DNA from: Clostridiaceae bacterium
Lineage (GTDB): Bacteria > Bacillota > Clostridia > DSM-8532
Direction of reading: 5' to 3'
Length of the DNA: 42,219 nucleotides
Assembly (NCBI GenBank): GCA_012521615.1
Contig: JAAYMA010000094.1
Span: 1-42,219 of the forward strand
Both the position numbers and the translations under genes were made by a program. Positions 1 through 42,219 of this stretch are shown piece by piece; the stretch's first letter is position 1, and the number at the start of each line of letters is the position of its first letter. The notes beneath the pieces were generated by a model. The model worked only from the letters and a program-made list of their open reading frames with translations, was not told where the DNA came from and ran no database searches.

Positions 1-572
1 TAAAATATCAATGGTCTGCCCAGGACTATATATCCCATGACTATATACCATACGCAGGATATATTAATTCAGACTATAAAAATATCTATGTTGCCACAGG
101 CTACAGAAAATGGGGTCTTACAAACAGTGTGGCTGCAGCAATGATTATAACTGATCTTATTAAGGAACAAACCTCGGAATACGAAGAACTTTATTCCCAT
201 TTAAGAGTAAAGGATTTTCTGTCTTTCAACTTCCTGAAAGAAAATGCAGATGTGGCTGTGCAACTGATTTCCGGTAAATTGCGCACAGGTGAAAGTAAAA
301 TCCCGGATGAAAAAGGTGAGGGAGTTGTGGTTAACGTCAATGGAAAGCGCTGCGGCTATTATCGTGACGAAGATGACACTGTGTATCTGGTGGATATAAC
401 CTGTACTCATATGGGCTGTGAACTTAAATGGAATTCGCAGGAGAAATCCTGGGACTGTCCTTGTCATGGCTCCAGGTTTGACTATAAAGGAAATATTTTG
501 GAAGGCCCGGCAGAGTATTCCCTAAACAGCTATAGCGAGCCTAAAAATAAAATTAATCCACAGATAAAATAA
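1..572 (+). CDS. FAD-dependent oxidoreductase with C-terminal Rieske [2Fe-2S] domain (3' part only)
   Basis: The frame is open from the left edge of the window (first full codon at base 3), so only the last ~189 residues are present and the FAD-binding N-terminus lies outside. The first ~45 residues (QWSAQDYIS, IYVATGYRKWGLTNSVAAAM) match the C-terminal end of the DAO/glycine-oxidase-like fold. The last ~85 residues are a Rieske domain with the two ligand boxes CTHMGC and CPCHGS, which supply two Cys and two His to a [2Fe-2S] cluster. This DAO-Rieske architecture is common in Firmicutes and Bacteroidetes; its substrate is not established. An internal Met at base 141 is not a real start, because the homologous sequence continues upstream of it. 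The domain assignment is firm, the reaction is unknown. Confidence 0.9.
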   Translation, partial: KYQWSAQDYISHDYIPYAGYINSDYKNIYVATGYRKWGLTNSVAAAMIITDLIKEQTSEYEELYSHLRVKDFLSFNFLKENADVAVQLISGKLRTGESKIPDEKGEGVVVNVNGKRCGYYRDEDDTVYLVDITCTHMGCELKWNSQEKSWDCPCHGSRFDYKGNILEGPAEYSLNSYSEPKNKINPQIK

Positions 573-678
573 AGTTCAGCAAAATATGTAAAAAGTTAAA
601 AATCTATAACTATAATCAAATCGCTTTTTATGCCTCATTGTGTTAGAATGTCGATAAAAGAACCGAAACGCAAGTACA

Positions 679-711
679 ATGCTTGTCTCAGAAGTGAGAT
701 GAGCATTTTTT
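679..711 (+). terminator. Hairpin with T-run between the Rieske oxidoreductase and the EamA gene
   Basis: AATGCT and AGCATT, extended by GTCTCA/TGAGAT with one wobble, pair around a GAAG loop and run straight into six T. This is a good intrinsic terminator shape. It ends only about 38 bases before the EamA start, so it may end the upstream gene or act as an attenuator in the EamA leader; sequence alone does not decide. Confidence 0.65.
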
Positions 712-748
712 GCACTGGAAGCTAAATGCAGAACTATGGAGGCATATT

Positions 749-1588
749 ATGGAGAACGACAAAAGAAAAATCTCAATTGTGCTGCTGGTATTGACTGCCG
801 TTATGTGGAGCATGGGAGGGCTTCTTATAAAGCTTGTCAACGCCCATCCGCTCTTTATATCAGGCGTGAGATCCATGATCTCTGCTGTCATAATACTGCT
901 ATATGTCCGAAAACCTAAAATTACCTGGTCGTTTCCTCAAATAGCGGCTGCAATGGCCTATGCTTTAACTGTAATATCATTTGTTATTGCGAATAAGTAT
1001 ACTACCGCCGCCAATGCAATTCTCATTCAGTATACTGCTCCTGTTTATGTGGCGCTTTTCAGCGGATGGCTGCTGAAAGAAAAGGTTACATATCTGGATT
1101 GGATAACCATTGCAGTGGTTTTTGGCGGAATGATATTGTTTTTCATGGGCAGCCTGGATACCCGGGGACTGGTGGGAAATATATTCGCTTTAATCAGTGG
1201 AATTGGATTTGGTTTTTTCCCCATCTTCATGCGTATGCAGAAAAACGGTTCACCCATTGAATCAGTTATATTGGGAAATATTATTACAGCCATAGCTGGG
1301 CTACCGTTTATTTCTGCAACTTTTCCCAGCACTATGGAATGGCTGTATCTTTTTGTTTTAGGTGTTTTTCAGCTCGGAATCCCCTATATCCTCTTCAGCC
1401 TTGCCATAAAATATGCTACAGCCCTTGAAGCCAGTCTGATAACTATAATTGAACCAATACTGAATCCCCTTTGGGTTCTGATTTTCCTGGGTGAAAAACC
1501 GGGCATTTCGGCCATTATCGGAGGAATTGTTGTAATATCGGCTGTAACTTTCAGAAGTATAGCCGTAACCTCAGTCAGAAAGAACTAA
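749..1588 (+). CDS. EamA/DMT-family transporter
   Basis: A 279-residue, very hydrophobic protein with about ten membrane segments arranged as two EamA repeats. The second repeat begins near the GNIFALISGIGFGFFPIF stretch and ends with the typical EPILNPLWVLIFLGEKP motif. Members export or import amino acids, metabolites or drugs across the cytoplasmic membrane; the substrate cannot be read here. The start is the ATG at 749, preceded by GGAGG at 738-742. A longer frame from a TTG at 710 would begin inside the terminator-like hairpin and is rejected. The gene appears monocistronic, convergent with the hydrogenase remnant. Family assignment is firm. Confidence 0.92.
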   Translation: MENDKRKISIVLLVLTAVMWSMGGLLIKLVNAHPLFISGVRSMISAVIILLYVRKPKITWSFPQIAAAMAYALTVISFVIANKYTTAANAILIQYTAPVYVALFSGWLLKEKVTYLDWITIAVVFGGMILFFMGSLDTRGLVGNIFALISGIGFGFFPIFMRMQKNGSPIESVILGNIITAIAGLPFISATFPSTMEWLYLFVLGVFQLGIPYILFSLAIKYATALEASLITIIEPILNPLWVLIFLGEKPGISAIIGGIVVISAVTFRSIAVTSVRKN

Positions 1589-1664
1589 AGTGGGAAGGAG
1601 AAGCTCTGCGTCCTCTTTTTTTCAACCTTAAGAATGTGTGGCCGCAAGGTTCTCCGCTTTGATT

Positions 1665-2218
1665 TTAAAACCGCCGGGTAAAGATATTGTCCCTTTTAAG
1701 CAGATCTTCGATTTTATTAAAACCCAGCTCTTCCAGAATTTCTATAACATAAGGATTGTCTATAGGCGTCTTGTATGTTGCAAGATTGGCATAATCATTA
1801 ACATGGACAGTGCCTTCCTTGTAAGGGATTATGGCCTTGGGGCCTCCTACACAGCCTCCTACACAGCCCATACCTTCAATAAAGTTGGCTTTTATTTTAC
1901 CTTCCATAATCTCCTTCAGCATCTGTTTACATGCTCTTGCCCCGTCGGCCTGTGCGCTGGTCAAAGGTATCTTTTATCTCTCTTTATTGCCGAAAAAAGG
2001 CAGGCCACCTGACAATCAGAAGGTCCCTCATCACTGCATTTACTGCATTCGCCTATATGCATGACAGCCGGATATTTTTCGGGATGGAGCAGACATTCCA
2101 GGTGGCGTCTGTTATACTCAGCATTGGTTTTGATATCGTTGATCTCTTCTTCCAGCGAATTGTTCAGGGAAGCCTTGACCAATCGATTATATAAATCTCT
2201 GAAAGTTTCCAAGTTCAA
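1665..2218 (-). pseudogene. FeFe-hydrogenase large-subunit-like gene with a large internal deletion
   Basis: Read on the minus strand. It starts with a TTG (2216-2218) behind a GGGGA Shine-Dalgarno. The first ~80 residues are the N-terminus of the ferredoxin-like/FeFe-hydrogenase C-terminal-domain proteins of Clostridia, including HLECLLHPEKYPAVMHIGECSKC and CQVACLFSAIKRDK (only parts quoted). The frame then closes at 1961-1963. A second frame immediately continues with the family's last ~95 residues: (K)IPLTSAQADG, then H-cluster motif L3 as EGMGCVGGCVGGP, then the usual C-terminus. The [4Fe-4S] ferredoxin motifs and H-cluster motifs L1 (TSCCP-like) and L2 are absent. Roughly 300 residues appear to be deleted, with a shift of frame at the junction near 1965-1975. 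The product cannot be a working hydrogenase. Confidence 0.8.
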
Positions 2219-2398
2219 ATCCCCTTTGTGAAATTTCGAGTATTTATATCTTTTAATATTATGGCCCTATTTTGGTAAAATATCTGTATATGCCGCTTGC
2301 ATCATAAAATATGGTCATGATTGTTAACATGATGTATAATTGAATTATTTGAAGGAAGATACTCTCCTATATCATATATGGAAAAGGTGGCATTGAAA

Positions 2399-4120
2399 AT
2401 GAAATATGATAATTTATACAAGGTAAGGCCAATAAAGAATCTCAAAGATATGCTCAATTCCAGTACAGAATTATACGGCGACAAAGCTGCTTTTCTGTCA
2501 AAGCCGAAGGGCAAGGAAGATACAGGTTATGTTCCAATAAGTTACAAACAATACAAATCTGATGTGGAAGCTTTCGGTACGGCCTTGATAGATTTGGGCC
2601 TGAAGGATTGTAAAATTGCACTTATTGGTGAAAACCGCTATGAATGGAGTATTTCCTATCTCGCAGTTGTTAATGGAACAGGTATAATCGTTCCACTTGA
2701 CAAAGAACTTCCTCCCAACGAAATAGAGAACTTAATTTCACGCTCCAAAGCAGAAGCTATTATATATTCGGGAAAAATTGAAGATAAAATTAAGGGGCTT
2801 TTCCAACAATCCACTTCTATTCGCTATTTCATCAATATGGATAAAAATCAGGACCAAAATAATATTCTTTCCTTTGATGAACTATTAAAAAGAGGACATG
2901 AACTTGTAAGTGGCGGAAATCGAAAGTTCATTGATGCAGAGATAGATGAAAATGTCATGAATATGCTTCTGTTCACCTCCGGAACAACAGATACAGCCAA
3001 GGCTGTTATGTTATCCCACAGGAACATATGTGAGAATTTGATGAATATGTGTTCAATGCTCTATATTGATGAAAATGATGTATTCCTGTCGGTTCTTCCC
3101 ATTCACCATACCTATGAATGCACATGCGGCTTTTTATGTCAGATTTACAGAGGATGTACCATTGCGTATTGTGATGGATTAAGGCACATCGTAAAAAATT
3201 TAAAGGAATCGAAATGTACAATTATGTTAGGTGTTCCCCTGATTTTTGAAGCAATGTACAGACAGATCATGAACCAGGCAATCAAGGCAAAGGGGAAATT
3301 CGCCATCAAGTTTGCCCTGGGTTTAAGTAATTTTCTGCGGAAGTTTAATATTGATATCAGACGCAAACTCTTCGGGCAAATACATGAAGCCCTGGGCGGG
3401 CATATAAGAATGTTTATAAGTGGCGCTGCAGCAATGGACCCGCAAGTTGCAAAGGGGTTCAGAGATCTGGGCATAAATATGGTACAGGGTTATGGACTGA
3501 CCGAATGTTCCCCAATTGTAGCATTAAACCGGGATTGCTGTTATAAGGATGATGCAGCTGGTCTTCCGCTTCCAAACCTGGAAGTTGAAATACATGAACC
3601 TGACAGTGATGGAATAGGTGAAATCAAATGTAAAGGTCCGAGTATAATGCTGGGATACTACGAGGACCAGGAGGCAACCAATGAAGTTATCAGGGATGGA
3701 TGGTTCTATACCGGAGACAGCGGTTATATTGACAAAGACGGTTTTCTCCATATTACAGGCCGCAAGAAGAATGTAATTGTTACCGGAAACGGAAAGAATG
3801 TGTTCCCGGAAGAAATAGAGACACTCCTTAACAGGAGCCCATATATAAAAGAATCATTAGTTTTCGGCAGAGGCGAAACCGACGGCGATACTATAGTTTG
3901 TGCAAAAATTGTTCCGGAGCATGAAAAAATCGATGAGGACATTAAAAATAATATTGCACCGGGAACTACAGTCAGGGAAATTATCAGTAATGAGATTAAA
4001 AAAGTGAATCGTCAGCTTGCTATTTACAAACATGTAAAGGATTTTTCTCTGCAGGACGAGGAGTTTGCAAAGACTACCACCAGAAAGATAAAACGTCACG
4101 AAGAACTTAACAAAGCATAA
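2399..4120 (+). CDS. AMP-forming acyl-CoA synthetase (long-chain fatty acid-CoA ligase type)
   Basis: A 573-residue ANL-superfamily adenylating enzyme that activates a carboxylic (probably fatty) acid with ATP and transfers it to CoA. The P-loop A3 motif is MLLFTSGTTDTAKAVMLSH. The A5 motif is MVQGYGLTECSP. The hinge and A7/A8 region is GWFYTGDSGYIDKDGFLHITG followed by RKKN, and a C-terminal lysine-rich end carries the A10-like TTRKIKR. In the P-loop the usual G-x-PK is replaced by D-T-A-K, retaining the lysine. I place the start at ATG 2399 because AAGGTGG lies eight bases upstream; an in-frame ATG at 2378 has no ribosome site. It stands alone, divergent from the hydrogenase remnant. Substrate chain length is not deducible. 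Confidence 0.88.
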   Translation: MKYDNLYKVRPIKNLKDMLNSSTELYGDKAAFLSKPKGKEDTGYVPISYKQYKSDVEAFGTALIDLGLKDCKIALIGENRYEWSISYLAVVNGTGIIVPLDKELPPNEIENLISRSKAEAIIYSGKIEDKIKGLFQQSTSIRYFINMDKNQDQNNILSFDELLKRGHELVSGGNRKFIDAEIDENVMNMLLFTSGTTDTAKAVMLSHRNICENLMNMCSMLYIDENDVFLSVLPIHHTYECTCGFLCQIYRGCTIAYCDGLRHIVKNLKESKCTIMLGVPLIFEAMYRQIMNQAIKAKGKFAIKFALGLSNFLRKFNIDIRRKLFGQIHEALGGHIRMFISGAAAMDPQVAKGFRDLGINMVQGYGLTECSPIVALNRDCCYKDDAAGLPLPNLEVEIHEPDSDGIGEIKCKGPSIMLGYYEDQEATNEVIRDGWFYTGDSGYIDKDGFLHITGRKKNVIVTGNGKNVFPEEIETLLNRSPYIKESLVFGRGETDGDTIVCAKIVPEHEKIDEDIKNNIAPGTTVREIISNEIKKVNRQLAIYKHVKDFSLQDEEFAKTTTRKIKRHEELNKA

Positions 4121-4203
4121 TTAAATGTTTGTTTTTGTCGTTAGATAATGATAATATGTGATATTGGATAAAAATTGTTTTAACGTGACGAGAGGAGAAA
4201 TGT

Positions 4204-5199
4204 ATGTTTGCGCTGTATGTAGTTTTGCTTTTAGTCTGCGCTTCAGTTTTTGTAAATGGCTGGACAGATGCTCCCAATGCAATAACTACTGTTATTTCCA
4301 CGAGGGTTTTAAGCCCTAAGGCAGCAATAATTTTGGCTGCAATTTTCAATCTTCTGGGAGTATTTATGATGGGAACTGCGGTCGCCAACACTACCGCAAA
4401 TCTTGTCACTATTGGCACCGGACGAAATGCTCTGATTACACTTGCCGCAGCACAGCTTTCGATTGTAATTTGGGCTGTATCTGCCTGGAGATTTGGAATT
4501 CCTACAAGCGAAAGCCATGCTTTGATAGCAGGTCTGATGGGTGCGGGAATTTCTTTCAAGGGTATTGAAGCATTTAATTGGGAAGAATTTAAAAAGGTTT
4601 TGATCGGGCTTGGAGTTGCCAGTGTGCTGGGCTTCATTGCCGGTTTTTTTATCACCAAACTCATTGTCTTATTGTTCAGACGAGCCAATCGGCGAAAATC
4701 CAATACTTTCTTTTCATGGGGTCAGATAGCCTCGGCTGCACTTATGGCATTTAACCATGGTGCCCAGGACGGTCAGAAATTCATGGGTGTGTTTGCCCTT
4801 GCATTGACAGTGGGCGGAATTTTTCCTGTCACTGATAATCTCATAATTCCTGCCTGGGTCAAATTTCTTATAGCGGCATTAATGGCTGTAGGCACCTCAA
4901 TAGGTGGTTTCAGAATTATCAAAACCATGGGAATGGATATGGTAAGACTTGAAAAGTATCAGGGCTTTGCGGCAGAAATAGGCGCTTCGGCATGTATGAT
5001 GGGAGCGACTTTATTCGGAATTCCTCTGAGTACGACCAATGCCAAGGGAACTGCTATGATGGGCGCCGGGGCCGCCAGAAGATTTTCCGATGTTAACTGG
5101 AATATAGTTAAAGAAATGCTGATAGCTTGGATTCTGACTTTTCCGGGTTGTTTGGCACTTGGCTATATAATGGCCAAGATTTTTAATTTCATTTTTTAA
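4204..5199 (+). CDS. pit: Inorganic phosphate transporter, PiT family
   Basis: A 331-residue membrane protein of the PiT/PHO-4 family, a low-affinity phosphate permease driven by the cation gradient. Both duplicated signature regions are visible: FVNGWTDAPNAITTVISTR near the N-terminus and MAFNHGAQDGQKFMGVFAL in the second half, along with PTSESHALIAGLMG and PLSTTNAKGTAMMG. Start ATG 4204 follows GAGAGGAG. The stop is 16 bases before the next gene, the PhoU-like partner normally co-encoded with PiT proteins, so the two form an operon. The length is typical of the shorter clostridial members. Confidence 0.95.
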   Translation: MFALYVVLLLVCASVFVNGWTDAPNAITTVISTRVLSPKAAIILAAIFNLLGVFMMGTAVANTTANLVTIGTGRNALITLAAAQLSIVIWAVSAWRFGIPTSESHALIAGLMGAGISFKGIEAFNWEEFKKVLIGLGVASVLGFIAGFFITKLIVLLFRRANRRKSNTFFSWGQIASAALMAFNHGAQDGQKFMGVFALALTVGGIFPVTDNLIIPAWVKFLIAALMAVGTSIGGFRIIKTMGMDMVRLEKYQGFAAEIGASACMMGATLFGIPLSTTNAKGTAMMGAGAARRFSDVNWNIVKEMLIAWILTFPGCLALGYIMAKIFNFIF

Positions 5200-5215
5200 T
5201 ACAGGGAGGATAAAT

Positions 5216-5842
5216 ATGGGAGTATTTAAGAACAGAGATTCTGACTGGTTTGATTTGTTTATTACCTCAGTATCCTACTCCAGCAGAGCTGCACAGGTGC
5301 TGAAAAAAGCATTTGAAGATGGAATAGTTGATTATGAAGAAATGCAGAATATAAAATCAATTGAACATGAGGCAGATACCCATGTACACCGCAGTCTCAA
5401 ACTTGTTGAAGAAGCTTTTGTAACACCTATAGACAGGTCTGATATCATCGAGATCATCACTGAAATAGAAAATATCACTGATTGTATCGAAACAGTTGGT
5501 AATTATACTTTTATGACAGGGGTCAAACAGGTTAATGAAGCAACTCTGAACCTGATGCAACTTCTTGTTGATGCTTGTCTGAAGCTTGAAGAACTTATGA
5601 AGTATCTGAAAAATTACAAAAAGAATCTTAAAATAATTGATAAATATATAATTGAAATCAACCGGATTGAGGAAATAGGCGACAAGACATATATAAATGC
5701 CATGAGAAATCTTTTTGAACATGAGACTGATGTCAAAAAAATTATAATTTATCAGCTTCTTTACGAAAAGCTTGAAGAAGCCCTCGATAAGTGCGAGGAT
5801 GTGGCCGATGCTGTGCAGAAAATTATTATTTCAGGTATTTAG
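5216..5842 (+). CDS. DUF47/PhoU-like accessory protein of the PiT transporter
   Basis: A 208-residue all-helical DUF47 (YkaA/Pit accessory) protein. It contains the PhoU-type acidic motifs, for example IKSIEHEADTHVH and the C-terminal LEEALDKCEDVADAVQKIII. Family members are cytoplasmic and are encoded directly after PiT permeases, whose activity they are thought to modulate. The Shine-Dalgarno is GGGAGG, seven bases before the ATG. The operon ends in the strong terminator at 5883-5930. The exact biochemical role of DUF47 is unproven. Confidence 0.92.
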   Translation: MGVFKNRDSDWFDLFITSVSYSSRAAQVLKKAFEDGIVDYEEMQNIKSIEHEADTHVHRSLKLVEEAFVTPIDRSDIIEIITEIENITDCIETVGNYTFMTGVKQVNEATLNLMQLLVDACLKLEELMKYLKNYKKNLKIIDKYIIEINRIEEIGDKTYINAMRNLFEHETDVKKIIIYQLLYEKLEEALDKCEDVADAVQKIIISGI

Positions 5843-5882
5843 TAATTATCATAAATAAAGAATTTGTTTTAAATAATTTTTT

Positions 5883-5930
5883 AAAAAGCGTGCCAGATTA
5901 ATGAGTTTATCAATCTGGCCGCTTTTTTAT
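5883..5930 (+). terminator. Intrinsic terminator of the pit operon
   Basis: AAAAAGCG and GCCAGATT pair with AATCTGGC and CGCTTTTT around a 12-base loop, leaving a T-rich tail. It is one of the strongest terminators in the window. Confidence 0.92.
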
Positions 5931-6068
5931 AATTTTCTGCAGCTTAAAAGTTGGTTAATATCGCGGAAATCAGATGGAAAAATATTGCTTTCAAATTCAC
6001 AATATAGTAAACTTATTAAGTTAGTATTTTTTGGATGGGTTAATTATTTTTTGAAAGGAGAGCTATAC

Positions 6069-8486
6069 ATGTTAAAAACCAAACAAAGAATTTTGGGATT
6101 GATTTTATGTCTGTCTATTTTGTTTGGTCAGGTTTCAGTACTTGCAGCATCTGAGAACAATGAATTTGTATCCAGGGAAAAAGCAGTGGTTTCTATTCTT
6201 GAGACAGCAGGATTAGGAACTCTCAGTGAAGTTTCAAAAGATTTAAGTGATTTTGCAGATGCGGATGAAATCAGCCCGGAATATGCAGACATGCTGGGAA
6301 TTGCTGTTTCAAACGGTATACTTTATGGTTCCGGCAATACTCTCATGCCCAAAAAGAACGTTACCAGACTTGAGTTTGCTTTGTTTATAAGCCGTACATT
6401 CAGAGAACTTCCCGATATTTATGAAAAAGTAGTATTTGAGGATGTTCCGGAAATATTCGCTGGTGATGTGGCGAGATTAGCAGCATCAGGGATAATGTTC
6501 GGATATGGCGATGGAAGTTTTGGAACTGATGATTATCTCACCGAGATACAACTGAAAGCTGTTCTTGATCGTATCCGGAATTTGTCAGCTACAAGACCGC
6601 AGGATGACTTTTTCTATTCAGTCAATCATGAGTGGCTGAGAAATACCAGGCTTCCCCAGGGTTATCCGGGAATGACGGCATTTGATGAAGTGAATATCAG
6701 TAATAAGGATAAGCTGAAAAGTATAGTCAACGATATTGTAGCCAATTCGGATTCATGGGAAGAAGGAAGTATAGAACAGAAAATCGCTGATTTATATGAT
6801 ACCTATATGGATGTTGAAAACAGAAACAACCAGGGTATAGAACCGATATTGCCATATGTAAAGAAATTGTACGAGGCAGAAAGCGCTCAGGGGCTTTTAT
6901 CTGTATTTGTTGAACTTGAAGAAGAAGCAGGAATTAATCCATTATTTTCGTTTGCTCCCAGTGTAGATTTGATAGACAGCTCCCGCTATAAATTATACGG
7001 TTCAGGCATTTCAACAGTACTTCCTGCTGCATATTTAGTCATGGAAAATCCTCAAATAGTGGCTCTCTATCAGGGGCTTATAACACAAATTCAACTGCTC
7101 GCAGGAATAAGCGAGGATATGGCTTTAACAAATGCACAGAATATTTATGCTATGGAATTGTTGCTGGCACAAAACACAATGTCCAATGAAGAAGCCAGCA
7201 AAATTGAAAATATCTATAATTCCTTTACAATAGACCAAATCGCAGAATTATTCAAATTTGTTGATATAAAGGCCTATATTAATGATCTCGGCTATAATGA
7301 TGTTGAAGAAATTATTGTTACAGATCCGGGTCTCATGATTAAAACCGGGGAGATTTTCTCCGATGAGAACCTGGATATACTTAAGACCTATGCAGTTTAT
7401 CGTCTGGTAGTAAGCACTGCCCCATATCTGTCAAAGGATCTGGAGCAGGCGATTATTGTTTTTAATGCTACATTTCTGGGAATAGACAGTTCATTGAGTG
7501 ATGAAGATATTGCATTCAATCTTGTCAATTCAGTCATGAGCAGCTATCTTAGCAGAATGTATGTGGAAAGATATTTTTCTGAAGAAGCCAAGAAAGATGT
7601 TGAAGGCATGGTAGAAGAAATAATAGCCACTTTCCAGAAACGGCTTGAAAATCTTGACTGGATGAGCGAGGATACAAAGAAGGCTGCAATTTCCAAGCTG
7701 AATAAGATAAATCTGAAAATCGGTTATCCTGATACCTGGAATGACCCATTGAAGTATATTGATATAAAAACTTATGATGATGGTGGCTCTCTTCTCGGAA
7801 ATATATTTGAGATAACCAAAGCACAGGCCAGATATTTAAAAACATTACTTGAGAAAGAAGTGGACAAATCAGGATGGGTAGCTCCTCCTCATGCTGTGAA
7901 TGCTTTTTATAATGCAACAAGCAATGAAATAATTTTACCTGCTGGTATACTGCAGTCTCCTTTCTATGATATCAATGCATCAAGGGAGGAAAACTTAGGA
8001 GGTATAGGTACAATAATTGCCCATGAGATTACACATGCTTTTGATAACAACGGAGCCCAGTTCGATGAAAATGGAAATATGTCCAATTGGTGGACAGAAG
8101 AGGATTATGCAGTTTTCAGGGAAAAATGCAATGAAGTAATTGAATTATATGATGGCCTTGAAATTGCTCCTGACTGTATAGTCAACGGTGCACTTACTGT
8201 ATCAGAAAATGTTGCCGATATTGGTGCCATGGCATGTATTCTGGATATTGCAAACGGTATGTCTGAAGTTGACTATGAAAAGCTTTTTGAAAGCTATGCA
8301 AAAATTTGGCGTATGACAGCAACCAATAAATACTATCAGATGCTAACTCTCCAGGACACCCATGCACCCAATAAGTTCAGAGTAAATCAGGTTCTTAAGA
8401 ACTTTGAAAAATTCTATGAGACTTATGATGTTCAGCCTGGGGACAAAATGTATATGGCGCCTGAAGAGAGGGTAATTGTTTGGTAA
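6069..8486 (+). CDS. Exported M13-family (neprilysin-like) zinc metallopeptidase with N-terminal S-layer-homology domains
   Basis: An 805-residue protein. Residues 1-27 are a signal peptide with a typical AASE cleavage region. Residues ~34-170 hold SLH-type repeats (ISPEYADMLGIAVSNGILYG; FAGDVARLAASGIMFGYGDG), which usually anchor proteins to secondary cell-wall polymer. The rest is a full M13 peptidase, opening with TRPQDDFFYSVNHEWL. The zinc site is HEITH at 652-656, with the third ligand in ENVAD from residue 713, and the protein ends in the expected tryptophan. The start is ATG 6069 behind GAAAGGAG; an upstream extension would run through the terminator and is rejected. The enzyme likely cleaves peptides at the cell surface. 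Flanking terminators make it monocistronic. Confidence 0.93.
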   Translation: MLKTKQRILGLILCLSILFGQVSVLAASENNEFVSREKAVVSILETAGLGTLSEVSKDLSDFADADEISPEYADMLGIAVSNGILYGSGNTLMPKKNVTRLEFALFISRTFRELPDIYEKVVFEDVPEIFAGDVARLAASGIMFGYGDGSFGTDDYLTEIQLKAVLDRIRNLSATRPQDDFFYSVNHEWLRNTRLPQGYPGMTAFDEVNISNKDKLKSIVNDIVANSDSWEEGSIEQKIADLYDTYMDVENRNNQGIEPILPYVKKLYEAESAQGLLSVFVELEEEAGINPLFSFAPSVDLIDSSRYKLYGSGISTVLPAAYLVMENPQIVALYQGLITQIQLLAGISEDMALTNAQNIYAMELLLAQNTMSNEEASKIENIYNSFTIDQIAELFKFVDIKAYINDLGYNDVEEIIVTDPGLMIKTGEIFSDENLDILKTYAVYRLVVSTAPYLSKDLEQAIIVFNATFLGIDSSLSDEDIAFNLVNSVMSSYLSRMYVERYFSEEAKKDVEGMVEEIIATFQKRLENLDWMSEDTKKAAISKLNKINLKIGYPDTWNDPLKYIDIKTYDDGGSLLGNIFEITKAQARYLKTLLEKEVDKSGWVAPPHAVNAFYNATSNEIILPAGILQSPFYDINASREENLGGIGTIIAHEITHAFDNNGAQFDENGNMSNWWTEEDYAVFREKCNEVIELYDGLEIAPDCIVNGALTVSENVADIGAMACILDIANGMSEVDYEKLFESYAKIWRMTATNKYYQMLTLQDTHAPNKFRVNQVLKNFEKFYETYDVQPGDKMYMAPEERVIVW

Positions 8487-8512
8487 GTGTTGGATAATAG
8501 CGTTATAACTCT

Positions 8513-8551
8513 AAAAGACCTTCAGTGTCAGCCAACTGGAGGTCTTTTTTT
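8513..8551 (+). terminator. Intrinsic terminator of the M13 peptidase gene
   Basis: AAAGACCT with CAGT pairs with ACTG and AGGTCTTT, followed by a run of T. Confidence 0.9.
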
Positions 8552-8628
8552 GTGCATAGATACAGCATTTGAAAAATTTCTTGGGTATTCAGTAACATCT
8601 TTGGACGAGCCTGAATAGTATGTAGTGA

Positions 8629-8652
8629 GCTTGTTCGACAAAAAAAACAAGC
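8629..8652 (+). repeat. Short inverted repeat in the leader of the SPOCS gene
   Basis: GCTTGTT and AACAAGC are separated by ten bases, about 30 bases before the SPOCS-protein start. There is no T-run after it, so it is not a terminator; it may be a leader hairpin or a protein site. Confidence 0.4.
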
Positions 8653-8681
8653 CATCTGAAAAATAAGAAAGGAGTGAAAGA

Positions 8682-9356
8682 ATGAAGAAGAAAATTCTTC
8701 AGGTACCAGTTATAGTAGGAAAAGGCTCAGGCCAGTTTTTCCTTGAGAAGGATGTCAAAATCTCTCCACCCAGTCCTCCCATTTATAAGATTGAAAAAAT
8801 CGATAAATGGGTAGAAGTATACGATTGCCATGTAATTCCAGGGAAGGTGATTTTCAATGCTTTCCTGTGGAAGAACATCGCGTATAAGACTGTGGAAGAT
8901 GTTCACGATGGCATTGTTAACGGGCCCATCTATCACGCTACCTTTAAGTTCCCCTTTGGAGGATTTGTCGAAATTGATCCGATTGGGTGCGATAAGGTCA
9001 AAGAGGGCGACGTTGCAGAGCTGCTCGAAGCATATGTGGAGGGAGAAAAAGATTTCCTTCATGGAGAAACATACTGCAAAGGCGTAAAAGTCTTTGAAAA
9101 ACTTCTTGAAAAAGATGTTATCAAGGTAGCCTTCAAAGTAATAAGAAAAGAGCATATTCCGGTAATATGCGAAGAGGACAAAAAATATTGCGGCAAAGAA
9201 GACAAGAAGGATGATAAATACGACAAGTGCGATGATAAGTACGATTACAAAGATGACAAGAAAGACTGGAAGTACGACAAATACGATGACAAGTTCGAAA
9301 AACGTTATGACTGCCGTGGGGACTACTATGCAAAATGCCGAGGATTCTATAAATAA
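8682..9356 (+). CDS. SPOCS (DUF3794) domain protein with a Lys/Asp/Tyr-rich tail, probable spore-coat protein
   Basis: A 224-residue protein. Residues ~1-160 form a SPOCS/DUF3794-like domain: a run of beta strands with CHVIPGKVIFNAFLWKNIAY, a central FKFPFGGFVEID and a closing strand. In clostridia such domains occur in spore-coat and morphogenetic proteins. From ~163 onward it becomes low complexity, with repeated units such as DDKYDK, DDKYDY and YDKYDDK, and four cysteines spaced through the tail. There is no signal peptide, fitting assembly inside the mother cell. The start ATG has GAAAGGAG upstream. The spore role is inferred from the domain; no sigma-factor site was recognised with confidence. 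Confidence 0.75.
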   Translation: MKKKILQVPVIVGKGSGQFFLEKDVKISPPSPPIYKIEKIDKWVEVYDCHVIPGKVIFNAFLWKNIAYKTVEDVHDGIVNGPIYHATFKFPFGGFVEIDPIGCDKVKEGDVAELLEAYVEGEKDFLHGETYCKGVKVFEKLLEKDVIKVAFKVIRKEHIPVICEEDKKYCGKEDKKDDKYDKCDDKYDYKDDKKDWKYDKYDDKFEKRYDCRGDYYAKCRGFYK

Positions 9357-9378
9357 GAATACATAGGCAAAAAAAAGA

Positions 9379-9409
9379 CAGGGTTTGTAAACATACAGCC
9401 CTTTCTTTT
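9379..9409 (+). terminator. Probable terminator of the SPOCS gene
   Basis: AGGG plus TGTA pairs with TACA plus CCCT around AACA, with small internal mismatches, followed by TTCTTTT. Confidence 0.65.
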
Positions 9410-9512
9410 ATATTAAAAAAGCCCTTGAAAAATTGAGAACTTCTATTTAGAATTAATTGTAATAAAACTGACCACATAATATACTATTTATAAAAATTAT
9501 GGGATTTAATGA

Positions 9513-9541
9513 TTGATTCATATAAACAAGTGTGGTAGTAT
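9513..9541 (+). promoter_or_regulatory. Predicted sigma-A promoter for the thrS leader
   Basis: TTGATT (9513-9518) and TAGTAT (9536-9541) lie 17 bases apart, about 30 bases before the T-box stem I. Confidence 0.5.
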
Positions 9542-9569
9542 AGCTTTACATAAGAATATATGCAGAGGC

Positions 9570-9807
9570 ATTGATGGGGACACGCTAAATCCGTACGAGC
9601 GCTAAAGAGAGGAAAAGCCCCGGGCTGAAAGCTTTTCCGCGTATCAGGATTTTAGTACCACCCCGGAGCTTAAGGGTTGAAAATTCAAAGTAAGCCCTTT
9701 ACGTTGATAACGTTACAATCACAATGAGTGACAGGAATTTTCCTGTAATCAAGGTGGAACCGTGTGAGTTTAAGCTCTCATCCTTGAATGGATGGGAGCT
9801 TTTTTAT
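9570..9807 (+). promoter_or_regulatory. T-box riboswitch (threonine tRNA sensing) with leader terminator
   Basis: The leader has a stem-I region with an AGAGAGG bulge element and a hairpin GGAAAAG/CTTTTCC. The T-box consensus AAGGTGGAACCGTG is at 9751-9764, and AAGCTC-CATCC pairs with GGATG-GAGCTT followed by seven T (terminator ~9772-9807). ACC codons at 9657-9662 are plausible threonine specifiers, agreeing with the downstream threonyl-tRNA synthetase. By known mechanism, uncharged tRNA-Thr pairs with the specifier and the UGGA bulge and prevents termination. T-box identity is secure; the exact specifier is inferred. Confidence 0.93.
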
Positions 9808-9848
9808 ATAAAAATACAGAAAACTGATAAATCAAGGAGTTGAACAGA

Positions 9849-11762
9849 ATGATAGAAGTTACACTGAAAGACGGGAGTAAGAAGTCCTATCAGAGCGGAA
9901 CCAATGTTTATGATATTGCAAAGGATATCAGTCAAGGTCTTGCGCGCGCTGCAGTCGCAGCCGAAATTAACGGAAAAGTCACGGATTTGAATACTTCTCT
10001 TTACGAGGATTGTACTTTAAACCTGCTTACTTTTGACAGTGAGGAAGGTAAGGCCACATATTGGCACACTGCTTCTCATATTATGGCACAGGCTGTAAAA
10101 AGGCTTTTTCCGAATGTAAAGCTGGCAATCGGTCCTTCCATAGAGAATGGGTTTTACTATGATTTTGATTCTGAAAAATCATTTACACCCGATGATTTGA
10201 CAAAAATAGAAGCAGAAATGAAGAAAATCATAAAGGAAGATTTGCCAATTGAAAGGTTTACACTGCCGAGGGATGAAGCTTTGAAACTTATGGAGAACGA
10301 ACCATATAAAATTGAGCTTATAAATGAACTTCCGGTGGATGCAGAAATTTCATTCTATAAGCAGGGTGAATTTACAGATCTGTGCTCAGGGCCACACTTG
10401 CCTTCAACCGGAAAAGTCAAAGCCTTTAAGCTCATTCAGCAAGCCGGCGCCTATTGGAGGGGCGATGAAAAAAACAAAATGCTCCAGCGGATTTACGGTA
10501 TTGCATTCCCTAAGGCCAGCCAGCTTGAAGAATATTTGAAAATGCTCGAAGAGGCAGAAAAACGTGATCACAGAAAACTTGGCAAGGAGCTTGAATTATT
10601 CTCATTTGATGAAGAAGTTGGTCCGGGTCTGGTATTATGGCATCCAAAGGGTGCAAGGGTCAGAATGCGTATTGAAGATTTCTGGAGACAGGAACATATT
10701 AAGAACGGATATGACATTGTATATACTCCGCATATAGGTCGGGGCAAACTTTGGGAGACTTCAGGACATCTGGGCTTTTATAAAGAAGGTATGTACTCTG
10801 CCATGGATGTGGATGGTCAGGACTTTTACGCAAAGCCCATGAACTGTCCTTTCCACATAGCAATTTATAAAAGCAGGCTTTATTCTTACAGGGACCTGCC
10901 ATTAAGGTGGGCTGAACTTGGAACAGTATACCGCTATGAAAAAAGCGGCACCCTGCATGGCCTTTTAAGAGTAAGAGGGTTTACCCAGGACGACGCACAC
11001 CTGTTCTGTGCCCCCGAACAAATGCCGGACGAAATTCGAAGGGTATTGAGATTCTGCCTTTATATGCTTGATGCGTTTGGCTTTGATAAATATAAGATAT
11101 ATCTGTCCACAAAACCGAAAGAGAAGTATGTAGGGGATGACCAGATGTGGGCCGATGCCACCAAAGCTCTTAAAGAAGCAGTTATTGCAGAAGGCCTTGA
11201 ATGTGACATTGACGAAGGTGGCGGAGCGTTTTATGGTCCTAAAATAGATATAAAAATCAAGGACGCTTTGAACCGTGAATGGCAGTGTTCAACAATTCAA
11301 TTTGACTTCAATGAACCTGAGCGTTTTGATATGACTTATGTCGCTCCTGATGGCACAAGAAAACGTCCATATATGATACACAGAGCACTTTTGGGTTCCA
11401 TTGAAAGATTTTTCGGTGTGTTGACAGAGCATTATGCAGGTGCTTTTCCTGTGTGGCTTGCTCCTGTTCAGGTGAAAATCCTGCCTATACTTGAAAGTCA
11501 CCACGAGTATGCGAACAAAATAGCTGAAAAACTGCAGCAACTGGATGTTTATGCCGAAGTAGATTTGCGGAATGAAAAAATAGGTTATAAGATACGTGAG
11601 GCCCGACTGGAGAAAATACCCTATATGCTGATTATTGGCGACAAAGAGGTTGAAAACCAGTCAGTTTCAGTCAGATCAAGAAAAGACGGGGATTTGGGGG
11701 CTATGAATGTTGATGCCTTCATTTCAAAATTGATGGAAGAAATCAGAACGCGGGCAAATTAA
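9849..11762 (+). CDS. thrS: Threonyl-tRNA synthetase
   Basis: A 637-residue class II aminoacyl-tRNA synthetase charging tRNA-Thr. In order: a TGS domain (1-~61), the editing domain with H73/H77 (HTASH) and C179/H183 (CSGPH), the catalytic core with MNCPFH, motif 2 ([20 protein letters not shown]) and motif 3 ([11 protein letters not shown]), then the anticodon-binding domain from ~535. The start is ATG 9849, nine bases after AAGGAG; a TTG at 9840 would abut the ribosome site and is rejected. Expression is controlled by the T-box leader upstream. Length and motifs are normal, so the gene looks fully functional. Confidence 0.98.
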
Positions 11763-11841
11763 ATAATACTCTGAAGTATTATTCAGGAAAACTCCAAAAA
11801 GATTTTGCTTCAACTGTAAAAAAAGGCATTATAAATGATAT

Positions 11842-11875
11842 AATAACCTCTGATGAAGAATCGGGGGTTATTTTT
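11842..11875 (+). terminator. Hairpin with T-run abutting the holA start codon
   Basis: ATAACCTC pairs with GGGGTTAT around a ~13-base loop and is followed by TTTTTA directly before ATG 11876. It could terminate thrS transcription. The G-rich right arm is also the only candidate ribosome site for holA, so the hairpin may limit its translation. Confidence 0.55.
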
Positions 11876-12949
11876 ATGTCCGGAAGCAATTACAGGTCTA
11901 ATCGCAGTACAAAAGGGAAAAATTCAAAAGTGATAGCCAGCTTGAATAAACATATAAAAAATAAAGAACTGCTTTCACTGTACTTGTTCTTTGGAGAGGA
12001 AAAGTTTTTAATAGATTATTATGTCAATGAAATTAAAAAAATAGCGGCTGGATTGGATACCAACGGTCTGAATGTTGTTATTTTTGAGAATAAAGTGGAT
12101 ATAAATGATATTATTGATGCGTGCAACACTTTTCCTGTGTTTTCAGACAAAAAACTTGTGCTGGTCAAAAACTCCCAGCTCTTTGCCAGGGGCGGGAAAT
12201 CAGACAGTGATTCATCTGACAACAAAAGCCAGCAGATACTTAAGGATTATTTTGCAGAAATACCCGGAACCTCTTGTCTGGTCTTTGTAGAAAACAATGT
12301 GGATAAAAGATTAAGCATATACAAGCAAGTTGAAAAATATGGACTGGCGGCAGAATTCAACCGGTTAGGCCCTGAAGAGCTGGTGCCGTGGGTGATTAAA
12401 GGTTTTCAAACTTTTAAGAAATCAGTTTCATTGGAGGCAGCCCAATATCTGGTTGCAATAAGCGAACCCGATATGTACACTCTCAGGAATGAAATACTTA
12501 AAATCAGTACCTATGCTGACAGCAAAGACCAAATAAGTCCGGATGATATCAAATTGTTGGTCACTCCGACTGTTAAAAGCGTTATATTTGACTTATTGGA
12601 TGCTGTAGCTCAGAAAAATATTCCAAAGGCCCTTAAATTGCTGGATGATATGATTGCAATAAAGGAACCTGAACAAAAAATACTGTCAATGTTGTCCAAA
12701 CAAACCGGTGAACTTTTGAAACTGAAAACTTTGTTAAAAAAAGGAGCTGACAGTAAAGATATAAACTTCTATTTTAAGGGCAAGCATCCTTATGCCCTTA
12801 AAATTATGACGCAGCAGGTCAGAATGATGGAGGAGGATTACCTTCGCAATTTGCTGAAGGCATGTGTTGAAGCAGAGACAAATTATAAAAAGGGGCTTAT
12901 TGATGTCAGACTTGCCCTTGAAGTATTATTGAGCAAAATTGCAGGCTGA
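11876..12949 (+). CDS. holA: DNA polymerase III delta subunit
   Basis: A 357-residue HolA-family protein, the clamp-loader subunit that opens the beta sliding clamp. The N-terminal LYLFFGEEKFLIDYYVNEIKK is the family hallmark (HolA lacks an active Walker A). It is followed by the strand motif KLVLVKNSQLF, the GTSCLVFVENNVDKR segment, the helical middle region (LVPWVIKGF; MYTLRNEILKISTYA) and the C-terminal collar domain ending in RLALEVLLSKIAG. The first ~25 residues, rich in Ser/Asn/Lys, are longer than in typical members, and the ribosome site (GGGGG) is poor, so the true start could be downstream. It is a core replication gene. Confidence 0.88.
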   Translation: MSGSNYRSNRSTKGKNSKVIASLNKHIKNKELLSLYLFFGEEKFLIDYYVNEIKKIAAGLDTNGLNVVIFENKVDINDIIDACNTFPVFSDKKLVLVKNSQLFARGGKSDSDSSDNKSQQILKDYFAEIPGTSCLVFVENNVDKRLSIYKQVEKYGLAAEFNRLGPEELVPWVIKGFQTFKKSVSLEAAQYLVAISEPDMYTLRNEILKISTYADSKDQISPDDIKLLVTPTVKSVIFDLLDAVAQKNIPKALKLLDDMIAIKEPEQKILSMLSKQTGELLKLKTLLKKGADSKDINFYFKGKHPYALKIMTQQVRMMEEDYLRNLLKACVEAETNYKKGLIDVRLALEVLLSKIAG

Positions 12950-13137
12950 CGGTTCTGGCTATTAGTTTTGAACAGGGCAAAACAGTTTATTTTTATGGAC
13001 TAAGGCAATATATTCTGTTAATATAAAAATATATTGAAAATTCATTTACATTCCAATTTTTTTGTACGAAATAATATATTGAGAGGATATAATTTATACA
13101 GTAAGATAAAGCCATAACAAAATTAAGGAGCTACAAA

Positions 13138-14016
13138 GTGCCTGAAGAAAGAGCAGTGGGTGATTTTTTTGGTTTTATAATGAGTTTTTTGGGGCTTAGC
13201 GGTCCCTGGGATATATTAAGGATGATTGTAGAAATATCCTTGGTTTCCTATGCAGTTTATAAAGTTATTCAGCTGGTACGTGAAACCCGGGCACTTCAGC
13301 TTGTTAAAGGGCTTTTGTTTATTCTTATTTTCTCCTGGATGTCGAAGTTGCTGGGGCTGAAAACAATAGCTTATCTGCTTCAGAGTGCACTGCAAATATT
13401 TGGATTCAGTCTGATTGTTCTTTTCCAGCCGGAATTGAGAAGAGCTCTTGAAAAGTTGGGAAGCAGCGGTTTCCAGGACTTTATGCTTCGGAGAACAGAT
13501 GAGGAAAGGTTTAAAATCATTTCTACCATTGAAGCCATTGTAAAAGCATGTACAAAGCTCTCAGAAGACTATATTGGCGCTCTGATCATAATCGAAAGAG
13601 GCACAAAAATAGGAGAGATTATTAATACGGGCACACAAATGGATGCAGTTTTATCAAGTGAGCTTTTAATTAATATATTTCTTCCCAAATCGCCTCTACA
13701 TGATGGTGCTGTAATTATCCGGTCAAATGTGATCAAAGCTGCGGCATGCTATTTGCCGTTAACCCAAAATGCTGCTCTTAGCCGTGAGCTTGGCACACGT
13801 CATCGTGCGGCATTGGGAATTACTGAGATTTCAGATGCAATCGCGGTTGTTGTTTCTGAAGAATCAGGCAAGATTTCATATGCCCATAATGGAGGCTTAA
13901 CCAGGAACCTTACACCAGATCTGCTCAGAAAAGCACTGACAAAATTCCTGCTGGAAGATGAGAGTGACAGAAAGCTCTTCACATTCAGAAAGGTGAAACG
14001 CAATGAACAAGATTAA
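13138..14016 (+). CDS. cdaA: Diadenylate cyclase CdaA (c-di-AMP synthase)
   Basis: A 292-residue membrane-anchored enzyme making cyclic di-AMP from two ATP. Three N-terminal membrane segments cover ~25-95. The DAC domain follows, with the catalytic HDGA (residues 188-191) and RHR (221-223) motifs, and GTRHRAALG and VVVSEESG around them. The start is GTG 13138 behind AAGGAG. The gene overlaps the next one by 14 bases, the conserved cdaA-ybbR arrangement in which YbbR/CdaR modulates CdaA. The usual third member, glmM, does not follow. c-di-AMP controls potassium, osmotic balance and cell-wall homeostasis in Firmicutes. Confidence 0.97.
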   Translation: MPEERAVGDFFGFIMSFLGLSGPWDILRMIVEISLVSYAVYKVIQLVRETRALQLVKGLLFILIFSWMSKLLGLKTIAYLLQSALQIFGFSLIVLFQPELRRALEKLGSSGFQDFMLRRTDEERFKIISTIEAIVKACTKLSEDYIGALIIIERGTKIGEIINTGTQMDAVLSSELLINIFLPKSPLHDGAVIIRSNVIKAAACYLPLTQNAALSRELGTRHRAALGITEISDAIAVVVSEESGKISYAHNGGLTRNLTPDLLRKALTKFLLEDESDRKLFTFRKVKRNEQD

Positions 14017-15253
14017 CATGATGTTTAAAAAAGATTCGGTAATCAAAATCATCTCTGTGTTTATAGCTGTTTTTATCTGGTTTCTGGTTCTGGATCTGGA
14101 AAATCCTTTCGAGGAAAGGAGCCTTTCTGTACCGCTGATAAGCAACATTGAAGTTTTGAGAACACATAATCTCCAATTGATCGGAAGCCAAATCCCCGCG
14201 AGTGTTGATATAAAGATAAGGGGACGCAGAGATAATATAACTGCTGTTACCGCAAATGATTTTTATGTCAATATAGATTTATCCGAAGTAACCTCCTCAG
14301 GTACCAAAACTATTAAAGTGAATCCCCCGAAATATTTGGGTGATAAGGATATAATGATTACCTCAATAAACCCGTCATCCGTTGTACTTACTTTTGAGCG
14401 CATTGTGGGAAAACAGTATCCTGTTAATGTTGAATTTGTGGGTAAACTTCCGGCAGGTTACGAACTTGTCAATTTCAGTGTGGATCCGGGAAATGTAATA
14501 CTTGAAGAACTGGAATCAAGTATAGAAAAAGTTGAGAAAGTTGTAGCCTATGTAAATTTGGATGAAATAGGTGACAACAGTGAAATAATTATGAGAGGCA
14601 CGGCCATAGATACCAATGGTGAAGTTGTAAGACAATTTGAAGGAAAAATTCCTGTCATAGTCAGGTTTAATCTGGCCAAGCGTCTTCCTGTTGTTGCAAC
14701 TACACGGGGAGAGCCGGCCGAGGATTTTTATTTGAAGGAAATACGCTACTCCATTCCTGAAATAAGGGCATTGGGAACAAGAAAGGTCTTGGACAGTCTG
14801 ACAAAAATAGAGGCAGAAGCAATAGATATCTCTGGAAAATCAGCAAGCTTTACAACGCCGCTTTCGCTGATTCTACCTGAAGGTGTCACTGTATTCAATG
14901 CTGATGCAGAAAAATTATCAGCTGAAGTGGTCATAGATCAATATGTGACAAAAAATATCAATATTTCAGCAAGTCAGATCACTATTTATGATGGCGACAT
15001 GACAGGGAGCAAGATATACAAAGTTTCAGATGAGCCTATTACCATAGCAATTAAAGGCAGACCCGAACTTGTTAATGCGGTCAGGCCGTCCGACATAAGC
15101 GTATCTGTTCAGGTAGGCGGATTTGAGAAGGGTGAGCATGAAGTTCCTCTTAATATAAAACTTCCTTCAAATATTACGCTTGTCGGAGAGTATACGGTAA
15201 ATATCGTTATAGAAGAGGAGCCAGTCACTACACCTGTTCCGGAAAATCCCTGA
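14003..15253 (+). CDS. cdaR: YbbR-domain protein, CdaA regulator
   Basis: A 416-residue protein with one N-terminal membrane anchor (SVIKIISVFIAVFIWFLVL) and an extracellular part built of about four YbbR repeats. The repeats show the recurring pattern of strands such as YPVNVEFVGKLPAGYELV and LPVVATTRGEPAEDFYL, and the protein ends in a proline/threonine-rich tail. It overlaps cdaA by 14 bases with its own AAAGGTG ribosome site, so the two are translationally linked. In Bacillus and Listeria the homologue binds CdaA and tunes its activity. Confidence in family is high; the sign of regulation is not visible. Confidence 0.93.
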   Translation: MNKINMMFKKDSVIKIISVFIAVFIWFLVLDLENPFEERSLSVPLISNIEVLRTHNLQLIGSQIPASVDIKIRGRRDNITAVTANDFYVNIDLSEVTSSGTKTIKVNPPKYLGDKDIMITSINPSSVVLTFERIVGKQYPVNVEFVGKLPAGYELVNFSVDPGNVILEELESSIEKVEKVVAYVNLDEIGDNSEIIMRGTAIDTNGEVVRQFEGKIPVIVRFNLAKRLPVVATTRGEPAEDFYLKEIRYSIPEIRALGTRKVLDSLTKIEAEAIDISGKSASFTTPLSLILPEGVTVFNADAEKLSAEVVIDQYVTKNINISASQITIYDGDMTGSKIYKVSDEPITIAIKGRPELVNAVRPSDISVSVQVGGFEKGEHEVPLNIKLPSNITLVGEYTVNIVIEEEPVTTPVPENP

Positions 15254-15275
15254 TTTGAAAATATGAGAATCGCAT

Positions 15276-15312
15276 AGGGACATAGCGGAGCCTATAGAGC
15301 TGTGTCCTTTTT
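15276..15312 (+). terminator. Terminator of cdaA-ybbR, overlapping the 3' end of the Crp gene
   Basis: AGGGACATAGC pairs with GCTGTGTCCT, followed by T. The right arm is the last codons of the convergent Crp/Fnr gene, so the same bases serve as coding sequence and terminator. Confidence 0.8.
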
Positions 15313-15993
15313 ATTTACACTGCCAAAACTTAATTTTTTTAACTTAGAATGATACACTATTTTCCCGCGGCTGAGAGTTACAAGTCCTTTTCCTTCCATC
15401 TCTTTTAAAAGGCGGCTGACTACTTCCCGGGCGGTTCCAAGTTCAGAAGCAATTGCCTCGTGGGTAGAATAGAGCGGATATGTGCCATTTGCAGTTTTGG
15501 TTATGAGAAGATCCAGAAGTCTGTCACTGGTTTTTTTGAAAGTGATATTTCCTACAAGATTCAGAACAGAGTAAAACTTGGCTGCCATGGCAGTAAAATA
15601 AAACTTTTGAAGGGCAGGTATTTCAAAGAAAAATGATTTGAAAGCTTCTACAGGCATTAAAACTACCTCACTATATTGTTCTGCTGAAGCAGCAACCGGA
15701 AAAACAACATCACCCACGCCCAGAATACAGGATACTGTAAGGACACAGGTTTCTCCCCTGCCCATTCTGTAAAGGGTAATCTCTTTTCCTTCTTCCGAAA
15801 GTTTATATACGCGTATAAGTCCTGAAAGTACAAAAACAACATTGGAACATTTTTTGTATTCGTCCAGAAGTATGGTATCTGCTTCAATTTGATTGTAGAT
15901 TAAAGAATCCATAAAATAATCGTAGTGTTTACCGAGCTCCTTTGTAAAGGGGAAAACTTTTTCAAATTTTTTCTTAGTCTTCGGATCAAGCAT
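15292..15993 (-). CDS. Crp/Fnr-family transcriptional regulator
   Basis: A 233-residue protein with a cyclic-nucleotide-binding-like beta barrel (~20-150, including VVFVLSGLIRVYKLSEEGKEITLYRMGRGE) and a C-terminal winged helix containing THEAIASELGTAREVVSRLL, the typical Crp recognition-helix region. It lacks the N-terminal cysteine cluster of true FNR, so oxygen sensing through an iron-sulfur cluster is unlikely; the effector is unknown. The start ATG has AGAGGTAGG upstream. It lies 181 bases downstream of the thioredoxin gene on the same strand, suggesting a redox-related target or shared transcription, an inference only. Confidence 0.9.
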   Translation of the reverse strand: MLDPKTKKKFEKVFPFTKELGKHYDYFMDSLIYNQIEADTILLDEYKKCSNVVFVLSGLIRVYKLSEEGKEITLYRMGRGETCVLTVSCILGVGDVVFPVAASAEQYSEVVLMPVEAFKSFFFEIPALQKFYFTAMAAKFYSVLNLVGNITFKKTSDRLLDLLITKTANGTYPLYSTHEAIASELGTAREVVSRLLKEMEGKGLVTLSRGKIVYHSKLKKLSFGSVNKKDTAL

Positions 15994-16174
15994 AAATAAA
16001 CCTACCTCTGCCTTCTATACATCTCTTAACATTATAGCAGATAACAGGTTATTATGTATTTGTCCGAAAAAAATTGAATATCAATTCTATAAAATAAGGG
16101 ACGAACCTTATATGGTTTGCCCCCTGTTACAAATCAGACAGATTCTGAAAATTTATAAAAATAACGTTGTATGC

Positions 16175-16483
16175 CTATATTATCTTTTTGAAATCTTCCT
16201 TGCTTCTGAAGCCTATGACTTTATTGGTAGCCTTTCCATCTTTGAAAGCAATAACCGTTGGTATACTCATAACACCGAATTTGCTTGCAAGCTCAGGTTC
16301 TTCATCCACATTAACTTTCAGTATTTTAACTTTATCCTTCATTTCTTCTGCCAGCTCATCCAATACAGGAGCAAGCATTCTGCATGGTCCGCACCAGGGT
16401 GCCCAGAAATCTACTAAGACGGGTATATCTGAATTTTTTATTTCCGATTCGAAAGTTTTTTGAGTTACATTCTTAATGTTCAT
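16175..16483 (-). CDS. trxA: Thioredoxin
   Basis: A 102-residue canonical thioredoxin, reducing cytoplasmic protein disulfides. The redox site is WCGPC at 30-34, with the buried Asp25 (VDFWAPW) and the cis-proline loop SIPTV. The start ATG is preceded by AAAGGAG. It is encoded upstream of the Crp/Fnr regulator on the same strand; no thioredoxin reductase gene is present in the window. Full length and all key residues are present. Confidence 0.97.
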   Translation of the reverse strand: MNIKNVTQKTFESEIKNSDIPVLVDFWAPWCGPCRMLAPVLDELAEEMKDKVKILKVNVDEEPELASKFGVMSIPTVIAFKDGKATNKVIGFRSKEDFKKII

Positions 16484-16685
16484 TAACTTTCAGCTCCTTT
16501 CAGAAATTCAATCATTCTTTGTAATTTTAATATAACGCATACATAGCTCTTTATTCAGTGATAAAGTTACAATGCCCAAAAGCTTAGCAGAGTGATTTTA
16601 ATAAAAGGTATTTATTATTTTCGAAATATATGAAATAATATTTGTCAATCACTTCTATAATATCACATTAAGGAGTATTAGGAAA

Positions 16686-17417
16686 ATGAATGTGCGCATA
16701 TTTAAAATTATAGCTTCTATAACTGTTATTTTAATTTTTGGAGGGTTATTTATGAGCTGTTCAAAGAAAAATACGAATGAGCCTGCCCCGATAACAATCG
16801 GAGAGGGTGAAAACAAGATTACCCTGACACCCGGATACCAATTCATTCCTCCTGAAAAAGGTGATCTTGTAGCGGTAATGAAAACCAGCATGGGCGATAT
16901 CCATATTAAGTTGTTTCCTGAGAAAGCACCTAAAACTGTTGAAAATTTTACCACACACGCAAAAAACGGATATTATGACAATGTAATTTTTCACCGGGTA
17001 ATTGATGACTTCATGATTCAAGGCGGAGATCCTACAGGTACAGGCAGAGGAGGCGAAAGTATCTGGGGCGGAAGCTTCGAAGATGAATTTGATATAGATC
17101 TTCTTAATTACAGGGGCGCTCTCAGTATGGCCAATACAGGACAGCCCGGCACTAATACCAGCCAGTTTTTCATCGTCCAGAAAAAGAATATGGACGATCT
17201 GTTAGATTCTCTGAAAATGTATTATCCTGAAGAACTTGTTGAATATTACAAGAATGGCGGAACTCCCTGGCTGGATTTCAAGCATACAGTGTTTGGACAG
17301 GTTTATGAGGGAATGGATGTAGTTGATAAAATTGCCCAGGTAAAGACAGACGAGAATCATAAGCCACTTGAGGATGTTGTTATATATACAGTTGAGATAA
17401 TGGAGTATGAGAATTAG
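16686..17417 (+). CDS. Cyclophilin-type peptidyl-prolyl cis-trans isomerase, probable lipoprotein
   Basis: A 243-residue protein. Residues 1-25 form a hydrophobic signal ending in GLFMSC, a weak lipobox with Cys at about 25, so attachment to the outer face of the membrane is likely but not certain. The cyclophilin domain starts at ~58 ([18 protein letters not shown]) and has the catalytic region [17 protein letters not shown], then [17 protein letters not shown]. It probably assists folding of exported proteins. The start has AAGGAG ten bases upstream. It overlaps the following YdcF-like gene, so the pair is co-transcribed. Confidence 0.93.
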
Positions 17418-18216
17418 AATGAAGCTGATGAACAGACAGAAGTTGTTTAAAAAGGTTTTGGCAGGTATTTTATTTATAGTTGGAATCTTTCTGATTCAGA
17501 ATACCATCCAAGTATACAGATATTTTACTGATTGGAATCTTGGTGTTATTCTGCCTGCAGCCTTTGGAGTTTTTTGCTGGCTGTATTCCTGCAAGCTCGC
17601 CTTTATAGAAGAACCGATTATTAAAAATAAAAGGTTGAGAATTGTAATTACATCTATGATCATTGCCTTTTTTGTGTTATTTGCTGTGGTGGAATTTTTA
17701 ATTATTATTGATCCTGTTATTCATAGTTCTGATTCTGCGGGAAGAGTGGACCATGTTATTGTTCTGGGCTGCGGAATATGGCCGGATGGAAGGCCGACTG
17801 CATCATTGGCTTTAAGACTTGACAAAGCTGTTTCGTATTACAGGGATAATCCGCATGTATATATTATAGTATCAGGGGGACAGGGCCCCAACGAACCATT
17901 TCCTGAAGCGCTGGCAATGGAGGAATACCTTATGAAAGCAGGAGTACCAAAAAATAAAATCATAAAAGAGGAGAAATCCACAAGTACAAAGGAAAATTTC
18001 CAGTTTTCCCGTAAGCTGATTGATGCGCCAGAAGGGGAAAAAACAAAAATAGTATTTATAACAAGTGACTTCCATATTTTCAGATCACGAATCCTGGCCA
18101 GACGCTTCGGATTTGATGCCTATGCCATAGCGGCACCTACACCTGGGATAGTAAAACTAAACAGTTATCTGCGCGAGTTTTTTGCCTTTGTTAAGTCCAT
18201 GCTTGTGGATTATTAA
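17407..18216 (+). CDS. YdcF/SanA-family (DUF218) membrane protein
   Basis: A 269-residue protein with three N-terminal membrane segments (~13-40, 45-65, 75-100) and a DUF218 domain. The domain begins at [17 protein letters not shown] and contains the conserved [25 protein letters not shown] and [19 protein letters not shown] blocks. Relatives (SanA, ElyC) affect envelope integrity; the biochemical activity is unknown. The start is uncertain: ATG 17407 overlaps the cyclophilin stop and ATG 17419 follows just after it, so translation is probably coupled. Its stop codon shares a TTAA with the stop of the convergent DUF4364 gene. Confidence 0.87.
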
Positions 18217-18761
18217 GATTCTTCGTTTTCGAGTTCTTTACCAAGCAAAACGCCAATTACCTGAGGATAGATTTCTTTTGCATGGTTTTTCCAGTTAAAA
18301 CATATCGAACGGGCATCTTCCCTGGAACCTACAGAAAGGCGAATATCTATAAGGGGTTTGAATTCTTCCACTATACGGCATTTGACTTCGTACTCGTTTT
18401 CATTCTCTAAAGTGTATTCGGCGACAATGGATGTTTCCAGCTTGATAACTGAGCGGATAACATTAATATTTTCTTCAATCCTTTTTCTTATGCCAAAAGG
18501 AACAAGATTGCTGAACAGATTAAGCATTTTAAGTCCTTTAGACGTAAGACTGTAGTAATCGATATTGTCCTTTGTCTCGCTGACAATAAGGCCATCTGTA
18601 AGCATTTCATGGATATTTTGCTGCAACAGAAAATAATTCATATAACGGTTTTCAAGCATAATTCGGGTCAGCTGCATATTGCTTACAGGTATTTTTACCT
18701 GATCCATAAAATACAGCAGTAATATTTTATTTTCAGCTTTTTCGCGGCTTTCCAAATCCAT
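18213..18761 (-). CDS. DUF4364 family winged-helix protein
   Basis: A 182-residue DUF4364 protein found across Clostridia. The N-terminal ~90 residues look like a winged helix (ENKILLLYFMDQVKIPVSN; YYSLTSKGLKMLNLF), and the C-terminal half is a conserved alpha/beta domain of unknown ligand. It is probably a transcription regulator, an inference from the fold. The start is ATG 18761, eight bases after AAGGAG; a GTG two codons earlier is too close to the ribosome site. It is transcribed divergently from the aconitase gene across a 336-base spacer. Confidence 0.85.
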   Translation of the reverse strand: MDLESREKAENKILLLYFMDQVKIPVSNMQLTRIMLENRYMNYFLLQQNIHEMLTDGLIVSETKDNIDYYSLTSKGLKMLNLFSNLVPFGIRKRIEENINVIRSVIKLETSIVAEYTLENENEYEVKCRIVEEFKPLIDIRLSVGSREDARSICFNWKNHAKEIYPQVIGVLLGKELENEES

Positions 18762-19097
18762 TGTCACAACTCCTTAGTAAAGATATATACTGTTTTATAT
18801 TGTACTATAAAAGTGTAAGTGTTTCAGTATTTTTCTGTAAACACATTTATCAGAAAAGTACTTTTTCATTGCTTTTTATAGTTATATAAAAAATATTGAA
18901 ATTATGCAGTTTTGTGCCAAAGTTCGTTTAATATATATATTGCTTATTGCAAAGCCAATAGGTTATAATTTTGATTACACTTAACTTCAGACGAAATTTT
19001 TATCTGACAATTTTTTATTATATAATAATATATTATGGCATCATGTGGGTCTGGATTTATAAATCAGTAAATAATAAATGGAAAAAGGATGATGTTA
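18762..19097. promoter_or_regulatory. AT-rich divergent spacer between the DUF4364 gene and aconitase
   Basis: It contains the DUF4364 ribosome site on the left and the aconitase promoter (18940-18969) on the right. Between them I see AT-rich sequence without a coding frame or RNA gene that I recognise. Confidence 0.6.
18940..18969 (+). promoter_or_regulatory. Predicted aconitase-operon promoter with an inverted repeat in its spacer
   Basis: TTGCTT (18940-18945) and a perfect TATAAT (18964-18969) are separated by 18 bases. Inside the spacer is TATTG-N6-CAATA (18945-18960), a five-base dyad placed where a repressor would block polymerase. The promoter call is fair; the operator is an inference. 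Confidence 0.55.
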
Positions 19098-21017
19098 ATG
19101 GCAGGAACAATTACTGAAAAAATACTTGCCCGCCATATAGTAGAAGGCGAAGCAAGAGTTGGAAGTGAAGTGGCTTTAAAAATTGATAATACGCTAACTC
19201 AGGATGCAACCGGCACCATGGCTTATCTTCAGTTTGAAGCTATAGGTATAGACAGGGTAAAGACGCAATTCTCGGTTAGCTTTGTTGATCATAACACCTT
19301 GCAGACAGATTTCAAGAATGCTGATGATCATAGATTTTTAGAATCAGTAGCAAAGAGATACGGGTTATATTTCTCCAAGCCCGGAAATGGTATATGCCAT
19401 CAGGTATTCCTGGAGCGCTTTGCTGTACCGGGCAATACTCTTATAGGTTCAGACAGTCATACTCCTACTGCAGGAGGCATTGGCTGTTTTGCTATGGGTG
19501 CCGGCGGACTTGATGTGGCCTGTGCAATGGCAGGAGCGCCCTTTAGAATTAAATATCCCAAAATTGTTGGCATAAAGCTCACTGGCAGGCTCAAGCCCTG
19601 GGTTTCAGCCAAAGACGTTATACTTACCGTATTGCAGAAAGTTGATGTGAAAGGTAATGTAGGAAAAGTATTTGAGTATTTTGGAGAGGGAGTGGCAACT
19701 CTCAGCGTGCCTGACAGGGCGACAATCACCAATATGGGAACGGAAACAGGCTGTACAACAAGTATCTTCCCGAGCGACGAAGTCACAAGAGAATTCTTGA
19801 AAGCACAGGGCAGGGAGAAAGATTTTGTGCCTTTGATGCCCGATGAGGATGCCACCTACGATGAGGTTATAGAGATTAATCTGTCTGAAGTAGAGCCTAT
19901 GGTAGCCCTGCCTCACAGCCCCGGTCTGGTTGTGAGTGTAAGGGAAGCAGGTCCGATAAAGGTGGACCAGGTTGCCATAGGATCCTGCACCAACTCTTCA
20001 TTGAGAGACTTGAAAATTGTGGCTAAAATACTGAAAGGCAAAACTATCTCTGAGAATTTGCATATGTTTATAAGCCCCGGATCACGCCAGGTGGTTGAAC
20101 ACCTTATAAATGACGGGGATTATGTTGACCTTGTGCGTGCAGGTGCAAGAATTATGGAAAATGCATGCGGACCATGTATCGGTATGGGTTGTGCACCTGC
20201 GTCCGGCTCTGTTTCAGTAAGAACATTTAACAGGAATTTCGAAGGCAGGAGCGGTACAAAGGATGCCAGGGTTTATCTTGTAAGTCCTGAAACAGCAGCA
20301 GCTACAGCACTTACAGGAAGATTGACCGATCCGAGGGATTTGGGTGAATATCCGGAGATTGAGCTTCCAAAGTCATTTATTATCAATGACAATATGATTA
20401 TTCAGCCTTTACCTGAAGAGGAAGCCAAAAAAGTTGAGATTAAAAGAGGACCCAATATCAAGCCGCTGCCTTCATTTGATCCGATTTCTGATACTCTTGA
20501 AGGTAAAGTGCTGATTAAGGTTGGGGATAATATTACCACTGACCATATCATGCCGGCTGGAGCAAGAATATTACCTTTCAGGAGCAATATCCCGGAAATA
20601 TCCAAGTTTGTATTTGAGGCTGTGGATCCTGAGTTCTATAACAAAGCCAGGGAGGCAAACGGAGGATTTATTATAGGCGGAGAAAACTACGGGCAGGGTT
20701 CCAGCCGTGAACATGCTGCACTTGCTCCTAAATATCTCGGAATCAAGGCTGTAATTGTAAAGAGCTTTGCAAGAATACATCTGGCTAACCTTATTAATTT
20801 CGGTATTGTACCGCTTACTTTCAAGAATCCTGATGACTATGATAAGATTGATGAAGGCGACAATCTGGAAATAAGTATTGGCGACTTGAAAGGGGACTGC
20901 ATTCTTAAAAACCTGACCAAAAACCTGGAAATTGAACTTGAACACACTCTTTCCGATATGGATGCAGAAATTTTGAAGTGTGGCGGTAAACTTCCCTGGA
21001 TTAAGGGCTCAAAATAA
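19098..21017 (+). CDS. acn: Aconitate hydratase (aconitase)
   Basis: A 639-residue aconitase of the shorter clostridial type, converting citrate to isocitrate with a [4Fe-4S] cluster. Cluster cysteines are in GSCTNSS and in CGPCIGMG. Substrate-site motifs include LIGSDSHTPTAGGIGCFAMG and, in the C-terminal swivel domain, GGENYGQGSSREHAALAP. The start is ATG 19098, nine bases after AAAAAGG; an ATG at 19089 abuts that ribosome site. It is followed after 36 bases by isocitrate dehydrogenase, so the two consecutive TCA steps share an operon, with citrate synthase just beyond. It likely serves 2-oxoglutarate supply for glutamate. Confidence 0.95.
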   Translation: MAGTITEKILARHIVEGEARVGSEVALKIDNTLTQDATGTMAYLQFEAIGIDRVKTQFSVSFVDHNTLQTDFKNADDHRFLESVAKRYGLYFSKPGNGICHQVFLERFAVPGNTLIGSDSHTPTAGGIGCFAMGAGGLDVACAMAGAPFRIKYPKIVGIKLTGRLKPWVSAKDVILTVLQKVDVKGNVGKVFEYFGEGVATLSVPDRATITNMGTETGCTTSIFPSDEVTREFLKAQGREKDFVPLMPDEDATYDEVIEINLSEVEPMVALPHSPGLVVSVREAGPIKVDQVAIGSCTNSSLRDLKIVAKILKGKTISENLHMFISPGSRQVVEHLINDGDYVDLVRAGARIMENACGPCIGMGCAPASGSVSVRTFNRNFEGRSGTKDARVYLVSPETAAATALTGRLTDPRDLGEYPEIELPKSFIINDNMIIQPLPEEEAKKVEIKRGPNIKPLPSFDPISDTLEGKVLIKVGDNITTDHIMPAGARILPFRSNIPEISKFVFEAVDPEFYNKAREANGGFIIGGENYGQGSSREHAALAPKYLGIKAVIVKSFARIHLANLINFGIVPLTFKNPDDYDKIDEGDNLEISIGDLKGDCILKNLTKNLEIELEHTLSDMDAEILKCGGKLPWIKGSK

Positions 21018-21053
21018 ATAAAACTAATGAAAATATAAGGAGGATTTATTCAG

Positions 21054-22268
21054 ATGTCTAAAATCAGGATGACCACACCACTTGTCGAGATGGACGGAGA
21101 TGAGATGACACGTGTTATCTGGCAGTGGATTAAAGAAATGTTACTGGAACCTTATATAGATCTTAAAACAGAGTATTACGACTTAGGTCTTAAAAACAGG
21201 GATGCTACAGATGACCAGGTGACAATAGATGCAGCAGAGGCAACCAAAAAATATGGCGTTGCTGTTAAGTGTGCTACTATTACACCCAATGCAGAAAGGG
21301 TAAAAGAATATAATTTGAAACAGATGTGGAAAAGCCCCAATGGCACTATACGTGCTATTCTGGATGGTACAGTATTCAGGGAGCCCATAATTGTTAAAGG
21401 TATCGATCCTTTTGTAAGGACATGGAAGAGACCTATTGTAATTGCCCGTCACGCCTATGGTGATGTATATAAAAATGTTGAAATGAGTGTTACCGGCCCG
21501 GGTAAAGCAGAACTTGTGTGTACCGATAAATCCGGTAAAGAGACTCGTATGACAATTCACGATTTTGATGATGACGGCATTATTATGGGAATGCACAACA
21601 CCCAAAAATCCATTGAGAGCTTTGCCAGAGCCTGTTTCAACTATGCTCTCGACAGAAAAATGGATTTGTGGTTCGCGACCAAGGATACAATTTCAAAGAC
21701 ATATGACCACAGGTTCAAGGATATTTTCCAGGACATTTATGAGGCCGAATACAGGGACAAGTTCGAAAAAGCAGGTATCACATATTTCTACACACTTATA
21801 GATGATGCTGTTGCAAGGGTTGTCCGTTCTGAAGGCGGTTTCATATGGGCGTGCAAGAATTATGATGGAGACGTAATGTCCGACATGGTAGCGTCAGCTT
21901 TTGGCAGCCTTGCAATGATGACATCGGTACTGGTTTCCCCTGAAGGCTATTATGAGTACGAAGCTGCGCACGGAACAGTAATGAGACATTATTACAGACA
22001 CCTTGAAGGGCATGAGACTTCAACTAACTCTGTGGCTACCATATTTGCCTGGACAGGAGCTTTGAGAAAAAGAGGGGAACTCGATAATATCCCTGAGCTG
22101 TCGAAATTTGCTGACAATCTGGAAAAAGCCTGCAAGTTGACTATTGAGGAAGGTATAATGACCAAGGATCTGGTTGCGCTTTCAGTTCTTGAAGACAAAA
22201 AAGCAGTAAACACCAAGGATTTCCTCATCGAAATAAAGAAGCGTCTGGATAAACTTTGTGAAGCATGA
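21054..22268 (+). CDS. icd: Isocitrate dehydrogenase, NADP-type (subfamily II, eukaryote-like)
   Basis: A 404-residue homodimeric-type enzyme oxidising isocitrate to 2-oxoglutarate and CO2. It belongs to the class related to eukaryotic cytosolic IDH rather than E. coli Icd: it opens with [17 protein letters not shown], has [20 protein letters not shown] as the substrate loop, and [20 protein letters not shown] and [12 protein letters not shown] for metal binding. [20 protein letters not shown] carries the Arg-His that contacts the NADP 2'-phosphate in this class, so NADP use is inferred. AAGGAGG precedes the ATG. It is the second gene of the aconitase operon. Confidence 0.96.
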
Positions 22269-22310
22269 TCCATAAGGATACTGCAAATCCATAACAGACT
22301 TTTATATACG

Positions 22311-22348
22311 GACAGCTGCTCTGCCAATAGTCGGACAGCTGTCTGTTT
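22311..22348 (+). terminator. Probable terminator of the acn-icd operon
   Basis: GACAGCTG and CAGCTGTC form a perfect eight-base stem with a 17-base loop, followed by TGTTTTATT. The T-run is imperfect. Confidence 0.7.
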
Positions 22349-22413
22349 TATTGCTCTTGATTTGTCGAAAAGTGCAAAAAATCCTTCTTGTGTGCTTCTT
22401 GTGCAAGTTGATA

Positions 22414-22445
22414 ATTTGCAATTTTTAAAAATAAAAATTGCAAAT
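22414..22445. repeat. Perfect 13-base inverted repeat upstream of the citrate synthase promoter
   Basis: ATTTGCAATTTTT (22414-22426) and AAAAATTGCAAAT (22433-22445) are exact reverse complements with a six-base spacer. The repeat ends five bases before the -35 box of the following promoter, a common position for a regulator site. It could instead be a weak AT-only hairpin. Confidence 0.7.
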
Positions 22446-22450
22446 CCCTA

Positions 22451-22479
22451 TTGACTTGATCTGTCATATTGTATAAAAT
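22451..22479 (+). promoter_or_regulatory. Predicted sigma-A promoter of citrate synthase
   Basis: TTGACT (22451-22456) and TAAAAT (22474-22479) are 17 bases apart, leaving a leader of about 120 bases in which CCTGTATAACAGG forms a short dyad. Confidence 0.6.
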
Positions 22480-22607
22480 AGAACGAAATTACGCTGTATA
22501 CGCGCTGTACCTGTATAACAGGTTAATATACATAATATTGTCTGATTTTTAACATTCTTTTAAGATAATTCATATTCATATTTTAAATAAAAATAGGGGA
22601 GATATAG

Positions 22608-23975
22608 ATGGACATGAAACTGACACAGGCAGACATTACTAACTACTTTAATATTATGGGTGAAAAGGTGGAAATTAAAAACAGATTTATGCCTGATGTA
22701 TACAGCAAGTATAATGTCAAGCGAGGTCTTAGAAATGGTGATGGAACAGGAGTTCTGGTCGGCCTTACCGAAATAGGGGATGTTCATGCATATATCTATG
22801 ATGATTATGAAAAGATACCCGTTGAAGGGCGGCTCTTATACAGGGGAATAGATATTTATGATTTCTGTGATGGTTTTCTTCAGGATAATAGATTTGGTTT
22901 TGAAGAATGTGTCTATCTGCTCCTGAATGGAGAACTTCCTGACAGACGGGAGCTTGAGAGATTTACTGAAATTTTGGGTTATCACAGGAATATACCTGAC
23001 GATTTTGTAAGGGCAAATATTTTGAATGCACCTAGTTGTGATATAATGAATCAGCTTGCCCGTCTTGTTCTTGTTGTATATTCCTATGATAAAGATGCTG
23101 ATAATACAAGCATCTCCAATCTCCTAAGACAGAGTATAAATTTAATTGCCAAATTTCCTATAATGGCTGCTTACGGATATCAGGCAAAGGCACATTATTT
23201 GGAAGGAAAGAGCCTTTATATACATAATCCAAGCCCTGAACTGAGTACTGCTGAAAATATCCTTAGACTTTTACGTCCTACAGGGGAATACACTGAACTT
23301 GAGGCCAAGGTGCTCGATCTGGCTCTGGTGCTCCATGCAGAACATGGAGGAGGAAACAATTCAACCTTTGCTGCCCGTGTGGTATCTTCATCCGGTACAG
23401 ATATATATTCGTCGGTGGCAGCCGCCATCGGAAGTTTAAAAGGTCCTAAACATGGCGGAGCAAACAATAAAGTAGTAGGAATGATGAATGAACTTAAGAA
23501 AGAGGTTAAAGATTGGGGCAGTGACCAGGAAATCTGTAATTATATAGAAAAAATAGTGAGAAAACAGGCCTTTGACCACTCAGGCCTGATATATGGCATG
23601 GGCCATGCTGTTTATACATTGTCTGATCCGCGCTGTGTCCTGTTGAAAGAACAGGCCAAAAAACTTGCAAAGCAGATGGGACGGACAGATGAATTTGAAC
23701 TATATCAGAAGGTAGAAAAACTTGCACCTGTGATTTTCCGGGAAATAAGAAACATTGACAAGCCTATGTGCGCCAATGTGGATTTTTACTCTGGCTTTGT
23801 CTACGATATGCTTGGTATTCCTGTGGAGATGAATACTCCAATTTTTGCAGTGGCCCGGATTGCAGGCTGGTGTGCTCATATTATAGAAGAACATTTGAAC
23901 GGGGGCAGAATTATAAGACCGGCATATAAAAACATTAAAAAGAATGTGGAATATGTGCGCCTGAGTGATAGGTAA
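22608..23975 (+). CDS. Citrate synthase
   Basis: A 455-residue citrate synthase of the si/2-methylcitrate superfamily, condensing oxaloacetate with acetyl-CoA. Active-site regions are visible: the first His in LVLHAEHGGGNNSTFAAR, the second in LKGPKHGGANNKV with GMGHAVYTLSDPR, and the Asp in CANVDFYSGFVYDMLGIP. The ~40-residue N-terminal extension before the core is usual in the clostridial group. The start ATG lies after AGGGGAGA. It has its own promoter and upstream inverted repeat, separate from the adjacent acn-icd operon, with which it completes oxaloacetate-to-2-oxoglutarate conversion. Confidence 0.95.
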   Translation: MDMKLTQADITNYFNIMGEKVEIKNRFMPDVYSKYNVKRGLRNGDGTGVLVGLTEIGDVHAYIYDDYEKIPVEGRLLYRGIDIYDFCDGFLQDNRFGFEECVYLLLNGELPDRRELERFTEILGYHRNIPDDFVRANILNAPSCDIMNQLARLVLVVYSYDKDADNTSISNLLRQSINLIAKFPIMAAYGYQAKAHYLEGKSLYIHNPSPELSTAENILRLLRPTGEYTELEAKVLDLALVLHAEHGGGNNSTFAARVVSSSGTDIYSSVAAAIGSLKGPKHGGANNKVVGMMNELKKEVKDWGSDQEICNYIEKIVRKQAFDHSGLIYGMGHAVYTLSDPRCVLLKEQAKKLAKQMGRTDEFELYQKVEKLAPVIFREIRNIDKPMCANVDFYSGFVYDMLGIPVEMNTPIFAVARIAGWCAHIIEEHLNGGRIIRPAYKNIKKNVEYVRLSDR

Positions 23976-24065
23976 AAAGACTTTGGATATTTAATCAAAG
24001 ATAAAAATAATAAATAATTTATAAAGATAATTTAATTTAAATCTAATATTAAGCTCCAGGTAATA

Positions 24066-24074
24066 TGCTATAAT
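24066..24074 (+). promoter_or_regulatory. Extended -10 promoter element of the transglutaminase-like gene
   Basis: TGCTATAAT is a textbook extended -10 located about 30 bases before the start codon; no clear -35 is seen. Confidence 0.5.
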
Positions 24075-24105
24075 CTTGGCAATTAATAAAAAAATCTGAG
24101 GGAAT

Positions 24106-25761
24106 ATGAAAAAGTCCAAAGTTTTTTTTGCCATAATAGTAGCAGTTGTAATGTTCAATATTATGGCCCCCCATTCCAAAGCCGAATTTACCTATCAGTT
24201 TGAGCCTGAAGCCTGGCAGCTGCACAGACTCGGTTTGTTTGCGGGAGCATCAGTTCATACCTTTAATCCTGATCTGGGTGCTCCTTTGACACGGCAGGTC
24301 GGAGTTACACTTCTGCTTAATTTTTTCGGGAAAAGATCCGATGTTGAGGCAATGACGCCATCTGAGATATCAGGTTTACTTTCAAAATACAAGGACCAGT
24401 CGGAAATTTCTGAATGGGCAAGACCGTATCTGGCTTATGCGGTGAAAACTGGAATGGTGGTAGGAACCTCAGGCGATACAATCAGTCCCAATAATGTACT
24501 GGATGGCTATTCCCTGGCTGCCTTGATTTTGCGGCAATTAGGTTATGTGGTCGACAGGACCAACTTCACCCGTTCCCTTGAACTGCTCAGTAAAGTGGGT
24601 GGGATAGCTGCAAATGAGGTTGGACTTTTTAATAAAAGCCGGCTTTTAAAAGACCATGGAGTCGGAATGATTTATACTGTTCTTTTTGCAAGTACTGCCG
24701 ATGGGCAGAAAGTAGCCGAGAAACTCATAGAATCCGGATATATTTCTGTTGATAAAGCCGTAGCATATAATCTTGCCAGCTATACCGGAGATGGGTGTGT
24801 TGAAATTAAAGACCCGAGTGCAGCAAAAAGACCTTCTTTGTACGATCAAATCTATTATGGAATTTATGAAGCTCTTGCAAACTTTGAAACTTATCTGAGC
24901 TTGCCTGAAAGTTCATATACCGACACTCCGCAAAAGGTATTCAAGCTTATTGAAAGATGTTTGCGGGAAAATCCTGAGCTCCTTTACTATTCAGGTTGCA
25001 TTTATTTTTCTGATGGCACTGTCAAGCTTCAATACAGCAAAGATTCCATTACCGGTATCAGGCACCAAAATGCGCTAAAGCAGAGAATCAAAGAGATAGT
25101 TACAAAAGTAGTTGCACCCGGGATGTCCGAATACGAAAAAGAATTGGCTTTACACGATTATTTGATAGAGAACTGTAAATATGACAGAAGGAGCTATGAA
25201 AACAAGGAGATACCTCAGGAATCATTCAATGCTTATGGAGCTTTGTGTCTGGGTACTGCTGTATGTGAAGGTTATGCAGAAGCTATGAAACTTCTGCTGA
25301 ACAGAGCAGGCGTTGAATGTCATATTGTTACCGGGGTCTCAAAGGGGGAGCGGCATGCCTGGAATATCGTGAAAATAGATGGTGAGACATATCATCTGGA
25401 TGCCACTTATAACGATCCGGTAATGCTTGATGGAAGGGATATAATCAGGTATCACTATTTCAATCTGAGTGACGAAGAAATTGAAACAGACCACGAATGG
25501 GACGAAACACTATATCCTTCATGTAATTCAACCAGGTACAACTATTATGTATATAATTCCCTTATAGTATCAGATACTCATGAGTTTATCAGAAGAGCTG
25601 TGGAGGAAGTCAATGCCGGAAACACAAAACTGACTTTCAGGATACAAAATGCTGAAGGTTTCGATTATGTTTCTGCCGTCAGGGCGGTTTGCAACAGGCT
25701 GTACAGAAAATGTTCCGTAACTTTTAACGAGGCATTTGGCATTGTGGATATGGTGTTCTGA
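24106..25761 (+). CDS. Exported transglutaminase-like protein with divergent SLH-type N-terminal region
   Basis: A 551-residue protein with a signal peptide at 1-26 (MAPHSKAEF). Residues ~35-150 resemble S-layer-homology repeats (WARPYLAYAVKTGMVVG with a downstream D-Y-SLAALILRQLGY). The middle is unassigned, and a transglutaminase-like (papain-fold) domain covers ~335-450. The catalytic triad can be read as C387 (GTAVCEGYAEA), H417 (ERHAWNIVKI) and D432 (YHLDATYNDP). Such proteins act outside the cell as peptidases, cross-linkers or wall-modifying enzymes; which applies here is unknown. The ribosome site is GAGGGA. It is terminated convergently with galE. Confidence 0.85.
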   Translation: MKKSKVFFAIIVAVVMFNIMAPHSKAEFTYQFEPEAWQLHRLGLFAGASVHTFNPDLGAPLTRQVGVTLLLNFFGKRSDVEAMTPSEISGLLSKYKDQSEISEWARPYLAYAVKTGMVVGTSGDTISPNNVLDGYSLAALILRQLGYVVDRTNFTRSLELLSKVGGIAANEVGLFNKSRLLKDHGVGMIYTVLFASTADGQKVAEKLIESGYISVDKAVAYNLASYTGDGCVEIKDPSAAKRPSLYDQIYYGIYEALANFETYLSLPESSYTDTPQKVFKLIERCLRENPELLYYSGCIYFSDGTVKLQYSKDSITGIRHQNALKQRIKEIVTKVVAPGMSEYEKELALHDYLIENCKYDRRSYENKEIPQESFNAYGALCLGTAVCEGYAEAMKLLLNRAGVECHIVTGVSKGERHAWNIVKIDGETYHLDATYNDPVMLDGRDIIRYHYFNLSDEEIETDHEWDETLYPSCNSTRYNYYVYNSLIVSDTHEFIRRAVEEVNAGNTKLTFRIQNAEGFDYVSAVRAVCNRLYRKCSVTFNEAFGIVDMVF

Positions 25762-25767
25762 TAAAAG

Positions 25768-25803
25768 AAAAACCGTTCCCGGAATGACGGTGGAACGGTT
25801 TTT
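25768..25803. terminator. Bidirectional terminator between the transglutaminase-like gene and galE
   Basis: AAAAACCGTTCC and GGAACGGTTTTT are exact reverse complements around a 12-base loop, giving a T-run on either strand between convergent genes. Confidence 0.92.
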
Positions 25804-25825
25804 CCTAATTCATTGAGAAAGTTAT

Positions 25826-26839
25826 TTAATCCTCATACCCGTTGGGGTTATTTGTCTGCCATCTCCATGCATCCTCGCACATTTCATCAAGACCTTTTTC
25901 AGCAACCCAGCCGAGTTCCTCACGGGCTTTTGACGGATCTGCATAACATATGGCGATATCTCCCGGCCTTCTGGGCATTATTTTGTATTTTATGGGCTTT
26001 CGGCATACCCTTTCAAAACTTCTTACCATTTCCAGCACACTGTAACCTTTGCCAGTACCAAGATTGTATGTCAGCACTCCCTTACCATTCTTAAGCTTTT
26101 CCAGAGCCTTAAGATGCCCTTTTGCCAGATCAACGACATGAATGTAATCCCTGACTCCCGTTCCGTCAGGGGTGTCATAGTCATTGCCATAAATGGGCAG
26201 AAAATCAAGCTTTCCTACAGCCACTTGTGTAATATACGGAACCAGATTGTTGGGTATTCCTATTGGATCTTCGCCTATTCTGCCGCTTTTATGTGCACCG
26301 ACAGGATTAAAGTATCTTAAAATCACAATGTGCCATAAATTATCGGACACATAAAGATCCCTGAGAATTTCCTCTATCATCAGTTTCGTCCTGCCATAGG
26401 GGTTTGTGGCTGAGAGGGGAAAGTCTTCCTTTATCGGTACAGTCTCCGGCTTGCCATACACAGTGGCTGAAGAACTGAATACCAGTTTTTTTACCCCATA
26501 TTTTCGCATGGTGTCGCATAATATCAAAGTTCCAACTATGTTGTTGTAGTAATACTCAAGGGGCTTGGATACTGATTCTCCCACGGCTTTAAGTCCTGCA
26601 AAATGTATGACTGAATCTATTTTTTCTTTCCTGAATATGTCTTCAACAGCATCCCTGTCCAATAAATCGGTTTGATAAAAAGTAAGTTTCCTGCCTGTTA
26701 TTTCTTCAACTCTGTCCAGTGAATTTTTTGAAGAATTAATAAGATTATCAATGACAACCACGTCATAGCCTTCATTCAGCAGTTCAACACAGGTGTGGCT
26801 TCCAATGTATCCTGCGCCTCCTGTAACTAAAACAGCCAT
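25826..26839 (-). CDS. galE: UDP-glucose 4-epimerase
   Basis: A 337-residue short-chain dehydrogenase/epimerase that interconverts UDP-glucose and UDP-galactose (often also the N-acetyl forms). It has the NAD-binding GGAGYIGS at 7-14, the catalytic serine/tyrosine region [10 protein letters not shown] and NPYGRTK (YxxxK), and the C-terminal [15 protein letters not shown] typical of GalE. The ribosome site is GGAGG. It is the third gene of a minus-strand operon, 34 bases after a sugar-kinase-like gene, so it probably works on the UDP-sugar made by its two upstream neighbours. Confidence 0.96.
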
Positions 26840-26873
26840 ATCTGTATACCTCCCTGATTTCCTATCATTGCCG

Positions 26874-27992
26874 TCATGGTCGATATTTGTTCACAATCTC
26901 ATGCATTATATCAAACTTTTCCTCCATATCGGACACAAGTTTGAACTGTGTGCGGCACCTGTCAAGATTATGATCTTCCCTGTGAATTCTGAAATATATG
27001 TCCCCTTCAAGGTAATCGGTGAGAAAACGGATGCCGCATTCATAGGTCATTAGTTTTGCACCCATAGGAAGCATATCAATTTCATTATCGGTCAGACTTC
27101 CCTCGGTGCCCTCAATAAATCCTTTGACATAGGCTTTGTATAACTCGAGACTGAAATTGACTTTTGACAAGTCTTTCTCGTCTTCGGCCCCTGTAGTGGC
27201 GCCGAATCTTATCGAATCACCGAAGTCATATACTGAAAGTCCCGGCATTATAGTATCGAGATCAATTATGCATAATGGTTTATTGGTATTTTTATCAAAG
27301 AGTATATTGTTAAGTTTCGTATCATTATGGGTAACTCTTAGAGGTAATTCGCCCTTTTTCTGCTTTTCCAGAAGTATACCGACTTCAGATTCCCGGGCGA
27401 GAGCAAATTCAATTTCTTTCTGAACATTTTTTACCCTGCCGCATATATCAGTATCTATGGCCCTTTTAAGGTTTTCGAAGCGGACTGGTGTGTTATGAAA
27501 GTCTTTTATGGTTTCGTACAGTGTATGGGCAGGATAATCTGATAGTAGTCTTTGAAAATTGCCAAAGGCAAAGGCGCTTAAATAAAAATCCTCAGCCCGA
27601 TTGACCAGATCGTAGCTCACGGTATTATCAATAAACAGATAACTTCTCCAGTAGCTGCCTATACTGTCTTTATAATAGCTTCTTCCGTCCCTGAGAGGTA
27701 CTATATTCAAAGTCTCTCTCTCAGGATCTCCGCCATTTTTTATTATTTTGCCCCTTAAAAAGGAAGTAATGCTGACAATATTACTCATAAGCTGTTCAGG
27801 GTTTTTGAAGACTTCATGATTAATTCGCTGGAGAAGATATTTTACTGTCGCGTTATTATTCAGCCTGCAGACCACAACAAAAGTGTCATTGATATGCCCG
27901 TTCCCATATCTGTAATATTCAACGGGCGTTCCCTGGTAGTCCATTTGACTGATAGCTTCCTCAATTTTTGCACAGGCTTGTTCTCTTGTCAT
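26874..27992 (-). CDS. Aminoglycoside-phosphotransferase-fold sugar kinase (N-acetylhexosamine 1-kinase-like)
   Basis: A 372-residue protein of the APH kinase fold, similar in layout to NahK. The N-terminal glycine-rich GNGHINDTF is followed by a lysine-containing strand (KYLLQRIN), the catalytic loop [13 protein letters not shown] and the metal-binding [10 protein letters not shown]. Anomeric phosphorylation of N-acetylhexosamine or another hexose is inferred from the family and from the flanking nucleotidyltransferase and galE, not from specificity residues. The ribosome site is GGGAGG. It lies 28 bases after the nucleotidyltransferase. Antibiotic resistance is improbable given the context. 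Confidence 0.82.
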
Positions 27993-28020
27993 TGTTTGCC
28001 CTCCCTGGATATGGTAATTG

Positions 28021-28941
28021 TTACTCCCAAAGTTTCTTCGGATAAATCCCTTTTTTTCTGAGCTCCGCTATAGCCGATACAACTAATTCCTTGTCTTCTT
28101 TGTATGTAACGCCGTACCATTTGTCCGGTGATTTCAGTACCCTGACGGTTGCCTTTTTCTCCTTGAGCAGTTCTCCGACCACATCGGGCAGGAAATACTC
28201 GCCTTTAAACGGATTTGTTGCCAGAGTATCTTCAAGAAATACAGGAAACCTGTTGTTCAGCTCATTTAATATACTTTTTGTAAACCCCCACAAATTCATT
28301 GATACAAGGGTGTCTTCCGGGATGAATGTCCAGTTGGTTCCTCCATCTTCGGTATATGCAGGCTGATTGTCTATCTTTTCAATTCTGGTTCTTTCCTTGA
28401 TATTTATCAGATAACCGTCAGGACTAACTGTACATACACCTCTTGCCACATGTCCATGATCTGTGAGTGTGTTCTTGATGGCGTATCCCACCATGCAATA
28501 CCGGTATTTGTCATCATCATGAGAATTTGAAAGCCAGTCATATATCAATTTGAAGGAATTATTTCCGTAATAGTCATCGGCATTTATAACCGCGAAGGAG
28601 CTGTTTAACTTGCCCATACAGCTTAAGACCGCATGACCGGTGCCCCAGGGCTTGACCCTTCCTTCCGGTTTTTTAAATCCTTCGGGAAGATTGTCAAGAT
28701 CCTGATATACGTATTCAACCTGAACATGTTTTTCAAGCCTGTCTCCTATTCGCTCCCTGAAATCTGCCTCAATATCCCGGTTGATAATGAACACAATCTT
28801 CTCAAAACCGGCTTGTACGGCATCATAAACAGAATAGTCTATTATCAGATGATTCATGTCATCAATCGGATCAATCTGTTTAAGCCCGCCATATCGGCTT
28901 CCGATACCTGCTGCCATAATAGCCAATACTGGTTTTTCCAT
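28021..28941 (-). CDS. Sugar-1-phosphate nucleotidyltransferase-like protein
   Basis: A 306-residue NTP-transferase-fold protein. The N-terminal signature LAIMAAGIGSRYGGLKQIDP is a nucleotide-binding loop, VINADDYYGNNSF carries the metal-binding Asp, and the TEDGGTNWTFIPEDTLVSMNLWGF block is characteristic of this clostridial group. It would transfer a nucleotidyl group (probably UMP) to a sugar 1-phosphate, such as the product of the kinase encoded next. It is the first gene of the operon, with AAGGAG upstream. The base and sugar specificity are unproven. Confidence 0.82.
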   Translation of the reverse strand: MEKPVLAIMAAGIGSRYGGLKQIDPIDDMNHLIIDYSVYDAVQAGFEKIVFIINRDIEADFRERIGDRLEKHVQVEYVYQDLDNLPEGFKKPEGRVKPWGTGHAVLSCMGKLNSSFAVINADDYYGNNSFKLIYDWLSNSHDDDKYRYCMVGYAIKNTLTDHGHVARGVCTVSPDGYLINIKERTRIEKIDNQPAYTEDGGTNWTFIPEDTLVSMNLWGFTKSILNELNNRFPVFLEDTLATNPFKGEYFLPDVVGELLKEKKATVRVLKSPDKWYGVTYKEDKELVVSAIAELRKKGIYPKKLWE

Positions 28942-29320
28942 CGGCTCAACTCCTTGATAAATTGGTTGGTATCCTGCGATTTGTCATCAGTTTAACTTCA
29001 TACCAATTATATACTGATTTAAAAGATAAATATTTATCGGAAATTGCATTTAATTTATACTTTTTTGGGAAACAGGGGATTTGACTGGACCATTGAAACA
29101 AACTGCGGCAGCTGGCCTCAATTTGCTGTCATTTGCAAAAATAAGGGCCATGAGAATACCCGCTTTAAATGGTTATAAAGTTGTAATAGCCGCAATTGCC
29201 GGTCAAGGCTTTATAAATTTATGTATTAAATTTGCACGATTATTTTGAATATATTATAATTATTTAAACAAAATTCATTAATAGTACATGATGAGTAATA
29301 TGGTAAAATAATCCTTTAAA
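28942..29320. other. Divergent intergenic region with a GC-richer island
   Basis: About 380 bases between the sugar operon and the AraC gene. The flanks are very AT-rich, but about 29070-29215 is clearly richer in G and C and is open for about 68 codons on the plus strand (to a TGA near 29248) with no ribosome site or good start. I recognise no protein or RNA family in it. Confidence 0.4.
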
Positions 29321-30256
29321 ATGGACAATGGGTATATTATGGGCAGTTATTATGAACCTCTGACTTTAAAACAGGAGATTGTCATTGAGAAAATTGTTAC
29401 AATTCACTATTTCGAATATACCAGTGATTTCTTTTTTCCCGGAGAACTGCATGATTTCTGGGAATTTCTGTTCGTGGACAAGGGAGAAATCGATGTAGTC
29501 GCCGATACAAAATCATTTACATTAAAAAAGGGCGAACTGATTTTTCATAAGCCAATGGAGTTTCATAGCCTTAAGGCTAATGGGGTTATAGCCCCTAACC
29601 TGGTTGTAATGGCTTTTGCATGCAATAGTCCTGCCATGAAGTTCTTTGAAGATAAGATTCTTCGTGTAGGTGACGATGAACGCAATATAATGGCGGATAT
29701 TATCAGCGAAGCCAGGAATGCATTTATATCGCCTCTTGATGATCCAAATCTCAAGAAACTTGAGAGAAACGAAAGCAATCCACTGCTCGGAAGTGAACAG
29801 ATTATAAAAATCAGTCTTGAAAAAATGCTTATACAGATGCTACGGAAAGGTGAAAAAAAAGAAAATTACAAAAAAATCACTTCTTCAATAAAAGAAAAAG
29901 CCGAACAGGAAATTTTCAACAAAATCATACTGTATTTAGAAGACCATATCAGTGAGCAAATAAGCGTAAAGGAACTGTGCAGGATATTCAATATAAGTTA
30001 TTCTTATCTTCAGAAGCTCTTCAAGAAAAAAACGGGCGGGGGGGTAGTAGAGTATTTTGGCAGAATTAAAATCGAAAAAGCAAAGGAATACATAAGGGAA
30101 AAAACGTACAATTTCACAGAAATAGCCCAAATGTTGGGGTACAGTTCAATACATTATTTTTCCCGCTGTTTTAAAGCAGTTACAGGAATGACCCCAACCG
30201 AATATGCCACTTCAGTAAAAATCCGATCAGAAAATCTCCGGGAATTTTGGATATAG
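29321..30256 (+). CDS. AraC-family transcriptional regulator with cupin sensor domain
   Basis: A 311-residue regulator. The N-terminal half is a cupin-like ligand domain (FFFPGELHDFWEFLFVDKG; KKGELIFHKPMEFHSL). The C-terminal ~100 residues are two helix-turn-helix units: ISVKELCRIFNISYSYLQKLFKKKT and NFTEIAQMLGYSSIHYFSR followed by CFKAVTGMTPTEYA. Such proteins commonly control sugar uptake and use. There is no good ribosome site at ATG 29321; the in-frame ATG at 29339 is an alternative. It lies divergent from the sugar-activation operon, which is a possible target. Confidence 0.9.
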   Translation: MDNGYIMGSYYEPLTLKQEIVIEKIVTIHYFEYTSDFFFPGELHDFWEFLFVDKGEIDVVADTKSFTLKKGELIFHKPMEFHSLKANGVIAPNLVVMAFACNSPAMKFFEDKILRVGDDERNIMADIISEARNAFISPLDDPNLKKLERNESNPLLGSEQIIKISLEKMLIQMLRKGEKKENYKKITSSIKEKAEQEIFNKIILYLEDHISEQISVKELCRIFNISYSYLQKLFKKKTGGGVVEYFGRIKIEKAKEYIREKTYNFTEIAQMLGYSSIHYFSRCFKAVTGMTPTEYATSVKIRSENLREFWI

Positions 30257-30272
30257 AATCATAAATCAGTAT

Positions 30273-30703
30273 TCATCGTTTGCTTTTTTCAAGCATTTCT
30301 TTTCTGTACTCCAACGGTGTTTGCCCGACTGCTTTCTTGAATGTTTGAGAGAAATACGACTGGGATGAAAAACCTACAATGCTTGCAATCTGAAGGACCG
30401 AGAAATTGGTTGTTTCAAGAAGGCGCTTGCTTTCCTCTATTCTTTTCTGATTCAGATGATGGGAGGGATACCATAACACTCGTTGAAGCTGTGGGACAAA
30501 TAATATTTGTTCAAATGGCAGAAGGCCGCCAGAGTATCCAAAGTAATATCATCCTTGAAATTTTTGTCTATGTATTCCTTTACGCGTTTGCATTCATAAT
30601 TGCTTCTGACATATGAAGTGGTTGTCAGATCATATGTTATGTGTTTCTTGATTAATCTCAGGAAAATGTCGAGCAGATTCTGACAGGCAGCTTTCGGCTG
30701 TTT
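30273..30703 (-). pseudogene. Truncated and frameshifted AraC-family regulator
   Basis: Read on the minus strand, 30703 to ~30463 encodes the end of an AraC sensor domain and the first helix-turn-helix (NLLDIFLRLIKKH; LDTLAAFCHLNKYYLSHSF; NECYGIPPI). The frame then hits TGA. The reading resumes in another frame with HLNQKRIEESKRLLETTNFS and the second helix-turn-helix, ending GQTPLEYRKEM. One lost base between PI and the YLNQ-like position explains the shift. The N-terminal cupin domain (~150 residues) is missing altogether; upstream of 30703 the sequence switches into the chemoreceptor's coding region. It is not functional. Confidence 0.85.
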
Positions 30704-30732
30704 TTACATCCATAAGTATTCGTAAAAAGATT

Positions 30733-32694
30733 ATGACCGCATTTATCGTTCCGGTTATGCTGATTGTTTTTCTGGGCTTGTTTTCCTACAGGATGGCAGC
30801 TTCAGAAATAAAAAAACAGGCCGTAATCTCTGCTGAAACACTTGTGAGGGGACAAGGAGAATACCTCAGTTTACTCGCTTCCAGCATCAGAAACGTTTCT
30901 GACCAGATTATCACAAACAGCGACATAAGCAGGTATTTCAGCAATATTGACAAAGGTTTGATGGGGTCGGAGGCTTTCAGTCTGTCAAACACTATAAACA
31001 AAAGCCTTAATTCAATAATTATCGGAAATGATAATATCAGGTCTATTACAATAATAGGCAGGACTAAAGCAATAAGTACAGACTCAAACATTGATGCAAA
31101 GCTTCTTTCTGAAATTGATACCACAAGAGTTTATCAGCTGGCTGCTGAGGCAGAAGGCAGCCCGGTATGGGTTGGACGGGCAGAGTTTATGCCTGAAAGT
31201 ACACTGATATGTGCCCGGGTACTAAAGAATAACCTGCAAAATGATGTAGCCGGACTCATGCTGATTGATATAAAGCCTGAAATTATCCAGGGTTTGCTGG
31301 ACAATCTGAGACTTGGGGAAAGAAGCAGTCCTCATCTGATTATTGACGGAGTTGATCTTGGTGACGGGTATCTTGTTGAAAACAGTTATTATCAAAGAAT
31401 ACTGTCTGCCGGGGATTTCTTCGGATCGGATATTATAGCACACAATGGCAATAATCACCTGATAGTGTATAGCAAGCCAATGGATAACAGTTTTATATTG
31501 GCAACAATGCTTCCGTTAAAAGACCTTTTGTCGGGATCGTACAGTATTCTTGTCATAACACTGGCTATAATGATACTTGCTGTTGCCGTCTCAGTATGTA
31601 CGGCTGTGACTATTTCACGGAATATGGCTGCCACCATAAAAATCATTTCCCACTCGGCTGAGCAGGCTGCCCGGGGAGATCTTACCACAATTCCGACAAC
31701 AAAGCGGCGTGATGAATTGGGCAAACTTACCGTAAGTATAGGCATTATGATAGAGAAAATGCGTGAACTTATAGGCTGGACTGCAATAAGTGCCCGAAAT
31801 GTTGCAGAGACTTCCGTTGAATTGTCAGTGTCAACAAAGGATATTGTCGTTTTGTCAGAAAATATTACTAAAACCATGGATGAGATTGCAACAGGCGCAG
31901 GGCAGCAGGCACTGGATGCAGAAAACGGATACAATAAAGTTATGGTCCTTGCCGACAAAATCAGGGATGTAAGAGACAATGCAATGCATATGAACGATAT
32001 GTCTGTCAAAACAATGGAACTAACGGATTTAGGTCAATCAGCCATAAAAAACCTTGAGTCGAAAACAAAGCAGACAAATTCCATTGTGCAGGATATTTTG
32101 AATGATATAAACGCTCTTGACAACCAGTCTAAAATAATCGGCCAGATTATAAAGGTCATTACCAAAATATCCGATCAGACAAATCTTCTTGCTTTAAATG
32201 CAGCAATTGAAGCTTCAAAAGCGGGAAAGACGGGATACGGATTTTCAGTTTTGGCGGACGAAATCCGTAAACTTGCTGAACAGACCAAAATGTCAGCACA
32301 GGAAATATTCGGCATAATGAATGTGGTAAGAAAGCAGACACAAGAGACTGTCAGAAAAGCCCGGTTGACTGAAGAAATACTTGCTTCCCAGAATGTGGCG
32401 CTTCATAAGGCAATTACCTCATTCAATTCAGTCTCGGAAGCACTTCAGGATTTTGTTACCAGACTTATGAATGTTTTGGAAATGATCGGTCAGATTGATA
32501 CTTACAAAAGTGAAGTAATTAATTCCATACAGAACATTTCGAGTGTAACTGAACAAACGGCTGCTGCCACACAAGCTGTGAATTCTTCGGTTGATCTTCA
32601 GCTGTCCAAATTACAGATGCTGCTTACCGAAGCAGAAAAGCTCAAAGATGGGTCACAAAAACTTAATGAGGCCATCAAAAAATTCAAAGTTTAG
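30733..32694 (+). CDS. Methyl-accepting chemotaxis protein with truncated start region
   Basis: A 653-residue chemoreceptor. TM1 is at ~4-20, a Cache-like periplasmic-type sensor domain at ~25-265, TM2 at ~275-297, HAMP at ~298-350 and the signalling coiled coil after that. The conserved CheA/CheW contact tip reads [20 protein letters not shown], followed by [16 protein letters not shown]. The frame is open upstream, and [10 protein letters not shown] begins before the ATG at 30733, matching how these proteins usually start (M-x-SIRKK). That ATG has no Shine-Dalgarno. The natural start codon and ribosome site seem to have been lost with the adjoining AraC sequence. The protein body itself is intact. 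Confidence 0.85.
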
Positions 32695-32726
32695 CTGCTG
32701 ATTATTCGAGAAAAGTTGACAATCAG

Positions 32727-32750
32727 ACAGGGAAAAAGACATATCCCTGT
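32727..32750. repeat. Short perfect inverted repeat after the chemoreceptor gene
   Basis: ACAGGGA and TCCCTGT are separated by ten bases. No T-run follows, so its use as a terminator is doubtful. Confidence 0.4.
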
Positions 32751-32851
32751 ATTCAAACTTATAAAAATGAATTTTTTACTGGAACAATGTAGAGAATTTG
32801 GTACCATGAAATACTTCAGCAACATATCTAAAAATCTAAGCAATAATGATA

Positions 32852-32881
32852 TTGAATTAGTGTAGTTCTAATAAATATAAT
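32852..32881 (+). promoter_or_regulatory. Near-consensus sigma-A promoter ahead of a gene remnant
   Basis: TTGAAT (32852-32857) and TATAAT (32876-32881) are 18 bases apart. A strong AAAGGAGG follows at 32904-32911, then ATG at 32920, yet no intact gene comes after. Confidence 0.65.
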
Positions 32882-32919
32882 CAAAATAAAGAACAAGAAT
32901 TATAAAGGAGGATATGTTC

Positions 32920-33049
32920 ATGAAGAAAATATTATGGTTACACAGAGACGGATATCTATTGGGAAAAAGCAAAAAAAGCAGACGTGAACAAGGACGGACA
33001 GGTCAATATTGAGGATATGACGATGATAGCTCTGACTTTAATCAGATAA
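32920..33049 (+). pseudogene. Remnant of a dockerin/EF-hand-containing gene
   Basis: After AAAGGAGG and ATG 32920, the initial frame gives only 30 unremarkable codons. In the next frame, from about 32927 to the TAA at 33047-33049, the translation reads YWEKAKKADVNKDG followed by QVNIEDMTMIALTLIR. The D-V-N-K-D-G-Q-V-N-I-E-D segment is a clean calcium-binding EF-hand/type I dockerin repeat with Asp/Asn at the coordinating positions. Only one repeat is present and no N-terminal secreted domain exists, so most of the parent gene is missing. A cellulosomal or other secreted origin is inferred. Confidence 0.65.
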
Positions 33050-33089
33050 TCATGAATGAACAGATAAGCATTGAAATTGCAATTTTTTC

Positions 33090-33122
33090 AGCGGGCCGCC
33101 CGTTTTTTCCGGACAGCCCGCT
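33090..33122. terminator. GC-rich hairpin before smc
   Basis: AGCGGGC pairs with GCCCGCT; an inner GGGC-C-GCCC runs into six T, so alternative structures exist. It probably terminates transcription of the remnant upstream. Confidence 0.6.
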
Positions 33123-33150
33123 TTGCGTTATCTGCGTTTTTCCTTTATAT

Positions 33151-33178
33151 TTGCTTAATTCAAGTTCTGTGATAAAAT
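33151..33178 (+). promoter_or_regulatory. Predicted smc promoter
   Basis: TTGCTT (33151-33156) and TAAAAT (33173-33178) are 16 bases apart and 39 bases before the smc start. Confidence 0.45.
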
Positions 33179-33216
33179 AAAAAAATAGTCATAAGTAAAC
33201 GTACGAGGTGTTCTGT

Positions 33217-36200
33217 TTGTATCTGAAATCCATAGAGATACAAGGCTTTAAATCTTTTTCCGATAAAATAGTTTTACAATTCGATAAAGGCATTACAGCA
33301 GTTGTCGGTCCCAACGGCAGTGGCAAGAGCAATATTGCAGACGCTGTGCGCTGGGTTTTAGGTGAGCAAAGTGCAAAAACACTGCGCGGCACCAAAATGG
33401 AGGACGTTATTTTTGCTGGGACTCAGTACCGAAAACCGGTGGGATTTGCTTATGTCGCCATCACTATTGACAATTCCGACCGTATTCTTCCCATAGACTA
33501 CGAGGAGGTCACGGTCTCAAGACGTATATATCGTTCAGGAGAAAGTGAGTATTGTCTTAATAAAACTCAATGTCGGCTTAAGGATATACAGAGACTTTTT
33601 ATGAATACCGGTGTAGGTAAAGAGGGGTATTCTATAATAGGTCAGGGTCGTATTGATGAAATACTAAGTACAAGATCGGAAGAAAGGCGGCTGGTGTTTG
33701 AAGAGGCGGCTGGTATTACCAAATACAAAGCCCGCAAAAAAGAAGCTGAAAAAAAGCTTGAAAACACCAAACAGAATATTTTGCGTATAACTGATATTCT
33801 TACTGAACTTGAAACCCAGTTAGGTCCGCTGGAGCAGCAGGCCGAAACTGCCAGGAAGTACATAGAATTGAGCAATGAACTGAAAGTAAACGAAGTAAGT
33901 CTGTTTCTTGATACAATTGACAAGTTGAAGGTTAAAATAGAAGAAATTGATGACAAAATAATGATCATAAAAGATCAGATAGAGGAAGAAAATTCAAAGA
34001 TCGAGATTATCAGGAACAATAATCGAAGCAAGAACGAATACCTTGAAAAAAGAAAGAAAGAGCTTGAAAGCCTTAAACAGACTGTTCACAGGTTAGAAAC
34101 AGAAATAGAGAAAAGCAGTGGACAGATAAAACTGTGTGAAGAAAAAATTAATCACCTTACATCCAATAATGAGAATTTCGGTCAGGATATAGTAAGCATC
34201 AAAGAGCGTATTAATCAGATAGAGGATGAAATCAGCAAGAAACAGAAACGGATTAATCAGCTGGAGAAAGATAATGAATATTTTTCTGCACTTTTGAAAG
34301 AGGCCACCAGCAGACTAAATGAGATTCTTGCCCGTCTTGATGAGGGAGAACGCCTGATAGAAAAAACCAAGCAGGACATAATGGACAAGCAGGATGTGCT
34401 TTCAGATCTGAAGATTAACCTTAATAATCTTTTGAACAATCTGGACAATTACAGGGAAATTCAAAAGAAATTAAGGGATGAAATCCGCCAGTCCATATTG
34501 GAAAAAGACCGGGAAAATATGAAGAAAGAAGATCTCGATGCATCCTTGAGGGAATTTAGAAACCAAATTAGTATTTCCAAGGATTGTCTGGCACAGCTGG
34601 AGCAGGAGAAAGCCAAAACTCAGAAAGTTTATGATGAACAAAAAAGAAAACTCGATCAGATCAGGCAGGGCATAAGCTCCATGCAGTCCAAATATAAAGT
34701 GCTCAGTGACATGGCAGACAGAATGGAGGGCTACAGCAATAGTGTCAAAGCTGTAATCAGACTTTCGGAAAATGGCGGAATAGAAGGTATACATGGTGCT
34801 TTAATCCAGCTTATAACCGTGGACAAACGTTTTGAGACTGCCATAGAGGTTTCCCTGGGCGGAGCTTTGCAAAATATCGTTACCGAAGATGAATATTGTG
34901 CCAAAAAGGCTATAGAATATTTAAAGAAAAACCGGCTTGGAAGGGTTACTTTTCTGCCCAAAACAAGTATAAAGCCAAGGACTCTTGATAGTAATGTACT
35001 GTCTAAAGTAAGAACTATGAAAGGTTTTGAAGGCGTTGCCTCTGATAAGGTAAGCTGTGACAAACAGTACAGGGAGATACTGCAATACCTTTTGGGCAGG
35101 ACTGTCATTGTCGACAATATGGATTCTGCCATAGAAATGGCCAGATATTTTAATTATTCTTTTCGTATTGTAACCCTTGACGGAGAGATACTCAACAGTG
35201 GCGGATCAATGACTGGCGGCAGCTCCGGAAACCATTCCACAAGTCTGATAGGACGAAGCCGGATTATCAGAGAGTTGAAAGAAAATATTGATAAAATGAC
35301 TCTTCAGGAGCAAAAGGTTGTTCATGAGATTAAAGAACTTGAAAGTAGTCTCAATTCAATAGACAAAAATATTGAAGAAGAAAGAAAAAATCTTTCTGAT
35401 CTTGAGCTAACAAGACTGAGGGATGAAAGTCATATTGCCCAGATAGCCGAGAATGTCCGAAAACTATCGGCTAAAATAGAAATGGATAAACAGCAGGATG
35501 CTGAAATAGAAAAACAGACTGCAGATCTGGAGGCAGAAAGCCAACAAATCAGAATTCAGATAAAGAGTGTAGAGGATGAGATTGCTGAATTAAAGGAAAA
35601 GGTATTGTCCCATCAAACTCAAAACAGGGATGAGCAGCTTAAAAGAAATGAGCTGCACACAGATATAAACGATTACCGTGTTTCTGTCAATTCAATCCTC
35701 GAAAGTATTCAGCATGTAACTGAACAGATTGAGCAGCTTAATTCTGAAAAGATTAATATTCTGGAAAGCCTGGCTAGGCGCGAGGCTGAAAGGGAGCGTA
35801 ATATTGAAAAAATTCATGACCTTAATGCCGAGATAGTTGGTTTAAATAAAAAGATTACCCAGTTAAAAGAAGAAAAGGTAGGAAAAGAACTGATCATTGA
35901 AGGCGTTCTGGAAGAAATACAGGTTGTGGAAGAAGAACTTTCAGGCATGCTTGATAAGGTTACTGATCACAATAATACTATAATAAAGCTTCAGGAAGAG
36001 CAGGGAAGACTTGATTCCAGAAAAGCAAAAATGGAAAGCGAGCTTGAAACTATACAAAACAGACTATGGGACGAGTATAACCTGACCTATGGGAATGCCC
36101 AGGATATGAAAATTGAAATCCAGAATCCCAGGGTTATTCAAGCCAGAATCAACGAATTAAAAGCTCAAATACGTGAGCTGGGGCCAGTAAATGTTGCTGC

Positions 36201-36798
36201 TATTGAAGATTTTGCAAAGACTAAAGAGCGATATGGCTTTATGAAAACCCAATATGATGACCTTATTAAGTCCCAGGAAAAACTTGAGCGGGTAATTCAG
36301 GATATAGTAAGGGTAATGAAGAAACAGTTTGTTGAGCAATTTGAACTTATTAACAAAAATTTCAGTATAGTCTTTAAAGAACTTTTTGAAGGGGGATATG
36401 CAGAAGTACAGCTTGCGGACAGTGAAAATGTCCTGGAAAGTGATATTGATATAATTGTACAGCCACCCGGCAAGAAGCTGCAGAATATGATGCTGCTTTC
36501 GGGCGGGGAAAGAGCTATGGTTGCAATTGCACTCATTTTTGCTATTTTAAGAATGAGACCTGCGCCTTTCTATCTTCTCGATGAAATAGAAGCTTCCCTT
36601 GACGATTCCAATGTTTACCGTTTTGCAGATTATCTCAGGAGGTATAAGGAACAGTCCCAGTTCATTGTCATTACCCACAGGAAGGGTACTATGGAAGCGG
36701 CTGATGTAATGTATGGGGTAACTATGGAGGAACATGGTGTTTCTAAAGTAATTTCTATGAAGATGGATGATAATATGCAAAGGGCAGATGCTGTTTGA
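33217..36798 (+). CDS. smc: Chromosome segregation ATPase SMC
   Basis: An 1193-residue SMC protein that compacts and segregates the chromosome together with ScpA/ScpB. Walker A is GPNGSGKS at 31-38. Long coiled coils cover ~170-500 and ~670-1000. The hinge domain at ~510-660 includes GGIEGIHGALIQLI and NSGGSMTGGSSG. The ABC signature LLSGGERAM is near 1093-1101 and Walker B is LLDEIEASLDDSN with D1122/E1123. The start is TTG 33217 (MYLKSIEIQGFKSF), seven bases after GAGGTG. The usual upstream rnc gene is absent here; ftsY follows 52 bases downstream as in most Firmicutes. Confidence 0.97.
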   Translation: MYLKSIEIQGFKSFSDKIVLQFDKGITAVVGPNGSGKSNIADAVRWVLGEQSAKTLRGTKMEDVIFAGTQYRKPVGFAYVAITIDNSDRILPIDYEEVTVSRRIYRSGESEYCLNKTQCRLKDIQRLFMNTGVGKEGYSIIGQGRIDEILSTRSEERRLVFEEAAGITKYKARKKEAEKKLENTKQNILRITDILTELETQLGPLEQQAETARKYIELSNELKVNEVSLFLDTIDKLKVKIEEIDDKIMIIKDQIEEENSKIEIIRNNNRSKNEYLEKRKKELESLKQTVHRLETEIEKSSGQIKLCEEKINHLTSNNENFGQDIVSIKERINQIEDEISKKQKRINQLEKDNEYFSALLKEATSRLNEILARLDEGERLIEKTKQDIMDKQDVLSDLKINLNNLLNNLDNYREIQKKLRDEIRQSILEKDRENMKKEDLDASLREFRNQISISKDCLAQLEQEKAKTQKVYDEQKRKLDQIRQGISSMQSKYKVLSDMADRMEGYSNSVKAVIRLSENGGIEGIHGALIQLITVDKRFETAIEVSLGGALQNIVTEDEYCAKKAIEYLKKNRLGRVTFLPKTSIKPRTLDSNVLSKVRTMKGFEGVASDKVSCDKQYREILQYLLGRTVIVDNMDSAIEMARYFNYSFRIVTLDGEILNSGGSMTGGSSGNHSTSLIGRSRIIRELKENIDKMTLQEQKVVHEIKELESSLNSIDKNIEEERKNLSDLELTRLRDESHIAQIAENVRKLSAKIEMDKQQDAEIEKQTADLEAESQQIRIQIKSVEDEIAELKEKVLSHQTQNRDEQLKRNELHTDINDYRVSVNSILESIQHVTEQIEQLNSEKINILESLARREAERERNIEKIHDLNAEIVGLNKKITQLKEEKVGKELIIEGVLEEIQVVEEELSGMLDKVTDHNNTIIKLQEEQGRLDSRKAKMESELETIQNRLWDEYNLTYGNAQDMKIEIQNPRVIQARINELKAQIRELGPVNVAAIEDFAKTKERYGFMKTQYDDLIKSQEKLERVIQDIVRVMKKQFVEQFELINKNFSIVFKELFEGGYAEVQLADSENVLESDIDIIVQPPGKKLQNMMLLSGGERAMVAIALIFAILRMRPAPFYLLDEIEASLDDSNVYRFADYLRRYKEQSQFIVITHRKGTMEAADVMYGVTMEEHGVSKVISMKMDDNMQRADAV

Positions 36799-36850
36799 TC
36801 TTACATGATAAATCAACATTAATAAATAACTACTGAAAGGATAAATGTTT

Positions 36851-37936
36851 ATGGCTAAATGGTTCAAATGGGAAAAATCAAAAGAAAAGGAATTAAAAGA
36901 AAAAGAATTAATGGATAACAATTCTGATGCGGCTGCTGAAGTTGAATTACCGACAGAGCAGGACAGAAGTGAAGATGAAGCATTGATAATAGAAGTATCT
37001 GAAAATAATCAATCTGATAAGAAGCAGGGTTTTTTTGACAGACTTAAAAGCGGACTTAAAAAAACCAGGGATTCTATTACCAATAAAATAGATCAGGTGC
37101 TTGTGAGTTTCGGAAAAATAGATGAGGATCTTTTTGAGGAGCTGGAAGAAGTTCTTATTATGTCTGATATGGGAATAGAAACTTCCCTTGAAATAATCTC
37201 TGAACTCAGAGAGACCGTCAAGAGAGACAAAATCACTGATACAGACGGTGTCCGCAAGGCCATAATGGAGATAATTTCTTCCAAGCTTGAAGATGAGAAT
37301 ACAGAGCTTAGAATTTCAACCAATCCATCTGTAATTGTGGTAATTGGTGTGAATGGTGTAGGTAAAACCACTTCCATTGGGAAAATTGCCAACCTCTTAA
37401 AACAGCAGGGTAAAAAAGTAGTTGTGGCAGCGGCCGACACTTTCAGGGCTGCAGCCATTGATCAGTTGGAAATCTGGACAAAACGGGCAGGGGTTCAGCT
37501 TATAAAACATACCGAGGGTGCTGATCCTTCAGCCGTTATATATGATGCCATACAACACTGCAAATCAAAGGACTGCGATGTTCTTATCTGTGATACTGCC
37601 GGAAGGCTCCATACTAAAAAGAATCTGATGGAAGAGCTGAAAAAGATATTCCGTATTATTCAGCGGGAGCTTCCCGATGCAGATGTAGAAACTCTTCTTG
37701 TACTGGATGCTACCACCGGGCAAAATGCTGTATCCCAGGCCAAAACATTCTCAGAGGTATCCCAGCTTACAGGCATTGTGCTGACTAAGCTTGACGGTAC
37801 GGCTAAGGGCGGTATAGTAGTTTCTATAAAAAATGAGTTCAATGTTCCGGTAAAATTCATAGGTGTCGGTGAGCAGATGGAAGACCTCCAGCCTTTTGAG
37901 CCAAAGGAATTTGTAAAAGCTCTTTTTGACAATTGA
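36851..37936 (+). CDS. ftsY: Signal recognition particle receptor FtsY
   Basis: A 361-residue SRP GTPase that docks ribosome-SRP complexes at the membrane. It has an acidic/lysine-rich A region (~1-65), a helical N domain, and the G domain with GVNGVGKTTSIGKIA (G1), DTFRAAAIDQLEIW, CDTAGRLHTKKNLMEEL (G3), LTKLDGTAKGG (G4) and the closing GVGEQMEDLQPF. I chose ATG 36851 (MAKWFKWEK) for its spacing to GAAAGGA; ATG 36845 is two codons upstream and cannot be excluded. It is co-transcribed with smc in the common Firmicutes order. Confidence 0.97.
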   Translation: MAKWFKWEKSKEKELKEKELMDNNSDAAAEVELPTEQDRSEDEALIIEVSENNQSDKKQGFFDRLKSGLKKTRDSITNKIDQVLVSFGKIDEDLFEELEEVLIMSDMGIETSLEIISELRETVKRDKITDTDGVRKAIMEIISSKLEDENTELRISTNPSVIVVIGVNGVGKTTSIGKIANLLKQQGKKVVVAAADTFRAAAIDQLEIWTKRAGVQLIKHTEGADPSAVIYDAIQHCKSKDCDVLICDTAGRLHTKKNLMEELKKIFRIIQRELPDADVETLLVLDATTGQNAVSQAKTFSEVSQLTGIVLTKLDGTAKGGIVVSIKNEFNVPVKFIGVGEQMEDLQPFEPKEFVKALFDN

Positions 37937-38017
37937 GCTATTTTTCGTCATTGTGCTAAATTTTAAACTGCCATTTTGGCACCTTGTTAAAAAAATGACA
38001 AAATATATATTATTGTC

Positions 38018-38047
38018 TTGACTTTATAAAGGCACAAGAGTTATGAT
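38018..38047 (+). promoter_or_regulatory. Predicted promoter of the glycine riboswitch-serA unit
   Basis: TTGACT (38018-38023) and TATGAT (38042-38047) are 18 bases apart and placed just ahead of the riboswitch. Confidence 0.6.
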
Positions 38048-38069
38048 TATTTTAATAATTTAATAATCG

Positions 38070-38230
38070 GATGAAGATCGGGGGAGAGATGCAATTTTTT
38101 GCACACCGAAGGAGTAAATCTCTCAGGTAAAAAGACCTTGATCTGACGAACCTCTGGAGAGACCTTATAAAAGGCGCCGAAGGGGCAAGCCCGTTTAGGG
38201 TGACACTCTCAGGCAAAAGGACAGAGTAAA
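38070..38230 (+). promoter_or_regulatory. Tandem glycine riboswitch (two aptamers)
   Basis: The first aptamer spans GGGGAGAG near 38079 to CTCTGGAGAG near 38161 and contains CCGAAGGAGTAAATCTCTCAG. The second follows directly, with GCGCCGAAGGGGCAAG and the hallmark CTCTCAGGCAAAAGGACAGAG ending near 38226 (sequence partly quoted). The arrangement, linker and conserved cores match the known cooperative glycine riboswitch. The expression platform beyond includes an AGCATA/TATGCT stem within GGACAG/CTGTCC and a terminator at 38286-38313. It precedes serA rather than the glycine-cleavage genes with which this class is most often found. Confidence 0.95.
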
Positions 38231-38285
38231 CCCAAGCATATACATATTATGCTCAGCTGTCCTATTTTCATAAGGCTTAAAGGAG

Positions 38286-38313
38286 GTCAAACGCTATATA
38301 GTTTGGCTTTTTT
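38286..38313 (+). terminator. Riboswitch expression-platform terminator
   Basis: GTCAAAC pairs (one wobble) with GTTTGGC around an eight-base loop, followed by six T. It lies between the aptamers and serA, so glycine binding probably switches this stem. Confidence 0.8.
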
Positions 38314-38401
38314 GTTTCAGGGGACAAAATTTTAAGTATTGGATGTAAAAATTTTGTTTGAAGCCTGAATAATTTTTATGGGAAGGTCAGGAGGTAGTAT
38401 T

Positions 38402-40006
38402 ATGGCAAAAATAATTGTTACTGACAAGATGGCATCCAATGGTATAGACTATCTTAGAAGCAAGGGTTTTCAAGTTGATACACCCTTTGGTATATCTCAT
38501 GATGAGCTGCTCGAAGTTATCGACCAGTATGACGGCATTATAGTACGAAGTGCAACAAAAGTCAGAAAGGACATTCTGGACCGCGGTGTAAATCTCAAGG
38601 TTGTAGGCAGGGCCGGAAATGGTGTTGATAATATAGATGTTGAGGAGTGTACAAGAAGAGGGATTACGGTTGTAAATACCCCTGAAGGAAATACCATGGC
38701 TGCTGCTGAGATGAGTGTTGCACTGATTTACGCATTATTCAGAAATATTCCCCAGGCATACCATGCAGCTAAAAATAAAGACTTCAGAAGAAGTAAGTTT
38801 GTCGGTGAGGAACTTGACGGCAAGACTGCCGGAATAATCGGTCTTGGAAAAATAGGTTCTGTTGTTGCCCAAAAATTAATGGGTGCCGGTATGAAAGTGA
38901 TAGGCTACGATCCGTATATAACTGACGAGAGAGCTAAGCAGATCGGTGTTACCAGAGTTGAGACATTGGACGAACTTTTAGAGGTGTCAGATGTTATTTC
39001 CATACATATTCCCAAGACTCCTGAAAGCAAAAATCTGATTGGCAAACGTGAACTTGAACTGTGTAAAAAAGGTGTACGTATTATCAATGTCGCCCGTGGT
39101 GGTATGATTGACGAAAAAGCATTGTATGATGCAATTGTTTCAGGTCATGTGGCAGGAGCCGCACTTGATGTTCTGGAAGTTGAACCTAATTTCACAAAAG
39201 CACCTGAAGAACAGGACTTTCACAATCCTCTCCTGGATCTGGATCAGGTAATCATAACTCCTCACCTTGGTGCATCAACCAAAGAGGCTACAGTGAATTG
39301 TTCTTTGGGAGTTGCCAAAAATGTTGAGGCTGTCTTAAATGGAGAATTTGTTGCTGCTGTAAATATGCCGCCAGTTTCAGGAGATCTGGATGAGCTTAAA
39401 CCGTATATAGATTTGGGTGAGAAACTGGGAGCCATTTATTATCAGACTGAAACAGAAAGAGTTCACAAAATAGAGGTTGTATACAGTGGCGATCTGGTGG
39501 ATAAACCCACAAAAATGATAACTTTGGCCATAGTTAAAGGTTTTCTCTCTGTAGTCAGCGAATCTGAAGTAAATTATGTAAATGCACAGCTTAAACTCAA
39601 TGAATTGGGCGTAGAGCTGGTTGAAAGCAAATCAAGTCAGCTTGAGAAATATACCAACCTGATAACTGTAAAATATCACAGGAAGAATAATACTGTCTCT
39701 GTTTCCGGTACTGTATTTGCCAAGGATGCAATTCGTATTGTGGACTTCTATGGCTACAAACTGGACTTTGAACCTACCAAATATGTGCTTGCCCTTCAGA
39801 ACAAGGATGTTCCCGGCATAATAGGCAAGGTTGGAACACTCTTGGGAGAGAACAATATAAACATTGCCGCTATGCAATGGGGGCGTAAGGAAAGAGGCAT
39901 AAAGGCCGTTTCATTTGTCAGTGTAGACAGTGAAGTGCCTGATGAAGTTTTGAATAAATTAAGAAAAATAGACGGAATTCTTAAGGCTTCGAAGATGAAA
40001 TTTTAA
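38402..40006 (+). CDS. serA: D-3-phosphoglycerate dehydrogenase
   Basis: A 534-residue long-form enzyme for the first step of serine (hence glycine) synthesis, oxidising 3-phosphoglycerate with NAD. It has the NAD loop GIIGLGKIGSVVAQKL and the catalytic Arg region VNVARGGMIDEKAL. The Glu region LDVLEVEP and the His in ITPHLGASTKEA complete the catalytic set. An intervening ASB domain and a C-terminal ACT domain (LQNKDVPGIIGKVGTLLGEN) suggest serine feedback. The start is ATG 38402 with CAGGAGG five bases upstream; an upstream in-frame ATG at 38378 lacks a ribosome site. Its RNA leader carries a glycine riboswitch, giving control by the pathway's end product. Confidence 0.97.
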   Translation: MAKIIVTDKMASNGIDYLRSKGFQVDTPFGISHDELLEVIDQYDGIIVRSATKVRKDILDRGVNLKVVGRAGNGVDNIDVEECTRRGITVVNTPEGNTMAAAEMSVALIYALFRNIPQAYHAAKNKDFRRSKFVGEELDGKTAGIIGLGKIGSVVAQKLMGAGMKVIGYDPYITDERAKQIGVTRVETLDELLEVSDVISIHIPKTPESKNLIGKRELELCKKGVRIINVARGGMIDEKALYDAIVSGHVAGAALDVLEVEPNFTKAPEEQDFHNPLLDLDQVIITPHLGASTKEATVNCSLGVAKNVEAVLNGEFVAAVNMPPVSGDLDELKPYIDLGEKLGAIYYQTETERVHKIEVVYSGDLVDKPTKMITLAIVKGFLSVVSESEVNYVNAQLKLNELGVELVESKSSQLEKYTNLITVKYHRKNNTVSVSGTVFAKDAIRIVDFYGYKLDFEPTKYVLALQNKDVPGIIGKVGTLLGENNINIAAMQWGRKERGIKAVSFVSVDSEVPDEVLNKLRKIDGILKASKMKF

Positions 40007-40010
40007 ACAC

Positions 40011-40048
40011 CACGGCAGGCAGGTCGTTTTGCGACTGTCTGCCGTTAT
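40011..40048 (+). terminator. Terminator of serA
   Basis: ACGGCAGGCAG pairs with CTGTCTGCCGT (one wobble) around 12 bases. The T-tail is short, but the stem is strong. Confidence 0.7.
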
Positions 40049-40098
40049 TAGATTAAGGATACAATCTTATTTATCTATAATGGGATTTTTAATACAGG

Positions 40099-40137
40099 AA
40101 TACAGGAAATTTTCTTTGGTTTCCTGTATTATTTTAT
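40099..40137 (+). terminator. Second hairpin upstream of rimO
   Basis: AATACAGGAAA and TTTCCTGTATT are exact reverse complements with a ten-base loop and an ATTTTATT tail. It may be a back-up terminator for serA or a leader element of rimO. Confidence 0.6.
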
Positions 40138-40166
40138 TAGAATAATTACCTGGAGGGATTTATTGA

Positions 40167-41510
40167 TTGAAACAGAAAATTAGCCTGATTACTCTCGGGT
40201 GCCCTAAAAATCTTGTGGACAGCGAGATTATGCTGGGTACACTTAAGGAAGCAGGATTTGAATTAACTTCAGATTTGGATAAAGCCGGCATCATTATTAT
40301 TAATACCTGTGCTTTTATTGGTGATGCCAAAGAAGAAGCGGTAATGACCATATTACAGGCGGCACAATATAAGGAGCAGGGCAATCTTAAATATCTGGTT
40401 GTTACAGGATGTCTGGCTGAAAGATATAAAGAGGAAATCCTGAAAGAAATGCCGGAAGTTGATATAGTTATCGGAACAGGAAGTATTGGCCGGATAGCTG
40501 AAATAATAGGTGATATTGAAGTAGAAAAATCACAAAAGGTATACGCTGATCTGCCTGATTCAGTAGACTATCTTGATTCTTACCGGATTTTAAGTGACAA
40601 CTACCCCTATGCATATCTGAAAATCGCAGAGGGATGCAGCAACCATTGTACATACTGCATCATACCCAGCTTAAGAGGTCCTTACAGAAGCAGGACAATT
40701 GAGAGTGTAGCAAATGAGGCAGAATATCTGGCAGCCAGCGGTAAAAAGGAGATAGTCCTTGTTGCACAGGATGTTACCCGATATGGTATGGATCTGTACG
40801 GTAAACCTGAGCTTGTACAACTTGTTCAAAGGCTGAGTGAAATAGAGGGGATATTGAGGATCAGACTTCTTTATTGTTATCCTGAACTGATAAACGATGA
40901 GCTCATTGAAGAAATGAGGGTTAACCCTAAACTATGCAGATATTTTGATATTCCTTTGCAGCATATTTCAGATAAAATACTTAAAGCTATGGGGCGCCGG
41001 GGGACAAAGGAACACATTGTGAAACTTCTGGAAATGATCAGGGAAAGGATACCTGATGCCGCTATAAGAACTACTTTTATAACAGGTTTCCCCGGGGAAA
41101 CCGAAGAAGATTACAAAGAGCTATATAATTTCGTGGAAGAAAACAGATTTGAACATCTTGGAGTATTCGCATATTCCAGGGAAGAGGGAACACCGGCATT
41201 TAAACTTAAGGGACATTTACCAGAAAAGGTTAAAGAAGAGCGCCGAAACAAAATAATGGAACTTCAGCAAAGAAAAATAGAGCAATATAATAGTTCACGA
41301 ATTGGTCAGATTTATGATACAATGATTGATGGTGTAGCAGAGGATGGCATTTTTTACATAGGCCGTTCCTATGCCGAAGCACCTGAAATAGATCCGGTTA
41401 TATATCTTACATCAGCCGAGCCATTGGAGATTGGAACTGTTGTGCCGGTAAAGATACTGTGTGCAGATGGATATGATTTAATCGGAGAAGTTCAGTTTGA
41501 AAATACTTAA
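40167..41510 (+). CDS. rimO: Ribosomal protein S12 methylthiotransferase RimO
   Basis: A 447-residue radical-SAM enzyme that methylthiolates the conserved aspartate of ribosomal protein S12. The N-terminal UPF0004 domain has three cluster cysteines, the first being C12 in LGCPKN, the others in NTCAF and GCLAER. The radical-SAM cluster is C157/C161/C164 in CSNHCTYC followed by IIPSLRGPYRSR, which favours RimO over MiaB. The C-terminal TRAM domain ends the protein. It uses a TTG start, after GGAGGGA. The next gene, pgsA, follows within 20 bases, a common Firmicutes order. Confidence 0.96.
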   Translation: MKQKISLITLGCPKNLVDSEIMLGTLKEAGFELTSDLDKAGIIIINTCAFIGDAKEEAVMTILQAAQYKEQGNLKYLVVTGCLAERYKEEILKEMPEVDIVIGTGSIGRIAEIIGDIEVEKSQKVYADLPDSVDYLDSYRILSDNYPYAYLKIAEGCSNHCTYCIIPSLRGPYRSRTIESVANEAEYLAASGKKEIVLVAQDVTRYGMDLYGKPELVQLVQRLSEIEGILRIRLLYCYPELINDELIEEMRVNPKLCRYFDIPLQHISDKILKAMGRRGTKEHIVKLLEMIRERIPDAAIRTTFITGFPGETEEDYKELYNFVEENRFEHLGVFAYSREEGTPAFKLKGHLPEKVKEERRNKIMELQQRKIEQYNSSRIGQIYDTMIDGVAEDGIFYIGRSYAEAPEIDPVIYLTSAEPLEIGTVVPVKILCADGYDLIGEVQFENT

Positions 41511-41528
41511 GAAATGGTGGCAATAAGT

Positions 41529-42125
41529 ATGAATCTTCCTAATAAAATTACTATTTGCAGAATTATTGCAACACCAGTGTTTTTGTTCTTTCTCGTACCG
41601 GGTTGGTTCGGGCAGTTTTTAGGAATTAACCAGTGGGGAAGGTATGCGGCGGCGGCCATTTTTGTTTTTGCAGCCTTAACAGATATGCTGGATGGAAGAC
41701 TGGCCCGCAAATATAATATGATATCCGAACTGGGCAAGTTTCTGGACCCCATTGCGGATAAGCTTCTGGTTACATCAGCCTTGATAGCTTTAATCAGCAC
41801 TGATAACTTGTCAGTCTGGATTGTATTTATAATTGTGGCCAGAGAATTTATAGTTTCAGGTTTAAGGCTTGTAGCTGCATGTAAGGGTGTTGTAATTGCG
41901 GCAGATAAATGGGGAAAACTGAAGACTATAGTCCAGATAATAGCTATTGTAGCTATTTTACTGAATAATTATCCTTTTTCACTTATATCAGACTTTCCTT
42001 TTGGTATGGTATTTATGTACATTGCTGTTGCTTTGACAATTATTTCTGGTGTAAATTATATTGTTAAAAATTACAGATTATTATCGAACAAATGGTCAAT
42101 TGAAAAAGTAAACTCCGGTTTGTAA
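41529..42125 (+). CDS. pgsA: CDP-diacylglycerol-glycerol-3-phosphate 3-phosphatidyltransferase
   Basis: A 198-residue integral membrane enzyme making phosphatidylglycerol phosphate, the first step to phosphatidylglycerol. The CDP-alcohol phosphotransferase signature is complete: DMLDGRLARKYNMISELGKF and then LDPIADK. Four to six membrane segments are apparent. I chose ATG 41529 (MNLPNKITICRI) because GGTGG lies about nine bases upstream; an ATG at 41514 would add five residues with a weaker site. It is probably co-transcribed with rimO. The 94 bases after its stop hold no recognisable feature. Confidence 0.95.
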   Translation: MNLPNKITICRIIATPVFLFFLVPGWFGQFLGINQWGRYAAAAIFVFAALTDMLDGRLARKYNMISELGKFLDPIADKLLVTSALIALISTDNLSVWIVFIIVAREFIVSGLRLVAACKGVVIAADKWGKLKTIVQIIAIVAILLNNYPFSLISDFPFGMVFMYIAVALTIISGVNYIVKNYRLLSNKWSIEKVNSGL

Positions 42126-42219
42126 AAGTAAATTCCATAGAGTCAGTCAGATCAGAAAACATCTGCGTTTCGAGTGATTTCAGATAGTTTACTTTACACT
42201 AATTAGTAACAAACATGTA

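Follow-up and report, generated by a model that had tools for sequence, protein, structure and literature searches.

A broken dockerin-tailed gene upstream of smc in a Clostridiaceae bacterium, probably the product of an internal deletion

One contig of the Clostridiaceae bacterium assembly GCA_012521615.1 (JAAYMA010000094.1, positions 1 to 42,219, the whole of which is called the window here) carries, upstream of smc, what is very probably a pseudogene, left by an internal deletion in the gene of a secreted multidomain enzyme that ended in a type I dockerin. The C-terminal end and the broken reading frame can be seen directly, and we infer that the 5' end, with its start signals, was part of the same gene. 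The original prediction, of a secreted gene that lost its middle and kept both termini, thus stands as the most likely reading, borne out for the tail and the broken frame and conditional for the origin of the 5' end. The parent may have been a glycoside hydrolase, or another secreted enzyme of that kind, with a cohesin of its own, as is the arrangement in congeners. The remnant and its signals comprise:

32852-32857 and 32876-32881, plus strand: sigma-A-like promoter, TTGAAT and TATAAT with a spacer of 18, 10/12 matches
32904-32911, plus strand: ribosome-binding site, AAAGGAGG
32920-33012, plus strand: start-codon frame, ATG at 32920-32922, 30 codons, TGA at 33010-33012
32926-32940 (approximate), plus strand: putative deletion junction; dockerin homology starts at YYG, 32930
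32930-33049, plus strand, +1 frame: second half of a type I dockerin (linker, calcium-binding loop, last helix) and its stop
33090-33108, plus strand: possible intrinsic terminator of the dead gene, AGCGGG-CCG-CCCGTT then T, -6.8 kcal/mol, z -1.3

The dockerin lies in the +1 frame relative to the ATG. This frame opens just past a TGA that overlaps the ATG, reads RKYYGYTETDIYWEKAKKADVNKDGQVNIEDMTMIALTLIR from 32924 to 33049, and ends in a TAA at 33047-33049. Within it, ADVNKDGQVNIED occupies positions 32978-33016, and the calcium loop DVNKDGQVNIED retains D1, N3, D5, N9, and D12. The earlier description of a calcium-binding repeat that survives in another frame and ends at a stop was therefore accurate, and comparison of the out-of-frame peptide with dockerin families gave a clear dockerin-like match. 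A profile of ten dockerin tails from relatives, built with the remnant sequence left out, gave the remnant 54.8 bits and the runner-up frame in the window 3.1 bits. With the same profile, 2000 dinucleotide-shuffled versions of the region reached 9.4 bits at most, placing the remnant far beyond chance. When a full-length dockerin profile was run against the whole genome it found a single place, the remnant itself (E 2.1e-11, model positions 22-57 of 60).

Compared with type I dockerins (PF00404) of the subtype that ends enzymes in congeners and Paenibacillus, often behind a FIVAR domain, the remnant shares the DxNxDGxxxxxD second repeat, the YYG...W...AK.AD pattern, and the C-terminal position with a stop directly after. 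It differs in having just one of the dockerin's two tandem calcium-binding repeats, in occupying a different frame from the only good start, and in scoring below the curated cut-off for Pfam Dockerin_1 (21.7 bits against 22.9, E 2.4e-4, profile positions 33-52 of 57), the last because half of the domain alone remains. The lost first repeat has the consensus GDLNNDGxIDxGDLAIxAY in full-length dockerins, and everything else upstream of the second half is gone as well. Dockerin tails of congeners show 38-52% identity to the remnant, with E values down to 1e-7 in one genome, and nearly all of these alignments start at YYG. No ATG, GTG, or TTG precedes the domain in the tail frame; with no in-frame start, and displaced by +1 relative to the ATG, the half-dockerin is not in a translated protein.

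The promoter, AAAGGAGG, and the ATG were all located where the original prediction had put them. Taken alone, the promoter is weak evidence, as the region has three promoter-like sites and shuffled versions of it have 2.5 +/- 1.3. Of the three, TTGAAT-18-TATAAT ranks first, and the sole occurrence of TTGANN-16/18-TATAAT in the 42-kb window is this one, at 32852-32881. The ribosome site is a good one, since AGGAGG-N5-10-ATG is found just four times in the window. The start-codon frame translates to MKKILWLHRDGYLLGKSKKSRREQGRTGQY before its TGA and, as had been claimed, is useless after those 30 codons; its first 3-6 codons probably represent the start of a lost signal peptide (MKKILW), with out-of-frame reading from there on. 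As a terminator, the hairpin at 33090-33108 is suggestive only, and a scan of the region did not pick it up.

In the proposed deletion, one breakpoint would lie just past the ATG, no further than 3-6 codons into the signal peptide, and the other in mid-dockerin, directly ahead of the YYG that leads into the second calcium-binding repeat. Joining the two would shift the tail by one base relative to the ATG, and ribosomes loading on the surviving start would then yield a meaningless 30-residue peptide. The junction is placed at about 32926-32940 because the R-K before YYG is unlike the A-Y of relatives. The tail is stop-free over 39 codons, and this together with the retention of the calcium-loop residues suggests that the deletion may be recent. 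This is ordinary decay of a known domain family. No intact allele turned up in a search of 60 relatives with the intergenic DNA, at the congener loci, or in a scan of named genomes, and for this reason we infer both that a deletion took place and what the parent was.

Several proteins in congeners end in tails that match the remnant. They include a GH3-Coh-FIVAR-Doc protein of 1863 aa, a GH43-Coh-FIVAR-Doc protein of 1737 aa, and metallophosphatase-like proteins with a Coh-Doc arrangement, and a GH10-Doc enzyme is found in another genus of the family. One congener, G001, has 11 dockerins and 11 cohesins, mostly in reading frames that carry both. At loci of G001 and G002 (L107, L108, L103, and L106), cohesin and dockerin lie on one chain, up to 11 per genome, with no evident scaffoldin. 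Such proteins resemble enzymes of Clostridium perfringens that have a single X82 cohesin, a dockerin, or both, and that associate in pairs, as described in PMC12997984 with reference to Adams et al. There, each cohesin is part of an enzyme, and the complexes it supports are pairwise and not scaffoldin-based (PMC12997984). The congeners likewise combine cohesin and dockerin on the same secreted enzyme, often with FIVAR between, whereas here the dockerin tail alone is left and the cohesin and FIVAR would have belonged to the presumed parent.

Scanning named genomes with the dockerin-tail alignment returned 27 loci, largely from Paenibacillus and also from clostridial MAGs, and several of the Paenibacillus tails are preceded by a stretch that, judged by eye, is FIVAR-like. 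None of the 27 was close enough to be the parent enzyme; identities were 35-68% along the tail or a portion of it. A separate oddity among the dockerin-bearing frames is one of 532 aa (L102:1290-2885) that combines a response-regulator receiver domain with FIVAR and a C-terminal dockerin, a strange pairing for a cytoplasmic regulator, which may result from a deletion that fused two genes or from an assembly join.

The lost gene had also been thought possibly cellulosomal, and this part of the prediction did not survive a survey of the genome. What the remnant has in common with cellulosomes, which combine a many-cohesin scaffoldin with dockerin enzymes, is the dockerin domain. However, the genome has no scaffoldin with several cohesins and no FIVAR domain, and the whole-genome profile search found no second dockerin; a cellulosome component was accordingly rejected. 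The only cohesin-like domain in the genome is borderline and lies in a 1096-aa phosphodiester-glycosidase-like protein. Several congeners, some of them dockerin-free, have weak cohesin-like matches in frames that are about 1100 aa long. The tails of relatives, for their part, sit on enzymes with a single cohesin of their own.

The remnant is the last element of a block of DNA that sets this genome apart from its relatives, and the block contains a second broken gene:

25806-33150, no strand assigned: block of about 7.3 kb that separates the transglutaminase/SLH gene from smc, present there in this genome alone
30269-30703, minus strand: broken AraC-family regulator, its HTH region in two pieces and frames, N-terminal part missing

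Among 11 congeners, all with little DNA upstream of smc, the gene next to smc is the transglutaminase/SLH gene (24106-25761 in the window) in nine and citrate synthase in two, and none of the 11 has a dockerin gene beside smc. On its minus strand the block carries a galE-like epimerase, an APH-family gene that from its context may be hexosamine-kinase-like, and a nucleotidyltransferase. The rest consists of an AraC regulator, the broken AraC gene, a chemoreceptor, and the remnant, with the broken copy sitting between the intact AraC gene and the chemoreceptor. A 91-aa ORF on the plus strand (30341-30616) overlaps the broken AraC gene and is probably spurious. Nearest to the sugar-nucleotide genes of the block is a cluster in G008 and G007, where the sugar genes and an AraC gene lie together at another place and in a different order, the sugar genes being 77-79% identical in DNA. 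A parent enzyme that was secreted and degraded glycans would be in keeping with a cluster for sugar use.

The likely smc promoter, TGTGATAAAAT at 33168-33178, is common to the nearest relatives, which puts the right end of the block before it. The only repeat found near both block ends is the 9-base GTTTTTCCT, at 25798 and 33136, which may be chance. Searching the intergenic DNA against 60 relatives gave four matches and no more, all short and weak (30-60 bases at 78-90%, E about 1e-4), and an orthologous region for the intergenic stretch was found in none of the 60.

The region is at the margin of a block that relatives lack, and the start could belong to another dead or short gene, the dockerin tail having arrived separately, for example when the block was inserted. 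Such a pairing of two unrelated remnants is unlikely, though: the start and the first homologous codon are 10 bases apart on one strand, with the start in front; the start is signal-peptide-like, as an internal deletion of one gene predicts; and it fits no other gene in 32 family genomes. An assembly artefact, either the omission of the central part of an intact gene or a wrong join of two stretches, is less probable still. The draft status of the genome (133 contigs) leaves room for such errors, but the assembly is 99.94% complete, the missing part is nowhere else within it (there being no FIVAR, no other dockerin, and no enzyme with a good cohesin), and the dockerin tail is not repeated in the genome.

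The good ribosome site and promoter-like sequence would also suit a real small gene or leader, with a function residing in the 30-codon frame or in a short transcript. A conserved small protein in the first frame had been named as the finding that would speak against a remnant; the 30-residue frame has no homologue in the 32 family genomes, and the region is missing upstream of smc in relatives. Rfam gave one chance match, far below its gathering score, and hence no RNA family. A functional small gene is thus very improbable. That the half-dockerin is still made, through a +1 slip near AAGAAAAT with the help of the good ribosome site, and binds calcium or the cohesin on enzymes of other cells, is barely credible.

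Read as a gene broken by deletion, the remnant offers a clear case of a dockerin-tailed gene dying by apparent internal deletion. With it, the last dockerin that can be detected disappeared from a lineage with sister species that retain up to 11, and the case helps to trace the patchy gain and loss of dockerin and cohesin modules among clostridia outside cellulosomes. The wider meaning of a half-dockerin pseudogene is little.

The original prediction also likened this deletion to that in a hydrogenase remnant elsewhere in the window (1668-2266, minus strand). There, the domain core is missing, a cysteine-containing piece of about 100 residues lies upstream in one frame, and a C-terminal Fe-hydrogenase piece (PF02906, positions 205-245 of 245, 44.5 bits) lies in another. 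With its pieces in different frames, a similar style of deletion is plausible.
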